NCBI RefSeq assembly: GCF_023516215.1 | Contig: NZ_CP097349.1 | Span: forward strand, 3,162,001 to 3,226,000 | Direction: 5' to 3' | From: Cytobacillus pseudoceanisediminis | Lineage (GTDB): Bacteria; Bacillota; Bacilli; Bacillales; Cytobacillaceae | Length of the DNA stretch: 64,000 bases | Part shown: in pieces, positions 1-64,000 of the stretch | Layout of the letters: each line of letters begins with the position of its first letter | How positions within the stretch are numbered: the first letter of the stretch is position 1 | The notes under the pieces: generated by a model | The model's database searches: none | What the model saw: only the letters and a program-made list of their open reading frames with translations | What the model was told of the DNA's origin: nothing | Program-made: the position numbers and the translations under genes

Positions 1-2
1 AG

Positions 3-80
3 TCACCTTCTCACCCGCACGGTATAAAAGTGAGACTCGAAGATGGACAGGTTGGCCGGGTAAAACAAATTTTACGTTAA
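3..80 (+). CDS. ywbE: C-terminal end of a YwbE-like (DUF2196) protein, cut by window edge
   Basis: Only the last 25 codons are inside the window. The reading frame starting at base 3 ends in TAA at 78-80 and contains HPHGIKVRLEDGQVGRVKQI, which I recognise as the conserved tail of the small YwbE/DUF2196 family (about 65 residues, function unknown). No start is visible. The end lies 48 bases before the start of the histidine kinase on the same strand, with no strong terminator between them. Confidence 0.6.
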   Translation, partial: SPSHPHGIKVRLEDGQVGRVKQILR

Positions 81-128
81 TAGGGACAGTTCCCTTACAC
101 TAGATTTGGTTATACTGGGAGGAGACTA

Positions 129-1382
129 TTGGTTACACTGATCAAGCCTTTACTGGTAAACATTACAATACTTTTTTCATTTACGTTTAACGGGAATTTG
201 TTTTTTCCATATCAGACAAAGACCCCTCTTACCCTTAAACAAAAATTGATTTACGGACTTCTCGGCTCATTCGGAGCACTTTTATGCATGTTTTATCCTA
301 TTGAAACGCTGGGGGAAACCCATTTTGATTTGCGCATGGTCGCCATCATGATCGTGACGCTGTATACAGGATGGCTTCCCGGCTCTATTGTGATGCTGAG
401 TACCGTCATTACCCGCTATTTAATAGGCGGACAGTTCATTTATATTGGAATTTTGGTTTCCATTCTGGCATTTGTGATTACCCTTTCCCTAAGACGAGTG
501 TTTCTTAATTCCAGCCATCGGGTAGTGACTGGTTCTTTTATTCTGTTCTTTTATTTTTACTTATATATATCCATCATTGCCACAGCCGTCATTTTTCTTG
601 ATACATTCTTTTACCTGACTTACTTCGTTGCGTTTTACCTGACATTTATTGCACTTATTTTTGTCATCGAAAATCTTTTCAAAACGAATAAACAGATCAG
701 TGAAATGATGTATATGGATAAGCTGACAATGGTCGGCCAGCTGGCAGCTTCCATCGCACATGAAATCAGAAATCCTTTATCCACTGTGAGGGGCTTCATT
801 CAATATTTGAGCCAGGATACGTCGGATGAGAGCTTAAAAAAGTTCTCCCCGCTCATTATTGAGGAATTGGATCGTACAAACAGCATCATTACAAACTATT
901 TAAAAGTCTCAAAGCCCGAGCAGTTCCATCTGGCTAATGTCCCCCTGCATGACGTGATTCAGGATTGCGTACTGCTCATGAGACCCCTTGCTTCTTATGC
1001 CAATGTGGTGATTGAATACGCGGATAAAGGGCCTTTTTATGTGCAGGGAGATGAACACCACCTAAAACAGGCCATCATGAATGTGATCAAGAATGGTATA
1101 GAATCAGTCCCGGAAAAGGGAAGGATTCAAATTTTCACCTCTGCTGATTATTTTCACAACACGGTTGAAATAACCATTTCAGACAACGGCCGGGGCATGA
1201 CATCCGAGCAATTAGAGAATATCGGACTGCCTTTTTATACAACAAAGACGAAGGGAACTGGACTTGGCAGCATGGTTACGAACAAAATCATCCGTGAAAT
1301 GCAAGGAACGATAGAATATGACAGCGATATTGGCAAGGGAACGACAGTGAAAATCATACTGCCCCTGCTGAAGAGTGAATAA
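129..1382 (+). CDS. KinB-like membrane sensor histidine kinase
   Basis: A 417-residue sensor kinase. Residues 1-185 are strongly hydrophobic with about six membrane segments and resemble the 5TM-5TMR_LYT sensor domain of KinB/LytS proteins. A HisKA domain follows, with the phospho-acceptor His near residue 211 in AHEIRNPL, then a HATPase_c domain with the N box (VIKNGIESV, about 320) and the G box (GTGLGS, about 376). In Bacillus, kinases of this build feed the Spo0F/Spo0A phosphorelay; that role is inferred. The TTG start is supported by GGGAGGAG at 117-124. No response regulator is adjacent, as usual for sporulation kinases. A second kinase of the same design lies at 16176-17434. Confidence 0.85.
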   Translation: MVTLIKPLLVNITILFSFTFNGNLFFPYQTKTPLTLKQKLIYGLLGSFGALLCMFYPIETLGETHFDLRMVAIMIVTLYTGWLPGSIVMLSTVITRYLIGGQFIYIGILVSILAFVITLSLRRVFLNSSHRVVTGSFILFFYFYLYISIIATAVIFLDTFFYLTYFVAFYLTFIALIFVIENLFKTNKQISEMMYMDKLTMVGQLAASIAHEIRNPLSTVRGFIQYLSQDTSDESLKKFSPLIIEELDRTNSIITNYLKVSKPEQFHLANVPLHDVIQDCVLLMRPLASYANVVIEYADKGPFYVQGDEHHLKQAIMNVIKNGIESVPEKGRIQIFTSADYFHNTVEITISDNGRGMTSEQLENIGLPFYTTKTKGTGLGSMVTNKIIREMQGTIEYDSDIGKGTTVKIILPLLKSE

Positions 1383-1399
1383 GGAAAGAAAAATTGCCA

Positions 1400-1430
1400 A
1401 AAAAAGAGTGCCTGAGTGCACTCTTTTGCT
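1400..1430. terminator. Bidirectional intrinsic terminator
   Basis: The inverted repeat AAGAGTGC (1404-1411) / GCACTCTT (1418-1425) is flanked by an A run on the left and TTTT on the right, so it can serve both the kinase (+) and the convergent exonuclease gene (-). Confidence 0.75.
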
Positions 1431-1440
1431 GTATTGCCTT

Positions 1441-2049
1441 TTAACCAAGCCGGCCCTGCATCGCAGGCTGGTATTTTCTCATCGGACCTTTTGCCAGAAC
1501 ATCACGCATATAGAAATCCCCGGCAGGATTTGTTTTTTTCAGCAGTTCTAAGAGGTATGTAATATCATCCATAGCCCTATGCGTCTGGCTTTCTGCAATC
1601 TGATGGGACTGAAGGAGCGTCAGCAGCTTGCTGTCTGTAAAACCATATTCCTTCCATGGGACACTTCTCATTGTGCAATACCATTTTAATTCGTTGATGT
1701 CTTCAGGATACATCCGGTATAAAAAGCTGCGGTCAAAGGATGCATTATGAGCGAAAACGGAATCGGCATGAAAGAAATATTTTTTTATTTTGATATCATC
1801 AAAGCATTTACCGCTGACAGCTTCATAAGGAATTCCGTGAACTCTAAAAGCGCGGCTGTAATTGTTTTTGGCCGATTTGCTTATGGGCTCCCGCAGGAAT
1901 GCAGCTTTATCCTTAATATCAAGGATCTCCCCTGTATCCGCACGGTAGGAAAACAGCTTTAATGCCAGTTCGATGATTTCATCGGAATTTGGTCCAAGTC
2001 CCGTCGTCTCCACATCCAGCAGCAGCCCCATCTTTTCCTGGTTTCTCAT
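1441..2049 (-). CDS. DnaQ-like 3'-5' exonuclease (DEDD family)
   Basis: This 202-residue protein has the three exonuclease motifs of the DnaQ/RNase T fold: Exo I DVETTG near residue 12, Exo II HNASFD in the middle, and Exo III HRAMDD near residue 160, with the His of the DEDDh subclass. It is a stand-alone exonuclease with no polymerase or helicase part. It would hydrolyse nucleotides from 3' ends of DNA or RNA using two metal ions held by the acidic residues. The ATG is preceded by GAGGAGG. It is transcribed alone and faces the kinase across a shared terminator. The natural substrate cannot be told from sequence. Confidence 0.88.
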   Translation of the reverse strand: MRNQEKMGLLLDVETTGLGPNSDEIIELALKLFSYRADTGEILDIKDKAAFLREPISKSAKNNYSRAFRVHGIPYEAVSGKCFDDIKIKKYFFHADSVFAHNASFDRSFLYRMYPEDINELKWYCTMRSVPWKEYGFTDSKLLTLLQSHQIAESQTHRAMDDITYLLELLKKTNPAGDFYMRDVLAKGPMRKYQPAMQGRLG

Positions 2050-2119
2050 TGCCAGCCTCCTCTATTCATTTTAAATTAAGCATATAATAGAGGAGTGCTG
2101 AATGCCAGCGGAACCGCTC

Positions 2120-2344
2120 TTAGATCTTTTTATCGTTCTTTAATCGGTCCACATAGTCGGCATGATAATTCTGATGCATATATTCCCGGTTTTTCATGGA
2201 ATAGAAATATCCTGTGGAAAGAGACAGAAATGCGAACAGAAACCCTACCCCAAAGCCGAAGGTATGATAGCCCATAACAATGCTGACAACGGTAGTGAGC
2301 AAAAGTACCAGCAATATATAAAATAAAATATTTTTGCTTTTCAA
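2120..2344 (-). CDS. Small two-helix membrane protein, function unknown
   Basis: I place the start at the TTG at 2344, because GGGGAGGA lies seven bases upstream; the longer open frame back to 2482 would run into the promoter and start of the divergent gene. The 74-residue product begins with a short basic stretch (KSK), then two hydrophobic helices separated by MGYHTFGFG, and ends in a charged tail (HADYVDRLKNDKK) that probably lies in the cytoplasm. I do not recognise the family. Confidence 0.65.
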   Translation of the reverse strand: MKSKNILFYILLVLLLTTVVSIVMGYHTFGFGVGFLFAFLSLSTGYFYSMKNREYMHQNYHADYVDRLKNDKKI

Positions 2345-2458
2345 GGATGTTCCTCCCCTTATTTCAATACATTTTTTAAAAGATACTGTCTTATTATTAT
2401 ACCAAATACGAAACAAAACGGCGGTTTTCTCCGTAAGAATAGTAAGGAGGTTTTTCCC

Positions 2459-3202
2459 ATGATCGGACTTGTCATTACACAAATTGCCGTGATCGCGCTC
2501 TTCCTGATTCTCGGGTGGGCTGTAAGATTCAAAAAGGCTTACTGGCTCATTTCCGGATTCGCATCGCGGCCCGAAGAAGAGAAAGAATCATTAATAGAAA
2601 ACAGGTATCCGCAAAAAATCGGAAGCCTGCTTATAGGCACCGCTATCGGAATGCTGGTGCTCCTGCCTCTCTCGTTTACCGAATTCAGATTCGCAGCCGA
2701 AGCGCAATTCGGCTTCATGCTGGTCATATTGCTTGGCGGACTCGTCTACTTATCCAGATATGAAGTGCCGGCCAAAAGAAAACGCAGTTATATAATTGCC
2801 AGCATTCTCTTCATTGTAACGTTTGGCCCTATCGTTTATCTGACCGTCTCCAGTCATAAAGGCTATGAAATGGCATTAGAGGAGGATTCATTTGAAATCT
2901 CCGGGATGTACGGAGATAAGTGGGATTATCGGGATATTCAGTCCGTACAATTATTGGAGGAGATGCCTGAAGTAACCTGGAAACAAAATGGTATCGGCCT
3001 CCCTACTCTTGCACAGGGACATTTCAAAGTGACTGGCTATGGCAGCAGCCTATTATTCATCCAAAAAGAGCATACGCCCATTCTATACATTGAGGTCAAA
3101 GATGAGCAGATATTTGTTAACAGCAAAGATTCCTCAGAAACTCAGATCTGGTATGAGGAGCTCAAAAAAGAAGCGGAAAAACAAACGAAGCCGCCGGCAT
3201 AA
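2459..3202 (+). CDS. DUF3784-like membrane protein with C-terminal PH-like domain
   Basis: The 247-residue protein opens with a membrane helix followed by GWAVRFKKAYWLISGF and a glutamate-rich segment, the signature of DUF3784 membrane proteins. Two or three more helices follow (about residues 50-135). The last 110 residues look soluble and beta-rich (WDYRDIQSVQLLEEMP), resembling a bacterial PH-like domain. The ATG is preceded by AAGGAGG. It is divergent from the small membrane protein gene and 84 bases upstream of the exchanger gene. Function unknown. Confidence 0.7.
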   Translation: MIGLVITQIAVIALFLILGWAVRFKKAYWLISGFASRPEEEKESLIENRYPQKIGSLLIGTAIGMLVLLPLSFTEFRFAAEAQFGFMLVILLGGLVYLSRYEVPAKRKRSYIIASILFIVTFGPIVYLTVSSHKGYEMALEEDSFEISGMYGDKWDYRDIQSVQLLEEMPEVTWKQNGIGLPTLAQGHFKVTGYGSSLLFIQKEHTPILYIEVKDEQIFVNSKDSSETQIWYEELKKEAEKQTKPPA

Positions 3203-3286
3203 CATTCCGGTGACTTTTAGTTGAAGATTTACTAAATTCAATCCATAATTGGATAATCATAGTAATTATAGGAGGTGCTTCGAAAA

Positions 3287-4242
3287 GTGTCATATTTACT
3301 TCTGATCATAGGATTTGCCCTTTTAATAGCAGGGGCAAACTTCTTTGTGGATGGCGCTTCAAAAATTGCCGGGTTTCTCAAGATTTCTCCGCTGCTGGTC
3401 GGGCTGACAATCGTTGCGTTTGGAACAAGTTCGCCTGAAGCCACAGTCAGCATTCTGGCAGCGCTCGATGGCAATGCCGATGTGGCTATCGGGAATGTCG
3501 TCGGCAGTAATATTTTTAACATCACACTGGTTGTCGGCATTACCGCCATGATTTTTCCCCTGAAAGTGGAGAGCACCACCATCCGCAAGGAGATTCCATT
3601 CACTTTGCTTGCCACTGCCGCACTTATGATTTTCATTAGTGATACATATCTGGACTCAATCGGCAGCAATGTGGTTTCACGCAGTGATGGCCTTGTTTTG
3701 CTGCTGATTTTTGCTGTATTCATGTACTATTTATTTGAAGTGGCCCGGGAAAGCCGAAGCAGTAACCATGCTGATCCTATAAAAACAAGCGCTGGACAAT
3801 GGACGAAGCAAAGCCTTTTGACGATTGCCGGATTGGCTGCCATTATTTTTGGCGGTGATTTGGTAGTCAGAAGCAGTACAGAGATTGCTTACTCTTTGGG
3901 AATGAGTGAAACATTGGTTGGCTTAACGATTGTTGCCATCGGAACCTCTCTGCCGGAACTGGTGACCTCTGTCGCCGCAGCCATAAAAAAGAAAGTGAAA
4001 TCGCTCTTGGAAATATTGTTGGGAGCAATATCTTTAACATCCTGTTTGTCCTCGGGGCTTCAGCCGCCATATCACCGCTCCCTGTGGACCCTAAGATATT
4101 CGTCGATATTACGATATTAATTTTAATCACATTTGTGCTCCTCATCTTCTCAAGAAGCCATTATGCTGTAGGAAAATATGAGGGCGGCTTTCTCGCAGCC
4201 TCTTACATTATGTATTTGATTTATATCATTATGAGGAATTAA
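3287..4242 (+). CDS. Calcium/sodium:cation exchanger (CaCA family), frameshifted
   Basis: Two homologous halves each carry the alpha-repeat of the CaCA antiporter family: GLTIVAFGTSSPEATVS near residue 40 and GLTIVAIGTSLPELVTS near residue 215, whose acidic residues bind the exchanged ion. The frame breaks at the A6 run 3985-3990; adding one A restores ALGNIVGSNIFNILFVLG and a normal C-terminus ending at the TAA at 4240-4242, giving about 318 residues and ten or so membrane helices. The start is GTG 3287, with AGGAGGTG nine bases upstream; an earlier in-frame GTG at 3275 lies inside that ribosome binding site. It probably extrudes Ca2+ in exchange for Na+ or H+. Confidence 0.85.
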
Positions 4243-4248
4243 TGCCCG

Positions 4249-4278
4249 CGCCGGTCCAATTGGGCCGGCGTTTCTTTT
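4249..4278 (+). terminator. Intrinsic terminator of the exchanger gene
   Basis: A nine-pair GC-rich stem (4249-4257 with 4262-4270, loop AATT) is followed by TTTCTTTT. The T-tract overlaps the 3' end of the convergent MFS gene. Confidence 0.85.
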
Positions 4279-5500
4279 AAGAGGAGGTAGTTTCTGAAAA
4301 ATACTGCTGCTTCCCCGGCTTCAGCAGCTGCCGGCAGACATAAAGAGCAAGGATTAAATTCAGGACTGCTAAAATGACAATCGTATAACGGAGCGGAAAC
4401 AGATCTCCGAGAACACCGATTCCAAAGAGCAGGATAATCTGAGCAAAGCTTTGGATGACACCGATCACACTTGTCATTCTGCCCATAATTTCCACAGGCA
4501 CATTATTCTGATAAAAGGTTTGGTATCCCGCACTTGAGAAAGCATTAAAAATGCCCAGTACAGTGAATCCCATGACCACCAGCATAAAGGAGTCTGCCAA
4601 TGCATAAATCAGATAACCCGCTGCGGTCAAAAGCATGCCATAGCCCATGAGCTGTTTGATGCTAAGCATTCTTGAAACGATGGTGATAAAGAGAGCTCCC
4701 AGCGCAAAACCAATTCCACTGATGCTGACAAGGAAACTATAATCCGCTTCTGTCAGCCCCACAACATCCTGGATAAACACAACTTCTTGGGAATCCATTG
4801 CGAGCGAGAACAAACCGAATGCCAGAAAACACCCGTAAACAGAAATGATAAAAACCTCTCTCCCGGCAAACATGATAACCTGCTTCCAATCATCCCGGAG
4901 CGTTTCATAGGCTGATGTTTGTACAGAAGGGGACTTTAAATCTTTATCCATATCTGGAAGCACCCAGATGATGACAGCTGAAAAGACAAAGGAAGCCGCA
5001 TTTAAATAGATGGCAGTTTCGATGGTTCCAATCAGAAATAATCCGCCTGCGATGGCTGGCCCCACGATAAAAGCGCCTGAGGTAACAAGACTGTTGATGG
5101 AGTTGAACCTTTTTCTGGTTTCAATTGGAACCAGCTTGGCTATATACGTTGCGGAAGCCGGCATAAATAGAGCCTTCGCCATACTGATTAGAAAGAGGAC
5201 TGCATAAATGAAGCCAATGCTTCCGAGAAATGGTATCAGAGCTACACCCATGGCTCTGGCCAGGTCCGTCCAAATCATTATGCTCTTTTTATTTTTCCGA
5301 TCTATCAAGCCTCCGCTCCATGAATTAGTTAAAACGGAAGTGACTGGACCTATGATCCATAATCCTGCTACAGCAGCTGCTGATCCGGTCATGTCATAGA
5401 CAATCAAATTAATAGCAATCAGGTAAATAAAATCTCCCAGCCTGGATATTCCAATCCCTGTCAGCAGAAAGGACGCCATTTTCCAATTAAATATTTTCAT
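4277..5500 (-). CDS. MFS efflux transporter (MFS_3/enterobactin-exporter-like)
   Basis: A 407-residue protein with twelve predicted membrane helices. The loop between helices 2 and 3 carries NSWSGGLIDRKNKKSIMIW, the DRxxRK-type signature of the major facilitator superfamily. Overall it resembles the MFS_3 subgroup that includes macrolide and siderophore exporters; the substrate is unknown. AAAGGTGATCT precedes the ATG. It is a single-gene unit, convergent with the exchanger. Confidence 0.82.
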   Translation of the reverse strand: MKIFNWKMASFLLTGIGISRLGDFIYLIAINLIVYDMTGSAAAVAGLWIIGPVTSVLTNSWSGGLIDRKNKKSIMIWTDLARAMGVALIPFLGSIGFIYAVLFLISMAKALFMPASATYIAKLVPIETRKRFNSINSLVTSGAFIVGPAIAGGLFLIGTIETAIYLNAASFVFSAVIIWVLPDMDKDLKSPSVQTSAYETLRDDWKQVIMFAGREVFIISVYGCFLAFGLFSLAMDSQEVVFIQDVVGLTEADYSFLVSISGIGFALGALFITIVSRMLSIKQLMGYGMLLTAAGYLIYALADSFMLVVMGFTVLGIFNAFSSAGYQTFYQNNVPVEIMGRMTSVIGVIQSFAQIILLFGIGVLGDLFPLRYTIVILAVLNLILALYVCRQLLKPGKQQYFSETTSS

Positions 5501-5547
5501 AGATCACCTTTATGTATTTATAATATTCCTAATTATCACTATATCAT

Positions 5548-5580
5548 AAAAAAAGCCCTGGAGAAGAATCTCCAGAGTGC
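5548..5580 (-). terminator. Intrinsic terminator of the heme-copper reductase operon
   Basis: On the minus strand CTGGAGA (5575-5569) pairs with TCTCCAG (5564-5558), followed by GGC and a run of seven T. It follows the subunit I gene. Confidence 0.8.
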
Positions 5581-5636
5581 CTATTTCTCAGCCAGCTGCT
5601 GATTTTTTTGGTAAGGAACCTGACTGCCAACATATC

Positions 5637-7050
5637 TTAACCCGGAAAAAATCTTGCGGTGAAGATGATTGCGGCCAGAACGATAAAGATTCCGCTGACT
5701 GCGCCTACCTGGTCGGACAGCACCCATTGCGGCAGGTGTTCTGACCATCTTCTTGGTGCACTGATTCCGCCTGCATAAAGGAAAGAGCCCACAAGTCCCA
5801 TAAAAAACAAAATAGAGAGCAATGGTGAACGTATCGATTCCCCTGTGCTCCTGATTGCCTTCGGTCTTATTAAAATAATACATAAACCCAATAATCATGG
5901 CGACTACACCCATTCCCATATACGTATGGAAATGGCCCGGAACCCATTTCGTGTTATGCATCACATGATTGACGACAATGGTGGCATCAATGATAGCCGG
6001 GATTGCTCCTGCCACCCATCCGAACATGGAAAGGAAAAACAGGCTTGATGCAAAGTCCCATTTCATCCGCGAGCGGTAGACAATCATCAGCGCTCCGTAG
6101 GCTGTAACGACCATAACGGGCAAGCCGTTTGCATAGGAAAACACCTGCCCGATGATGAGCATCCATTTTGGCACCGCAAAGTCCATCAGTAAATGGTGCG
6201 TATAGATCATTAAGGTAAAGAGTGTCGAGCAGTTCCACGCAATTAAAAAAACCTTGTTAGCTTTCCACGGTCGTTTTGTATATTCTGAGAGGACCTCATA
6301 GACGGCAATAACAGCCATATAGATGGTGCAATTGGCAAAGATATGGCCGAACGCATACGTAAGATGCTTGGCAAGCAGGGGGTCCATCGTGACGGCCGGG
6401 TTGATAATATTTACGAGGGATGCCGCCAGCACCGTGGCTCCTGCCAGCAGTGCAGTCGAATTGGTTATAATGACCATGGCAGTCGCCACGACAGCAGCAG
6501 GCGGACCATATCCTTTTTTCCCCCTGAAAATGATATCCCATCCGAGTGCCTTTCCAAGGCCCCCATAAACTGCTGTCAGTCTCGCAGCCAGGTACATGTA
6601 AAGAATTAAAAAACCAAAGCCAAGAACCAGCATGCCCGATAAGAAGAATACCGCACCTGCCGCCCCATACATTTTGGCTGACTGAGCAGGAAGCGGATAT
6701 AAAAATGTCCAGCCATCGGAAAAGTCAAAGACAAAAATGGCGATGAGAACCATCGAGACTCCGGTTAAAAAAAGGACAAAGTTTACAATGAGGATGGCAG
6801 GGTTCAGTTTTACGTATTTAGACAGGAAGTACCATAAGATGGCCGTTCCTCCCAATGCAGCGATGCCGACCATGCCTGTTCCGTGCGCAGTCATGATTTT
6901 ATAAAACCACTGCGGCGTGATGCTGATCATTTCACCCTGATTCATCAGCATAATAACACCAAAGATCATCATAAGAATTAAGACAAGTGAAGTTACAGCC
7001 AGATGCCAGACCACTGTTTTCCTGGCTAATGGGTGAATCGCTTCATTCAT
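5637..7050 (-). CDS. Heme-copper oxidoreductase subunit I (cytochrome oxidase / NO reductase superfamily), frameshifted
   Basis: About 470 residues with some twelve helices. Likely metal ligands are seen: a His in MTAHGTGM (low-spin heme), GHIFAN (first CuB His), YTHHLL (two CuB His) and WVPGHFHTYMG (both heme His). In oxygen-reducing A and B family enzymes the first CuB His starts an HPxVY motif whose Tyr is cross-linked; here that site reads HIFAN, with Asn at the Tyr position, so a nitric oxide reductase of the sNOR/NorY type is a real alternative to ba3 oxidase. The frame breaks at the A6 run 5802-5807 (one base too many or two too few); the other frame gives GLVGSFLYAGGISAPRRW and ends at 5637. 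Start ATG 7050 overlaps the subunit II gene by eight bases. Confidence 0.8.
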
Positions 7051-7594
7051 CAGAAGCTCCCCCTTCCGGTTCGACAACAATTTCTTTAACCATCACATGA
7101 TGTCCGGCTGAACAGTATTCAAGGCATAATATTTGATAAGTTCCAGGTTCTTTAAAAGTATAATAAACTGTATTCGTATATCCAGGCATTGCCTGAGTTT
7201 GTGCAACAAGCTCCATATTCTCATTGTATAAGCCAAAACCATGGGTAACATCCGAAGCCGTCACATCAAATTGGACCTTGTCCCCTGCTTTAAATGTTTC
7301 CTCACTCATCTCCCACGCATATTGTATTCCAGTTACCTTCACTACTTTCCCTTCATTTAAGCCTTCCGCTTCGGCCTGATTGCTGTCGTACGGCAGCCTG
7401 CCAAGCGTCATAACAGTGGCAAAAGCCATAATGGCAATTAGCCCGAGAAAATAGAATTTCCTGATTTTATATCCTTTTTCCTGGATGGTGCTATACTCTC
7501 CGCTGCGCTTGGATTCTCCGTAGACAAACGCAAATGCCAGCGCCAGCAGGAACACAAAGAAAACAGTCGCATACATGGCGATTTGCTGATACAT
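7043..7594 (-). CDS. Subunit II with CuA cupredoxin domain, partner of subunit I
   Basis: The 183-residue protein has one N-terminal membrane helix (residues 5-25), a second hydrophobic stretch, and a C-terminal cupredoxin domain exposed outside. The binuclear CuA site is intact: CLEYCSAGHHVM gives C-x3-C-x3-H-x2-M, and the other His is in THGFGLY. It should take electrons from cytochrome c and pass them to subunit I. The start ATG 7594 follows GGAGGGGTAGGA; a longer frame to 7630 has no better site. No subunit III, heme O/A synthase or Sco gene is next to it, so the operon has only two genes. Confidence 0.88.
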   Translation of the reverse strand: MYQQIAMYATVFFVFLLALAFAFVYGESKRSGEYSTIQEKGYKIRKFYFLGLIAIMAFATVMTLGRLPYDSNQAEAEGLNEGKVVKVTGIQYAWEMSEETFKAGDKVQFDVTASDVTHGFGLYNENMELVAQTQAMPGYTNTVYYTFKEPGTYQILCLEYCSAGHHVMVKEIVVEPEGGASDE

Positions 7595-7706
7595 TCCTAC
7601 CCCTCCAATAAAATTTTCAAATCCCCCCAAACTTTATTTTATGGAAGCTCATTATTTAATTCGGTGATATATGTCCTATTTGACGATTTTTTTGAAATAT
7701 TCCAGC

Positions 7707-7731
7707 AAAAAAAATGCCCTGGATCAGGACA
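7707..7731 (-). terminator. Intrinsic terminator overlapping the end of the GNAT gene
   Basis: On the minus strand TGTCCTG-ATC-CAGGGCA (7731-7715) forms a seven-pair stem followed by eight T. The TGA of the GNAT gene lies inside the stem. Confidence 0.75.
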
Positions 7732-8522
7732 TTTCCTTTTCTATCGTGTACATCATCCAAAAACCGATATCTTCAAACCCAATGCGTTTATAGATGGTGC
7801 CGGCAGCCGGATTATCATAAAACAGACATAGTTCTTTATGCTCCGAAAGAAGCTGGCGGCAGAGCTTGACCATGCATTGGGTGGCATAGCCTTTCTTTTT
7901 GTAATTACGATCTGTTGCGACGCCGACGACCATGGCAGAAAGGGAATTTTCGGCTGCAGTTGAAGCGGTGCTGACCATTTTTCCCTCCTCCGTAATAAAA
8001 AGAACGGGATGAGCCATCCTTTAGACCCCTGCGTTTTCGTTCAACAGTAATGGCTGAATCGCTGAATTCAGGAATGCTGTTCAGAAGCTCCACCAGCTGT
8101 TCAGCATCTTCAGGGCCAGCCTGGCAAACTGCTGATGCATCAATACCTTCGTCCATTATTTCCACGCACTTTGCATAATAAGTTTCCCGTTTTCTTTTTA
8201 TGCGATTTGAAAGATGAGGTTCAATTTTTGCAGTTACAGCTTTTAGGCCAGACATCATCCCAAGATTCGGATCCCCGAGCATGATTTCCGCAAACCCCCT
8301 GGCATCAAAATCTCCTGCTGCAAAGGGGATGTAATTTTCTTCATATTTTAATAATACTGCGATTAAATTTCCGCTTTCATCGAACTCTCCCCACACCTTT
8401 TGGAATTCCTGCTCATAGCCGTATGCTTCAATATCTCCAATAATAAACAGATTCTCAGCCGGCTGCTGCTTTAAAAAGCTGAAGCAAATTTCATCGTCTA
8501 GTTCAGTTAGCCTTCTGATCAT
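7724..8522 (-). CDS. GNAT-family N-acetyltransferase, frameshifted
   Basis: The N-terminal part (8522 to about 8020) starts MIRRLTELDD and carries the first half of a two-lobed GNAT protein. The C-terminal part, in another frame from about 8017 to 7724, carries the acetyl-CoA binding motif (VVGVATDRNYKKKGYATQ) and the typical end FYDNPAAGTIYKRIGF. Joining them around 8010-8022 gives about 265 residues, normal for two-lobed acyltransferases of this kind. The acceptor substrate is unknown. The start overlaps the end of the DinB gene by 20 bases, so the two are probably co-transcribed. Confidence 0.75.
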
Positions 8523-9000
8523 TTTCCATTCCCCTTATTTGATTCAAGTTCCTTCCTATCAGATTTGCTGATATCGGCGTTAGATTCATCTCTCTTGCCC
8601 ATACAGACAGCTGGCCGATATGATGGATTTCATGGGCAATGACATGATTCAGGATATCTCCCTTTTTATATTGCCTCTCCATCCATGGCGGTGTAACAAA
8701 CTCATTATATGGAACCGGCCATTCCTCCTGAAAAAAACTTTCTAATTCCATGCGGTATTCTTCAGAAAGTGCCCTTACTTTTTCCAGTTCATCATAGTCG
8801 GAAAACAGGGGGTCTTTCACTTCCTTGCCCTGAATGGCACAAATCCAGCTGTATTCTACATCCACGATATGAAAAAGGGTTTCCAGAATGCCCCCAACTC
8901 CTCCAGTCCGATTGGCATTCAGCTCTTCGGCTGAGAGCTGGCGGCACCATTCAAACCACTCATCGCGCACTTGCCAGTTATAGCGAAATAATGTCAGCAT
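8503..9000 (-). CDS. DinB-family protein
   Basis: A 165-residue four-helix-bundle protein of the DinB/YfiT type. The metal triad is visible: His in ETLFHIVDVEYSW near residue 48 and the two His of HVIAHEIHHIGQLS near residues 122-126. Such proteins are often thiol-dependent transferases using bacillithiol, but individual functions are mostly unknown. The ATG follows AAGGAGG. It heads a two-gene unit with the GNAT protein. Confidence 0.85.
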   Translation of the reverse strand: MLTLFRYNWQVRDEWFEWCRQLSAEELNANRTGGVGGILETLFHIVDVEYSWICAIQGKEVKDPLFSDYDELEKVRALSEEYRMELESFFQEEWPVPYNEFVTPPWMERQYKKGDILNHVIAHEIHHIGQLSVWAREMNLTPISANLIGRNLNQIRGMENDQKAN

Positions 9001-9141
9001 ATTCTCTTACCTCCTTGTCCAGATACCTATGGAATTTCGTCAGCATATGGTAATTTCCTGCAAATTTCTTTTTCCTCCGCATAATTACTTGCCATATATT
9101 TAATCCTAATGGAAGCGGTATTAGAAGAAAGGAGATTGTAT

Positions 9142-10655
9142 GTGAAGCAGAACTTAATGGTTTTCTATATATCGGTGGGCATATTATTATTGCTTGTTTT
9201 ATTCGGTGTTTTTGTCCCGGATTCGCTGGAGAGAGTGACAGCAAATGTACAGGCTTTTATCACCGATAAATTCGGCTGGTATTATTTAATTCTTGTATCA
9301 TTTATCGTTATTGTTAATTTGTACTTTTTAATAAGTCCATTAGGCAGAATTAAGCTTGGGAAGCCGGATGACAAACCCGAATTTTCCCGCCCTACTTGGT
9401 TTGCGATGCTGTTTAGTGCGGGAATGGGGATCGGCCTGGTTTTCTGGGGTGCAGCTGAACCGATTTATCACTATGCAGTTGGGTCTCCAACTGGCGGAGA
9501 GGTAGGGACTGACCAGGCCATTAGGCATGCCATGAGATATACTTACTTCCATTGGGGAATCCATGCATGGGCGATTTATGGAATTGTGGCGCTTGTTTTG
9601 GCTTACTTTATTTTCCGCCACGGGGAACCTGGTTTGATCAGTGCCACTTTAAAGCCGATTTTAGGCGACCATACACAGAAAGCAACAGGGAAGATCATTG
9701 ATATTCTTTCAGTGGTTGCGACTGTGATTGGTGTGGCAACGACACTTGGGTTTGGGGCTGTGCAGATTAACGGAGGGTTGTCTTATCTTTTTGGCATACC
9801 GGTTAGCATTACAGTCCAGTTCATTATTGTGGCTATTGTTACGGTTCTTTTCATGATATCCGCATGGTCTGGACTTGGCAAGGGCATCAAAATCTTGAGC
9901 AATGCCAATATGATTTTAGCAGTGATTCTATTTTTGCTCACTTTTTCCTGGGACCTTCTTTGTTCATCTTAAACCTGTTCACCAATACACTTGGGTCTTA
10001 TCTGCAGAATTTGCCTGGCATGAGCCTCAGAATTGCGCCGTTAGATCCAGAAGTCAGGGAATGGATTAATGCCTGGACGATTTTTTACTGGGCCTGGTGG
10101 ATTGCCTGGGCACCCTTCGTAGGGATTTTTATCGCCCGTGTTTCAAAAGGGAGAACCATCCGGGAATTTGTTTTTGGGGTCCTCCTTGTGCCATCGCTAA
10201 TAGGCTTCATATGGTTTGCAACTTTTGGCGGGACAGCAATGATGCAAGAGCATAACGGTGTTGCCAAAATTTCCGAATTGGCTACTGAGGAAGCTTTATT
10301 TGGTGTATTTTCCAACTTGCCGATGGGAACGATCCTTTCTGTTATCGCCATTCTGCTCATTTGTACATTCTTTATTACCTCTGCCGACTCCGGCACATAT
10401 GTCTTAGGAATGATGACAACAAATGGCTCACACCATCCTGGCAATAAGATAAAAATGGTCTGGGGAATATTGCTTGCTGCCATCTCATTGGTTCTGCTTT
10501 ATTCCGGCGGGCTTCAAGCACTGCAGAATACGATGATTGCAGCAGCTCTTCCTTTCTCCGTCATCATGGCATTAATGACCTTCAGTCTGATCAAGGCTCT
10601 GCAGAAAGAAGCGAAGGAGCTGGGGATTGGAAAAATCCCGAAGAAGAAAGTGTAA
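9142..10655 (+). CDS. BCCT-family glycine betaine/choline transporter, frameshifted
   Basis: The protein carries BCCT hallmarks: [14 protein letters not shown] near residue 105, [12 protein letters not shown] near 140, [14 protein letters not shown], and [15 protein letters not shown] near the end. The family imports betaine, choline or carnitine with Na+ or H+ for osmoprotection. The frame breaks at the T5 run 9942-9946; one more T reads through as [16 protein letters not shown], giving about 504 residues and twelve helices. I choose GTG 9142 because AAGGAG lies seven bases upstream; the ATG at 9109 has no ribosome binding site. OpuD or a related carrier is the closest functional idea. Confidence 0.88.
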
Positions 10656-10658
10656 AAT

Positions 10659-10692
10659 AAAACCTGCAGATATGGCGTCTGCAGGTTTTCCT
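10659..10692. terminator. Bidirectional intrinsic terminator
   Basis: CCTGCAGA (10663-10670) pairs with TCTGCAGG (10678-10685), with AAAA before and TTTT after. It separates the BCCT gene from the convergent AraC-type gene. Confidence 0.82.
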
Positions 10693-10694
10693 GT

Positions 10695-11558
10695 TTATTT
10701 TACCGGGATCCAGATCTCTGAATAATAATCAGAATTGGAAGCATCACCTGCCGTATAGACTTCCAGCTCCGGTGCAGCAGCATGTTCATAGCCGCTGGAT
10801 GGAAACCATTCTGAGAAGATTTTTTTCCAGGTGTTTTGCATGGCATGCGGCATGGCGCCATGTACTTCAAATACCGCCCATTTGGAGGCCGGGACTTCCA
10901 GGCACTCGAAGCTGTCAGGCTTTTCGCCTTTAAAGCTTGCCCCGATCCAATAATCCATGCTGTCAGGCTTCTTGCTGCGGTTATCGACACACACACCGAG
11001 AACTCCTTTAATCTCGCCATTATTCAGCATAAATAGCTTGTCAGCAGTCCCGTTGCTATTCACTTCATCCCACATTTTCGGGATGCCGGCCAGATTCTCT
11101 TCATTGCACAATGAGAACTCCCTTTTGATTCCTGCTACTTGGAAAGCTTCTTTTTTGACAATTGCATATTGCATTGGTTCTGCCCCTTTCAGACTCACCT
11201 GAATTACCAGGCGGTTATATGATTTCAGCTTTCCGGAGAAATTTCTTGCTTCAGTCGGGGTCATGCCATGCTGCCTGCGGAAAGCCTTAGTAAAAGCCTC
11301 GGGAGTGTCATAGCCGTATTTATAGGCAAGATCAATCACTTTGCGGTCTGTTCGGACCAGTTCCTGTGCTGCGAGGGTCAGTCTTCTTCCCCGTATATAT
11401 TCGCCCACCGGCATATCCGTCAAAATGGCGAATGTACGCTGAAAATGAAATACGGAGGAGTTGGCTTCCTCCGCGGCTTTCCCGATGGAAAGATCCTCAT
11501 CCAGCAAATGCTCCTCTATATAATCAATCGCCTTCTGCAGCGATACGATCCATGACAT
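10695..11558 (-). CDS. AraC-family regulator with GyrI-like effector domain
   Basis: Residues 1-105 form an AraC-type double helix-turn-helix (ending AFRRQHGMTPTEAR). Residues 125-287 match the GyrI-like/SOUL-type effector domain (DYWIGASFKG, FEVHGAMPHAMQNTWKKIFSEWFPSSGYE, YYSEIWIPVK). Proteins of this design sense hydrophobic compounds and activate drug-resistance or efflux genes, as do Rob and SoxS-like activators with a BmrR-type pocket. It is a single gene; the convergent BCCT gene is not an obvious target. Confidence 0.85.
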   Translation of the reverse strand: MSWIVSLQKAIDYIEEHLLDEDLSIGKAAEEANSSVFHFQRTFAILTDMPVGEYIRGRRLTLAAQELVRTDRKVIDLAYKYGYDTPEAFTKAFRRQHGMTPTEARNFSGKLKSYNRLVIQVSLKGAEPMQYAIVKKEAFQVAGIKREFSLCNEENLAGIPKMWDEVNSNGTADKLFMLNNGEIKGVLGVCVDNRSKKPDSMDYWIGASFKGEKPDSFECLEVPASKWAVFEVHGAMPHAMQNTWKKIFSEWFPSSGYEHAAAPELEVYTAGDASNSDYYSEIWIPVK

Positions 11559-11730
11559 TACTGATCACTCCCTTGATTATATCCTACCTTTTTCTCTTTT
11601 TGTCTTCCTGTCATTTTTTGCTTTGTTTTGGCAGGTTTGTATTAAAGAATTCTTATTTTAGAAGGGGAATACCTGCATGTTGGGAAAATTTTATGCGGCT
11701 GCTGGCAGACCGGAGCAGAATTATGAAAAT

Positions 11731-11870
11731 AGCGGCCAAAATGGGGGATTTACCGGCCTATTTTGCCGTTTCACCGGCCAAGTTTAGGAAAATACCGGCC
11801 AAAGTGGGGAATTTACCGGCCAAAATCACTTCATCATATTTATCGGTCAGTTTCCAACTATATCGGTCAG
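11731..11870. repeat. Degenerate repeat phased at 21 bp, core ACCGGCC
   Basis: The core (A/T)ACCGGCC or its variant occurs at 11731 (AGCGGCC), 11752, 11773, 11794 and 11815, exactly 21 bases apart, then as ATCGGTC at 11842 and 11862. The sequence between cores varies but keeps AAAxTGGGGxATTT in some units. It lies between the AraC gene and the catalase terminator. The rest of the 380-base gap (11559-11730) shows nothing I can name. Confidence 0.75.
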
Positions 11871-11893
11871 TCCTTTATCTATCAAGAAATCAG

Positions 11894-11930
11894 AAAAAAG
11901 CCAGCCTCCCCATAACGGGCAGCTGGCTTC
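11894..11930 (-). terminator. Intrinsic terminator of the catalase gene
   Basis: On the minus strand AAGCCAGC and GCTGGCTT pair around a 17-base loop, followed by TTTTTT. Confidence 0.7.
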
Positions 11931-11939
11931 GATGGCACC

Positions 11940-14027
11940 TTATATGGCACGTCCCCAGTGCCGGTGCATGGCAATGCTATTAATTAAATTTTCGCTTGCG
12001 GATGCATCGCCGGCTTTGATTTCGACGATTCCCATTTCCGATAGGGTTTGTGATTGCCCCAGCGTGTTCATTGCTTCTGGAGGCAGCAGTTCGGCTCCTT
12101 CGCCGCCAAACGCAATGGTTTTAAGATGCTTGTAGGCTTCGCTGACGAATTCCTTGGCCTGCGGCACCTTCTTCAGGGCTTCAGCACTTTCTTTTCCTCC
12201 TGCCACATAGATGCCGTCATACATTACTGAGTGAGAGGTCAGGAATGTTTTCACTGCTTCCAATTCTCCGCCGTCTCCTTTGATCATGCCCAGGTTTTTG
12301 CTGACAATCTCCGGCATGATTCCTGCACCTTTCAAAGCTTCCATTACGCTTTTGACTTCAGAATAGTTGAATCCATTATCAGCGAGAATGGCGACTTTCC
12401 GGGTCTTAGGTGATTTAGCTGTGTTCATTTGGCTAAGAGCAGGCGAAGAGAGCGTCACTTTGGATTCATTCGCAGCATCCGGCACTTTTACGCCAACTCC
12501 GAGGGCAATTTGCTCGGCAAGGAAGCTATCCACATTGCTGAACATGTCTACAACCTGCTGCTTCACATCCTTGTTCATCACCTTGCCCACTTCAAAGCGG
12601 AACGCCTCGATCATATGCTGCTTTTCCACTTCAGACATGCTGTTCCAGAACATTTTCGCCTGGCTGTAATGGTCTTTGAAGCTGTCGCTGCGCTCGCGCA
12701 CCTTGCGTCCTTCGACTTTTTCCTGGTAATGAACATAGCCGCCCTCTTCTGCTGTGGCAGGGCTTGGATCATTATTCTGCATCGAGTTTTTATGATAGGC
12801 AACCGGCCCTTTATTAATCGTCATGCGATGGTAGCCGTCATACTGATTATTGTGGAACGGGCAGACCGGACGATTGATCGGGATCTCATGGAAGTTCGGA
12901 CCGCCAAGGCGGATCAGCTGGGTGTCGGTATAGGAAAATAAACGTCCCTGCAGCAGCGGGTCATTTGAAAAATCAATGCCAGGTACGACATGTCCCGGGT
13001 GGAACGCGGCCTGCTCTGTTTCAGCAAATACATTATCCTGGTTACGGTTCAGGGTCATTTTCCCGATGATCTTAACCGGGACCATTTCCTCCGGCCATAG
13101 CTTTGTTGCATCCAGAATATCAAAGTCAAAGGAGAATTCATCTTCCTCCTCAATCATCTGAACTCCAAGCTCAAATTCAGGGTAATTCCCCATTTCGATG
13201 GCTTCCCAAAGATCACGTCGGTGGAAATCCGGATCCTTTCCGGCAAGTTTTTGGGCTTCATCAAAAACCAGGGAATGTGTGCCCAGAACAGGCTTCCAGT
13301 GAAATTTCACAAAACGTGCCTTGCCCTGCTCGTTCACAAATCGGAACGTGTGAACGCCAAAGCCCTCCATCATGCGGAAGCTGCGCGGGATGGCACGGTC
13401 TGACATTGTCCACATGATCATATGGGCTGTTTCAGTATTGTTGGCGGCAAAATCCCAGAACGTATCATGGGCCGTTGAAGCCTGCGGCATTTCGTTATGC
13501 GGCTCCGGCTTGAATGAATGAACCAGATCAGGGAATTTGATGGCATCCTGAATGAAAAACACCGGAATATTATTGCCGACTAAGTCGTAGTTGCCTTCTT
13601 CGGTATAAAACTTCGTTGCAAAGCCGCGGGCATCACGTACAGAGTCTGCCGAGCCGCGGGAGCCTGCAACTGTGGAGAAGCGAACAAAGACCGGGGTTTT
13701 CACAGATGGATCCTGCAGAAACTTTGCCCGGGTATATTCTGCCATGGGTTCATACACCTGGAAGTAGCCATGTGCGCCAAAACCGCGGGCATGGACAACC
13801 CGTTCCGGGATGCGCTCATGGTCAAAATGCGTCATTTTTTCCCTGAAGTGAAAGTCCTCCATCAAGGTCGGGCCGCGGGAACCAGCTTTTAACGAATGCT
13901 CATCCTCCGAAACCTTGACTCCCTGGTTCGTCGTAAGCTTCTTTCCTGTATTATCCATGCGAAACTCTTCAAGCTGCCTGTCCTTGCTGTGCTCATTTAC
14001 ACCTTTGTTTTGCGGATCTTGTTTCAA
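11940..14027 (-). CDS. katE: Large-subunit catalase HPII with C-terminal DJ-1/PfpI-like domain
   Basis: A 695-residue heme catalase. The catalytic His is in [11 protein letters not shown], the distal Asn in [13 protein letters not shown], and the proximal heme Tyr in [18 protein letters not shown]. After about residue 545 comes a class I glutamine-amidotransferase-like domain ([15 protein letters not shown] to [11 protein letters not shown]), the mark of the HPII/KatE clade. It breaks down hydrogen peroxide to water and oxygen. Start TTG 14027 is chosen because AGGAGG lies eight bases upstream. A sigma-B-type promoter at 14101-14125 and a 16-bp palindrome at 14050-14065 lie upstream, consistent with general-stress control as for katE of Bacillus subtilis. 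Confidence 0.93.
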
Positions 14028-14049
14028 ATGATTTTCCTCCTTATATATA

Positions 14050-14065
14050 AGAAGCAATTGCTTCT
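14050..14065. promoter_or_regulatory. Perfect 16-bp palindrome in the katE leader
   Basis: AGAAGCAATTGCTTCT lies between the proposed promoter and the ribosome binding site of katE. It does not match the PerR box (TTATAAT-type). It may be an operator or an RNA hairpin in the 5' leader. Confidence 0.45.
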
Positions 14066-14100
14066 GGGCTACGATTCAAACTATGTATCTATATGTTGAA

Positions 14101-14125
14101 ATACCCCAGAACTTAGGCGATAAAC
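14101..14125 (-). promoter_or_regulatory. Sigma-B-type promoter of katE
   Basis: On the minus strand GTTTAT (14125-14120) and GGGTAT (14106-14101) are separated by 13 bases, matching the Bacillus sigma-B consensus GTTTAA-N12-14-GGGTAT in the -10 fully and in the -35 with one mismatch. Confidence 0.75.
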
Positions 14126-14129
14126 GGCA

Positions 14130-14160
14130 AAATAAAAGAAAGCAGCGGAAAACTGCTTTC
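14130..14160 (-). terminator. Intrinsic terminator of the MFS gene
   Basis: On the minus strand GAAAGCAG and CTGCTTTC pair around a seven-base loop, followed by TTTTATTT. Confidence 0.8.
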
Positions 14161-14162
14161 TC

Positions 14163-15440
14163 TCAGGCTTGTGGGCTAATCTCTGTTTTAGGCTGATCTG
14201 CATCTCTCAGCAGCTGGATAAAGGTTCTTTTTTGCAGATGATACAGGATGAGCACCAGAATACAGCCTCCGCATGCAGCCATCAGGATCCAGACAGGCAT
14301 TTTTTCAAGCAGGAAGCCAAAAAAGATAAAGCCGAGTGGTGTCATGGCACTTGCTCCTGTTTCAAGGAGTGACATAACCCTGCCCCGATAGGCATCAGGC
14401 GTGCCTTTTTGCAGTAAAACCATCACCGGAATATTGATTACCATGATAACTGATGATAACAGCAGGACCATACCAATTAAAAAAGGAAACATGATGCTGT
14501 TTGAAATGCCCATTAAGCCAGGAAAATTCGGGATGCCAAGCAGTGCAATGATGAGGGACATGGCCATTACGCCCCCAAAGATGGTTACTTCTTTTCTCTT
14601 TACCTCGGGACGGGCAGATAGAACGACCGACATAATCAGCATCCCGACGGAAAAGGCCCCTTCAATAATACCCAGCTGAAGGGAACTCATTTCCCGCACA
14701 GTCAGAACCAGATAAGGCATCGCAACGGGAAAAACCGCGAACCAAAAATTCAGCCAGATGCTAATGATAATGAGATTTTTAATGAACGGCTGATTTTTCA
14801 CATATGAAACGCCCATTTTCAGATCGTAGATCATACTCTTTTCTTCTAGTCTTTCTTTTTTCTCTGCAAATAGATTGTATTGAATTAGTAAACTGGTGAT
14901 GCCGGAGACTGTGAAGGCGATGATGTTGATAAGCATGAAGAATGATAAATGAAAGATGCCAAAGAAGACGCCCCCAAGAACAGGTCCCAAGATGGCGGAT
15001 GATGAAGCTGCGGCCTGATTGAGTGACATCGCTTTTTGCAGAGTATCAGGACCGACCATGTTGTAAATCGCTGAAGTGACTGCCGCTGAATAAAAGGTAT
15101 TCAAAATGCTTAGAACAGCTGTGGCTGTGTAGAGGAGCCAGATTTCCTGTGTGACAAAAAGATACAGCAGCAAAATGGCAAGCAGCCAGACTGCACAGGC
15201 AAAATCGGAAATAATGATGATTTTTTTGCGGTCCCACCTGTCACTGAGGGCGCCCGCAACAGGGGAAAGCAGAATTCTTGGCAGTGCACTAAGAATGAGG
15301 GTTATGGCAAAGTTCAGACTGGATCCAGTTTCTGCAAGGATATATAAGCCAATGGCAAAACCGTAAATGGAGGAACCGAGCACTGCTGTCATTTTCCCTG
15401 TCAGAAAAAGTGTTATATTTTTTTTAATCTGGGTTTCCAT
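14163..15440 (-). CDS. MFS efflux transporter paired with an ArsR-like regulator
   Basis: The 425-residue protein has about twelve helices and the MFS loop motif GALSDRWDRKKIIIISD after helix 2. It resembles the MefA/MFS_3 group of drug exporters. It begins immediately after the stop codon of the upstream regulator gene (TAG then ATG), so the two are translationally coupled; such regulator-pump pairs usually control the pump by its substrate. Substrate unknown. Confidence 0.85.
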   Translation of the reverse strand: METQIKKNITLFLTGKMTAVLGSSIYGFAIGLYILAETGSSLNFAITLILSALPRILLSPVAGALSDRWDRKKIIIISDFACAVWLLAILLLYLFVTQEIWLLYTATAVLSILNTFYSAAVTSAIYNMVGPDTLQKAMSLNQAAASSSAILGPVLGGVFFGIFHLSFFMLINIIAFTVSGITSLLIQYNLFAEKKERLEEKSMIYDLKMGVSYVKNQPFIKNLIIISIWLNFWFAVFPVAMPYLVLTVREMSSLQLGIIEGAFSVGMLIMSVVLSARPEVKRKEVTIFGGVMAMSLIIALLGIPNFPGLMGISNSIMFPFLIGMVLLLSSVIMVINIPVMVLLQKGTPDAYRGRVMSLLETGASAMTPLGFIFFGFLLEKMPVWILMAACGGCILVLILYHLQKRTFIQLLRDADQPKTEISPQA

Positions 15441-15926
15441 CTAATCTTCCTCCTCGGAATTAAGCAATTTGAAGCTGCAGGAGATTTCATATGAATTGCG
15501 CTTTATAGCCCCCTTTACGCTTTTTTCCATGTATTTAACCATCAGATCATACAAATCGTCCTGAAAATCCTTTAATTCATCATCTGTGAGGGAGATGCTT
15601 ATTCCCATTGATCTGCTGGATCCTTTTTCCTGCCCTTTCTCTTCTTTCAAGTTGAATTGCGTCGCTTTTGAACGGTAATACTTCTCGATAATTCCCCTGT
15701 TTTCTTTCGTTTCCTCAATCTCCAGTATTTCGCCTTTATAAAGCTGCTGAATATGGTAATGAATGCTTCCTGCAGACTTCCCTAGCTCTTCAGCAACCTG
15801 TTTGGCTGTCATGGCTTTTTTAGCGAGGAGGTAAATAATTTTTATCCTTAGCGGGCTGGATATCAGCTTCTGCTGTTCCAGATTAATCTCCATCGTTTTT
15901 TTGATTAAATCCAAAGAGGATTTCAC
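15441..15926 (-). CDS. ArsR-like winged-helix transcriptional regulator
   Basis: A 161-residue protein with a winged helix-turn-helix at residues 20-70 (SSPLRIKIIYLLAKKAMTAK, then VAEELGKSAGSIHYHIQQL), as in the ArsR/HTH_20 group. No metal-binding Cys motif is present in the recognition helix, so it probably senses an organic ligand. The C-terminal half is charged and helical and may dimerise. It directly precedes and is coupled to the MFS gene, which is the likely target, along with itself. The 250-base gap to the divergent kinase probably holds both promoters. Confidence 0.85.
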   Translation of the reverse strand: MKSSLDLIKKTMEINLEQQKLISSPLRIKIIYLLAKKAMTAKQVAEELGKSAGSIHYHIQQLYKGEILEIEETKENRGIIEKYYRSKATQFNLKEEKGQEKGSSRSMGISISLTDDELKDFQDDLYDLMVKYMEKSVKGAIKRNSYEISCSFKLLNSEEED

Positions 15927-16175
15927 CCTTTCTAATCTATTTATTTATTTTAATTTTATTATATGTTCTAAAAATTTAGAATGATACATCTTTTTAAAAT
16001 AAATAACAAAGAGGTTTCGGCAAACCATATTTCACTCGCATTGAAATATTAATCTTCACCCTCGACAATTTTGTATTTTCTGACAATATTATATAAAAAA
16101 AGCAAATGAGTATTGTCATAAATAGTAAAACAATATAGAATTTTCTTATAACCTCACAAAGAGGCAGGTGAAACG

Positions 16176-17434
16176 GTGGAAATCACAAAGCATTTTTTCT
16201 TTAATCTATCGCTCTTGATCGTCATCTTGTTTATTGTGCTGGTATGGGCGGAAAAAAGCTCTAAATTCCGGTTTTCCAAAGGCTGCTCTTTTATATGGCT
16301 TTTGTTCATGATCTGGATATGCTTTCAGTTTTCCTATCAGCCAAGCCCGCATTACTTTTTTGATTTACGATTGATACCTGTCATCATCGGCGGTTTATAT
16401 GCGGGAATCGGCCCCGCATTGGCCGGGTCTGTGATTTTGATGAGAAGTTTTTATGGAGTAGAACCTGGGTTTTATTCTAATATTCTTTTATATTTGCCCC
16501 TCGGGATTATTCTTTGGAGACTCTATCCTTGGTTTTGGAAGCAGGTGCCGCGAAAAAGGATTCGCCTTTCGATTATCATAACCCTGATTTTAAGTGTGCT
16601 GACCGTTGTCGTTATGGAACTATCGGTGCCGCCACAGAACCGGTTTGATGCCTGGTTTGCCTACCTGGTGATTCCGCCATTGGGTGTCTTCATGATTTCA
16701 TATGTATTCGAGTTTGCCAAAAGAAATCTGGATATCCGTGAAAATCTCGTAAGGGCAGAAAAGCTTGAAGCTGTGGAGCAAATGGGAGCAGCCATCTCAC
16801 ATGAAATCCGCAACCCCTGACGGCTGCAATTGGATTTGTACAGCTATTACAGGAACAGCGGCTGCCGCCGCGAAAAAGGGTTGAGTATTTGGGCATCGTG
16901 AAAGCAGAACTCGAATCGGCGGAACAGGTCATTCAAAATTATTTAACCTTTTCCAAGCCTTCCTTAGATAAGATCGAAGAAATTAATGTAAAAAAAGAAC
17001 TAATGCAAGTCATGAATATATTAAAACCGACCGCCAATCAGAATTCCGTAGAGATTAATGCCCATTTTGCCCTCCTCGGATCGATTAAAGGTGATCGGCA
17101 AAAATTCCACCAATGCTTTCTGAATGTAATTAAAAATTCAATCGAGGCCATGCCGCGCGGCGGGCAATTATACATAGAAACACACTATAGCAGCAGCCAG
17201 ATCACCATCGAAATAAAAGACACCGGTGTCGGCATGACGTCCGATCAGCTTCAGCGTTTAGGTGAACCCTACTATTCTACAAAAGGCTCCAAAGGGACCG
17301 GTCTCGGTATGATGGTCGTGTTCAGTATTGTAAGGGCCATGGATGGCAATGTTCGCGTCAAAAGCGAAGTGGGTAAAGGCACTGTTTTCAGGTTTACATT
17401 TCCGAACTTTAAGTCGAAGATACATAATGAATAA
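16176..17434 (+). CDS. Second KinB-like sensor histidine kinase, frameshifted in the H box
   Basis: The N-terminal 185 residues are membrane-embedded and match the 5TM-5TMR_LYT design (DLRLIPVIIGGLYAGIGPALAG). The H box is AISHEIRNP and then the frame stops. At 16814-16817 there are four C; five would read on as NPLTAAIGFVQLLQEQ and join the downstream frame, which holds the N box (VIKNSIEAMPRG) and G box (GTGLGMMVV). The restored protein has about 419 residues, nearly the same length as the kinase at 129-1382. It probably feeds the sporulation phosphorelay. The GTG start follows GAGGCAGGTG. Confidence 0.85.
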
Positions 17435-17435
17435 A

Positions 17436-17468
17436 AAAACAGCAGCGGCAGCCTGCTGTTTTTTTACT
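17436..17468. terminator. Bidirectional intrinsic terminator
   Basis: ACAGCAG (17439-17445) pairs with CTGCTGT (17453-17459), with seven A before and seven T after; it serves the kinase (+) and the phosphatase gene (-). Confidence 0.85.
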
Positions 17469-17471
17469 GGC

Positions 17472-18068
17472 TTAACATGATTCTATCTGCTTCACCTCAA
17501 GATGCTTCGTGCAGTTATACAGCTCACAGATCCACTGGCTATCTTTGATCAAAAGCTTTGTGATGGATGTGTTTTTCAGCGGGGAGGACAGATCCGTGTG
17601 CGGCACAAGTTCCCTTAACAGATGGCGGATGAAGGAACCGTGGCTTACGATCAGCACGTTTTCGCCCGGGTGCTTATCTGTGATTTCCTGGAGGAACTCA
17701 AGTCCTCTATGAATGATGCTTTCTTTCGGCTCAAAACCGAGGTCCATTTCCCGCCAGTCTTTGCCCCATTTTTCAAGACGCTCTGCTTCGGTTGTGCCTT
17801 CAATCATCCCGCCGCCGACTTCCCTTATTCGGGGATCGAGGTGAAGGGGAATGGAACCGGTTTTCTTCTGGATGGCTTCCGCAGTCTGCTTTGCCCTCAG
17901 GAGATTGCTTGAATAAATCACATCCCAGCTTTCTCGGCCAAGCCGTTCTGCCAGGCGTTCCGCCTCAGCCAATCCTTCTTCATGGAGAGGAATATCCGAG
18001 CTTCCCTGTGCCCGTCCCTCCTTATTCCAGGCTGTAATTCCGTGCCTGATCAATCCGATTTTTGTCAT
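17472..18068 (-). CDS. Histidine phosphatase (phosphoglycerate mutase-like)
   Basis: The 198-residue protein starts with the RHG motif (IGLIRHGITAWN), whose His is phosphorylated during catalysis, and has the second His in LIVSHGSFIRHLL near residue 145. Arg and Glu of the pocket are also present (SSNLLRAKQTAE, EVGGGMIEGTT). It is a cytoplasmic phosphatase of the PhoE/GpmB-like group; its substrate is unknown. GAAAGGA precedes the ATG. Confidence 0.85.
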   Translation of the reverse strand: MTKIGLIRHGITAWNKEGRAQGSSDIPLHEEGLAEAERLAERLGRESWDVIYSSNLLRAKQTAEAIQKKTGSIPLHLDPRIREVGGGMIEGTTEAERLEKWGKDWREMDLGFEPKESIIHRGLEFLQEITDKHPGENVLIVSHGSFIRHLLRELVPHTDLSSPLKNTSITKLLIKDSQWICELYNCTKHLEVKQIESC

Positions 18069-18138
18069 CTATAACACGTCCTTTCTTTTCACTTGTTTCG
18101 GTATTTAATTAAAATAGCAATTTCCTTTTGGAGGATGC

Positions 18139-18189
18139 AAATAGAAGGGCAGCTTTCATAAATAGAATGTCGAAATCTGCAAATAGAAT
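18139..18189. repeat. Short repeat phased at 21 bp, core AAATAGAA
   Basis: AAATAGAA occurs at 18139, 18160 and 18181, exactly 21 bases apart, with a further AAATAG at 18112. The patch overlaps the 3' end of the small membrane-protein frame at 18156-18389. Confidence 0.55.
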
Positions 18190-18389
18190 AGTGGCTCCAG
18201 CATACAGGCTTCACCCTCATCATCTGCCGAACAGAAATATCCGCTCAGTATTAAGAAGCTGATCAAAAAGATAAAGCTCTTGTGCCTTAGCGCGTGTTTT
18301 CCAGCCGGTTTTCTTACTCCGCCGAAAAAGAAATAAAAAGACCCGGCAGCAAAGATAAAATAGGCAGCTACCTGAAGAAACAATTCCAC
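18156..18389 (-). CDS. Small two-helix membrane protein, unknown
   Basis: GTG at 18389 is preceded by AGGGGGATCTT, a good ribosome binding site. The 77-residue product has two hydrophobic helices (about 5-25 and 38-52) separated by a basic loop (VRKPAGKHALRHK), suggesting an N-out hairpin. The last ten codons run into the AAATAGAA repeat patch, so the true end may be different or the tail recently altered. No family recognised. It follows the signal peptidase gene on the same strand, after a terminator hairpin. Confidence 0.5.
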   Translation of the reverse strand: MELFLQVAAYFIFAAGSFYFFFGGVRKPAGKHALRHKSFIFLISFLILSGYFCSADDEGEACMLEPLFYLQISTFYL

Positions 18390-18408
18390 AAGATCCCCCT
18401 ATTATGTA

Positions 18409-18433
18409 AAAGGAGCGGTGCCTGCCGCTCCTG
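18409..18433 (-). terminator. Intrinsic terminator of the DinB-signal peptidase unit
   Basis: AGGAGCGG (18411-18418) pairs with CCGCTCCT (18425-18432); on the minus strand it is followed by TTTTACA. It also lies just upstream of the small membrane-protein gene. Confidence 0.7.
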
Positions 18434-18436
18434 AAG

Positions 18437-18958
18437 CTAATCTACTTTTCTTACGTTTGAAAAAGGATACCAGACAAATTCGCTGACGCCGATAATCCGC
18501 TCCTTCTCGATGTATCCGAGTCCATTACGGCTGTCCAGGCTGACAAGGCGGTTGTCGCCCATCACAAAATAGTGATCTTCCGGAACAGTTAGAGGGCCGA
18601 AGTCACCGGTCAGTTTGTTGACAATTCCTTCTGCTTCTTTGCGATTTTCTGAGAGATAGTCTTCATCCCACTGCTTGCCATTTATATACAGATGGTCATC
18701 TTTCATCTCCAATTCATCGCCGGGGAATCCTATTAATCTTTTAACATAGTTTTTTTCTTCGCCCTTGATGATGACAATATCGCCTCTGTCCAGTTCTTCA
18801 AATTTATTTACGAATATTTTTTCCTCGTCATGAAGGGTCGGATCCATGGAGGCTCCTTCCACATAGTAAGGTGAAAAAAGGAAGACCCTGATCACCATAG
18901 CGATTCCAAAGGCAATCAGAAGGGATTTCAGCCAGCTCACTATTTCATGCTTATTCAA
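18437..18958 (-). CDS. sipS: Type I signal peptidase
   Basis: This 173-residue S26-family protease has one N-terminal membrane anchor (residues 9-28). The catalytic Ser is residue 37 (VEGASMDPTL) and the Lys is residue 73 (NYVKRLIGFPGD); box E is MGDNRLVSLDSRNGLG. It cleaves signal peptides from secreted proteins on the outer side of the membrane. It is the short, single-anchor type of Bacillus SipS/SipT; which paralogue cannot be told. Its start overlaps the end of the DinB-like gene by four bases (ATGA type), so the two are co-translated. Confidence 0.93.
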   Translation of the reverse strand: MNKHEIVSWLKSLLIAFGIAMVIRVFLFSPYYVEGASMDPTLHDEEKIFVNKFEELDRGDIVIIKGEEKNYVKRLIGFPGDELEMKDDHLYINGKQWDEDYLSENRKEAEGIVNKLTGDFGPLTVPEDHYFVMGDNRLVSLDSRNGLGYIEKERIIGVSEFVWYPFSNVRKVD

Positions 18959-19494
18959 TGTGTTCCACCAAAGCCTTCTGCACCCATATACCTGTCTTTA
19001 ATGAAGGTGCGGTGATGAAGTTCATGGCCGGCAATAATATAGGCGATGGCCCGGGCGGTTACTTCCGTGCCGTTTGCATTCCCTCTCCTTAGCAGTGACT
19101 CATCATCCATGCTTTTTAGTAGAGCAATCGTGTTTTGGCGTACATAGGACAGCTGCTCTACCAGTTCCCGGATGCTGAAACGGTTGAATTGCCCATTCTT
19201 CACATACTCATTATCATCATAGCCAGGCAGCTTGGCCATCTCCCCTCTGCCAATGCAAAGCAGGCGGTAGCTCATGATGCGTTCGGTATCTGTGATATGG
19301 CCGATAACTTCTTTAATGGTCCATTTTTCCGGAGCATAACGGAATTGAGCCTGATCTTCATTCAGGTCTTTTACCAGATTCATCGTTTCCTTTATTTGCA
19401 CATCGAGGATCTGCAGCAGGTCCCCTTCCGGTACGGAGCTGACATATTTCTCATAATAGGGTGCATATTCATTGGATTTAGGTTTTTTTAACAT
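18955..19494 (-). CDS. DinB/YfiT-like metal-dependent protein
   Basis: The ATG at 19494, after GGGAGGG, gives 179 residues; the frame extends five codons further to 19509 without a better site. Metal ligands of the DinB/YfiT bundle are seen as His in KEVIGHITDTERIMSYR near residue 67 and two His in YIIAGHELHHRTFIKDRY near residues 155-160. Related proteins act as bacillithiol transferases or metal-dependent hydrolases. It is the first gene of a two-gene unit with signal peptidase I, an odd functional pairing. Confidence 0.85.
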   Translation of the reverse strand: MLKKPKSNEYAPYYEKYVSSVPEGDLLQILDVQIKETMNLVKDLNEDQAQFRYAPEKWTIKEVIGHITDTERIMSYRLLCIGRGEMAKLPGYDDNEYVKNGQFNRFSIRELVEQLSYVRQNTIALLKSMDDESLLRRGNANGTEVTARAIAYIIAGHELHHRTFIKDRYMGAEGFGGTH

Positions 19495-19552
19495 CGCGTT
19501 CCCTCCCATTCTATTACCTTATTTTACTAAATATCTATTTACAGAGCCAATA

Positions 19553-20377
19553 TTAGGTTTGAAAAAGCTCGCCCCGGACTGCTTTTATATAGCGTTTAGC
19601 TGACCGCTGCACTGCAAGGTCTGCCTCTTTTTCTATAACTCTGTGAAACGCGTTGTAGATCCGGTCAAATGATAGCGTTTTTATTCTGCCAGCCATTCGT
19701 TCTACCGTTTCAGCCGGAAGAGGGATGAGATTCGGGTAGCTGTACATGAAGCTGACCCACCCACTATCTGCGACAACCTGAATGATGTCGCCGGTGAGCA
19801 GAACGCCTTTGCCCTGGCTCCCATTTTCCCAATGAAGGACAGCACCGCCTTTAAAATGTCCGCCAAGGCGGTGGATGACCAGGCCATCTTGAACTTTGAG
19901 CGATTCTCCGCTCCAGAAAATAATGTGTTCACTGTCCCTCATCACCCATTCCCTGTCGTCTTCGTGTATATAGATCGGCACATTGAATGTTTCCGCCCAT
20001 TCCGCCTGAGCTGAATAGTAATGAGGATGGGACAGTGCGATTGCGTCTAATCCGCCTAGATCTTTTATGGTGTCAATCGTGTGCTCATCGAGATAGGTAA
20101 TACAGTCCCACATCAGATTAAAACCGTTATGCTGAATAAGATAAGCTGTCTGGCCGATGGCAAACTCCGGCACTGTTTTCATGCTGTAAAGATTGGATTC
20201 CTCCTTCTGTATTTCATTTATATAAATTTGGCTTTCCGTCATTTCATGTAATGTTGTCCATTCCTGGCCACGGGGTCCAACGTACTGGCGCTCTTCCATG
20301 CAGATCGGGCAGCTTTCAGGCTGATGGACCGAAGGCGGAAATTGCGTTCCGCACGTTTTGCATATATATTTTTCCAT
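19553..20377 (-). CDS. MBL-fold hydrolase with N-terminal zinc ribbon/rubredoxin-like motif
   Basis: The 274-residue protein begins with CKTCGT and, 16 residues later, CPICMEE, a four-Cys zinc or iron knuckle. The rest is a metallo-beta-lactamase fold: ALSHPHYYSAQAEW replaces the usual HxHxDH, followed by GGHFKGGAVLHW and LLTGDIIQVV with the bridging Asp. The second half of the HxHxDH motif is altered (HPHYYS), so it may bind one metal or a different one. Similar short proteins are widespread in bacilli and proteobacteria without known function. ACGGAGG precedes the ATG. Confidence 0.8.
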   Translation of the reverse strand: MEKYICKTCGTQFPPSVHQPESCPICMEERQYVGPRGQEWTTLHEMTESQIYINEIQKEESNLYSMKTVPEFAIGQTAYLIQHNGFNLMWDCITYLDEHTIDTIKDLGGLDAIALSHPHYYSAQAEWAETFNVPIYIHEDDREWVMRDSEHIIFWSGESLKVQDGLVIHRLGGHFKGGAVLHWENGSQGKGVLLTGDIIQVVADSGWVSFMYSYPNLIPLPAETVERMAGRIKTLSFDRIYNAFHRVIEKEADLAVQRSAKRYIKAVRGELFQT

Positions 20378-20471
20378 TAGAATTGCCTCCGTTTCTCATA
20401 CTTTACATTACCCATTTTAATGCTGGAAACTTTATGCTAAATCGCCGTTCTGACTGAAAATGGCTACAACT

Positions 20472-20870
20472 TTAGCCTGAAAACTTATACTTCAAGCCTA
20501 AGGTAAAAACCTCAAAGTCCAGCTTTTCATAATAGCCCGCTTTCTCTTCCTCAGCCATCAATTGTACATGCAGCCGTGCCTTCGAGCACTCCACTGCCAG
20601 CCTGCGCACCATTTCCTTTCCGATGCCCTGGCTGCGATAACCTGGATCAACGATTAATCCGCAAAGATAGGCATTAATCACTCCGTCTGAGATAATGCGC
20701 CCTGTCCCGATCAGGCAATCTCCATCATAGGCACTGATCACCAGCCAGCTCTGCTCCATCGCCTTATGCAGTTTTTCTTTCGGCAGCTTCAAAAATTCAT
20801 TCCAGCCGTCATTTTCATATAACTGAAATAATTGATCCTGATCCGGTAAGGCAAATTCATATTTGATCAT
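20472..20870 (-). CDS. GNAT-family N-acetyltransferase
   Basis: Using ATG 20870, which has AAGGAG eight bases upstream, gives 132 residues (the open frame extends to 20915 without a ribosome binding site). The acetyl-CoA pocket is GLIVDPGYRSQGIGKEMVRRL, and the family ending is GYYEKLDFEVF. It belongs to the YjdJ/ElaA-like small GNAT proteins; the acceptor is unknown. Confidence 0.82.
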   Translation of the reverse strand: MIKYEFALPDQDQLFQLYENDGWNEFLKLPKEKLHKAMEQSWLVISAYDGDCLIGTGRIISDGVINAYLCGLIVDPGYRSQGIGKEMVRRLAVECSKARLHVQLMAEEEKAGYYEKLDFEVFTLGLKYKFSG

Positions 20871-20936
20871 AAAAAATCTCCTTAAGTATGTAATGCTAAA
20901 CCTATTCTGGTTCAAGGAGGAAGAATCCTTTTTCTT

Positions 20937-21329
20937 TTAACGGTTATCCAGCATCGATACACAGACTTCTTCACTATGTTCCGTATTCCCCGTTACAAAC
21001 TCATATGTGGAAGCGTCCTCTTTTTCACAAAACTGAACAACATCCCCAAACCACTTCTTTTTGCCATAGTAATAGATTATGTTCGGTTCATCTTTGAAAA
21101 TGACATAATAATGGGTATGGTAAAAATCATGATTGATGTCCATCTTAGGTATGCTATAGCTGTGTTCCTGAAAATCACTTTCGTCATAGTCTGTTCCATC
21201 CAGATGCTTCTTCACCTCATGGGTTATCCACTTGTTCATGATGGGATTGCCATTATTTAATACATAAAGAAAAAGGACGGGTGAAGCCAGAATTAACAAG
21301 CCTGCTATTATCAGCAGTAATTTTTTCAT
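20937..21329 (-). CDS. DUF3139-like exported or membrane-anchored protein
   Basis: A 130-residue protein with an N-terminal hydrophobic segment (residues 3-22) that serves as signal anchor, followed by NGNPIMNKWITHEVKKHLDG, typical of DUF3139, and a polar Tyr-rich domain outside (FYHTHYYVIFKDEPNIIYYY). No lipobox is seen. GGGAGTG precedes the ATG. Function unknown. Confidence 0.7.
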   Translation of the reverse strand: MKKLLLIIAGLLILASPVLFLYVLNNGNPIMNKWITHEVKKHLDGTDYDESDFQEHSYSIPKMDINHDFYHTHYYVIFKDEPNIIYYYGKKKWFGDVVQFCEKEDASTYEFVTGNTEHSEEVCVSMLDNR

Positions 21330-21466
21330 ATATTTGTCACTCCCAACCGTTTATATAGTGTAATTTTACACTTCAAGTAACTTGGAGTGGTAGTTTTTTC
21401 TATATGAAACTTTTTTGTCTGCCGTCCGTATTAAATAGTAAAGAACTTACTTTAGGAGAGATTCTT

Positions 21467-23161
21467 ATGGGAAATATTTTTATTTTTTCACTGATTGCCG
21501 GACTGGCGGTTGCTATCCTGCTGATTCCGTTCAGCTATAAACCGAAGGCAAAGGAAAAGGAAAAGGAAAAGGAAGGCAGGAAACTGGGGACCGGAATTAT
21601 GGCCGGCACCGCCGCTGTATCTGTGCTGCTTGTTTTTGCCGTGTATTATTTCACCAATCTGGACCGGAACTTGACCAGCTTATGGCTGCTTGCGGTTATC
21701 GCTTCATTAATTGGAGCTGTTCTTGCGACAGGCAGGGAACGAATGATAAAAACAGGTGTGTTTGCCGTCAGTCTGATTGCAGGGATTTTCTTTCTGACAG
21801 CTTTTCTATTCAACGCAGATGATAAATATGAAAGTGCCAAAATGAATGAAAAAACGGAGATTGAGACGTTTGATGAAAAAGAAACACCGGCAAGCGTGCC
21901 GCCGCAGTTTGCACGCAATAAGATGAAGAAGGCTTTCGGGCAGGTTCCGAATACGAGCTATTATGAGCTTGGCAGCCTGCAGATCCAGAAAGTCAATGGA
22001 GAATATGTTTATATAGCGCCTGTAGAGTTTTCGGGCTTTTTCAAATGGTGGAATGGAGATAAAACACCTGGCTATTTTACAATCAGCGCAACTGACTCCT
22101 CTGCCAATCCAAAGTTTGTGAAAAGTGATATGGTGTATACACCATCCTCTTATTTTAATAAAAATATTGAGCGCCATATTCGGATGCAGTATCCGCAGGC
22201 CATTTTTTACGGAGATGTGCAGCTGGAGGTGGATGACGACGGAAAGCCGTTTTATATCCGTTCATATGGAGAGTTTATTTCGGCGAGAAATGGCTTTGAT
22301 GTTCAAGGGGTGGTCATGGTTGACCCGCTGAACGGACAGACGGAGTCCTATAAACTTGCGGATGTGCCGGCCTTTGTGGATGGAGCTGTTTCCCCTGAAA
22401 CTGTCAGTCTGCAGAACAGCTATTTCGGGAATTATGTCCACGGCTTCTGGAACAGCAAATTCGGAAAGTCAGATGTTAGGCTTCCATCGGATGAAGGAAC
22501 AGAAGCCAATGTGAGTCCGATTTTTGATGAAAATGGCGACATGTATTACTTCACAGATTTTACAAGTCCCAAAGAAGGCGTCGATTCGATGCTTGGCTAT
22601 TCTCTGACAAATTCAAGGACGGGCGAAGCGACCTTCTTTACAGGTAATCTTGAGGAATCTTATATGGATTCGCAGGGTGCCCTCCAGATTATCGAGAAGA
22701 AATTCATCGAGAAAAAATGGAGCGGTGAAATGCCTGTTCTGTATAACTTCTACGGGGAAGCGAGCTGGCTGACGCCTGTGCTTGATGCCAACGGATTCCT
22801 GCAGAACTACTTTATTGTATCAGCTGCCAATCCGGAAATATCTGCTTACGGGACAACGCCAAATGAAGCATTGCGTTTATATAAAACCGCATTGCAGCGA
22901 GGCGGAGGCACGGTAGACGGAAGCTCAAAAGCAGAGGAGAAACAGGTGAGCGGCACTGTACTGCGGGTGTACAATGAGAAATCCGGCGAATTCACCGTCG
23001 TATCATTCCTCCTGGATAACCGCCAGAGCTATGTGGTTTCATCTGAAACCGTGCCGATGGCCATTTATCTGAAGGAAGGCGATCAGGTGGACGTGAACTA
23101 TCTGGATACAGGTGAGGCATTCCTGCCTGTGAAGGAAATGACCATTAAAGGATTGGAATAG
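21467..23161 (+). CDS. Large membrane-anchored protein of unknown function
   Basis: ATG 21467 follows TTTAGGAGAG, giving 564 residues. Four hydrophobic helices fill residues 3-125, interrupted after the first by a lysine/glutamate tract (KAKEKEKEKEGRK). The remaining 440 residues look extracytoplasmic, with internal similarity to itself suggested by two YFG/NFYG-type segments, and end in a small beta-rich OB-like region (GTVLRVYNEKSGEFTVVSF to VNYLDTGEAFLPVKEM). No catalytic motif is recognised. It stands alone, with a strong terminator after it. I cannot assign a function. Confidence 0.75.
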   Translation: MGNIFIFSLIAGLAVAILLIPFSYKPKAKEKEKEKEGRKLGTGIMAGTAAVSVLLVFAVYYFTNLDRNLTSLWLLAVIASLIGAVLATGRERMIKTGVFAVSLIAGIFFLTAFLFNADDKYESAKMNEKTEIETFDEKETPASVPPQFARNKMKKAFGQVPNTSYYELGSLQIQKVNGEYVYIAPVEFSGFFKWWNGDKTPGYFTISATDSSANPKFVKSDMVYTPSSYFNKNIERHIRMQYPQAIFYGDVQLEVDDDGKPFYIRSYGEFISARNGFDVQGVVMVDPLNGQTESYKLADVPAFVDGAVSPETVSLQNSYFGNYVHGFWNSKFGKSDVRLPSDEGTEANVSPIFDENGDMYYFTDFTSPKEGVDSMLGYSLTNSRTGEATFFTGNLEESYMDSQGALQIIEKKFIEKKWSGEMPVLYNFYGEASWLTPVLDANGFLQNYFIVSAANPEISAYGTTPNEALRLYKTALQRGGGTVDGSSKAEEKQVSGTVLRVYNEKSGEFTVVSFLLDNRQSYVVSSETVPMAIYLKEGDQVDVNYLDTGEAFLPVKEMTIKGLE

Positions 23162-23166
23162 ACGCA

Positions 23167-23202
23167 AAAACACGATGAAGGCATCCTTCATCGTGTTTTT
23201 TA
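23167..23202. terminator. Bidirectional intrinsic terminator
   Basis: ACACGATGAAGG pairs with CCTTCATCGTGT around CAT, with AAAA before and TTTTTT after (23167-23202). It separates the convergent unknown-protein and RsbR-like genes. Confidence 0.88.
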
Positions 23203-24048
23203 TTACCCTGCTATTATGTTTGCTGATTTAATGGCACTGGATAGTGTGGATTTGATGCTGACATGATCAAATGTCAAACCGAGCTGTACTGCAGTCTGGG
23301 CAATTTCCGGTCTTAAGCCGGAGATTGTCGTCTTTACGCCGATCAGGCTTAGCGCTTCTATCAGCTGGAAAAGCTGATGGGCTACCATAGTATCAATCAT
23401 GACTACGCCTGAAAGGTCAAGGAACAGCTGGCTGACACCTATTTTATTGCACTGCTGAAGTGTATTTTCAAGCATGATTTTCGCTCGTGCTGTATCAATA
23501 TCCCCGACAAGAGGAAGAAGTGCGATATCTTCTGTCAGGGAAATGACCGGGGAACTTAGTTCAAGGATTAAAGCCTGCTGTGCCTGCAGCCTCTTCTGGG
23601 AATGGTTATTATACTCCTCCGTGAACCAGGTAACCACCTCACCGATGGTTCTAATGATCATCCTGCGCCATAAGGCAATTTGTTTTTCATCATATTGACC
23701 CTGGCTGATTTCAACAAACTGCTCAAGCAGGTTCAAATACTGTTCCTGGGTGTTAAAGAACTCCTGCAGGATCATCTCCAGAGGCGTACGGAGGTGTTCA
23801 TCATCCTGCGCCACTTTGACAATCCAGCTTTCCAGCTCACGAAAGAAAGCTTCTTCTTCTTTATGGAAGACTTCGGAGAACTGCTTGTGGAATTCGTAAT
23901 TTTGCTTCTTTACTCGTTCAATCACAGCGGGATCTTCTGATGTATATATCCCGCCGCTCTCTTCTTTGTCCACATTTTTATACCATTCTTCTGTTAAGTC
24001 CCAGGTTTTTTCAAGGAAAAATTGATATAGATCATGATTACGATGCAT
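23203..24048 (-). CDS. RsbR-type stressosome protein (STAS domain)
   Basis: The 281-residue protein has an N-terminal helical domain of the non-heme globin type used by RsbR paralogues (about 1-140), a linker, and a C-terminal STAS domain (about 160-275). The conserved phosphorylation segments are present: SSPVISLTEDIALLPLVGDI and DLSGVVMIDTMVAHQL, whose Thr aligns with the one phosphorylated by RsbT. Such proteins form the stressosome that triggers sigma-B in response to environmental stress. It is encoded alone, away from rsbS/rsbT. The sigma-B-type katE promoter and PAS-STAS operon elsewhere in the window fit the same network. Confidence 0.85.
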   Translation of the reverse strand: MHRNHDLYQFFLEKTWDLTEEWYKNVDKEESGGIYTSEDPAVIERVKKQNYEFHKQFSEVFHKEEEAFFRELESWIVKVAQDDEHLRTPLEMILQEFFNTQEQYLNLLEQFVEISQGQYDEKQIALWRRMIIRTIGEVVTWFTEEYNNHSQKRLQAQQALILELSSPVISLTEDIALLPLVGDIDTARAKIMLENTLQQCNKIGVSQLFLDLSGVVMIDTMVAHQLFQLIEALSLIGVKTTISGLRPEIAQTAVQLGLTFDHVSIKSTLSSAIKSANIIAG

Positions 24049-24126
24049 GCCTGTCTCCCCTAACCGAACTGTTATTTCAATATTAATATTTTAACCGATG
24101 AGAAATAAAGTGTCGATTTTAAGCTC

Positions 24127-25434
24127 CTAACGATTTTCCGCTAATTCCCTGCTGTTCGCATACTGATAGTCTGCTCCTGGTCTCGGAAGCATTATGCTTA
24201 AGGCGGATGCCAGAACAAGAAGAATGATGGATGCAATGAAAGAACTGTCATAGCTCCCTGTCAGATCAAATATGACACCAGGGACGAAGGAACCAAGAGC
24301 AGAACCCAGCTGATGGCTCAAATAAATCCAGCCAATCACCGCTCCGGCGGACAGATGCCTGAAATATTCCGCAGCCAGTTTCATGGTCGGTGCGACAGTG
24401 GCAAAATTGACAATCCCAAAGCTGATGGCAAACAGAATCAACAAATGGGATTGAGTGACGAAAAAGCCAAACAGGGAAGCATCATTTACGATGATGAGCA
24501 GAAGAACAATGGTCAGGGCCCGTACTCCGTAGAGAAAGGCAAGGATCCTTCTGCAATTCCACCTATCTGCAAGAAACCCGGATACGACTGTGCCGAGAAT
24601 GTTGAAGCCGGCCAGCAGACTGACAGCGGCTCCGGTAACGCCAGGCGTAAATCCGCAATACTGGGCAAAGGGAATAAGATGGGTATCCATCAGGCCTGTA
24701 GTGGTGACGCCGCACACGAAAAACGGGAGCATGAGAAACAGGAATTCTTTTCGCTTTAAGAGCTGGAATATAGATAGCGTTCCTTTTGGTGCTTCCTTTT
24801 GCCTTCCCTTCTCATTATCACTCACCCTCGCTCCATAAGCCTCGATATGGAGATCAGCCGGGTTCGAACGGATAAAGAGCAGAAGAAGCGGAAAAATGAA
24901 TACAATCAAAAAGCAGCCGAGCACGAGCACAGTTGTCTTCCACCCGAGCTGGTCAATTAGGAATAAGGACAGCGGGACAAGAATAAGCTGTCCTGCTGCA
25001 GTGCCTGCAGACATCAGTCCCATGGCCATACCCTTTTTATCGGCAAACCAGGTCGCCACCGCCATCGTTCCCGCAACATTGGATGCACCTCCAAAACCAA
25101 CCGAGGCGATTACACCATAGATGATAATCAGCTGGACGGCATTAGTGGTGAAAAAGGTGAGAAGTGTTGAAAAACCGATCACCAAAATGCTGCAGGATAG
25201 AATATAGCGGATGCCATATTTGTCAATCAGCCTGCCAACATACGGCTGTGAAATGGCAAAAACAATATAGCTGACGAAGGCAATGAAGGATATGACACTG
25301 CGATTCGCAGAAAACTCATGCTCCCATGGCGCCATGAACGCCCCGAACGACAAACGTACACCCTGTGCAGCCAGCAACGCCAAGAACGTCAATATTAAAA
25401 TAATCCACGCATAATGAACCTTAAGGCGCTTCAC
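24127..25434 (-). CDS. MFS transporter of the oxalate/formate antiporter (OFA/MCT-like) group
   Basis: GTG 25434, eight bases after AAGAAGG, gives 435 residues; the longer frame from ATG 25464 would begin inside a palindromic repeat. Twelve helices are predicted, with YVGRLIDKYGIRYIL after helix 2 and GFLADRWNCRRIL after helix 8. The long N-half and central loop (IEAYGARVSDNEKGRQKEAP) resemble OFA and monocarboxylate carriers. The substrate is probably a small carboxylate, which is inference. It is a single-gene unit. Confidence 0.8.
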   Translation of the reverse strand: MKRLKVHYAWIILILTFLALLAAQGVRLSFGAFMAPWEHEFSANRSVISFIAFVSYIVFAISQPYVGRLIDKYGIRYILSCSILVIGFSTLLTFFTTNAVQLIIIYGVIASVGFGGASNVAGTMAVATWFADKKGMAMGLMSAGTAAGQLILVPLSLFLIDQLGWKTTVLVLGCFLIVFIFPLLLLFIRSNPADLHIEAYGARVSDNEKGRQKEAPKGTLSIFQLLKRKEFLFLMLPFFVCGVTTTGLMDTHLIPFAQYCGFTPGVTGAAVSLLAGFNILGTVVSGFLADRWNCRRILAFLYGVRALTIVLLLIIVNDASLFGFFVTQSHLLILFAISFGIVNFATVAPTMKLAAEYFRHLSAGAVIGWIYLSHQLGSALGSFVPGVIFDLTGSYDSSFIASIILLVLASALSIMLPRPGADYQYANSRELAENR

Positions 25435-25453
25435 GATGTGAACCTTCTTTCGG

Positions 25454-25508
25454 GTGACAGGCACCTATACCAGTTAGCTTAAGTGGTATAGGCGCCTATC
25501 ACTTTTTT
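25454..25508. repeat. Interspersed palindrome, copy 1 (GTGACAGGCACC family)
   Basis: The arms 25454-25472 (GTGACAGGCACCTATACCA) and 25484-25502 are inverted repeats with two mismatches and an 11-base loop, followed by TTTTTT at 25503-25508. Other copies lie at 30561-30598 and 31851-31899 and a half copy near 51253. Confidence 0.8.
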
Positions 25509-25581
25509 AAGAATAATCATATCATATAATTTTTATAACTTTCTAAATTTTGTCTGTTTTTCGCGGTAATTCAACAATTTA

Positions 25582-25609
25582 CTTTTCAATCAAACGTTTG
25601 ATTGAAAAG
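25582..25609. promoter_or_regulatory. Perfect 28-bp palindrome, candidate TetR-type operator
   Basis: The left half CTTTTCAATCAAAC and right half GTTTGATTGAAAAG are perfect reverse complements. It lies about 150 bases upstream of the OFA-type MFS gene, and no T run follows, so it is not a terminator. No TetR-type gene is near. The rest of the 25465-25730 gap holds the palindromic repeat and a terminator. Confidence 0.6.
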
Positions 25610-25695
25610 GCAGACAACCCTTCTTATACTTGATTTTTTCCCGGGAAATAGGTGCAGGAAATGTCGTCAGCTTAGGAATGTTTTCGACAATGAAT

Positions 25696-25727
25696 AAAGC
25701 CATTTCCTTGTTGGAAATGGCCTTTAC
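25696..25727 (-). terminator. Intrinsic terminator of dctP
   Basis: GCCATTTCC (25699-25707) pairs with GGAAATGGC (25713-25721); on the minus strand the stem is followed by TTTATTCATT. Confidence 0.75.
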
Positions 25728-25730
25728 CTT

Positions 25731-27020
25731 TTATACTGCCTGTTTTTGCTGTTCCTGCTTCATTAATTTCATTTCACTAATGGCTTTTTTAGCCTTATTT
25801 TCATCAAATTCATTTTCGCTCTTTGCTACAACCATCGTTGCGATTCCGTTTCCGATCAGGTTCACTATTGCTCTTCCTTCACTCATGAAGCGATCTACAC
25901 CAAGAAGAAGCGCCAATCCTTCAAGAGGAATAACCTGCAGGGCGGCAAGCGTCGATGCCAATACAATAAATCCGCTGCCAGTTACTCCCGCGGCACCTTT
26001 TGAAGTCAGCATGAGTACTAATAGAATGGTAACCTGCTGGCCGATTGTCAGATCCACTCCGAACACTTGTGCAAGGAAGACAACTGCCATGGACAGGTAA
26101 ATGGATGTACCGTCCAGGTTAAAGGAGTACCCTGTTGGAATGACCAGACCCACAACCGATTTGGAGCAGCCGATGCGCTCCATTTTATCCATCATTCTCG
26201 GAAGCACTGATTCTGATGAACTTGTGCCTAATACGATTAAAATTTCATCTTTGATGAACTTCAAATAATTCCATAAGCTGAATCCGTACATTTTGCAGAT
26301 AATATTTAAAACAACAAAGATAAATAAGAACATCGTCACGTACACAGAAATCATCAGTTTGCCAAGCGGAACAAGTGATGCCAGTCCGAAATGCCCGATT
26401 GTATAGGCCATGGCTCCAAATGCTCCAAGCGGGGCTGCCTTCATTACATAGCCGATGATTTTAAAGAAGACCAATGATAGCTTATCCAAAAATTCAATGA
26501 CGATTTTGCCCTTTTCACCAAGAGCAGCCAAACCGACACCAAATAAAATAGAGAAGAATAAAACCTGCAGGATATCCCCTTTTGCAAAGGCATCCACCAT
26601 GTTGGAAGGAACAATATGTGTTACAAACTCAATCCAATTGATGCCCTCTCCGCCATTGGCTGTATACTGTGAAACATCTCCTTTTTCCAATTCATTAAAG
26701 TTCAGGCCTGCACCTGGTTTAATGACATTAACGACGATCAGACCGATCATTAAAGCAAGTGTAGTAACAACCTCAAAATAGATAAACGCTTTGCCGCCAA
26801 CCTTGCCGACTTTTTTCATATCACCCATTTTGGCGATTCCAAGGACGATAGTCAGGAAAATAATCGGGGCGATGACCATTTTAACTGCGTTGATGAAGGT
26901 ATCGCCTACCGGCTTCATCTCTTTTCCGACTTCCGGCCAAATCAGTCCGACCATAACACCGATAAAAATAGCCGTTAACACCTGAAAGGTTAAATTTTTA
27001 TAAATCCGCTGCTTCTTCAC
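25731..27020 (-). CDS. dctP: C4-dicarboxylate:cation symporter DctP
   Basis: The 429-residue protein belongs to the dicarboxylate/amino acid:cation symporter family. Diagnostic stretches are TSSSESVLPRMMDKM (the serine-rich re-entrant loop), GYSFNLDGTSIYLSMAVVFLAQ (the NMDGT-type motif) and LTSKGAAGVTGSGFIVLASTLA. It imports succinate, fumarate or malate with protons or sodium. It follows dctS-dctR on the same strand, as in the Bacillus subtilis dctB-dctS-dctR-dctP locus, and is probably induced by phosphorylated DctR. A candidate cre site at 27065-27078 suggests catabolite repression. Confidence 0.9.
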   Translation of the reverse strand: MKKQRIYKNLTFQVLTAIFIGVMVGLIWPEVGKEMKPVGDTFINAVKMVIAPIIFLTIVLGIAKMGDMKKVGKVGGKAFIYFEVVTTLALMIGLIVVNVIKPGAGLNFNELEKGDVSQYTANGGEGINWIEFVTHIVPSNMVDAFAKGDILQVLFFSILFGVGLAALGEKGKIVIEFLDKLSLVFFKIIGYVMKAAPLGAFGAMAYTIGHFGLASLVPLGKLMISVYVTMFLFIFVVLNIICKMYGFSLWNYLKFIKDEILIVLGTSSSESVLPRMMDKMERIGCSKSVVGLVIPTGYSFNLDGTSIYLSMAVVFLAQVFGVDLTIGQQVTILLVLMLTSKGAAGVTGSGFIVLASTLAALQVIPLEGLALLLGVDRFMSEGRAIVNLIGNGIATMVVAKSENEFDENKAKKAISEMKLMKQEQQKQAV

Positions 27021-27064
27021 TTTGATCTCATCTCCTTTTTTCTAACTATTCATTCTATTAGGAA

Positions 27065-27078
27065 TGATAGCGTTTTCA
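27065..27078. promoter_or_regulatory. Candidate CcpA-binding cre site upstream of dctP
   Basis: TGATAGCGTTTTCA fits the cre consensus TGNAANCGNWNNCA with one mismatch. It lies 45 bases before the dctP start, a position suited to repression. Confidence 0.55.
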
Positions 27079-27143
27079 GATAAAAGCGAGAAGTTTATGG
27101 TCATAACGGATGTTTTGTTCATTTTGGTCTCGAAATATAATAA

Positions 27144-27830
27144 CTAAACTATGACATACCGATTGACAGGCCTGCCCACTCCTCCGTACTGCACATCCAG
27201 CCGGATTGCTCCGCTTTTTTCAAGGTAATCAAGATAGCGGCGGGCGGTTACTCTGGCAATGCCGATGCCGTTGGCAACTTCTTCGGCAGAGCGGGGTTCG
27301 GTCTGCTGCTGCATAAATGCAGTAATTTCATTTAAGGTGAATTCATTCAGCCCTTTTGGCAGACTGTTTGCTTCTTTCTTCGCCTGCTTTGCATAAATCA
27401 GGGCATCCAGCTGCTCCTGTGACAGTGTGCCTGATTCCTTCAGGCTCTCTCTGTAATGGCGGTATTTTTCAAGAGCCTGCTGAATTCTGTTCAGCTTAAA
27501 AGGTTTAATGATATAATCTCTTGCGCCATTTTGAAGCATCAGCTTGATGGTTTCCTTATCCTTTGCAGCGGAAACGACGATGACATCAGAATCGAGGTGC
27601 TGCTTTCTAAATTCCTGAAGGGTTTGAATGCCATCTTTTTTCGGCATAAAAATATCCAAAATAACCAGGTCAGGCTTCAGTTTTTTCGCAAGGCTGATTC
27701 CTTCCTCACCATTTCCGGCTGCCGCAATGATCGTGAATCCTTCCACACTTGCAATGAATTCTCTATTCACTTCCTGGACCATTGGGTCATCTTCAATCAG
27801 CAGCACATTGATTTCTTCTTTAACCGCCAT
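27144..27830 (-). CDS. dctR: Response regulator DctR (CitB family)
   Basis: ATG 27830, after GGAGGGAGAGG, gives 228 residues; the frame remains open into dctS, which it overlaps by 11 bases. Residues 5-125 are the receiver domain, with phospho-acceptor Asp59 in LVILDIFMPKKDG and Lys in YIIKPFKL. The C-terminal part (about 165-228) is a winged helix-turn-helix (SAEEVANGIGIARVTARRYL), as in the CitB/DpiA/DctR group. It pairs with DctS and should activate dctP. Confidence 0.9.
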   Translation of the reverse strand: MAVKEEINVLLIEDDPMVQEVNREFIASVEGFTIIAAAGNGEEGISLAKKLKPDLVILDIFMPKKDGIQTLQEFRKQHLDSDVIVVSAAKDKETIKLMLQNGARDYIIKPFKLNRIQQALEKYRHYRESLKESGTLSQEQLDALIYAKQAKKEANSLPKGLNEFTLNEITAFMQQQTEPRSAEEVANGIGIARVTARRYLDYLEKSGAIRLDVQYGGVGRPVNRYVIV

Positions 27831-29420
27831 ATGCCTCTCCCTCCGCTTCCATTGGAAAAGTGATCGTAAAGGAAGCTCCTTCATCCCGGCCTGTTGAAAC
27901 CTCGATCGCTCCTCCGCCTTTTTCTGTAATTTGTTTGACAAGGTAAAGCCCATAGCCTGTCCCGCCTGATTTATTGGCAGTAAATCCTTTTTCATATAGC
28001 TTCGGCAAAATCGCTTCCTCTATCCCGCTGCCGTTATCTTCCACCAGCACCGCACAAATCTCATCAGTCTGCTCAATACTGATATCTATTTTTCGATCTT
28101 CACGTTCACTATGCTCAAAAGCCCCAAACGCATTTTCAATCAGATTGCCCAGCAGCAAAACAAAGTCATGGTGGTCCAGGCGGCTTGGAAACTCCTCCAG
28201 ATTGCTGTTTGGGTCGATGACCACTGTGATGCCCAATTCCTTTCCGCGCCGCACTTTGCTTAATAATAGGCCTGCAATGGCATCGTTCCTGATTTTATCG
28301 CTGAGGAAATTCGAGAGGTTTTCCTGCTCTTCAGACGCATCGAACGTCAGCTTTAAAGCTTTGTCTGCTTTCCCGAGCTGAATCAATCCGGCAATGGTGT
28401 GAAGCTTGTTCATATGTTCATGGTTCTGCACTCTCAGCGCCTCAACAAAGCTTTTTACACCGGTCAGCTCTTCGGCTAGCTTCGTGACTTCCGTGCGGTC
28501 CTGGAAAATAGCTACCGCTCCGATCATTTCGCTGTCTTTCCGGATGGGAATTCTGGTGCTTAAGATGACCTTGCCGCTTACAATGATTTGTTCATTATAA
28601 ACTGCACGGCTGCGCTCCACTATTTCAGGGAGCCTGGTGTCTTTTAAAACAGATCTGATTTTTTTGCCGGCGACATCGCCAGTTACGTTAAAAATTTTCT
28701 TTGCCTTTTCATTGAAAATCGTAATGTTTTCCTGGTTATCGATCGCGATTACGCCTTCATTGATCGAATGAAAGGTGGCTGTCCTTTCCTCCAGCATCCG
28801 TTTGATTTCATGGGGCTCCAGCTGGAACATCTGCTTTTTAATATGATTGGCAAGCATCAAAGAACCGATCAGTCCAAATATGAGCGTCAGCAGGACAATA
28901 ATGCTGATTTCGCCGGCCAGATCAGCGATAATTTCCGTAATCGAAGGGATCTTATTGCCGACAACGACCACACCGATTTGATTGAGGCTTTCATCTTTAA
29001 TCGGGATGAATGCGCGGATAAAGGTACCGACGTCTCCCTCTGCCTTGGAAAAATAAATATGTTCGGCAAAAGCCGGTTTCTCATCCTCACCTGCAGATGG
29101 CTGGCCGATCAGTTCCCTGACCGGATGGGAATAGCGGATACGCTCCATATTCATGATTACGATATAGTCTGTTTCATTAATGATCCGGATTTCCTCTGTG
29201 ACTTTATTAACCGTCTTCCAGCCCTGCGGCTGGAGGATTCCTTTTTTACATCTGACAGCTCTGCCACCGTTCTGGCTGTATTCATCGAGCGTATCCTCAG
29301 CTCTTTTTCTTCCTGCTCCTGGATGTTTGCAATAACCACCATTCCGCCAATCAATAAAGAAAAAATAACGACTGCATAAGACAGGATGGTAATCTTCCAG
29401 CGGATGGGCATCTGATTCAC
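27820..29420 (-). CDS. dctS: Sensor histidine kinase DctS (CitA type), frameshifted
   Basis: Restored, the protein has about 533 residues: a membrane helix (10-32), an extracytoplasmic sensor domain, a second helix (IISIIVLLTLIFGLIGSLMLA), a PAS domain (HSINEGVIAIDNQENITIF), a Spo0B-type dimer helix with the phosphorylated His in NHEHMNKLHTIAGLIQLG, and a HATPase_c domain (NLIENAFGAF, GGTGYGLYLVKQI). The frame breaks at the T6 run 29242-29247; seven T join the two parts through the CKKGILQPQGW segment. GTG 29420 follows GAAGGGAGGG. It senses C4-dicarboxylates, in B. subtilis together with the binding protein DctB. Confidence 0.88.
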
Positions 29421-29500
29421 AAGGGACCCTCCCTTCTGTCTTTACGGATAGAATTCTTGTAAGTATGATAACATTAATAGTTTTAAAAAGGAGGATTCAA

Positions 29501-30556
29501 ATGAAAAGCGCCACAGGCTATATTCTCCTTGCCGGTATGGTTTTGCTGCTGGCTGCCTTCTTTGGCTATCAAAGCTTTTTTCCAAGGGATGCGGTTCCCT
29601 ACGATGATGACCAGGAAGGGCTCAAGGATCAAATTGTCTTCAAGTTCAGCCATGTGGTGGCTGAAAATACCCCGAAGGGCCTTGCAGCCCAAAAGTTTGC
29701 AGAGCTTGTCGCCGAAAAGTCGAATGGCCATATTAAAATAGAAGTGTTTCCAAACGGCAGTCTCTATTCCGATATTGAAGAAATTAATGCTCTTAAAGAA
29801 GGACAGGTTCACTTTATTGCCCCCTCCACATCCAAGCTTGGCATGCTTTCACCGCAATGGGGAGTGCTGGATCTGCCTTTTGCGTTCCCTTCGCGTGAAG
29901 CTGCTTTGAAAGGCCTGAACGGGAAAATCGGCGAGCAGCTGCTGAGATCCCTGCAGGGGGACGGCATTAAAGGGCTCGCCCACTGGCCAAATGGATTTAA
30001 GCAGATCACTTCAAATCAGGGTCCCATCCAAAAACCAGGGGATCTGAAAGGGCAATCCTTCCGGATTATGCAAAGTGATGTGATATCTGCCCAATTCAGC
30101 CGCCTGAAGGCAAAGGCAGTTCAGGATTCATTCAATTCCACTTATAAACTCCTGGAAGAAGGCGATGTGGATGGTGAAGAAAACACCATTTCCAACATCT
30201 ACTCAAAGAAATTTTATAACCTGCAAAAGCATATGACAATCAGCAATCATGGCTATCTTGGATATGCAGTGATGATGAGCGAGAAGGTCTGGAATGAGCA
30301 GACAGAGGAAACAAAGAAGATTCTGCTCGAGGCAATGGAAGAAACAACCGCCTGGAACAGCCGGATGGCTTTTGAAATGAACGAAGAACTGCTTGAAAAA
30401 ATCAGGCAGAATTCCTCCATTCAAATTCATGAGCTTACATCTGAAGAAAAACAGAAATGGCAGTCTAAGCTGGATCCTGTCTATGAAGACTTTTCACAGG
30501 AAATCGGGAAGAAACTTGTAGAAGAGATGAAGGAACTGCGGGCTAAATATCAATAA
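29501..30556 (+). CDS. dctB: C4-dicarboxylate-binding protein DctB (TRAP DctP-type)
   Basis: ATG 29501 with GGAGG seven bases upstream gives 351 residues. A signal or anchor helix (residues 7-25) lacks a lipobox. The remainder is the DctP-type solute-binding fold: FKFSHVVAENTPKGLAAQKFAELV near the start and LKGQSFRIMQSDVISAQF in the ligand Arg region. No TRAP permease is adjacent; in B. subtilis DctB is a co-sensor for DctS, and the divergent placement next to dctS supports this role here. B. subtilis has all four genes in one direction, whereas here dctB is divergent. Confidence 0.88.
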   Translation: MKSATGYILLAGMVLLLAAFFGYQSFFPRDAVPYDDDQEGLKDQIVFKFSHVVAENTPKGLAAQKFAELVAEKSNGHIKIEVFPNGSLYSDIEEINALKEGQVHFIAPSTSKLGMLSPQWGVLDLPFAFPSREAALKGLNGKIGEQLLRSLQGDGIKGLAHWPNGFKQITSNQGPIQKPGDLKGQSFRIMQSDVISAQFSRLKAKAVQDSFNSTYKLLEEGDVDGEENTISNIYSKKFYNLQKHMTISNHGYLGYAVMMSEKVWNEQTEETKKILLEAMEETTAWNSRMAFEMNEELLEKIRQNSSIQIHELTSEEKQKWQSKLDPVYEDFSQEIGKKLVEEMKELRAKYQ

Positions 30557-30558
30557 AA

Positions 30559-30602
30559 GGTGACAGGCACCTATACCAATTGGTATAGGTGCCTGTCATT
30601 CT
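30559..30602. repeat. Interspersed palindrome, copy 2, also acting as terminator
   Basis: TGACAGGCACCTATACCA (30561-30578) and its exact complement (30581-30598) form an 18-pair stem with a two-base loop, followed by TTCTTTTATTT. It lies directly after the dctB stop codon and before the convergent methyltransferase gene, so it probably terminates both. Confidence 0.85.
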
Positions 30603-30607
30603 TTTAT

Positions 30608-31801
30608 TTACAGCTTCTGTATGAATGCTACTTTAAGATAGTCTCCTTCTTTGAATTCCTTAATGGTGCGGAAGTCTTCAGGAAGGGTGAATTCCTCAAG
30701 GATTTTGTAGCGGTCCCCTGTTTGTGCGAATGCTTTTTTGATAAAGTCTTTGAATTTTTTCATGTTGAATGTGCTGCAGTTTGATGATGCCACAATGATT
30801 CCATTCTTTTCTGTGATTTGAATGGCCTGTGCGAGCAGTTCCGGGTAATCTTTTCTGGCGCTGAATGTATGCTTTTTGGAACGGGCAAAGCTTGGAGGGT
30901 CAAGGATGACCATATCAAATTTCAGCTGCTTCCGAACGGCGTATTTGAAGTAGTTGAACACATCTTCCACAATAATATCCTGTGCCTCAAAATCAATGCC
31001 ATTGACGCTGAACATTTCGATGGTTTTGCTTTTGCTGCGGTTGGCAAGGTCGACACTGGTTGTTTTCACTGCTCCCCCTAATGCGGCTGCCGCTGAAAAA
31101 GCGCCCGTATAAGAGAACGTGTTCAGTACCGTTTTTCCTTTAGCATACTTATCCCTGATTGTCTTCCGGACATGCCTCTGATCAAGAAATACACCTACCA
31201 TGGCGCCATCATTGAGATAAATGGGAAAGCTGATTCCATTCTCCTTCACCATCAGCGGAAAAGATGCCCGTTCCCCTGCTGCGAAATCATCATCCTCTAT
31301 ATAGGTGCCTTTTACAGCAAACCGTTTCTTTTCATACAGGCCTTTGACATCAGCACTGTTCATCAATGCCTGAATTACTGTATTTCTGAAGCTGTAAACC
31401 CCTTCACTGTACCAGCTGATCACGTAAAAGCCATCGTAATAATCAATCGTGATGCCTCCGATTCCATCTCCTTCTCCATTGAAAACCCGAAAAGCGGTTG
31501 TTTCTGGGTCATGGAATAGAGCTTCCCGCTTTTTTAAAGCTTCTTTAAATTTATTTGCAAAAAACGCTTCGTCGAAGGTTTCCTGAGGATTACGCGAGAG
31601 AATCCAGCCTCTGCCTTTATTCTGCTTTCCATAATACCCTTTGCCGATAAACCGCCCGCTCTCATCAGTCAGTTCAATGACCGCACCCTCTTCAATCCCC
31701 TTAGGAATCCGCTGCACCGATTCCTCCGTTACCAGGGGATAGCCATCCTTAAACTCATTCTTATATTTAAAAGCTGCAATTAATTTGATAGCTTTACTCA
31801 T
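30608..31801 (-). CDS. Class I rRNA methyltransferase, RlmI/YwbD-like
   Basis: ATG 31801 after GGGTGGAAAT gives 397 residues. An N-terminal PUA-like domain (ELTDESGRFIGKGYYGKQNKG) is followed by an RFM linker and a Rossmann methyltransferase with the SAM motif TVLNTFSYTGAFSAAAALGG and catalytic VILDPPSFARSKK. This architecture methylates cytosine-5 or similar positions in 23S rRNA (RlmI m5C1962 in Escherichia coli). The closest Bacillus name is YwbD. It is a single-gene unit between two palindromic repeats. Confidence 0.88.
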   Translation of the reverse strand: MSKAIKLIAAFKYKNEFKDGYPLVTEESVQRIPKGIEEGAVIELTDESGRFIGKGYYGKQNKGRGWILSRNPQETFDEAFFANKFKEALKKREALFHDPETTAFRVFNGEGDGIGGITIDYYDGFYVISWYSEGVYSFRNTVIQALMNSADVKGLYEKKRFAVKGTYIEDDDFAAGERASFPLMVKENGISFPIYLNDGAMVGVFLDQRHVRKTIRDKYAKGKTVLNTFSYTGAFSAAAALGGAVKTTSVDLANRSKSKTIEMFSVNGIDFEAQDIIVEDVFNYFKYAVRKQLKFDMVILDPPSFARSKKHTFSARKDYPELLAQAIQITEKNGIIVASSNCSTFNMKKFKDFIKKAFAQTGDRYKILEEFTLPEDFRTIKEFKEGDYLKVAFIQKL

Positions 31802-31849
31802 ATTTCCACCCAATCATTTTGTTAGTATAGCTATCATTGTAACATTAAA

Positions 31850-31900
31850 AGTGCCAGGCACCTATACCAGCTGAATGAAGCGGTATGGGTGCCTGGCACT
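31850..31900. repeat. Interspersed palindrome, copy 3
   Basis: GTGCCAGGCACCTATACC (31851-31868) pairs with 31882-31899 with one mismatch around a 13-base loop. On the minus strand TTTTAATG follows, so it can end the CoA-transferase transcript. Confidence 0.8.
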
Positions 31901-31907
31901 GCCTGCT

Positions 31908-33440
31908 TTAGCAGAAGCTCCACTGAGGAGCAGCTGCTGCTGTTTCTTTTAGCATGGTTCCATTCCTGGTGAAGTCTGTGTGCCAGGAAAGGGCTTTTTC
32001 CAGTACGTGCGGAGTCTGTCCCCCTCTTGTGAGGGCTTCCCGGTAATATTCGCGAAGCTGGTCGCGGTACAGAGGGTGTGCGCAATTCTCGATGATCAGT
32101 TCGACGCGCTGCCTTGGAGCCAGCCCTCGCAGGTCTGCATAGCCTTGTTCTGTCACAATGACATCGACATCATGCTCAGTGTGGTCGACATGGGAAACGA
32201 ATGGGACGATGCTTGAAATCTTGCCGTCTTTGGCAATTGATTTTGTCACGAAGATCGCAAGGCGCGCATTTCTGGCAAAATCACCGGATCCGCCGATGCC
32301 GTTCATCATTTTCGTTCCAAGCACATGGGTGGAGTTCACATTTCCATAGATATCAAGCTCCAATGCTGTATTGATCGAAATCAAGCCGAGGCGGCGGATG
32401 ATTTCAGGATGGTTGGATATCTCCTGCGGACGCATGATTAAACGGTCCCTGTATCGGTCAAAGTTCTTGAAAACCTGTTTCATTTTTTCATCTGATAGAG
32501 TGATAGAACAGCAGGACGCGAAGTCCACTTTTCCGGCATCCATCAAATCAAATACCGCATCCTGCAGCACTTCTGAATAGACTTCCAGATTCTCAAACTC
32601 AGAGTCGAGCATTCCATGAAGCACGGCATTCGCTACGGACCCAATACCCGACTGCAGCGGTGCCAGGCTATTTGCCAGCCTGCCTGCTTCAATTTCCCCG
32701 CGGAGAAATCGAAGCAGATGCTGTGCCATGATGGCAGTTTCTTCATCCGGCGGCACGATCGTCGACGGAGAGTCCTGCTGATTCGTGAATACGATACCCC
32801 TCACCTTATCCAAATCCACTTTAATTCCCGGAATGCCGATCCGGTCGCCGGCTTTCGTCAGCGGAATCGGATTCCGTTCCCCCTGCCTGCCAGGTTCATA
32901 TAAATCATGCAGGCCTTCCAGCTGCGTGGATTGGGCAAGATTGATTTCAATGATGATATGTCTGGCATTTTCAGCGAAAGATAACGAGTTTCCTATTGAA
33001 GTAGACGGAATGATCAGCCCATCCTCCGCAATAGAAACCGCTTCCAAAATAGCGAAATCAATAGGATCCAAGACCTTCGCGCGCACAAGCTCTGCCGTGT
33101 GGGACAAATGCTGATCGATAAATAAGAAATCCCCCTGGTTAATCCCTTTTCTCATGGTCGGATCGGCCTGAAATGGCAGCCTTTTTCCCAAAATTCCTGC
33201 TTCCGCAAAAAGCTTATCCACATCAGATCCCAAAGAAGCCCCAGTATACACATTCACTTTAAAACTCTCATGCCTGGCACGGTCAGCCAGCGCGAATGGC
33301 ACCGCTTTCACATCGCCCGCACGTGTAAAGCCGCTTAGCCCCAGAGTCATACCATCCTGAATCCAGGATGCTGCTTCTTCAGGTGTAACTACCCGGTCAT
33401 GCAGGCGGCTGTCGCGAATCCGATCTAAATTTTTCTCCAT
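31908..33440 (-). CDS. Acetyl-CoA hydrolase / succinyl-CoA:acetate CoA-transferase
   Basis: ATG 33440, after GGGGAGGAG, gives 510 residues. It is a class I CoA-transferase of the Ach1/AarC group: the glycine-rich SGFTRAGDVKAVP at the N-terminus, LQSGIGSVANAVLHG, VYSEVLQDAVFD carrying the probable catalytic Glu, GIGGSGDFARNA, and TEQGYADLRGLAPRQR near the end. It moves CoA between succinate and acetate (or hydrolyses acetyl-CoA) and so controls acetate overflow. It is downstream of, and on the same strand as, a LytTR-type regulator gene, which probably controls it. Confidence 0.9.
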   Translation of the reverse strand: MEKNLDRIRDSRLHDRVVTPEEAASWIQDGMTLGLSGFTRAGDVKAVPFALADRARHESFKVNVYTGASLGSDVDKLFAEAGILGKRLPFQADPTMRKGINQGDFLFIDQHLSHTAELVRAKVLDPIDFAILEAVSIAEDGLIIPSTSIGNSLSFAENARHIIIEINLAQSTQLEGLHDLYEPGRQGERNPIPLTKAGDRIGIPGIKVDLDKVRGIVFTNQQDSPSTIVPPDEETAIMAQHLLRFLRGEIEAGRLANSLAPLQSGIGSVANAVLHGMLDSEFENLEVYSEVLQDAVFDLMDAGKVDFASCCSITLSDEKMKQVFKNFDRYRDRLIMRPQEISNHPEIIRRLGLISINTALELDIYGNVNSTHVLGTKMMNGIGGSGDFARNARLAIFVTKSIAKDGKISSIVPFVSHVDHTEHDVDVIVTEQGYADLRGLAPRQRVELIIENCAHPLYRDQLREYYREALTRGGQTPHVLEKALSWHTDFTRNGTMLKETAAAAPQWSFC

Positions 33441-33572
33441 GTTGCTCCTCCCCTTTGCCATGATATATATAATCATTTTACCCGGATAAAGAGGGAGCCA
33501 GGACTTTTCCGATAATCTTACGGAAAATTCGGATAAAACAGCAAATTATAAAGCTGAAACAGAAAGAATTTT

Positions 33573-34217
33573 CTAAAAACCAAGCAATTTCCGGAAATAG
33601 CTGGAGTAAGACTGGCTGACAGGCACCCGGTCCCCATTTTTCATGACGAGGAGAAAGGTGGAATGCGTGTCAGGAAAGATTTCCTTGATATGATTGACAT
33701 TTACAATGTAGGAGCGGTGACAGCGGATAAAACTGTCCTTCGGCAGCGAATACTCAAAATCCTGAAGCGAGTATTTATGGGTGCCTGAATTGCCGCCAGT
33801 ATGTACATAGGTCTTCTTATCCTTTGCCTCAAGGTAGACAACCTCGGAAAAAGGAATCGGAATCCAGCCATCATTCGTTTTCATTGTCACAACCGATTTG
33901 CCGTCCGTCAAAGCCGGAAAAATAGCGGTTACGCAGCCTTCAAGCTTTCCTTCATGCAAAAATGGAACCGCCATGCCGTGGTACGGAACACCGAATACAT
34001 CGCGATCAATAAACTCCGACACTCTTTGCTGTGTCCCTAAAGCCTTATAGGCGATGGTTCCTTCCTTCACCCTGTCACCCGGCCTGATTTTCAAATCGAT
34101 GCGCTTGCTCGGCCGGTAATAAATATATTCACTTGTATTGGAAACCGCTATGGAAATCTCATCGGAAAACAGTTCTCCAATCACATCCAGCAGCGACACA
34201 ACTGTAATGCTTTCCAC
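33573..34217 (-). CDS. LytTR-type transcriptional regulator
   Basis: Of 214 residues, the first 105 form a sensor-like domain (ISIAVSNTSEYIYYRPSKRI), and residues 115-214 are a LytTR DNA-binding domain (FSEVVYLEAKDKKTYVHT, SFIRCHRSYIVNVNHIKEI). It has no receiver domain, so it is not a classical response regulator and probably binds a small ligand itself. It lies 132 bases upstream of the CoA-transferase gene on the same strand, and regulates it by inference. Confidence 0.85.
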   Translation of the reverse strand: MESITVVSLLDVIGELFSDEISIAVSNTSEYIYYRPSKRIDLKIRPGDRVKEGTIAYKALGTQQRVSEFIDRDVFGVPYHGMAVPFLHEGKLEGCVTAIFPALTDGKSVVTMKTNDGWIPIPFSEVVYLEAKDKKTYVHTGGNSGTHKYSLQDFEYSLPKDSFIRCHRSYIVNVNHIKEIFPDTHSTFLLVMKNGDRVPVSQSYSSYFRKLLGF

Positions 34218-34356
34218 GTTCTTTTCAGCACCTTTCCTGATGATGGCTTTTTCTTATTTTACAAGTTTTCGCAGGGGGATTCACTTAATTTCTTATCATT
34301 GCCAAAAAGGCACCGGCATAGAATAGAGAAGGTTAGGGGTAAAGGAGGATGCTGGA

Positions 34357-35001
34357 ATGCTGATTCGCCATCAGATGGTAGAGAAAAGAGATGTCCGGTT
34401 TTGTGATGAAACCTTTAATTTGGAACAGGCGCTGCAGTTTCTAAACGAAACTGGTTACCGCTGTGTCCCTATTCTGGATGCCACACATACAAAGTTTGCC
34501 GGCAACATCTATAAGGTTGATATTTTAGAATATAAGGAGAATCATTCTTTGGATGAACCCATTACGGCTCTGGCTAAAGACCAGCAGACCGTAATTGATG
34601 AGGATGACTCTTTCATGAAAGCCTTTTTCACGCTGAAGAGATATCCTTATCTGCCGGTTGAAAATGAAAATGGGCAGTTTGTCGGTTTGCTGACACATGC
34701 GGCCGTACTGGAACTGCTGGAGGAAGCGTGGGGACTGAACCGCGGAAGCTATACCCTGACTGTGGGAAGCTATGGCACACAGGGAACACTGAAAAAGATA
34801 AGCAGCATCATCAGTAAATATAGCGATATACAGGGAGTCATTTCACTGGACTCATCCAACTTCCATGTCAGCCTGATCCGCCGTATCCTTTTTACATTGC
34901 CGAAGGATACGACAGAAGAAACCTTGGATAAAATCAAGAAAGAACTGGATGCAAATGGCTTCCGTGTGATCGGGGTCGAGTGTCATAATGGAGAATGCTA
35001 A
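34357..35001 (+). CDS. CBS-pair and ACT domain protein (CbpA-like)
   Basis: The 214-residue protein has two CBS motifs (about 1-60 and 72-130; GYRCVPILDATHTKFAGNI and RYPYLPVENENGQFVGLL) followed by an ACT-like domain (about 135-214). This CBS-CBS-ACT order is that of CbpA, a c-di-AMP-binding protein of Listeria, and of related bacilli proteins. Binding of c-di-AMP or an adenosyl ligand is therefore likely but not shown here. AAAGGAGG precedes the ATG. Confidence 0.78.
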   Translation: MLIRHQMVEKRDVRFCDETFNLEQALQFLNETGYRCVPILDATHTKFAGNIYKVDILEYKENHSLDEPITALAKDQQTVIDEDDSFMKAFFTLKRYPYLPVENENGQFVGLLTHAAVLELLEEAWGLNRGSYTLTVGSYGTQGTLKKISSIISKYSDIQGVISLDSSNFHVSLIRRILFTLPKDTTEETLDKIKKELDANGFRVIGVECHNGEC

Positions 35002-35003
35002 CG

Positions 35004-35038
35004 AGAAAAGCCGTTCCATGATGGAGCGGCTTTTTTCT
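35004..35038. terminator. Bidirectional intrinsic terminator
   Basis: AAAAGCCG-TTCC and GGAG-CGGCTTTTTT (35006-35036) form a stem with T or A runs on each side, between convergent genes. Confidence 0.82.
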
Positions 35039-35493
35039 TATCTGTGGTTCCGATGAAAAAATTCCTGGTATCCATAAATAATCCATGCGTAGGTGGTGAA
35101 GAACAGGAAAATATAGATGGGCTTAAATTTGACCAGCTTATATAAGTTAAATTTTTCATACAAATAATTAAGCGGATAGGCGAATAGAAAATCCATGATA
35201 GCGTTGACAGCCAGATAACGCTTAAAGTTTCCGAAGGTAAAATGAAAAATCCATAAGGTCCCGATAAAAAACGGGCCCAGTATGAAGGTTAAATCATTGA
35301 GCAATTTCTTGAAGTGTCCTCCCTCCACTGTCCACCATTTAAAAGGAATGGCCAGGATGCTCATAATGAACACTAAAATTCCGGCAAAAACCGAGACGGT
35401 GGAAAATTTATTGAAGGACTTTTTAGGCAGAAAAAATATGGTCAGCCAAGGAATGACCAAATGAAGCAGCCTGATCACTGTAGTAGCTTTCAT
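35038..35493 (-). CDS. Multi-spanning membrane protein, unknown
   Basis: A 151-residue protein with about four or five membrane helices and tryptophan-rich loops (FKWWTVEGGHFKKLLND). It ends in a His/Arg tail. Similar short membrane proteins occur in many bacilli without function. Its ribosome binding site (AAAGGGGA) lies inside the hairpin that ends the upstream 2-hydroxyacid operon. Confidence 0.65.
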   Translation of the reverse strand: MKATTVIRLLHLVIPWLTIFFLPKKSFNKFSTVSVFAGILVFIMSILAIPFKWWTVEGGHFKKLLNDLTFILGPFFIGTLWIFHFTFGNFKRYLAVNAIMDFLFAYPLNYLYEKFNLYKLVKFKPIYIFLFFTTYAWIIYGYQEFFHRNHR

Positions 35494-35496
35494 GTA

Positions 35497-35536
35497 AAAA
35501 TCCCCTTTCTTCCATATTATGGTTCAGGGGATTTTG
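35497..35536 (-). terminator. Terminator hairpin after lhgO
   Basis: AAATCCCCT and AGGGGATTT (35498-35506 and 35526-35534) pair around a 19-base loop and are followed on the minus strand by TTAC. It also includes the ribosome binding site of the next gene, so it could limit that gene's translation in read-through RNA. Confidence 0.5.
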
Positions 35537-35553
35537 AATTATTCTCCAATTAC

Positions 35554-36761
35554 TTAAACAGCTGATTCCATCTTAAACATTCCGTCCATCTTCCTGACGA
35601 TTTCTTTTCCAATTTCAATGGATGCCGTAGCGGCCGGAGATGGTGCATTTAGAACATGAATGGAGCGTTTGCTCGGCACAATGAAAAAGTCATCGACTAA
35701 TGAGCCATCATCCTTCAAGGCTTGCGCTCTGACACCGGCCGGCCCGGGAACAATGTCATCCTTCTGGATGTCCGGCATGAGCTTCTGGACATTTTTCATG
35801 AAGAGCTCCTTGGATGCTGAGCGGATCATTTCTTCCACTCCCTCTTTCATATATTTCTTTGCCAGCTTCCAGAATCCTTTATAAGCCACAACTTCCATAA
35901 GGTCTGCCACATTGAGATCCGTCTTTTTATAGCCCTCCCGCTTAAAGCTTAGAACGGCATTTGGGCCAACATCAATGGCTCCGTTAATCATGCGGGTAAA
36001 ATGGACCCCAAGGAACGGGAAGTTGGGATTTGGCACAGGATAGATCAGATTTTTGACGAGGCTGCTTTTCTCCGGTTTGAGCATGAAATACTCGCCCCTG
36101 AATGGCACTATTTTGACATCCGTTTTCAATCCGGCAAGCTTGGCGATCCTGTCTGACTGCAGGCCGCCGCAGTTTACATAGTATGCTCCCCTTACCTCTC
36201 CCATGCTGGTCTGGACGATTACTTCCTGAGCCGTTTCGTCAATGGCTAGTACTTTATGATTCAGCAGGATGTCCCCGCCTTTTGCTGTGATGATCTCAGC
36301 CATTTTTTCCGAAACCTGCTTATAGTTGACAATGCCAGCCATTGGCACATGAATTGCCTTTTTCCATTCACGTGCGGCTCGATTTCATGGAGCTCGCCAT
36401 GGTCAATCATCCGGATGCCAAGACCATTGTCTAAACCGCGCTGATATAGATCGTCCAATAGCGGGAGCTCGAAATCTTCGCTCGCGACAATGACTTTTCC
36501 GCAGATATCCACTTCAAGACCATGCTCCCGGCAAAATTCCGTCATGGATTCACTGCCTTTTTTGGCAAGCCTGGCTTTATAGCTTCCGGGTTTATAGTAT
36601 ATTCCGGAATGGATGACGCCGCTGTTATGGCCCGTCTGGTGGGCCGCTATATGGCTTTCCTTTTCCAGGATGGCCACTTTTGCTGAAGGAAACCGGCTCA
36701 GCAGCTCCATTCCTGTTGACAAGCCAACAATGCCCCCGCCAATAATGATGTAATCATACAT
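35554..36761 (-). CDS. lhgO: L-2-hydroxyglutarate oxidase LhgO, frameshifted
   Basis: An FAD-dependent oxidase of the DAO fold: dinucleotide motif YIIIGGGIVGLSTGMEL at residues 4-20 and the LhgO signature HQTGHNSGVIHSGIYYKPGS. The frame breaks at the T5 run 36359-36363; six T restore GKKAIHVPMAGIVNY and give about 402 residues, the family length. The C-terminal part contains PFRGEYFML and the flavin-contact end (GPAGVRAQAL). It oxidises L-2-hydroxyglutarate to 2-oxoglutarate, passing electrons to quinone or oxygen. It is last in the TRAP-gntR-glcD-glcF-lhgO unit. Confidence 0.88.
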
Positions 36762-36779
36762 GATCCTCCACCCTTTCTC

Positions 36780-38045
36780 TTATTTATGATCAATCCCGCA
36801 GGCTTCTGCCAGTAATTCAATAATATGGACAACACGGACCTTGTCTTCAAGCCCTTCGCGTTTAACCCCGAGGCCCATCTGCAAATGGCATCCAGGGTTG
36901 GACGTGACGATGATGTCCGGCGAGATCTTTTGGACATGTTCCATTTTGGCATCAAGGATTTCCATGGATTCTTCGTAGTGGACAATATTATAAATCCCCG
37001 CCGATCCGCAGCACATATCCCCTTTCGGAAGCGGAACATATGTAATGCCTGGTATGCTTTCGAGGAGCTGAACGGGATCGTCCGCCACCTTCTGCACATT
37101 TAACAGATGGCAGGATGGCTGATAGGTCACAGCACCTGAGAGTTCCCGGCTGAAACTGATTCCGAGTTTGTTCAGTATTACACTTACATCCTTATTCTTT
37201 TGTGCGAACACCTTGGCACGCTCTGTCCATTCCGGATCATTTGCGAGAAGGTGATCATATTCAACGAGCATCGCACCGCAGCCGCCAATCGCATTAACCA
37301 CATAATCAAAGTTCCCTTTTTCAAAAGCCGCAATATTTTCCTTCGCCAGTTTCCTGGATGTTCCCGTATCTCCGCTATGGTTCTGCAGCGCGCCGCAGCA
37401 GGTCTGTTCCTTGATCACAGTGACTTCACAGCCAGCATGCCTCAGCAGCTTGATGCTGAGGTCATTGATCTTGGCAAAAAACACATCCATAATGCACCCT
37501 GTAAAAAAAGCGACGCGGGCTTTCGGCTCACGCCGAAGGCTATGGCTGCCTGTTCTCAGCTGTTTATTTGGCATTTCCACAGGAGGTGCTATTTCTTCAA
37601 AAGCACGAAGCTGTTCGGGAAGAATGCCTAGCACCTTGCTTTTGCGGGCCAAGGTGTCCATACCCGTTTTTTGATAGGCCCGAAGTGAAGCTCTCATGGC
37701 TGACAGCAATTTTTTATTCGGCAATGCCTTCTGCAGAGCCAAGTTCTCCATGAATGGAGCTGGTGCTTCGGCAGCCTTTACTTCCTTAAATGATTCGAGA
37801 ATTTTTCCATATTGCACATTCGTTGGGCATGCCGTCTCACAGGCGCGGCAGCCAAGGCAGAGCTCCATCGATTCTGTCATTTCATCGATGGTTATTTTTC
37901 CTTCCGCCGCCATTTGCACAAGATTGATCCGGCCCCGTGGAGAATGACTTTCTTTCCCCATGCTGGCGTATGTGGGACATGCTGGAAGACAATAGCCGCA
38001 TTGGACACAGTCGAACGTTTCTTTATAGGCAAGCTGGCTAGTCAT
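36780..38045 (-). CDS. glcF: Glycolate oxidase iron-sulfur subunit GlcF
   Basis: The 421-residue protein has two 4Fe-4S ferredoxin motifs (CVQCGYCLPACPTY near residue 14 and CLGCRACETACPT near residue 67) and two CCG heterodisulfide-reductase-like domains (TCCGALQNHSGD, DMCCGSAGIYN). It carries electrons from the flavin subunit to the membrane. It overlaps glcD by eight bases. In Bacillus subtilis the pair is YsfC/YsfD. The substrate could be glycolate, D-lactate or D-2-hydroxyglutarate. Confidence 0.9.
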   Translation of the reverse strand: MTSQLAYKETFDCVQCGYCLPACPTYASMGKESHSPRGRINLVQMAAEGKITIDEMTESMELCLGCRACETACPTNVQYGKILESFKEVKAAEAPAPFMENLALQKALPNKKLLSAMRASLRAYQKTGMDTLARKSKVLGILPEQLRAFEEIAPPVEMPNKQLRTGSHSLRREPKARVAFFTGCIMDVFFAKINDLSIKLLRHAGCEVTVIKEQTCCGALQNHSGDTGTSRKLAKENIAAFEKGNFDYVVNAIGGCGAMLVEYDHLLANDPEWTERAKVFAQKNKDVSVILNKLGISFSRELSGAVTYQPSCHLLNVQKVADDPVQLLESIPGITYVPLPKGDMCCGSAGIYNIVHYEESMEILDAKMEHVQKISPDIIVTSNPGCHLQMGLGVKREGLEDKVRVVHIIELLAEACGIDHK

Positions 38046-39453
38046 GGACTAACACCAGCTTTTGTCCTTTTGTCTCGGGAAAAATCTTGCCCGGATTCAT
38101 AATGTTGTTCGGATCCCACGCTTTTTTCATTCGTTTCATCATGTCCAGTCCCGCTTCCCCAAGCTCCATCTCCATAAACGGCGCCTTCATGGTCCCGATT
38201 CCATGCTCGCCTGAGAGGGTTCCACCCAATTCAATCGCTGCTGTAAAAATCTCCTCTACTGCTTTTTCCACACGCTTCATCTCTTCTTTATCCTGCTTAT
38301 CTGCAATGATATTCGGATGCAGATTTCCATCACCCGCATGGCCGAATACGACTAAGTCAATTTCATATTTTGCTTTGATTTCCTGAAGCCTTCTGAACAT
38401 TTCAGGAATCTTGCTTCTTGGAATGGTAGCATCCTCGGAAATTTTCGTTGGCTTTTTCCTGACAATCGCAGGGGAAACGAGCTTTCTCGCTTTCCACAGG
38501 TTCTCGGCAGATTCCTCATCCCTAGCAATGATGGCTTCCCTTGCCCCGACGTCCAGGCACACCTGCTTCACCTGTTCGCTTTCATCCCTTATGGCAATTG
38601 GATGGCCATCAAGCTCAATCAGGATAATGGCATCCACATCTATTGGAAGACCGATCGGCTGAAACTCTTCCACCGCCCTGATGGAAGCCTGATCCATGAT
38701 TTCCATTTTGGAAGGCAGGATGCCGGAAGTGAGCACAGCCGAGATCGCTTTTCCGGCATCAATAATGTCATCAAATATGACCATCATCGTCTGGGTGGCC
38801 TGCGGCCTTGGAATCAGCTGAAGGGTGGCCTCTGTGATGATGCCCAGCGTCCCCTCCGACCCAACGATCAGCTTCGTCAGGTCATAGCCTGTGACGTTTT
38901 TGACCGTCCGCCCGCCTGTTCGGATAACGTCCCCTTCTGGCGTGACGATCTCGAGGCCCAATACATAATCCTTCGTAACTCCGTACTTTAAACCGCGCGG
39001 CCCGCCGGCATTCTCAGCAAGGTTCCCTCCAATTGTAGAAACATGGGAACTGCTTGGGTCTGGCGGATACATCAGCCCATTCCGCTGCGCTTCACGGTCA
39101 ATATCAGCTGTGATGACTCCGGGAGATACAATCGCAACGGTATCCTCCGGATCAATGATCAGCTTCTGTGTCCACCTGGAAAAATCAAGGACCATCCCGC
39201 CATGGACAGGGAGCGGGCCTCCACTTAGACTCGTTCCCCTGCCTCTTGGATAGACTGGTATTTTCATGTCATTGGCGAGCTTTACTATGCCTGCCACTTC
39301 CTCAGTCGAAACTGGCTGCAGGATGATCTCCGGAATATAGGCTCCAAATGAGCCATCGTATGAATAAGAAACCAGGTCTGCTTTTTCAAGCAAAACGCGA
39401 TTTTCTGATCCCATGATGCTTTTCAGCCGCTCAACAATTTGTTCGGTGATCAC
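38038..39453 (-). CDS. glcD: Glycolate/2-hydroxyacid oxidase FAD subunit GlcD
   Basis: The 471-residue protein has an FAD_binding_4 domain (PVYPRGRGTSLSGGPLPVHGG, residues 60-90, and DPSSSHVSTIGGNLAENAGGP) and a FAD-linked oxidase C-terminal domain (VFGHAGDGNLHPNII, SGEHGIGTMKAPFM). It oxidises a 2-hydroxyacid such as glycolate to the 2-oxoacid. Overlap with the gntR gene (4 bases) and glcF (8 bases) shows one transcription unit. Confidence 0.9.
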   Translation of the reverse strand: MITEQIVERLKSIMGSENRVLLEKADLVSYSYDGSFGAYIPEIILQPVSTEEVAGIVKLANDMKIPVYPRGRGTSLSGGPLPVHGGMVLDFSRWTQKLIIDPEDTVAIVSPGVITADIDREAQRNGLMYPPDPSSSHVSTIGGNLAENAGGPRGLKYGVTKDYVLGLEIVTPEGDVIRTGGRTVKNVTGYDLTKLIVGSEGTLGIITEATLQLIPRPQATQTMMVIFDDIIDAGKAISAVLTSGILPSKMEIMDQASIRAVEEFQPIGLPIDVDAIILIELDGHPIAIRDESEQVKQVCLDVGAREAIIARDEESAENLWKARKLVSPAIVRKKPTKISEDATIPRSKIPEMFRRLQEIKAKYEIDLVVFGHAGDGNLHPNIIADKQDKEEMKRVEKAVEEIFTAAIELGGTLSGEHGIGTMKAPFMEMELGEAGLDMMKRMKKAWDPNNIMNPGKIFPETKGQKLVLVHD

Positions 39454-40168
39454 AATGGCACCTTCTTTCCTTCCCCTTCGTTCACCTTCAATTTCTTTGT
39501 AACATTCTCAAGATGCACTCGCATCGCCTTTGCCGCTCTTTCTTCATCCTGTTCTTTAATAGCTGTAAAAATGCTCATATGCTCCTGAAAAACCTGTTCG
39601 CGCTTTGCCGGAAGACCCACATTCTTCTTAAGGGAAAAGGCAATTGCTTTTCGGTACAGATCATCGATATTTTCCATTACCTGTATCATGAAACGATTTT
39701 TCGTTGCTTCGATCAGGTGTTTATGAAAATTAACGTCTGCCAGATCGCCTACCGCTTCAGGATTCGTCAGCGTAATCTCAAATTGATCGAGCGCCAGTTT
39801 CATTTTTTCCAGATCGGCCTCATCACGACGCAAGGCAGCAATAGCTGCTGCCTGTGTCTCCATAATCCTCCGCATTTCCAATAGCTCAAAAATCTGTTCC
39901 ACGGGGATATATTCAATCGCTAACGAACCAAGCATGTCTGCCATATTAACTTCTTTGACGAAGCTGCGGCCGCCTTGCCTGGATTCAATAATCCCGCTGG
40001 CAGATAATACGCTCAATGCTTCTCGAACAGGCGCACGGCTGACGCCAAACAGTTTGGCCAGCTCATTCTCGGATGGCATCGGCTCATTTGGCGAGAACTT
40101 GCCGTCTTTTATCATTTCCTTCAGCTGATCCAGCACCTGGGCCGAGATTTTTTTCGTTCGATTTTCAT
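39450..40168 (-). CDS. GntR/FadR-family regulator, frameshifted at its N-terminus
   Basis: A winged helix-turn-helix (MPSENELAKLFGVSRAPVREAL) is followed by an all-helical FCD ligand domain (VNFHKHLIEATKNRFM), typical of FadR-type regulators of carboxylate genes. The frame from GTG 40136 has no ribosome binding site. ATG 40168 lies after AAGGAGCT and starts a frame that runs into the main one if the T7 run 40148-40154 has eight T, giving the normal family opening KKISAQVLDQL and 239 residues. It probably represses the surrounding operon in the absence of its 2-hydroxyacid or dicarboxylate ligand. Confidence 0.85.
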
Positions 40169-40181
40169 GGATGTTAGCTCC

Positions 40182-42145
40182 TTATATGGTGATTTCGACT
40201 GAACTGCTTTTCTTTACTCTGATGATGTGGAAGAGAATCGCAAACACACAAAGCCCAAGTCCGGCAATATCTGTGATCATGCCTGGTTTAATCAGCATTA
40301 ATGCCCCTGCAAACATTAGGAATCTTTCAAGTATCGTCAGCTTAGCATTCAGGTAATTTCCAAGCGAACTTGCTAGGGCGTAAATGCCCAGTGTGCTTGT
40401 GATGACCACTAATGCGACTGATAATATGGATACCGTTTCTCCCTCTGCTGCCTGAAGCAGAATAATAGGGTTATAGGCAATCATGAACGGGATGATAAAG
40501 CCCGGAAGTGAAATTCTAAGCGCCTCCCATGATGTCTGCATCGCATTGGCGCCGGCCAGTCCCGCTGCGGTATATGATGCCAGAGCCACAGGCGGCGTAA
40601 TGTTGGACAATGCACCAAACCAGAACACAAAGAAATGGGCAGCGATTGGATTAACGCCAGCCTCCACAAGTGCAGGAGCTGCCGTAACCGCAACGACGAT
40701 ATAAAGAGCTGTGGATGGGAGCCCCATACTTAAAACGATGCAGGTGAGCATGACGACGATTAAAATCAGCCAAAGCTGACCACCCGTTAATTCAACAATA
40801 TTATAAGCTAATGTAGATCCAATTCCTGTCATGGTGACAACGCAGATGATGATTCCGATGGCGGCGCAGGCAATCCCGACTTGAATCGTCCCTCTTCCGC
40901 CTTCAATGAAAGCTTCAATTGTTTTAGAGATCGTGATTCTTGAAGATTTATCCTTTGCCAGCCAGCTCGCCACAATGACTGCACCGATTCCGGCAAATCC
41001 GGCAAATAGAGCTGTCTTTCCCATTAATAGTGTTGTGATGACAACGATGATTGGAATAAGCAGGACACCGCGTTCCTTCAGGATTTGGACGACATCCGGG
41101 ATATTTTCTTTACTGATGCCTTTCAGGCCTTGCTTTTTCGCTTCAATATCAATGGCAAAAATCAGTGCGATATAGTAGAGAAAGCTTGGAATGATCGCTG
41201 CCAGGATGACCGTTGTATAAGAGATTCCAAGGAAACCGGCCATAATGAATGCGGCAGCGCCCATAATCGGCGGCATGATCATTCCGCCTGTTGAAGCAGC
41301 CGCTTCTACGGCACCGGCAAACTTAGGCTTAAGACCAATGGATTTCATCAATGGAATCGTAAAAGCTCCTGTTGTCGCGACGTTGGCCACTGCACTTCCG
41401 CTCAATGATCCTGTCAGTGCACTGGAGATGACCGCCACTTGGGCAGGGCCTCCACGCTTTCTGCCTGCAATGGAAAGGGCGAGATCATTGAAAAGCTGGG
41501 TGGCACCGCTGACAGACAGGAAGGCACCAAACAGGACGAACATGACGATGAACGTGGAGGCCGTCGATAGTGTTAACCCCAGCACGCCCTCCGTCGTCAT
41601 ATAAAGACGGTACAGCAGGCGTTCCAGTGAAAAGCCGGCATGCCCGAAAATCCATGGGAAGTAGGTGCCAAACAGGGCGTATACAATAGCGCCTCCACAC
41701 AGGATCGGGATAAAGATCCCAACTGCCCGTCTTGAAGCTTCCAGGAGGACGATGATCGTTATGGCTCCAAAGATATAATCAATCATAATCGGCTGGGAGC
41801 CCCGGTCCACATGAATCGTTGTGTAATTCAGGAGCAGGTAGCCAAGACCTGCAATGGCAAGCGCCGCAAATACGTAATCAGGGGCTGTAAACCTTTTTTG
41901 ATTGGAAGATTTTCCGGCCGGATAATAGAAAAAGTCATAACCAGCAGGATGCCCAGGAAAATCAGGTTTCTATAAATCTCTTGAATATTGGATAATCCAT
42001 TCGAATAAATAGCAAAAACAGAAAACAGAACAGCAATGATGGCAGCCGCTTTTTTGTATGGACCCTCCAGCAGCCGCATGCCGCCGCCTGCTTCTTTATC
42101 CAGATCGGCTGGCTGTACAATGGGTTCGGTTGTTGATTTTGTCAT
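40182..42145 (-). CDS. TRAP transporter fused permease (4TM/12TM), frameshifted
   Basis: After a soluble 30-residue N-terminus come the four-helix DctQ-like part and the twelve-helix DctM part (GTYFPWIFGHAGFS, SGSAVANVATTGAFTIPLMKS, AAASTGGMIMPPIMGAAAF, MGLPSTALYIVVA). The two pieces join if the A5 run 41929-41933 has six A, giving MTFFYYPAGKSSNQKRF and a protein of about 654 residues, normal for the TAXI-type fused permeases. It uses a sodium or proton gradient to import a carboxylate delivered by the adjacent TAXI binding protein. Confidence 0.9.
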
Positions 42146-42158
42146 CGATTTCCCTCCT

Positions 42159-43175
42159 TTATTTCGCTTCCGGCGGAATTAGATTTTCAGGTATATCAAG
42201 ACCTGCTTCTTTAAAATATCTGTAAGCTCCGGCATGCAATGGAACAGATACTCCATCAAGGGCGGTTTCCAGTGTCATTTCCTTGGCAGAGCTATGTACC
42301 TCATACATTTCATCCAGATTTTCATAGAGCGTTTTGGTTAAAACATAGATTGTTTCTTCGTCCATTTCTTTTGTTGTGGATAAAAGGTTCGGCTGGGCAA
42401 TGGTGTTGATATCTTCGTCAATACGCGGATATGTTCCTCCAGGAATCACATAGCGGTACCAGCTGTCAGATACTGCATTAATGGCATCCAGCTGCTCGTC
42501 AGTTACTTCCAAAATCGATGCTTTCACATTACTTGCATACATATCTGTTACAGCGGAAATCGGAATACCTGCCGGAAGGGAACCTCCATCCAATCTCCCG
42601 TCGCGCATCGCGGAAACCGTGTCACTGTAGCCAAGATACTCAGGAGAAATATCCTTTTTCGTGAGCGCAAGGCCTTCCATCATCACGACTGTAGATTGCT
42701 CCGTACCGCTTGCCTGCGGCCCTACAGAAAATTGCGTTCCTTTTATATCGTCGATAGTTCCGCTTTCGATCTTGCTGTTCATCAGCACAAAATGCTCCAC
42801 ATTTGGCCAGAGCATGGAGATCGTGCGCAAATCCTCATAGCGCTTACCTTCAAAGGAGCCATCACCGGCATAGGCCTGGGACGAAATTAACCCCTGAAGA
42901 ATGGCGAGCTGTGCTTCCCCTTCACGAAGCAGTTCAATATTTTCAATGGAGCCGGCTGAAGACTGGCCGCTCGCCTGGATTTTCTCTCCTTTTAAATGGC
43001 TGCTCCAAATATTAGCCATTCCAACCCCAATCGGATAATATGTACCTCCTGTTGAAGCGGTGGCAACGGATACGAACTTTTTATCCTTGTTCTCGGCCGC
43101 TGTCCGCACGCCAACAATGGCAATGAAAACAAGTGTCAGAACCGATATGATAATCTTCCACTTTTTTTGAATCAT
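42159..43175 (-). CDS. TAXI-family TRAP solute-binding protein
   Basis: ATG 43175 with GGGAGG seven bases upstream gives 338 residues. The signal or anchor segment (residues 5-22) is followed by the TAXI signature ATASTGGTYYPIGVGMANIWS. The rest is the periplasmic-binding fold (YLGYSDTVSAMRDGRLDGG). It is the first gene of the operon and supplies ligand to the fused permease. The linked enzymes suggest a 2-hydroxyacid or C5 dicarboxylate as ligand, but known TAXI proteins mostly bind glutamate or 2-oxoglutarate. Confidence 0.9.
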   Translation of the reverse strand: MIQKKWKIIISVLTLVFIAIVGVRTAAENKDKKFVSVATASTGGTYYPIGVGMANIWSSHLKGEKIQASGQSSAGSIENIELLREGEAQLAILQGLISSQAYAGDGSFEGKRYEDLRTISMLWPNVEHFVLMNSKIESGTIDDIKGTQFSVGPQASGTEQSTVVMMEGLALTKKDISPEYLGYSDTVSAMRDGRLDGGSLPAGIPISAVTDMYASNVKASILEVTDEQLDAINAVSDSWYRYVIPGGTYPRIDEDINTIAQPNLLSTTKEMDEETIYVLTKTLYENLDEMYEVHSSAKEMTLETALDGVSVPLHAGAYRYFKEAGLDIPENLIPPEAK

Positions 43176-43199
43176 AAAATCCTCCCTTTCCATTAGAAA

Positions 43200-43213
43200 T
43201 GTAAGCGCTTTTT
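43200..43213. promoter_or_regulatory. Candidate cre site upstream of the TRAP/2-hydroxyacid operon
   Basis: TGTAAGCGCTTTTT matches 12 of 14 positions of the cre consensus TGWAANCGNTNWCA, 25 bases before the TAXI gene start. It suggests CcpA repression. Confidence 0.5.
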
Positions 43214-43370
43214 CAAACTTGTATTACAAGTATACAAGATTACAGGATTAGAATTCAATTAAAATTCTGATTTTTTGTTTTATTCCGTGAAATTTTATGG
43301 GCCCTTCCCTTGATATTTCAGGGTTTTTAAATGTTAAAATAGGATATTTTACCTGGCAGAAGTACAAAAA

Positions 43371-43411
43371 AAGAAAGGCCCATTTTCTGTGTTCAGAAAA
43401 TGGCCTTTCTT
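43371..43411. terminator. Bidirectional intrinsic terminator
   Basis: AAAGGCC and CATTTTCTG pair with CAGAAAATG and GCCTTT around TGTT (43376-43406, one bulge), with A and T runs outside. On the minus strand it ends the GNAT gene. Confidence 0.75.
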
Positions 43412-43909
43412 TTATAACAGCTTACCCATATAGTATTCATCGACAAATTCACCGTTTATCAAAAGCGAATGTTTCTTAGTGCCTTCAATCTGGAATCCCG
43501 CCTTTTTGTAAAGGGCGACTCCTGCCTGATTACGGATAACAACTGTAAGTTCCAGCCTGTGGATATCGTGTTTACGCGCCCAGCGGTCAAGCTCTTCAAA
43601 CAGCTTGGTGCCGATGCCCTGGCCTCTGTGTTCGCTGAGGATACCGGCAACGAGATAGGCTGAGTGCTTATTTCTCCTTGCCGCACCGCCAATTGCCATT
43701 ACAAAGCCGATCAATCGGCTATCTTTTTCCGCGACGATGATGGTCGAATGATCTTCTTTTTGAATGGCTTCAATTCTTTTTCCTTGTGCCTCGGCTGAGG
43801 TCTTCCTTTCACCTGGCTCGAAAAGCATGTAGTCTGATTCGTTTTCTGCTTGTGTGATCAGGCCGGCCAGCGCCTCGGCGTCTGCTGGTTTTATATGGCG
43901 GATAATCAT
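43412..43909 (-). CDS. GNAT-family N-acetyltransferase
   Basis: A 165-residue GNAT protein with the acetyl-CoA loop AGILSEHRGQGIGTKLFEEL near residue 90 and the end motif NQAGVALYKKAGFQIEGTKKH, which resembles the Rim-like or PhnO-like groups. The acceptor is unknown. It follows the amidohydrolase gene on the same strand after 18 bases and is probably co-transcribed. Confidence 0.85.
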   Translation of the reverse strand: MIIRHIKPADAEALAGLITQAENESDYMLFEPGERKTSAEAQGKRIEAIQKEDHSTIIVAEKDSRLIGFVMAIGGAARRNKHSAYLVAGILSEHRGQGIGTKLFEELDRWARKHDIHRLELTVVIRNQAGVALYKKAGFQIEGTKKHSLLINGEFVDEYYMGKLL

Positions 43910-43927
43910 GGGGATTTCTCCTTTTTA

Positions 43928-45211
43928 CTATTTTTTCATAAGCCCTTCAACAAAATCTTTCAAAACATGTACACCATGTACACAGTCATTTAATGATGTC
44001 CATTCCCGCGGATTGTGACTGATGCCATCCCTGCTGCGGACGAACAGCATGGCGGCTGGCATTTCCGTGCCGACGATCATCGTGTCATGGCCGGCTCCGC
44101 TCGGAATGTAAACAGGATTAATATTGAACTTAGTCAGGGATTCTGCTATACCTGCCTGCAGACTTTCATTAATTGGCAGAGGTTTGATTTTGGCATTCAG
44201 CTTCATTTGCACATCAATACTTCGTTCCTCTGCTATTTTCACCGCTTTGGCCTTAATTTGATCAAGCAGCTGATCCCGGGTTTCTTCAAAAATATCCCTG
44301 ATATCAACGGTTAGTATTACTTTCTGGGCAATGACATTGAAACCATTTGGATGCACGTTCAGCTTGCCGACAGTGGCAACAGCTGTATCACTGACCTGCT
44401 TTGGAAATTTCTCAATGGCAGCTACAAACAATGAGGCAGCCACCAGCGGATCTTTTCGTCCAGCCATCGGCGTATTTCCTGCATGTCCAGCTTCTCCTGT
44501 AAAGGTAACCTCCAGCGAGGCTGGCCCTGCAATGCCTTTTACCACTCCAACTGGCTGATTCTCTCTTTCCAGCACCTTCCCTTGCTCAATATGGACTTCC
44601 ACAAAGGTTTCGATTTCACGTCTGTTTTCTCCTGCCTTTAAGCACGCTTCCGCACTGCTTCCATATTCGTTCAATACGTCGCGAAACGATTTGCCATTCT
44701 CATCCCGCAGGCTATCCATTTCTTCCGGCTTCAGTTGACCCATAAATGCCCGACTGCCTGTTAAGCTGCTCTTGAATCTCGAACCCTCTTCATCTGAGAA
44801 AATCACAACCTCATACGGCTTCTCTGGTATGTATCCTGTTTCTTTCCATGACTCTACGACCTCCAAAGCCGAAAGAACACCCAATGGCCCATCAAAGTGC
44901 CCTCCATTTGGAACACTGTCAACATGGGAACCCGAAGCGATTGAAGGTCCTTCCGTGTTTCCTTCCAATCTGCCGAATACATTTCCTGCTCCATCTGCCG
45001 TCACAGTAAGACCAGCGTTTTTCATCCACTTGATTACTAGCTCTTTTGCTTCTTTCTCTTCGGCAGAATAGCCTGGGCGTGTCACCCCGCCGCTATCCAA
45101 GAGGCCTATCCTTGAAAGCTCATCAAGTCTTGAGGCCAATCTTTCACCGTTTACACCTGAGTGGGTTAGTTCCTGGTCATAATCTTTTATTAACTGTCCA
45201 TAAAGGTTCAT
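43928..45211 (-). CDS. M20-family N-carbamoyl-L-amino acid hydrolase / allantoate amidohydrolase
   Basis: From ATG 45211, 427 residues (a GTG three codons upstream is also possible; the ribosome binding site AAGAAAGAG is weak). Metal ligands are seen in ASGSHVDSVPNGGHFDGPLG, FSDEEGSRF and VEVHIEQGKVLE; the dimerisation domain lies between. Enzymes of this group (HyuC, AllC, AmaB) hydrolyse the ureido group of N-carbamoyl amino acids or allantoate. A terminator at 45366-45396 separates it from the DUF3100 genes, so it may have its own promoter. Confidence 0.87.
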   Translation of the reverse strand: MNLYGQLIKDYDQELTHSGVNGERLASRLDELSRIGLLDSGGVTRPGYSAEEKEAKELVIKWMKNAGLTVTADGAGNVFGRLEGNTEGPSIASGSHVDSVPNGGHFDGPLGVLSALEVVESWKETGYIPEKPYEVVIFSDEEGSRFKSSLTGSRAFMGQLKPEEMDSLRDENGKSFRDVLNEYGSSAEACLKAGENRREIETFVEVHIEQGKVLERENQPVGVVKGIAGPASLEVTFTGEAGHAGNTPMAGRKDPLVAASLFVAAIEKFPKQVSDTAVATVGKLNVHPNGFNVIAQKVILTVDIRDIFEETRDQLLDQIKAKAVKIAEERSIDVQMKLNAKIKPLPINESLQAGIAESLTKFNINPVYIPSGAGHDTMIVGTEMPAAMLFVRSRDGISHNPREWTSLNDCVHGVHVLKDFVEGLMKK

Positions 45212-45278
45212 GCTATTCACTCTTTCTTATTTGTTTTTTCTCTGTGAGATTAATAGATTGTTGATGGAACGCGAAGTA

Positions 45279-45328
45279 ACCGATATATCGGAAAACCGGC
45301 CGATAAAATGGCATTTTTGACCGATATA
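45279..45328. repeat. Short degenerate repeat, core CCGAT, with 12-bp palindrome
   Basis: CCGAT cores start at 45280, 45300 and 45321, and CCGATATATCGG (45280-45291) is a perfect palindrome. The motif resembles the ACCGGCC/ATCGGTC patch at 11731-11870. Nothing else stands out in the 45212-45365 gap. Confidence 0.45.
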
Positions 45329-45362
45329 TTTTGAGGCAGTGCTAAAAAATGACAGATGCAGA

Positions 45363-45398
45363 GCAAAAAGCCCGGCAGATATCCGCCTGCCAGGCCGC
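45363..45398 (-). terminator. Intrinsic terminator of the aldehyde dehydrogenase-DUF3100 operon
   Basis: On the minus strand GGCCTGGCAG and CTGCCGGGCT pair (45396-45366) around a loop, followed by TTTTTGC. Confidence 0.72.
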
Positions 45399-45404
45399 AA
45401 TTCA

Positions 45405-45857
45405 TTAAATAATTCCCTGCATACGTAAAATAATCTCAGCAATAACTGCAGATCCGATGAAGGTTCCGAAAAACACGAAGACTGCAACAATAATGCTTCT
45501 CCAGCCCAGCTTGGAAAAATCAGCCCAGTTCTTTCCGATTGAGATGCCTGCATAAGCCAGAATTGGGGTAGCAAGAGCCAAAATATTGACCTGGGTTGTC
45601 CATTCGACAACATATTCAGATCCTGGTACTCCTGGAATGGAAACGATGATTCCGATAATCCCGATATATCCGACGCTCGGGATATTGCCTGGCAGCACTT
45701 TTTCAAGAATCAGCCCGAGCACACTGATGACAATTAATACAAGCATGCCTGGAATGGCTGCAGACGGCAGGATATCGTAGCCTACCCAGTTGCCTATCAG
45801 CGCCGAAAGACCGAATATGCCTAAAATCAGGAACCACTCTGTTATGTTTTTAAGCAT
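45405..45857 (-). CDS. Small membrane partner of the DUF3100 protein
   Basis: A 150-residue protein with four or five hydrophobic helices and no soluble domain. Two glycine/proline-rich loops (GIIGIIVSIPGVPGSEYVVEW and ATPILAYAGISIGKNW) resemble substrate loops of carriers. Its start overlaps the DUF3100 gene by eight bases, and it ends directly before a terminator. The tight coupling suggests a two-subunit transporter. I do not recognise a named family. Confidence 0.72.
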   Translation of the reverse strand: MLKNITEWFLILGIFGLSALIGNWVGYDILPSAAIPGMLVLIVISVLGLILEKVLPGNIPSVGYIGIIGIIVSIPGVPGSEYVVEWTTQVNILALATPILAYAGISIGKNWADFSKLGWRSIIVAVFVFFGTFIGSAVIAEIILRMQGII

Positions 45858-46671
45858 GGATATCTCCCCCTTTTTCCGCAGCCTTTTTCTCTTTACGCTT
45901 CATCATGATGCTGTACAGCTTTTCAGTAAGAGGCAATCCAATGAAAATACTTGCATACAGCCCTGTAGAAAGTGAAAGCAGGTTACTGGCGCCTGCGAAG
46001 GCAACAATCTGCGCCTCCATTTCAGGGAAGGCAGCGACAAGCGATCCACTGGCAGCAGCCATCATGCTGCCGCTTCCCACCCCTGATGCCATCGCGAAAG
46101 ACAGCGGATGGAGCGGGGTAATGGTGGCCAGAAATCCGGAAATCAATCCCAGGAAGGCAGCACCAAACACAGTACCGAAAATATAAATTGCCATTACTCC
46201 TCTGCCTTCTGGCGAATCAAATCCGTATTTATTCATAATCAGCCCGACGTTCGGCTCCCGGCCAATCGAGTGGGTCATGCCAATGGCTTCTCTTTTAAAG
46301 CCAAGAAAAATGGCCACTGGCAGTGCAAATAAGATCGTTCCCAAGTTACCAAGTTCCTGCAGCAATAATGATGGCCCTGCCGCAATGATTGCCTCGATTT
46401 GCGGCCCAATTGTTACGCCAATTTTCGCAATTAAAAGAGTAACCCCAAGCACGATGAGGGGCTCTGCATTTTTAGCCTGTTTTTCCTTAATAAGCGGAGT
46501 GAAATAAAGACCCAGCCCCAGGAAAAAAGCATAAAGCATAGGCAGCAGCAGAATAACCCCTGCGCCTACTTTAAAGCTGATCTGTCCAATCGCTTCGGTG
46601 GCCGCAACCAGAACCAGCACAACGGCATGCAAGCGCCAATCTTTTAAAATTTCTGTCTTTTCGTTTTTCAT
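45850..46671 (-). CDS. DUF3100 membrane protein
   Basis: ATG 46671 after GGGGGAG gives 273 residues. About seven or eight helices are predicted. The motif GFKREAIGMTHSIGREPNVGLIMNKYG is characteristic of DUF3100, as is AMASGVGSGSMMAAASGSL, a small-residue loop like those in sodium-coupled carriers and LrgB-like proteins. The C-terminal tail is basic. It sits between a dehydrogenase gene and its small membrane partner, so a role in uptake of the substrate of this pathway is likely but unproven. Confidence 0.8.
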   Translation of the reverse strand: MKNEKTEILKDWRLHAVVLVLVAATEAIGQISFKVGAGVILLLPMLYAFFLGLGLYFTPLIKEKQAKNAEPLIVLGVTLLIAKIGVTIGPQIEAIIAAGPSLLLQELGNLGTILFALPVAIFLGFKREAIGMTHSIGREPNVGLIMNKYGFDSPEGRGVMAIYIFGTVFGAAFLGLISGFLATITPLHPLSFAMASGVGSGSMMAAASGSLVAAFPEMEAQIVAFAGASNLLSLSTGLYASIFIGLPLTEKLYSIMMKRKEKKAAEKGGDIHA

Positions 46672-46696
46672 GTTCTCCCCCTGGATTAAAAGATTA

Positions 46697-47557
46697 CTAG
46701 ATAGATCCGCACACGGCGGAAGAATCAAGCTTGCCCTTCCCTTGCTCCATCGCCTTTTCATAGATATCGCACACCAGCTGGCCCAAAGGAGAATCTTCGC
46801 TATAAAATTCAGCTGTGTCTTTGTATAAGTGAATATCCTTATTCATGTGCTCCAGGCTGAACAGCACATTCTCGTATGTATCCTGAAGGATATTTTCACC
46901 GAATACGGTCAGCACGCGATTATGCGCAGACCCGCTTTGAATGACTTCCGCCAGCTGAGACCGGCTGACACCTGCTTTCTCGCCCACTGCAAGGACCTCC
47001 CCCAGGCCTGCAGTCGTTAATGCAACCAGCATATTATGGCACAGCTTTGCCACCTGGCCTGATCCTGAAGGGCCGAGCAGAAAGATATCCTTTCCTACGC
47101 TCTCCAGGACCGGGCGAATGTCCGGCAAATATCTATCGTCTCCCCCAACCATTATGGTCAGCGTACCGGCATCAGCACCCTTAGGTCCCCCGCTTAACGG
47201 ACAGTCATAAAAATGGATGCCTTGCTCCTTTGCAGCCTGATTCAACTCCTGGGCTGTTTTTGGGTCAATGGTGCTCATATCCAGCACGAAACTGTGAGGC
47301 TTTAAAGCAGGAAAGACTCCGCTTCCACCCATCATAACATCTCTCACAATACTTGGTCCAGGCAATGAAGAAATTACTAGATCCGCCTGTCTTGCTGCCT
47401 CGAATGGAGAAGGCTGGGGAATGGCCCCCAGCGTCTCGCATTTCGCCAGTGCATCCTGACTTGGATCATAAGCAAACACCTTATACCCGTTTTTGATTAA
47501 ATTTTTCACAATACCCTTTCCCATGGCCCCGCAGCCAATTACTCCTATGTTTTTCAT
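46697..47557 (-). CDS. 3-hydroxyisobutyrate dehydrogenase-family oxidoreductase
   Basis: ATG 47557 after GGAGGGAG gives 286 residues. The NAD(P) motif GVIGCGAMGKGIVKNLI opens the protein; DCPLSGGPKGADAGTLTIMVGG is the substrate motif, and the catalytic Lys is in GSGQVAKLCHNMLVALT. Relatives interconvert 3-hydroxyisobutyrate or tartronate semialdehyde/glycerate. With the aldehyde dehydrogenase it could form an alcohol-aldehyde-acid route for one carbon skeleton. Confidence 0.87.
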   Translation of the reverse strand: MKNIGVIGCGAMGKGIVKNLIKNGYKVFAYDPSQDALAKCETLGAIPQPSPFEAARQADLVISSLPGPSIVRDVMMGGSGVFPALKPHSFVLDMSTIDPKTAQELNQAAKEQGIHFYDCPLSGGPKGADAGTLTIMVGGDDRYLPDIRPVLESVGKDIFLLGPSGSGQVAKLCHNMLVALTTAGLGEVLAVGEKAGVSRSQLAEVIQSGSAHNRVLTVFGENILQDTYENVLFSLEHMNKDIHLYKDTAEFYSEDSPLGQLVCDIYEKAMEQGKGKLDSSAVCGSI

Positions 47558-47568
47558 CCTCTCCCTCC

Positions 47569-49065
47569 TCAAGGTTTTATATAAACTGTTTTTGTATCAA
47601 GCCAGAAATCCAATGCGGTGCTGCCCTGTTCACGCGGCCCAATGCTGGATGTTTTTTTGCCGCCAAACGGGAGCTGGTTTTCATAATGGTTGGATGGGAT
47701 ATTCACATGCGTGACCCCTGTTTCAATTTTCCGGACAAAATCGAATGCCTTCTGAAGGTCATTTGTAAAAATGGCGGATGACAAGCCAAATTCCGTATCA
47801 TTTGCAAGCTCAATCGCCTCTTCGTAAGAATCCACTTCCATCACAGCCACAACCGGCCCGAAAATCTCTTCCTGGGCGATTGTAAAATCCTTCGTAACCT
47901 TACTGAAAACAGTCGGAGCGACGAAATAGCCCTTCGCCATATCGCCATCTGTCAGCTGCTTTCCGCCATATTCGAGCACCGCTCCTTCTTCGATGGCGCT
48001 ATTCACATAATGGAGATACGTATTCATTTGATGCTTATTCGCAACCGCACCGTTGTCATTTCCTTCCCGAACCCCATCGCCAACCTTTACTTGCTTTGCT
48101 TTTTCAACCAGCAGCTCAATGACCTTTCGTGAAATGGACCGGGGCACAATCACGCGGCTGGTTCCCGTACAGCTTTGGCCGTTATTATAAAACCCGCTGA
48201 TGACCACGCTCTGGACAGCCTCTTCCAGATTGGCATCCTCCAGAATAATTGTCGCATTCTTCCCGCCCATTTCAGCCTGCATTTTTCCGCCATGGGCTGT
48301 CACAAGCTTGCCAAGATGGATGCCGACATCGGAGGAGCCTGTAAACGAGACTGCCTTAATTTCCGGATTGGTTCCAAGCTCTTCTCCCACGACAGAACCC
48401 GGGCCCGTGATCATATTCAGCACGCCCGCTGGCATTCCAGCCTTTCCAAACAGCTCGACTACCTTCACTGCGATTAGAGACGTATCGCTTGCAGCCTTAT
48501 AGATGATCGTATTTCCAGCCAGCATGGAAGGTGCAATTTTATAAATGGCGATTCCGAGCGGAAAATTAAATGGCGTAACAACAGCCACCACTCCCAGCGG
48601 CTCCTGTATCGTGCAGGCAAAGGTTTTCGGATCAATCGCAGGCACGGTTTCACCTGAAATCCGATTCGCCTCGCCGCTGAAATGCTTCAGAGCCTGAACC
48701 GTTGCATCCACTTCCTTTCGGGCTGCCCCGATCGTTTTGCCGACTTCCTTCGTAATGATTTCTGCTAATTCCTCTTTTTCCTGCTGGATGAGAAAAATCA
48801 GTTTAAAAAGGATGTCCCCCCGGCTGATTGGAGATGTATTTTTCCATTCGGGAAAAGCCCTCTTTGCACTCTCGATTGCTTTTTGCACATCAATCTCATT
48901 CGATTTCTGAAAGTAACCCAGTACCTCATCTGTATTGGCTGGGTTCACACTCGGATACGTTTCCCCTGTCACTGAAGGTACCCATTCCCCGCCAATATAA
49001 TTGTAAAAAGTTTCTGCACCGGCATTGACGGCCACTGTTTTCTGGCTATTAACCTCTGTACTCAT
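47569..49065 (-). CDS. NAD(P)-dependent aldehyde dehydrogenase
   Basis: ATG 49065 after AAGGAGAG gives 498 residues. The catalytic Cys lies in NNGQSCTGTSRVIV, the general-base Glu in MQAEMGGKNATII, and the cofactor motif in VSFTGSSDVGIHLG. It resembles the 2,5-dioxovalerate / glyceraldehyde-3-phosphate (GapN-like) group. The product is the corresponding carboxylate. It is first in the unit ALDH - hydroxyacid dehydrogenase - DUF3100 - small membrane protein. Confidence 0.9.
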   Translation of the reverse strand: MSTEVNSQKTVAVNAGAETFYNYIGGEWVPSVTGETYPSVNPANTDEVLGYFQKSNEIDVQKAIESAKRAFPEWKNTSPISRGDILFKLIFLIQQEKEELAEIITKEVGKTIGAARKEVDATVQALKHFSGEANRISGETVPAIDPKTFACTIQEPLGVVAVVTPFNFPLGIAIYKIAPSMLAGNTIIYKAASDTSLIAVKVVELFGKAGMPAGVLNMITGPGSVVGEELGTNPEIKAVSFTGSSDVGIHLGKLVTAHGGKMQAEMGGKNATIILEDANLEEAVQSVVISGFYNNGQSCTGTSRVIVPRSISRKVIELLVEKAKQVKVGDGVREGNDNGAVANKHQMNTYLHYVNSAIEEGAVLEYGGKQLTDGDMAKGYFVAPTVFSKVTKDFTIAQEEIFGPVVAVMEVDSYEEAIELANDTEFGLSSAIFTNDLQKAFDFVRKIETGVTHVNIPSNHYENQLPFGGKKTSSIGPREQGSTALDFWLDTKTVYIKP

Positions 49066-49173
49066 CCAATCTCTCCTTATCATAACAAGTTTAGGTTATT
49101 ATAATATTTTGAATATTCGATGTACATGTGCCAACAGCCAAATAATCCTTCTTTTCTTTGTGACTAGCACCAA

Positions 49174-50758
49174 TTATGGGTTTAAAAAATCAAAGACCTG
49201 GAATGCCAGGACCACTGTAATCCAATCTTCTTTCCGGGAAAAATCCAGCTGCAGTTCACTCTCGATTTTTTTAAGCCGGTAGGCAAGGGTATTGGGATGA
49301 ATATGCATCTCTTCTGCTGTTTGTTTATGGCTTTGATTATTTGCCAGAAAGGCTTGCATCGTTTTTAAGTATTCAGGCTCCATTTTTAAAAGAGAGCCTA
49401 TTTTATCGGAGACAAATTTATTCAGCAAGCTGCGGTCGGTGTTGAGCCACAGTCTTTCAGCACCAAGCTCAGAATAAGTGATGCAGGTTTTGTGCTGATG
49501 GTTTTTGGCAAATGATAAAGCCTCGACAGCTTCCTGATAAGTATCTGTCATATCTGTTAAAGCAACCTCTCTGCCCAAACCAATGACAGCTCTGCTCACT
49601 TTTCTCTGAATATCATCAGCTAGAGACTGGTCATACCGTTTTCGACCATTCACTAGAAGTGCAATGATTTGGTTTGATTTCGTAAAAACGATTGAGGTTT
49701 CACAGTATTTCATGATGATCTGCTCAATCGAGCGGATGAGTTTTTCTTTTGAAGGATGGAGGCTGCATCCCATAAAAACCAGACTTGCAGTCCACCATCA
49801 TACAAGCGATGCTGCTTTTCTCATTCATGCGGAACTTTTCCAGAATCCTTGCATTCAGGCGTCCGCCATTGATCAAATCATGAAAGGCCTCTTCCCTTAG
49901 GTGCATTTCCTTTTCAAAAAGCGTATTCTGCCTGACAAACTCCAGTGACAAAGCCGTTGAAGCATGCTCAAGAGCAGCCTTCTGGATATTCGTCAAACGT
50001 TCAACCGGCCCATCAAGAAGGAAATATCCGAAAAGCTCGTTGGAGTTTATAATCGGAAAAGAACTGGATGGATTTATTGGTGACTCTGCAAAGATGACAG
50101 GGGAGCCCAAAATGTGACTGATGGTATCCAGGATATACGAAGTCCCCCTTCCCTCCAGCAGAATCTTCGTAAATTTTCGGTGGATATCAAGGGATTGGCT
50201 CAGTTCCTCATTTTTCCGCCTTACTTCTTCGTAAAGCTTCGAGTTCATGATGGCAATAGCCGCCTGGTCTGCCACCACCTCCAGCACTTGAAAGTCAGCT
50301 TCAGTAAACTGTACATCCTTGTCGAAGTTATCCACCACAAGCACACCGATGCAATTCTCCTTATAAACCAATGGGACAACGATACCGCTCTTTACTTCAC
50401 GCCGGTAGACTCCATTAAAAAAATGAACATAATTTGTCTCAGACATACGGCTCATATGCTCCCTGAACTCAGGTCCTGATGCAATGACGCCCTTTTTAGT
50501 CAGAAATACCTGTCCCGTCAAGGATTCACCAGACTCAAACTTCACCTGGCTCATAAAGCCTGTCTCCACCCCAACCCCGCTGGAAAAATGCAATAATCCA
50601 TCTTCCTTTAACGTGTAAAGAATGGTCGTGTCAGCATGGTCTACTAAATCAAAGGCAGCTTGCACCAGCCTCTTTAGAATCTCCTCCAGGTCAAGAGACT
50701 GGGTTAAACTGCGGTTTATTTCCAGAAGGCTTGTGATTTTGTCCTGCATGATGGTCAT
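49174..50758 (-). CDS. GAF-domain PucR/CdaR-type transcriptional regulator, frameshifted
   Basis: The N-terminal 180 residues are a GAF domain (SLDLEEILKRLVQAAFDLV, GIVVPLVYKENCIGVLVVDNF). A CdaR-like GGDEF-related middle part follows, and the C-terminus is a PucR-type helix-turn-helix (NQSHKQTAEEMHIHPNTLAY). The frame changes at the A5 run 49774-49778 (one base too many or two too few), and the restored protein has about 527 residues. Related regulators respond to purine or amino-acid breakdown products. It lies upstream of the aldehyde dehydrogenase operon on the same strand and is its likely regulator. Confidence 0.83.
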
Positions 50759-50830
50759 GGCTGTTCTCCTATCTAATAAGTTTCGTGAAATTCACTCAAG
50801 GACATTACAATCTATATTGCTGCAAACTAT

Positions 50831-51214
50831 CTATTTTTCTGCCAAACTCCCATCCTTATTCCTTCTTTTCCTGACTTCATCCATTTTCCCGTAAAAACTC
50901 TCCTCCAAGTCAATGCCAAAGAAGTTATAGAATTTAATCAGATAGGCCAGGCAGTCTGCGAGTTCTTTGCCAAGTTCTTCTTTTACTTGATCACTAGCTA
51001 ATTGAAAGGCCAGTTCTTCATCCATTCCTTCTTCGGCATATTCGCGGACAAGGTTAAAGGCCTTGCGCAGCTCTTCAGCAACCTCCGCTACTTCGGTTGT
51101 CAGCAGCATATAGTTATTTAATAGGGAATCGCGGCTCCTGGCATAATTCTCATCGCTGATCTCCCAGCCCATCTCTTTTTGATACTCTCTCATAAAGCTT
51201 TGCAATTCTTTCAA
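50831..51214 (-). CDS. MazG-like nucleotide pyrophosphohydrolase
   Basis: The 127-residue protein has the all-alpha NTP-pyrophosphatase metal motif: TTEVAEVAEELRKAF, then KEELGKELADCLAYLIKF, giving the EExxE and ExxD acid pairs. Single-domain MazG-like proteins remove pyrophosphate from (d)NTPs, often damaged ones. Transcribed alone; no toxin gene is adjacent. Confidence 0.85.
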   Translation of the reverse strand: MKELQSFMREYQKEMGWEISDENYARSRDSLLNNYMLLTTEVAEVAEELRKAFNLVREYAEEGMDEELAFQLASDQVKEELGKELADCLAYLIKFYNFFGIDLEESFYGKMDEVRKRRNKDGSLAEK

Positions 51215-51252
51215 TCTATTAACACCTCTTCGATATATTCGCCAGATTTCGG

Positions 51253-51270
51253 GTGGTGCCTGTCAACCAC
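51253..51270. repeat. Half copy of the GGTGCCTGTCA palindrome family
   Basis: GGTGGTGCCTGTCAACCAC near 51252-51270 contains the right-arm core GGTGCCTGTCA of the interspersed palindrome without the full left arm; it lies at the 3' end of the BenE gene. Confidence 0.45.
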
Positions 51271-52475
51271 TTATCTTTCTATTGTCCGGGCCAATACCGC
51301 CCCGGCAATGAGTCCCCATACGGGTGCGCTGATATGGAGAAAGCTTATGCCTGACAAAGTGACGATGAAGGCTGCGAGCGCGCTTAGCCGGTAGCGGTTT
51401 TCGGAGAAGCCCATTTGCAGGCTGGAATGCAGGACGCCGATCAGAGCGAACCCGGCCAGCAATGAAACGAAGGCCTGCGGAAGCGATTGGATAAAGGGCA
51501 CGATTTTCCAGGCAAATATGCCAAAAACAATCGTAATAGCACCTGAAACAACAGCTCCCATATACCGCTTTTCCTTAGGCCCTGAATCCGGCCCGGCACA
51601 GATGGCGCTCATCATGCCGGCGATATTGGCACACTGGCCGCCAAAGAAGCTGGTGATTATGGAGAAGGCGCCGCTTGACGAGACGATTTTACGAATAGGC
51701 GGCTTGAAATCCTCACTTTCCAGTGCCCCAATTCCTGGCGCAGCGTCATTGCTCAATATCAGCATCGCAAGCGGCAGGGCAATCGTCACAAACCCCATCC
51801 AGCTGAATTCCGGTACTTGAATAGATGGCAGGAAATAAGCAATCTCCTTAGCCGGATTTAAATCAGCTGTCAAATACAATACCGCAAAGGCAATCGCGAC
51901 GGCCGCGAGCACAGGCGGGAACTTCTTCACATATCTCGTAAAAAGCAGAAAACTGATTAAAGCCGCTCCCCCGATAACAGGCATTTCCTGGATGGCCGGT
52001 ACGAGCTTCACGACATAGCCGGCAACCAATCCGCCAAGCATGGATGCGATGACTTCTTTCGGCACCCAGCCAATGATTTTTGTAAACAGCCCTGAAATGC
52101 CAACCAGAAAAATCAGCAGCCCGGACATCACATACCCGCCTATCAGTTCCGGATACGAATATTGGGCAGTCACAGTCGCCAAAAAGGCCGCTCCAGTAAT
52201 CGAATGCCCTCCTGTAATGGGAATCCTATATAGAAGCGGCAGGAGGATGCTGTATACACCCCCGAAAAAATAAACCGCAAACATCCAGTTAATCGTCTGC
52301 TGATCAGTAAATCCCCTGCTGACGCAGCCTGTAAAATGATCAGGGCCGGCCCCGTCATAACCAGTGTGCTTGCAATGATTCCAGATGAAATGTTTTCCGC
52401 TGTCAGATCCCTTAAGAACGAACCCTTCTGTACTTCTTGACTGTATCCGCTATGCCTTTCCTTCGGCAAACCCAT
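51271..52475 (-). CDS. BenE-family benzoate/H+ symporter, frameshifted
   Basis: The protein opens with a BenE-like segment (SGIIASTLVMTGPALIILQAA). The frame breaks at the C4 run 52313-52316; five C give AGGFTDQQTINWMFAVYFFGG and join the long downstream frame, about 401 residues and ten to twelve helices. TGGHSITGAAFLATVT and GQCANIAGMMSAICAGPDSG are the conserved substrate-side loops. The family imports aromatic acids such as benzoate; no aromatic catabolism gene is nearby, so another substrate is possible. Confidence 0.82.
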
Positions 52476-52565
52476 TTTTCCTGCCCCCGACTTCCGATTA
52501 TTTTACTTACTATCATGATTTTAAATAAGGTAATTGTCAAACTATTTCGCATTCAGAAGTTTTGA

Positions 52566-52593
52566 CAAAAAAAGGACCTCCTAAGAGGCCCCT
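52566..52593 (-). terminator. Intrinsic terminator of the B12-PAS-STAS operon
   Basis: On the minus strand GGGCCTC-TTAG-GAGGTCC is followed by seven T. Confidence 0.8.
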
Positions 52594-53365
52594 AACTCAT
52601 TCCGATTAAAATAAACATTTAAGACTTGCTTCAGGGATTGATCGATCTGCACCCATTCATCCAGCTTATAGGTATTCAGCACTTTTGCCAGGTTTGGCTT
52701 AATGCCAATCAATTTGATGATGCTGCCTGTCATGAAGTTGAGTGTTTTAAGCAGCTGGGTGAATTTCTCAATGCCTTTTCCTTCAATTTCCCCAACCGCC
52801 GTCAGATCAAAGAGAATTTCTTCATATTCGCCGGCAAAAACGGCTTTGAGACAGCTTTCGGAAATAACGTTTATTTTATCTGCTGTAATATCCCCAAATA
52901 AAGGAATCATGCAGAGCGTTTCCGACAGCGGAATAAACGGCCCGGACAGCTGATTTAAGCGGATCAGCACCTGCTCCAGCTCTTCTTTTTCTCCAGAAGT
53001 TCAAAGTCTGTTGAGGACAGGCGCTGCTGCAGCTGCATCAGCTTATCCATCAAGTTTTCATTAGAGCTGTCTTTTGGCAAGAATAGCATATTGGCATAAT
53101 CCTCGCTGTCCCATTGAATATGGACCTCAAATAAAGATAGCGGTGTTTCCCTGGTCTTCATATTCAGTTCCAGCTTCACAGGATCCAGCCCAGGCTCCCA
53201 GCTGTACTGAATCAGCTTTTCTATGCTTTCCTCATCGATGATTCCTTTTAAATGCCCCTCGCTCAGGTCAAAGCTTTCCCGTGCTATGCCAGAGTAGCTT
53301 ACTATTTTTCCGTTCCTGTCAGCTTTTAAAAACGCAAGCGGAAGCGGCTGATCAAAATATTGCAT
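52581..53365 (-). CDS. PAS-STAS signalling protein, frameshifted
   Basis: Residues 1-120 form a PAS domain (LAFLKADRNGKIVSYSGIARESF); a coiled linker (LLEKKEELEQVLIRLNQL) follows; residues 150-255 are a STAS domain (IPLFGDITADK, EEILFDLTAVGEIEGKG). The frame breaks at the T5 run 52986-52990; six T join the parts into about 261 residues. ATG 53365 follows GGAGGA and overlaps the B12-sensor gene by 14 bases. The STAS segment keeps DLTAV but has EG where RsbR and RsbS have a phosphorylated Ser/Thr. By design it resembles the LOV-STAS protein YtvA, but with a PAS domain, and may be the output of the B12 sensor. Confidence 0.83.
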
Positions 53366-53995
53366 TTTGCTGTCCTCCCGCTTCATTGTTTTGCAGCCAT
53401 TCCTTTGTTTCCGGCAAATCCTTTAGAATGACCGTATGATCGGAGCAATAAGGAAGCAGGTCATACTTCCCGGCTAAGCGCCCGCCAAGAAGAACAGCCG
53501 GCTTATGCGTCAGCTTGGCAAAGGCTTCGGCATATTCCTTCAGCTTCGGCAGGTGATAGACGATGCTGACCGATAGACCGATTACACTCGGCTTCCAGTC
53601 CTTTGCCGTTTTCAGTGCATATTCCAAAGGAAGGCTCGGGCCAAAGTACTTTGTCTCCCAGCCGTGCTCTTCAAAAAGGCTGTTGACCATTTTCAGGCCA
53701 ATATAATGCTGTTCCCCATCCAGGCAGAGAAACATGGCTTTTTGGTTTGATTGTCTTTTTCCTGCCGGTATGCGAGCTTTGAGAGGACAAAATCACATGT
53801 TGCTGTTGCCAGATGTTCATCTGCCACAGTGATTTGATTCGTCTCCCATAGGTGGCCGATGTGCTGCATCGCAGGTGTAATCAGATTTTGATAAACTTCA
53901 AGGCGCGATAGCTGCGGTTGCTTTTGAATGTTCTCCCAAACTTTCGCAGAATCACCTTGAAGCAATAAGGAAGCGAGTGTTTCAGCGTGGTTCAT
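53352..53995 (-). CDS. Stand-alone CarH-like cobalamin-binding sensor, frameshifted
   Basis: ATG 53995 after GGGAGGAG. The frame breaks at the T5 run 53739-53743; six T give KKAMFLCLDGEQHYIGLKMV and 214 residues. Residues 1-80 are a B12-binding helical bundle carrying W50-x9-E60-H61, the Wx9EH motif of CarH photoreceptors; residues 87-214 are a Rossmann B12-binding domain with E95-x-H97-x-x-G100, the lower axial ligand motif, plus SVSIVYHLPKL and LLGGRLAG. No DNA-binding MerR domain is present. By homology it should bind adenosylcobalamin and respond to light or to B12 level. It is linked to PAS-STAS and ABM genes, not to a methyltransferase. Confidence 0.85.
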
Positions 53996-53996
53996 C

Positions 53997-54362
53997 TTAC
54001 ACTCCTCCCTTAACAGGTTCACCTTTCAAAACAGCAATGGCTTCCGCCAGATAAAGATGGAATCTCTCTGCCTTTTCAGGAGAATCGTTATCTTCAGCCA
54101 GCACAGCCTGAATGATTTCGAAATTGTCGATCAGATGCCGGGTATTCATCCCATGCTTCTTTAAAATGCCATCAAGCCATACGGCATAATCAGTGAAAAA
54201 AGCAGATTGGTTCAGCTCATACGCTGTCTCGAGATGCTTCATATGATGATGGTTATCTTCGCGGCACTTCTCTTTTCCTTGTTCGCCAAACCGCTCCAGC
54301 AGGAAAGGCTCGCGTTCATAGATCTTTTCGGTTACATGGTTTACGATCTTTTCAAAGCTCAC
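53997..54362 (-). CDS. Helical protein of unknown function linked to the B12 sensor
   Basis: A 121-residue, all-helical, soluble protein. Notable is EKCREDNHHHMKHLETAYELN near residues 31-50, followed by DYAVWLDGILKKHGMNTRHLIDNFEII. I recall segments of this kind, with conserved DNxHH...LE and W/HG residues, next to or fused with cobalamin-binding domains in other bacteria, so it may be a partner or sensory domain of the same signalling unit. It overlaps the ABM gene by four bases and ends one base before the B12-sensor ATG. Confidence 0.72.
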   Translation of the reverse strand: MSFEKIVNHVTEKIYEREPFLLERFGEQGKEKCREDNHHHMKHLETAYELNQSAFFTDYAVWLDGILKKHGMNTRHLIDNFEIIQAVLAEDNDSPEKAERFHLYLAEAIAVLKGEPVKGGV

Positions 54363-54664
54363 TTAGCCACCACCTTGAATTGCGAAACTTTTGGAACCAC
54401 TGCTGCCAGTTCCTGATCCGGATACTTTTTCTCTAAATCATGGATTCTCTTAAAATCCTCGCTGCGAACCCAATTTAAATAATTTTCCTTTGTATCAAAG
54501 ATGAGCTGCACCGTCAGTTCGCCAGGGCGCTTATCATTCTGCAGCAGCAGAAAATCGATAAACCCCTCCGCCTGATCGACCGACCGCGAGCGATTTTTAT
54601 ATATGCTAATGACTTCCTCCGACTTTTCGTCGGGTACGTCAAATGTTGAAAAGACTGTATACAT
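54359..54664 (-). CDS. Antibiotic biosynthesis monooxygenase (ABM)-domain protein
   Basis: A 101-residue ferredoxin-like ABM fold (HmoB/IsdG relatives). The heme-contact Trp and His are present with the right spacing (YLNWVRSEDFKRIHDL), but the N-terminal Asn of IsdG-type heme oxygenases is not seen in MYTVFSTFDV. It may bind heme or act as a small dimeric monooxygenase. TTGGAGGAG precedes the ATG. It is the first gene of the four-gene operon; a sigma-A-type promoter ATGACA-16-TATACT lies at 54732-54705. Confidence 0.78.
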   Translation of the reverse strand: MYTVFSTFDVPDEKSEEVISIYKNRSRSVDQAEGFIDFLLLQNDKRPGELTVQLIFDTKENYLNWVRSEDFKRIHDLEKKYPDQELAAVVPKVSQFKVVAK

Positions 54665-54704
54665 GAACTCTCCTCCAAACTTGGGAGTTTTCTGTTTTTT
54701 TTTC

Positions 54705-54732
54705 AGTATAACATACTGATTGGGATTGTCAT
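54705..54732 (-). promoter_or_regulatory. Probable sigma-A promoter of the ABM-B12-STAS operon
   Basis: On the minus strand ATGACA (54732-54727) and TATACT (54710-54705) are 16 bases apart, 41 bases before the ABM start. Confidence 0.5.
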
Positions 54733-54812
54733 TTTGGAAGGGTTATAGGGAATGGCTGAAGTTTTTTGTTTGCTGGAGGAATAACTGAAGCTTTTTCGTC
54801 GTTATTTTGGAT

Positions 54813-55487
54813 GATTAACTAGCATTTTCTCGCTGCTCTCCACATTTTCCTCTATAATCCGCTTGATTAGCTACCATTTTCTCTACTCTCTCCACGTTTT
54901 CGTCGTTAATCCGGTTGATTAGCTACCATTTTTCTACCTCTCTCCACGTTTTCGTCGTTAATCCGGTTGATTAGCTACCATTTTTCTACCTCTCTCCACG
55001 TTTTCGTCGTTAATCCGCTTGATTAGCTACCATTTTCTCTACTCTCTCCACGTTTTCGTCGTTGATCCGGTTGATTAGCTACCATTTTCTCTACTCTCTC
55101 CACGTTTTCGTCGTTAATCCGGTTGATTAGCTACCATTTTTCTACCTCTCTCCACGTTTTCGTCGTTAATCCGGTTGATTAGCTACCATTTTTCTACCTC
55201 TCTTCACGTTTTCGTCGTTAATCCGGATGATTAACTACCATCTTCTCTCCTCTCCCCACTTTTCGTCGTTAATCCGGTTGATTAGCTACCATTTTTCTAC
55301 CTCTCTCCACGTTTTCGTCGTTAATCCGGTTGATTAGCTACCATTTTCTCTACTCTCTCCACGTTTTCGTCGTTGATCCGGTTGATTAGCTACCATTTTC
55401 TCTACTCTCTCCACGTTTTCGTCGTTAATCCGGATGATTAACTACCATCTTCTCTCCTCTCCCCACTTTTCGTCCTTAATCCCCCTT
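54813..55487. repeat. 13-copy tandem array, 52-bp unit
   Basis: Units start with GATTAGCTACC or GATTAACTACC at 54813, 54865, 54917, 54969, 55021, 55073, 55125, 55177, 55229, 55280, 55332, 55384 and 55436. Twelve spacings are 52 bases except one of 51. Each unit has GATTAGCTACCATTTT, a C/T-rich middle, CCACGTTTTCGTCG and TTAATCCGGTT. Three variants occur: one with TTTTTCTACCTC, one with TTTTCTCTACTC, one with TCTTCTCTCCTC. The first unit is degenerate. No gene lies from 54665 to 55731; besides the array and promoters I see nothing else there. Confidence 0.95.
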
Positions 55488-55662
55488 CTTCTCAGCCTCA
55501 AGCCCGATGCCAAGATATGTCTCTGGCTCGTTATGACTCGAGTTAATCCCGGTTAAGATAGTATTTGTAAGAATTGTTAAGTTTTTCCTGCAAACAAGAT
55601 CATATTTTGCCGAATTAGGTCGGTCGAATTATTGGAAAATTAAAGAAAGAGCAGTTATTAAT

Positions 55663-55688
55663 ACCTATTTTCCTCTGTATAAATAGGT
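55663..55688. promoter_or_regulatory. Inverted repeat upstream of the RND pump gene
   Basis: ACCTATTT (55663-55670) and AAATAGGT (55681-55688) flank ten bases. The site ends 43 bases before the pump start and could be an operator. Confidence 0.5.
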
Positions 55689-55731
55689 CTTGGGTGCAAA
55701 TTTTCACTATTAGGGAGTAAGGAGACTGTTT

Positions 55732-58700
55732 ATGAAATTATTAAAAATGATTGTGCAGAGAAAGATTTTGGTTGCCCTTATGACGGTGCTGATTTTGGCC
55801 ATCGGCAGCTTTTCCATTATCGAATTGGATAAAGAGCTGATGCCGCCGGTAACGATGGATGGCGCTTATGTGGAGGTCAATGCCGGTGAAATGGCAGCTA
55901 TTGAAGTGGAGCGATCGATAACCAACCCCCTGGAGCAGCAAATCAGGGGGATTGAGGGAGTAGAATCGGTTGACTCCACATCGGCGATTGGACGGAGCTC
56001 ACTTCAAATTACGTTTGAACAGGGTCGGGGCGATGAACTTTCTAAAGAAGTAGAAACGGCTGCAAACGCCGCTAAAGGTGAGAATGCCGCGATCACGGAT
56101 GTTACTTCAGGGCAGTATGGGACCACGCAAAGCTATGAATTCTATATGGATGTATCCGGCGGCAGCATGGAGGATATGACCGCTTTTGCCAAAAAGGTTC
56201 TTGAACCGCGCCTGGAAGCATTGCCGGAAGTCCGCGACGTATCGCTTGCAGGAGTTCAGGAGCACGAGGTAATCATTGAACTGGACCGCAGCAAATTGGC
56301 TGAAAAAGGGCTGGATTCTACAGCTGTGATTGGTGCGATTCAGCAGGTTAACAGCGAAGCCACACTGGGAGAACTCAGCAGGGATGCCAGCTCTCCTTCC
56401 CTCCGCTGGAATACGAAGCTCGAAAATGTGGAGGATGTACAGAATATTAAAATCCCATCACCAAATGGATTTGTTGATTTGAAAGATGTTGCAGATGTTC
56501 AATTTCAGCCGATTGAAAGCTCATCGTTCGTCTGGAAAAACGGAACAAAGGATTTCATCTTTGTCCAGGTTGGCCGTGCTGCTAATGCCACGCAAATTGA
56601 AATGGCAGCTGCGGTCCGCGATGAAGTGAAAAACATCCGCGAAGACGGGCTGGTAAAAGGCTTTGAGCTGAACGAAATGGTGGCACAGGCAGATTATGTG
56701 CAGGAATCAATTGATGGCGTGACCGGCAACATTTTAACCGGCGGCGTCATTGCCATTGCCATTCTTTTAATCTTTTTGAGGAATGTAAGGGCCACCTTTA
56801 TCATCGGACTGTCGATCCCCACTTCCATCCTTCTGACGTTTACGGCGATGTGGGTTTTTGATTACAGCTTTAATATCCTGACCCTGATTGGGCTTGGCCT
56901 GGGGATCGGGATGATGGTGGATTCTTCGATTGTCATCATTGAATCCATCTATCGAAAAAAGGAACAGGGACTTGGCAGGCTTGAGTCCGTTTTGGAAGGA
57001 ACGAAAGAGGTTTCATCAGCAGTTATTGCTTCGATGCTCACTACGATCGTGGTATTCCTGCCGATCGGCCTCATTGGCGGCGATGTGGGTACATTCATGA
57101 TCATGCTGTCTGCAGTTGTAGCCATTACACTCATCAGTTCGGTTATTGTCTCGTTTACTTTGATCCCTTCGCTTTCAGAAAAATTGCTGAAACTGCCCAA
57201 GCCGAAGAAGGAGCGCAAAGAAGGGCCGATTATGCGCCTTTATAGCCGGATTGTGGCCTGGACCATCCGGAAAAAGCGGTACAGTTTTGCAGTCATTGCG
57301 ATTTTCTTCCTGATGTTTGCCGGTTCATTAACGCTTGTGACGAAAATTCCGATGACGATTATGCCGGATATGTTTAACCGCTACACAGAGCTGATGGTTG
57401 ACCTGGAAACAGGTATTTCTGTTGAAGATAAAGAAGACATCGCTCAAGGAATCAATCAGAAACTGCAGTCGATTGAAGATGTAGAGTCCAATTATGTCAT
57501 GGACAGCGGCGGCATGTTCTATGCAATCATCAATATGACAAAAGGCGATGACATTTCAAGAGAGCAAAAAGATGTCAATGAAGATATTATGAAGCAACTT
57601 CGCAGCCTATCGGATTCCCTTCCGGTTAAAAATGTCCAGAGTGCGATGTCGGCTGGCGGCGGATCACCGGTCCAGGTGAATATTACGGGCGAAGATTTTG
57701 CAGATCTGCAGAAGCTTACCGGTGATTTTTCTGAGGAGCTCGAAAAGATTGACGGCATCGTCGGTGTGACCAACTCAATGGAGCGTACGTCTGAGGAGCA
57801 GGTTGTTGTATTAAAAGAAGAAGCGATTGAAACGGCAGGCTTAACCCAGCTGCAAATCAGGCAGTTTATTGAGCAGGCGTTCATGGAAATGCCTGTCGGG
57901 GAAATGTCCATGAATGAAGAAAATGTGCCGCTTGCCTTGAAATGGGCTGAGAAGACAGATTCCAGGTCAGATCTTCTGGATTTAAAGGTTCCAACTGCCC
58001 AGGGCGAGAAAGCATTATCTTCCTTTATTGAATTGAAGAGTGTAGATACACCAAATGAAATTTCCCATCATGACGGGGAGCGCTTCATCTCCATTTCTGC
58101 TGATATTGAAGGCAAGGACCTTGGTGCCGTGAACCGGGATGTCCAAAAGCTGATCAATGATTTTGATGCACCTGCTGGCTATAGCGTGGCAGCTGCCGGG
58201 GATCTTGAACAGCAGCAGGAATTAATCATGGATATGGTGTTTGTTTTAGCAATTGCGATTTTCCTTGTGTACCTGGTGATGGCTGTCCAATTTAACCACC
58301 TTGGCCATCCGCTGATCGTCATGTCTGTCATTCCGATGACCATCGTCGGGGTCATTCTCGGTTTGTTTCTGACACAGATGGAGCTTAGCGTAATGTCAGG
58401 AATGGGAATTGTGATGCTGATTGGGATTGTGCTCAATAACGCCATCCTGCTGATCGACCGTACGAATCAGCTCCGCCTGGAAGGCTTCTCTGTTGAAGTG
58501 GCCCTTCTGGAAGCAGGCAAAAACCGGATCCGGCCGATATTCATGACTACCCTGACAACGGTTGGCGGAATGCTGCCCCTTGCCCTTGCATCGGGAACTT
58601 CCGGCAACTATCAGGCGCCAATGGCAACGGTCATTATTTCCGGCCTGCTGTTTGCGACCTTTATCACGCTGCTGCTGATCCCGGCGGTTTACCGCTTGTT

Positions 58701-58791
58701 CACCACATCCAGCCTCCGCTTTGGCTGGCTGAAGAAAAAGCAAGAAAAGAAAAGCAGCGATGTTAAAGTGATTCCTGAGACCATTAATTAA
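55732..58791 (+). CDS. swrC: RND-family efflux transporter permease (SwrC/AcrB-like)
   Basis: A 1019-residue RND transporter with twelve helices and two large extracytoplasmic loops (about 40-320 and 560-850). The N-terminus reads LLKMIVQRKILVALMTVLI and the loop opens with ELMPPVTMDGAYVEV; helix 4 has LGLGIGMMVDSSIVIIESIY, with one of the paired Asp replaced by Ser as is common in Gram-positive pumps. It resembles SwrC/YerP of Bacillus subtilis, needed for surfactin resistance and swarming. AAGGAG precedes the ATG. Transcribed alone; no membrane-fusion protein gene is adjacent. Confidence 0.9.
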   Translation: MKLLKMIVQRKILVALMTVLILAIGSFSIIELDKELMPPVTMDGAYVEVNAGEMAAIEVERSITNPLEQQIRGIEGVESVDSTSAIGRSSLQITFEQGRGDELSKEVETAANAAKGENAAITDVTSGQYGTTQSYEFYMDVSGGSMEDMTAFAKKVLEPRLEALPEVRDVSLAGVQEHEVIIELDRSKLAEKGLDSTAVIGAIQQVNSEATLGELSRDASSPSLRWNTKLENVEDVQNIKIPSPNGFVDLKDVADVQFQPIESSSFVWKNGTKDFIFVQVGRAANATQIEMAAAVRDEVKNIREDGLVKGFELNEMVAQADYVQESIDGVTGNILTGGVIAIAILLIFLRNVRATFIIGLSIPTSILLTFTAMWVFDYSFNILTLIGLGLGIGMMVDSSIVIIESIYRKKEQGLGRLESVLEGTKEVSSAVIASMLTTIVVFLPIGLIGGDVGTFMIMLSAVVAITLISSVIVSFTLIPSLSEKLLKLPKPKKERKEGPIMRLYSRIVAWTIRKKRYSFAVIAIFFLMFAGSLTLVTKIPMTIMPDMFNRYTELMVDLETGISVEDKEDIAQGINQKLQSIEDVESNYVMDSGGMFYAIINMTKGDDISREQKDVNEDIMKQLRSLSDSLPVKNVQSAMSAGGGSPVQVNITGEDFADLQKLTGDFSEELEKIDGIVGVTNSMERTSEEQVVVLKEEAIETAGLTQLQIRQFIEQAFMEMPVGEMSMNEENVPLALKWAEKTDSRSDLLDLKVPTAQGEKALSSFIELKSVDTPNEISHHDGERFISISADIEGKDLGAVNRDVQKLINDFDAPAGYSVAAAGDLEQQQELIMDMVFVLAIAIFLVYLVMAVQFNHLGHPLIVMSVIPMTIVGVILGLFLTQMELSVMSGMGIVMLIGIVLNNAILLIDRTNQLRLEGFSVEVALLEAGKNRIRPIFMTTLTTVGGMLPLALASGTSGNYQAPMATVIISGLLFATFITLLLIPAVYRLFTTSSLRFGWLKKKQEKKSSDVKVIPETIN

Positions 58792-58800
58792 CATACTTCC

Positions 58801-58834
58801 GCCCCCTCAAATACTGAGGGGGCTTTTGCGGATT
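58801..58834 (+). terminator. Intrinsic terminator of the RND gene
   Basis: GCCCCCTCA and TGAGGGGGC form a nine-pair stem followed by TTTTGCGG. Confidence 0.85.
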
Positions 58835-58911
58835 TTCAAGCACTATGGACAAGGGCTCTTTCCTTCTGTTTTTTCCTTCATATATTAGTAGGAGAGAAAG
58901 GAGTGAATCCC

Positions 58912-59175
58912 ATGTGCCAATATTGTGTTGAAGAATATTATTATAAGAAGAAAGTCTGCTGCAAAAAGAAGGACAAACATGAACATCACGGCTGTAAGAA
59001 ATGCACGAGTGATTTTAAACCTCACTGTCCCTGTAAAAAATGCTCTGATGAGCATAAAAGATGCTCCTGCCAAAAATGCTCACCGGAAATTCATCATTGC
59101 CCTTGCAAGAAATGCTCATTCGAACACCTGCATTTTTGCTGCTGTAAAAAATGTTCCCATAGATATGACTATTAA
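58912..59175 (+). CDS. Cys/His-rich protein with tandem CxCxxC repeats
   Basis: ATG 58912 lies nine bases after GGAG and gives 87 residues (an in-frame GTG sits three codons upstream). After MCQYCVEEYYYKKK come five repeats of 14-15 residues ending in CKKCS or CQKCS, such as PHCPCKKCSDEHK and HHCPCKKCSFEHL. About 22 of 87 residues are Cys and many others are Lys or His. It looks like a metal-binding or cross-linked structural protein, for example of the spore coat. CATATATTA at 58879-58887 fits the sigma-K -10 pattern, but no clear -35 is seen. No exact family recognised. Confidence 0.75.
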   Translation: MCQYCVEEYYYKKKVCCKKKDKHEHHGCKKCTSDFKPHCPCKKCSDEHKRCSCQKCSPEIHHCPCKKCSFEHLHFCCCKKCSHRYDY

Positions 59176-59183
59176 TCCAGTAA

Positions 59184-59222
59184 AACAGCGGCCAGCTTTG
59201 CTGACCGCTTACTTTATTTTTT
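59184..59222 (+). terminator. Terminator-like hairpin after the Cys-rich gene
   Basis: GCGG-CAGC and GCTG-CCGC pair around TTT (59190-59210, one mismatch), followed by a T-rich tract (TTACTTTATTTTTT). Confidence 0.6.
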
Positions 59223-59246
59223 CTGCCGCACGCTTTAAGGAAACCA

Positions 59247-59762
59247 TTAAGAGGCGGACGCCAAGAAAAAGATGATAAAACCGATGAAGGAATAGGTGTG
59301 CTTCCAATTGATAAGGACAAACATATTCAAAAAGCTGAATAACGGTTCAAAGATATAAGCAAACAGGATTCCAAGGCCTACCGCTGCAGCTGCATAGCTT
59401 TTCCACGTATTAAAATACTGATAAATCAGCATTCCCGATATGGGTATCACCACAAAATCTGCAGGCACTAACGGCGGAATAAAATGGAACAGCTTATCCG
59501 GATATCCCCACAAAATAAAGTTCAATCCTACAACATCAAGAAAACAGGCGAAGATTGCACATAGCAGCCCGAAAGCAAGTATTTCAAAGAACCGGCCCTT
59601 ATCCACCAGCCTCCACCAAATAAAAAACGGCAAAATGCTCGCAGCCAGCAGCAGCCACCAATTAAAGCTGAACAAATCCTCATTCAGCCAATGCTCAAAA
59701 GAAACATCTCTTAACTTTTCCCTTAGGTTTTGCTCATCTTTATATGAAGGAATGCGGCTCAT
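59247..59762 (-). CDS. CBO0543-like membrane protein
   Basis: A 171-residue protein with a polar N-terminus (SYKDEQNLREKLRDVSFEHWL) followed by five or six helices. Proline- and aromatic-rich loops (GYPDKLFHFIPPLVPADFVVIPI) match the CBO0543 family of bacilli and clostridia, whose function is unknown. It is convergent with the Cys-rich gene. Confidence 0.7.
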   Translation of the reverse strand: MSRIPSYKDEQNLREKLRDVSFEHWLNEDLFSFNWWLLLAASILPFFIWWRLVDKGRFFEILAFGLLCAIFACFLDVVGLNFILWGYPDKLFHFIPPLVPADFVVIPISGMLIYQYFNTWKSYAAAAVGLGILFAYIFEPLFSFLNMFVLINWKHTYSFIGFIIFFLASAS

Positions 59763-59893
59763 CTCATCACCTGCCTGCCCGAGTTGGTATCATGTTATTC
59801 ATCTTTCCCCATGCAGTGAGTTACATACAGTAAGCCGATGGTTTTAGTGAAATATTGGCGGGTTAGTGGGATTGCATAAATATTCTGCTGGCG

Positions 59894-60262
59894 GGCGCAA
59901 TTATGGTGGGGATGGCGCAATTGTTGATTGAATCGGCATATATTTGGTGTGATGGCACAATTACAGGTGATGCATACGCATTTAATTGGGCGGAAGTTGC
60001 GGGTCGGCGCACATATTGGATGAAGCGGCGCATATCTGGCATGATGGCGCATTTACTGGTGATGTTGACGCATTTTACTGGGCGAACGGCACTATCACGT
60101 TGCGGGTCGGCGCACATATTGGATGAAGCGGCGCATATCTGGTATGATGGCGCATTTAATGGTGATGTTGATGCATTTTACTGGGCGAACGGCGCAATCA
60201 TAATGCAGAATAGCGCAATGATCCATCAAAACAACGCAATAATCAGCAGCAGCGGCGCATAA
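59894..60262. repeat. Long degenerate array phased at about 21 bp, core GGCGCA, containing a 103-bp duplication
   Basis: GGCGCA or close variants recur about every 19-22 bases from 59894 (59894, 59914, 59935, 59954, 59976, 60006, 60027, 60046, 60068, 60088, 60109, 60130, 60149, 60171, 60191, 60213, 60233, 60255). Within it, 59997-60090 is repeated at 60100-60193 with about three mismatches. Because the unit is a multiple of three, several frames stay open, giving false open reading frames. The gap 59763-60269 holds no believable gene. Confidence 0.8.
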
Positions 60263-60267
60263 AGTTT

Positions 60268-60304
60268 TCACACAAAAAAGCAGCTGGCAGAGCCAGCCGC
60301 TTTC
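60268..60304 (-). terminator. Intrinsic terminator of the MerR/TipAS gene
   Basis: On the minus strand AGCGGCTGGC and GCCAGCTGCTT form an imperfect stem (about 60300-60275) followed by TTTTTT. Confidence 0.7.
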
Positions 60305-60308
60305 ATTT

Positions 60309-61067
60309 CTATTGCTGTCCAGTATAAATGTTAATCGCATCTCTTAAAAACTCGGCCGCACCTGGGCGAATTTTATCATAATAGGCTTTAAACCTTTCAT
60401 CTGCCACATACATTTCCGCAAGACCGGCGTGGGCCTCTTTGCTGTATTCACTCCAGTAGAAAGTGATCCACTGCTTGTGCAGATCGGCTGCTTTTTGTGC
60501 AAGCTCGCCTGCCGGATCGCCAGTTTGCATGGCTTCGGCTAGAGCAGTGTTCACCTCTTCAGCCAGTTTCGTTACGGCCTCATGCTCCTCCTGGGTCATG
60601 TTCATGAGTTTGGCATTGGATTTATCAACCGTCTCATCACCATATTTCTCACGGATTTCTTTTCCGTATTGTTCCTCATTATCTTCAATCATTTTCTTTT
60701 TGAATCCTTCAAACTTCTCTTTGTCTGACATGGTCGTTCTCCCTTCAGCTGACGCTATGGTTTTTTCTACATTCGTAATAAGCAGATCGAGCTGCTTTCT
60801 TTTCTCAAGGAGTTTCTCGCGGTGCTCCTTCAGTGCATCGGCAGCATCGAAAGCGGGTGCTGAGATAATTTCCTTAATTTGATCAAGGCTGATGCCAAGT
60901 TCTCTGTAAAACAGAATCTGCTGCAGTCTGTCAACTTCCTGCTGGCCATAAATCCGGTATCCTGACGAGGTTCTTGCCGGCTTAAGAATGCCAATTTCAT
61001 CATAATACCTGAGGGTTCTCGAGCTGACCCCGGCCATCTGCGCAAGCTTCTGCACTGTGTATTCCAT
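60309..61067 (-). CDS. MerR-family regulator with TipAS drug-binding domain
   Basis: ATG 61067 after AAAGGAGG gives 252 residues. Residues 1-70 form the MerR winged helix (TVQKLAQMAGVSSRTLRYYD); a long dimerisation helix follows; residues 120-252 are the TipAS domain (FEGFKKKMIEDNEEQYGKE, WITFYWSEYSKEAHAGLAEM, FLRDAINIYT), which binds thiopeptide or other drugs. It is related to Mta of Bacillus subtilis. Its own promoter at 61179-61209 has the 19-bp spacer with a dyad typical of MerR activation, so it is probably autoregulated. Confidence 0.88.
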   Translation of the reverse strand: MEYTVQKLAQMAGVSSRTLRYYDEIGILKPARTSSGYRIYGQQEVDRLQQILFYRELGISLDQIKEIISAPAFDAADALKEHREKLLEKRKQLDLLITNVEKTIASAEGRTTMSDKEKFEGFKKKMIEDNEEQYGKEIREKYGDETVDKSNAKLMNMTQEEHEAVTKLAEEVNTALAEAMQTGDPAGELAQKAADLHKQWITFYWSEYSKEAHAGLAEMYVADERFKAYYDKIRPGAAEFLRDAINIYTGQQ

Positions 61068-61086
61068 GCGATTGCCTCCTTTCAAG

Positions 61087-61152
61087 AAAAGCGGAAGCGC
61101 CTTGCACAGTAAGACGAAAATACTGGTTAGGCGCTGCAGCTAGACATTGAAA
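61087..61152. repeat. Imperfect inverted-repeat element (AAGCGGAAGCGCC type)
   Basis: AGCGGAAGCGCCTTG near 61090-61104 and TTAGGCGCTGCAGCT near 61128-61142 form imperfect arms. I recall similar elements as common in Bacillaceae genomes. It separates the MerR promoter from the gene. Confidence 0.45.
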
Positions 61153-61157
61153 AATCT

Positions 61158-61171
61158 AGAAAGTACTTTCT
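61158..61171. promoter_or_regulatory. Perfect 14-bp palindrome upstream of the TipAS regulator
   Basis: AGAAAGTACTTTCT lies just downstream of the -10 on the minus strand and could be a second operator or a leader hairpin. Confidence 0.4.
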
Positions 61172-61178
61172 GTTTATT

Positions 61179-61209
61179 ACGATACACCTTTACGCAGCGT
61201 GAAGGTCAA
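61179..61209 (-). promoter_or_regulatory. MerR-type promoter and operator
   Basis: On the minus strand TTGACC (61209-61204) and TATCGT (61184-61179) are separated by 19 bases. The dyad ACCTTyACGC-n-GCGTrAAGGT (61186-61206) lies across the spacer with only two mismatched positions, as in CueR and BmrR operators. Confidence 0.75.
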
Positions 61210-61230
61210 ACACTTTTTATAAAAAAATGA

Positions 61231-61602
61231 TTAATCCAGCTTTTTAATTAGGAGAGCTGCGGTCGTTTTAGAAATTCTGCATCCTTCCAGGTCTGACTCC
61301 TTAATCAATCCCAGATCCACAGCGGATTTTATTTTCCCTTCATCAGGTCGCTTTTGAATCAGGTCGAGAAGATTCAGCTCCTCCAGTTTGCTGACAGTTG
61401 GAGCGGGGTCGAATTTTTCTGTCCTTCTAATCTGCCTCTGCAATTTGTAGCTGTCAATCTTCACTTCTCCTTTTTCATTCTGTCCCACTGCTGTATCGAA
61501 ATACTGGTGGAACATGTCTTTAAGTTTATCGAGTTCGGCTTCCAAATCTTTCTTCCTGCGGTTCAGCTCATCAAAACGGACCAGCATCTCTTTTGTAATC
61601 AT
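61231..61602 (-). CDS. Small coiled-coil protein, unknown
   Basis: ATG 61602 after AGAGGCGATC gives 123 residues (the frame extends to 61635). The N-terminal half is a charged helix likely to form a coiled coil (FDELNRRKKDLEAELDKLKDMF). The C-terminal half contains short helices and ends in SKTTAALLIKKLD. No membrane segment or catalytic motif is seen. Possibly phage-derived or a DNA-associated small protein; not assigned. Confidence 0.6.
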   Translation of the reverse strand: MITKEMLVRFDELNRRKKDLEAELDKLKDMFHQYFDTAVGQNEKGEVKIDSYKLQRQIRRTEKFDPAPTVSKLEELNLLDLIQKRPDEGKIKSAVDLGLIKESDLEGCRISKTTAALLIKKLD

Positions 61603-61739
61603 GTGGATCGCCTCTTTTCTTGGATGATATTTCATCTTATTTTGGAAGAGGGAAATTTATGCATAAAAAAAGAACATACGTTCCTGAATACAAACACAAA
61701 AGATTTGGTGTAAAATGGAATTAAATAGGAGGGGACATG

Positions 61740-61994
61740 ATGCTTTTAAACATTTTTTGGGGAATACTCGGACTTTATGTATTGCTATCTCTCCTGATCC
61801 TGCCGATGCAATACCGCTATTTAACCGCTATAAAAAAAGAAGAAGCTAAAAATAAGGCGAAGGGGAAAAGACAGGGAGAAATGTATGACAATATGAGAGC
61901 GGGCGAACTGGTTCTGCATGAAAACATTCAGGGAAACCCGGTCTTTTTTCTGGCTAATTTCCTGGCATCGGTTATCTATCGGATTAAGCATTGA
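61740..61994 (+). CDS. Small DUF3949-like membrane protein
   Basis: Two adjacent ATG codons occur at 61737 and 61740; the second has better spacing from AGGAGGGG (61727-61734), giving 84 residues. An N-terminal helix (residues 3-22) is followed by a basic stretch (KKEEAKNKAKGKRQGEMYD) and a weakly hydrophobic end (NPVFFLANFLASVIYR). The overall look matches DUF3949, known from the Bacillus cereus group. Function unknown. Confidence 0.65.
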   Translation: MLLNIFWGILGLYVLLSLLILPMQYRYLTAIKKEEAKNKAKGKRQGEMYDNMRAGELVLHENIQGNPVFFLANFLASVIYRIKH

Positions 61995-62054
61995 CCGGTT
62001 TCCCGGATAAGATTTAGATTTCGCGTTTATATTGAAAATTTCGCGATTAAGTAC

Positions 62055-62090
62055 TCAAATAGCCTGGCGGGCTTCCGCCAGGCTTCTCTT
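62055..62090 (-). terminator. Hairpin after the acyl-CoA dehydrogenase gene
   Basis: AGCCTGGCGG (62061-62070) pairs with CCGCCAGGCT (62075-62084); the minus-strand tail is only ATTTGAG, so it is a weak terminator. Confidence 0.6.
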
Positions 62091-63701
62091 TACTGCAATT
62101 CTTCCAGCGCAATTTTCTGATACGCTTTAAAAATGGAATCACAGAACACATCCCATTCTTCAGCCGCTTCCATGGAAGCTTCGCTGACTCCCCGCACACC
62201 GGTCGCTGGAGCAGATCTGTCAGCTGCTCGGCAAATCGATCAATCGTTGCCTGAGATGCACCTTCCAGCACGTTCGCAACAAAATCAGCTGGCGGATACC
62301 AGTCTGTCACTCTCTGAATATCGCGGTAAATTTGCGTCAGCAGCAGATTGCGCGGGCCTTCCCACTGTTCATTGACAACAATATCGCGGAAAATGCGCGG
62401 CAGTGAGGAGAATTCCTCCATGACGCCATGGCCGGCAAAGACGGAGATGGCATCGCGCAGCACCTCTGCTCCTTCGTTTGTTGCACAGATTTTCTGCAGA
62501 AGCACAAGCTCCCTCAGGTTAAACAGCTGTTTTCTCAGTTCAATTGGCTGATCAACCGGAATACCGGCATTCAGCGGCTGATCAAGAAGCAGGAATTGAT
62601 CATAGATTTTAAAAGCGCCTGCCGCTGTGCGGTGTGCAGCGTTTTCAATTTTCTTCAGTGTTCTCGCTGATAGCGGATAATCTTTTACCTTTTTGCCAAA
62701 AACAGTCCGGAAATTTCCATACAGACTGGCTTCACGTGCTGCCCGGAGCATGAATCCTGCGCAGGCAATGCCAATTTCAAGGCGGGATAGTGTCAGGACG
62801 ATACCGACCGCAACGGCCACCCCTTTTCCTGCCGGGCCAACCGGATAAGCAAGAGCCCCATTATACTGGAATTCCCCTGTCGGAAGCTCGGCCGTTCCCA
62901 TTTTCCACTTGATCCGGTTGATTTCATACCCATTGCGTTTTTCTTTTTCTTTATCTCCCGGAAGCCAGGACGGAACAATAAATGTCGATACTTTATCAGT
63001 GCCGGAAATTTTCGCAGTGACCACCGAATAGTCGGCATGGGCAACCGAACAGAAAAATTTATTGCCGTAGAGGCGATAGATTTTTCCATCTGGAACAGCC
63101 TCAAGTACATTGGCAGGCAAATCCGATCCTCCCTGGATTTCTGTCATGAATTGGGCACCTATCGCAAAGTCCCCACCCAGCCCCTCTTTCGTATGCTGTA
63201 AAATTTGCTCCAGCTCTGGAATATCTTCATTCGGATATTGTTCAAGGAGTGCAATTAATCCAATCGTGCATGTCAGCGGGCAGGCGACACCGGCTTCCCC
63301 AGCTGATGTATCAGCATCCGCTTGGCAAAACTTTCCCAGGCTGGCATTTTGCTTGAAAAGAGACCTGTACTGAACACTTCTTTTTCCAGCTGATGTGTTT
63401 CCATTGGACGGATGACACGGTCAATGCGGTGATTGAAGGCATCAAAATGAAGCAAATACGGACGGACTTCCGGCCTTGCCGCTCTTTCTGCAAGGGTGCT
63501 CCATCTGGAAGAAACAGCAGGAGAAAAATGCTGCAGCTCAATATGTATCTGTTCATATTGTGAGCCTGCATATTTCTTTAAGGCCTTTTGCAAAAATGGA
63601 TCATCCTTATACCAATCCAGATTGTTGCGCTTCTCTAAAAATTCATCAAATGTGTATGAATTCTTTCCTCTTATCTGCTGGTCCTGGGAAGTTATCGTCA
63701 T
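62090..63701 (-). CDS. AidB-like acyl-CoA dehydrogenase, at least two frameshifts
   Basis: The joined protein has about 537 residues, the size of the long AidB-type class. Sections are: N-terminal helices up to about 63312; ADTSAGEAGVACPLTCTIG to MTEIQGGSDLPANVLEAV (the MTE-Q-GSD motif); a beta domain (KFFCSVAHADYSVV); and the C-terminal helices (FAGHGVMEEFSSLPRIFRD). One base is missing near 63312 (ATGCTG probably ATGGCTG) and one near 62205 (CCGGTG probably CCGGGTG); the true end SMEAAEEWDVFCDSIFKAYQ stops at TAA 62090. It probably oxidises a branched or unusual acyl-CoA with FAD. The ATG follows GGAGTG. Confidence 0.85.
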
Positions 63702-63723
63702 GGAAAAATCACTCCTTTTTTGA

Positions 63724-63779
63724 TTGACAAATACTAATTTTCAGAATTATTATAAAACTAAGCTAACGTTAACGTCAAC
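63724..63779. promoter_or_regulatory. Divergent promoters with shared operator for the MerR and acyl-CoA dehydrogenase genes
   Basis: Plus strand: TTGACA (63724-63729), 18 bases, TATTAT (63748-63753). Minus strand: TTGACG (63778-63773), 18 bases, TATAAT (63754-63749). The palindrome ACGTTAACGT (63766-63775) overlaps the -35 and spacer of the minus promoter, resembling LiuR-type operators of MerR regulators. Confidence 0.65.
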
Positions 63780-63793
63780 TAGGAGGATACATA

Positions 63794-64000
63794 ATGACAG
63801 TAGAAAAGATTTTCACCATCAGCGAGCTTGCGACGATGTTTGACATCAGCTCAAGGACGATCCGCTATTACGAGGAAATTGGCATGCTGACTTCGGAAAA
63901 CCGTGACAGCATGACTAAACAGCGCAGCTATACGAATCGTGAGCGCCGGCGGCTGAAGATGATTCTGCGCGGAAAAAACTAGGCTTCAGCCTTCAGGAAA
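63794..64000 (+). CDS. MerR-family regulator, N-terminal part, frameshifted and cut by window end
   Basis: After AGGAGG at 63780-63786 the ATG opens a MerR winged helix (FTISELATMFDISSRTIRYY). The frame meets a stop at 63980-63982, but the A6 run 63973-63978 with one more A reads RGKKLGFSLQE, the normal continuation of MerR proteins, and runs past the window edge. It is divergent from the acyl-CoA dehydrogenase gene and probably regulates it, as LiuR does for branched-chain acyl-CoA genes. Confidence 0.8.

Follow-up and report, generated by a model that had tools for sequence, protein, structure and literature searches.

Since its second gene encodes a globin of the bilin type, the four-gene operon described here probably represents a known type of light sensor, the photocobilin, in a split form with its own signalling partner; we hold this reading with moderate confidence. 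The operon lies in a 64,000-nt window (the whole stretch of DNA that was analysed; contig NZ_CP097349.1, positions 3,162,001 to 3,226,000) of Cytobacillus pseudoceanisediminis. The reading is built on what was observed, namely the order in which the genes lie and their joint occurrence, the folds and motifs of their products, a fused form and outputs that are swapped among relatives; cofactor binding, the response to light, the protein contacts, the sigma-B target and the activity of the ABM protein are predicted.

The genes occupy positions 52581-54664 of the minus strand, and comparison with the ORF list and the sequence upheld the coordinates, strand, gene order and overlaps given in the first-pass annotation. 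In the order of transcription they encode (i) an ABM-fold protein of 101 aa (54359-54664; PF03992, 49.3 bits in the Pfam scan), (ii) a stand-alone photoglobin, i.e. a globin of the biliprotein fold, of 121 aa (53997-54362), (iii) a CarH-type cobalamin-binding protein, of 214 aa in intact copies (53352-53995; ORFs 53693-54022 and 53352-53735), and (iv) a PAS-like and STAS protein, 268 aa in Cytobacillus oceanisediminis 2691 (52581-53386; ORFs 52964-53386 and 52581-52970). The Pfam scan recognised ABM, both B12-binding domains and STAS. A promoter-like site with an extended -10 (ATGACA-16-TATACT; 54705-54732, minus strand; 10/12 consensus matches) precedes the operon, and a terminator-like hairpin with a T run (52572-52593, minus strand) marks its end. 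Both are consensus matches only, the stretch containing six promoter-like and four terminator-like sites versus 3.6 and 2.7, respectively, in shuffles. Among 74 relatives, 38 have extended -10 motifs ahead of ABM, versus 12 expected from shuffling. A loose pattern of the sigma-B promoter matched 8 of the 74 upstream regions versus 3.2 expected (maximum 10), which is not significant.

The genes had been annotated as four overlapping reading frames. Their order stands, but not all the frames are open, the B12 and PAS-STAS genes each being broken in the window by a one-base gap. All four genes are open in C. oceanisediminis 2691. Over 10.4 kb, the window and this strain share 99.3% identity and differ by 12 one-base gaps, of which 8 are bases missing from the window. 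Because neighbouring genes are broken in the same way, the splits look like an assembly error, and real decay of both genes in the window strain may be considered as well. In the same comparison with C. oceanisediminis 2691, one-base gaps also interrupt the genes of a PucR-type regulator with a GAF domain and of a BenE-type permease (49174-50758 and 51271-52475).

The product of the second gene had been described as a 121-residue helical protein, correctly as to size, but its fold was missed. Profile and Foldseek comparisons assign it to the photoglobin/phycobiliprotein fold, with a five-helix biliprotein-type globin domain. Among the 50 structural matches listed, a selection that is Foldseek's own, all titles name biliproteins or photocobilins, save one "Bacterial fluorescent protein". 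In view of these titles, a heme-binding globin was set aside. An RsbRD-type N-terminal helical domain, suggested by eye, was dropped after these matches. D36 of the globin aligns with Asp270 and W62 with Trp296 of the photocobilin SasPcob (the numbering of the 8j2w chain carries an offset of +6, as checked at W61, E71/H72 and H108). In passages of PMC10979010, Asp270 is described as the residue holding the biliverdin rings, with Trp296 doing so for the D ring, and in a second photocobilin, AbDPcob, a His replaces that Asp and biliverdin binding is weak. This His falls in the same alignment column as D36. A genome scan yielded 103 confirmed loci, and in the best 80 of these, from named genomes, D36 is kept in 79 and W62 in all 80. 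C33, located at the Cys position of phycobiliproteins (phycocyanin), is present in 75 of the 80 loci and absent from five; SasPcob has a Thr there. With a Cys at this position, covalent attachment of a bilin is possible.

The third protein carries both W50-x9-E60-H61 and E95-x-H97-x-x-G100, with the numbering first assigned, and its designation as a CarH-type B12 protein lacking MerR is borne out by the Pfam scan, in which no MerR domain was found, by the motifs and by the PDB matches. SasPcob was the best of these (2e-13), followed by 8jbs (5e-12) and CarH (2e-6). CarH also ranked first in NCBIfam, with 48.9 bits, which is below the curated cut-off of 400. W-x9-EH and ExHxxG each occur in 63 of 64 B12 proteins of adjacent or nearby loci, the misses being L113 (gene in pieces) and L141, and both motifs are kept in 18/18 proteins of split loci. 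His137, a biliverdin contact in SasPcob, corresponds to Tyr in the aligned B12 protein, and Tyr occupies this position in 57/64. The claim that the protein has neither MerR domain nor methyltransferase partner holds for the protein itself and for six neighbouring ORFs that were scanned (one of them assigned to no family); elsewhere, the genome does encode a separate MerR-B12 CarH-like regulator of 307 aa. A methyltransferase corrinoid protein was ruled out, given these six ORFs and the retained CarH-type motifs.

The ABM protein is nearest to the HmuQ/IsdG heme oxygenases, with which it shares the fold, although its scores are far below the curated cut-offs of NCBIfam (HmuQ, 44.7 bits versus 130; others lower). 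We take Asn-Trp-His to be the catalytic triad of IsdG-type enzymes, with the Asn as a catalytic residue. Trp and His are each kept in 73 of 74 ABM proteins, whereas the position of the Asn, located by alignment with 1iuj, is occupied by Ser in 72 of 74. HO1-type heme oxygenases were found in none of 61 related genomes, nor were bilin reductases (FDBR, PF05996), for which the control was positive in Synechococcus only. The genome of the window contains five further ABM-family genes. Given these genes and the lack of HO1-type enzymes in the 61 genomes, biliverdin would come from ABM-type enzymes or from enzymes outside the families tested, and the ABM protein of the operon is a putative supplier or carrier of bilin.

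The ordered set ABM-globin-B12-PAS is present at 53 of the 80 loci, an arrangement far beyond chance; random scattering of the four families, the outcome that would have spoken against a functional unit, is excluded. Other loci contain ABM-globin only (15), ABM-globin-B12 (4), globin with a divergent B12-PAS pair (4, all Paenibacillus) or other forms (4). The gene immediately preceding the globin is ABM at 74 loci, with an overlap of exactly 4 nt in 71 of these, and the globin and B12 genes adjoin, as separate genes, at 58/80; they are separate in the window too. Eighteen genomes searched have no B12 gene next to the globin (ABM-globin in 17, the globin by itself in one). All 18 encode a stand-alone B12 protein elsewhere, and a PAS gene adjoins every one of these B12 genes (17 identified by profile, one by eye). 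Among the 61 related genomes, 28 have the globin and 30 the B12 protein (E 1e-20 or better), the latter being the same 28 plus G031 and G054. This co-occurrence gives a Fisher p of 2e-15, and of 6e-9 within genus, neither being corrected for shared ancestry. Two genomes, G016 and G033, have one locus of the form ABM-B12-PAS-STAS without globin and a second, B12-PAS-kinase-globin, without ABM, so the tie between ABM and globin is not absolute. In two Rossellomorea loci (L188 and L189), the B12-PAS pair adjoins a gene resembling beta-type carbonic anhydrases, as seen by eye.

A fused form of the sensor was found, together with its ABM neighbour, at L237:1372-2935 (minus strand) in Paenibacillus sp. 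TCA20. The 353-aa protein combines an N-terminal globin (E 1.7e-16) and a C-terminal B12 domain (7.9e-33), both of the families of the operon, and is encoded directly downstream of an ABM gene, also of the operon's family. In the fused protein the Asp and the Trp are retained along with W-x9-EH and ExHxxG, C33 is replaced by Thr, and the best PDB match is SasPcob (3.9e-19). The same genome carries the split form too (L120). That globin and B12 domain are fused here, again beside ABM, speaks for the two separate proteins forming one complex.

The STAS domain of the fourth protein is of the RsbR type, its best BLAST match being the genome's own RsbR (7e-12). The protein had been likened to YtvA, which holds for the RsbR/YtvA-type STAS domain but not for the PAS part: the YtvA family profile (YtvA_fam, NCBIfam) scored 51.5 bits over the STAS part only, versus a cut-off of 250, and the LOV-type Cys motif, for which we used what we take to be the pattern with the flavin-binding Cys, was absent from all of 34 and of 24 aligned rows. 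The PAS assignment itself is weak: of 24 members, three gave a match to PF00989, at E 2e-4 in the best case, and the PAS profile gave no match in the PDB. At the presumed positions of the two phospho-Thr, taken from RsbR, the first site is Thr or Ser in 25 of 34 proteins, and the second is Thr in 2 and missing in 32. An ELS-P motif is present in the helical linker.

The outputs are swapped among relatives, which have PAS-STAS, kinase and pseudo-kinase forms. In L055, L057 and L090, the same PAS is joined to HisKA-HATPase; the phospho-accepting His is kept in L090 and reads Asp in the other two (L055:5568-6674 and L057:5606-6712), which are likely pseudo-kinases. Other genomes encode, beside the B12 gene, the same PAS with a short C-terminal hairpin homologous to HisKA (E about 1e-6) and without a kinase domain (L111, L120, L122, L171, L181, L185 and others). 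In L050 (= L091), an RsbR-like STAS gene located upstream of ABM takes the place of PAS-STAS, adjoining the ABM-globin-B12 set. At least three genomes (G061, G063, G071) have the STAS and STAS-less forms together, and G016, G033 and G080 combine the STAS and kinase forms. Apart from the 12 genomes with STAS-less PAS only (see below), at least six thus pair the STAS form with one of the kinase or pseudo-kinase type.

The genome of the window contains, in one run, rsbR, rsbS, an rsbT-sized gene, rsbU, rsbV, genes of 125 and 264 codons, and a PP2C-type gene, the rsb names being assigned from gene order and family. An RsbT match (E 1e-15 or better) was obtained in 51 of 56 genomes (those of 48 of the 80 named loci and eight from the G series). 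The type of PAS could be assigned in 53 genomes: 41 have PAS-STAS, all 41 with a strong RsbT match, and 12 have STAS-less PAS only, of which six have RsbT, five lack it and one (L132) gives a weak match (3e-16), the last six all being Paenibacillus. The association of RsbT with the STAS form has a Fisher p of 4e-5 with L132 counted as lacking RsbT and of 3e-4 with it counted as having it, and comes from this one clade. The STAS/sigma-B-type pathway proposed in the first-pass annotation is supported in part, by the RsbR-type STAS and the rsb-type operon, but in view of the STAS-less-only genomes (12/53) and the kinase-type outputs, sigma-B is neither a universal target nor the only possible one. 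Another RsbR-like STAS paralogue is located in the window at 23233-23541 (minus strand).

In the mechanism that we propose, the photoglobin would bind a linear tetrapyrrole, most likely biliverdin, and attach laterally to the CarH-like B12 protein, in the manner of the fused globin of SasPcob. The B12 protein, for its part, would in darkness be a CarH-type dimer with bound adenosylcobalamin. Green light absorbed via B12, or red light via the bilin, would break the Co-C bond, and the resulting change in the B12 protein would be relayed through direct contact to the PAS part of the PAS-STAS protein, whose STAS domain may act as an RsbR/YtvA-like co-antagonist on the stressosome and so tune sigma-B. 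The ABM protein would produce bilin from heme or carry it to the globin.

Several observations count against this split photocobilin: the Ser for Asn in ABM, the second phospho-Thr missing in 32/34, the Tyr at SasPcob His137, the STAS-less-only genomes and an RsbT correlation due to Paenibacillus alone, the globin-less loci of G016 and G033, and the absence of C33 from the fused protein and from 5/80 loci. That the PAS-STAS protein works outside the stressosome, driving another partner switch or a phosphorelay, perhaps in sporulation, is a serious if less favoured possibility, as suggested by the HisKA-HATPase and HisKA-related hairpin joined to the same PAS and by the loss of the second phospho-Thr; the RsbR-type STAS domain, the restriction of STAS forms to genomes with RsbT (41/41) and the RsbR-like gene adjoining the set in L050 argue for the stressosome instead.

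The nature of the input may also be questioned. CarH-like domains respond to the presence of adenosylcobalamin as well as to light, the hosts of the operon are presumably non-phototrophs, and a protein of the heme oxygenase fold is translationally coupled to the globin, all of which would suit a complex that senses adenosylcobalamin and heme/bilin (or oxygen) status rather than light, reporting via PAS to STAS or a kinase. We regard this as rather improbable, since the B12 proteins retain the Trp of the adenosyl pocket and the EH pair, both typical of photoreactive CarH proteins (63/64 and 18/18 split loci), and the nearest solved relative, SasPcob, is a photoreceptor. It is slightly less probable still that the globin has lost the binding of bilin, as in part has AbDPcob, and serves only to stabilise a green-light B12 sensor. 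The weak biliverdin binding of that protein (in passages of PMC10979010) and the lack of HO1-type heme oxygenase in the 61 genomes agree with such a role, against which stand the Asp that is His in AbDPcob, kept in 79/80, and the invariant Trp.

The split photocobilin may be compared with several known systems. SasPcob and AbDPcob share with it the CarH-type B12 domain, the biliverdin globin, the fold, the Asp and Trp (the Asp being His in AbDPcob), and the W-x9-EH and E/DxH motifs (passages of PMC10979010). They differ in uniting globin and B12 domain in one polypeptide, whereas here the genes are separate, ABM is translationally coupled, a dedicated PAS-STAS gene is present and the globin has a Cys in most loci. 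Contact with a partner protein is one way in which stand-alone photocobilins can act, STAS partners have been predicted for SasPcob, and the role of the stand-alone forms is described as less evident than the role of the enzyme fusion (Zhang et al., passages of PMC10979010). BBAG-2 and pre-2 clusters of other bacteria contain genes for a globin, a B12-binding protein and a bilin reductase; BBAG-2 is biliverdin-specific and HO is sometimes part of the cluster (Rockwell et al. 2023, passages of PMC10151467). As described there, the separate, adjoining globin and B12-binding genes are a common feature, but the clusters have a pre-PcyA bilin reductase, of which the 61 genomes have none, and the operon has ABM instead of HO and an added PAS-STAS gene. 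The Bacillales operon fits between these clusters and the stand-alone photocobilins.

YtvA (LOV-STAS) and the RsbR co-antagonists resemble the PAS-STAS protein in their cytosolic sensor domain, ELS-P helical linker and RsbR-type STAS, unlike which the operon has a non-LOV PAS, a photosensor in a separate complex and a mostly missing second phospho-Thr. CarH/LitR share the CarH motifs, but the B12 protein of the operon lacks MerR and has other partners. AerR, a B12 photoreceptor without a DNA-binding domain, acts via contact with CrtJ and likewise differs from the operon in its partners. The sensor type is known, and what is new is the split form with a coupled ABM, a named PAS-STAS partner and swapped outputs. 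A description of this Bacillales split pathway was not found in the literature searched (mostly titles and abstract starts, with passages of PMC10151467, PMC10979010, PMC11796333 and PMC12627116), a scope that does not extend to the photoglobin paper of Schneider et al. 2022.

A bolder version may be advanced tentatively, with less than even confidence: a trans-acting, two-pigment photoreceptor of Bacillales, in which the photoglobin, its bilin possibly covalent via a Cys without counterpart in described photocobilins, would be the antenna of a CarH-like B12 switch. The coupled ABM protein, as a new type of heme monooxygenase, would feed this receptor, and a PAS adaptor that can be exchanged would connect it with the stressosome or with a kinase or pseudo-kinase. 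Under this version, non-phototrophic spore-formers would have a green-to-red light input into sigma-B. Since the conserved operon points to a partner of its own, be it PAS-STAS, kinase or pseudo-kinase, and to a candidate source of bilin, it makes the function of stand-alone photocobilins testable in Bacillaceae that are easy to grow. The operon would also extend the light inputs of the sigma-B network beyond the LOV protein YtvA.

A mobile, plasmid or phage origin was rejected, there being no DNA match among the plasmids or phages searched. An array of 13.3 copies of a 52-bp unit (54793-55482) separates the operon from an AcrB-type efflux gene (55732-58791).
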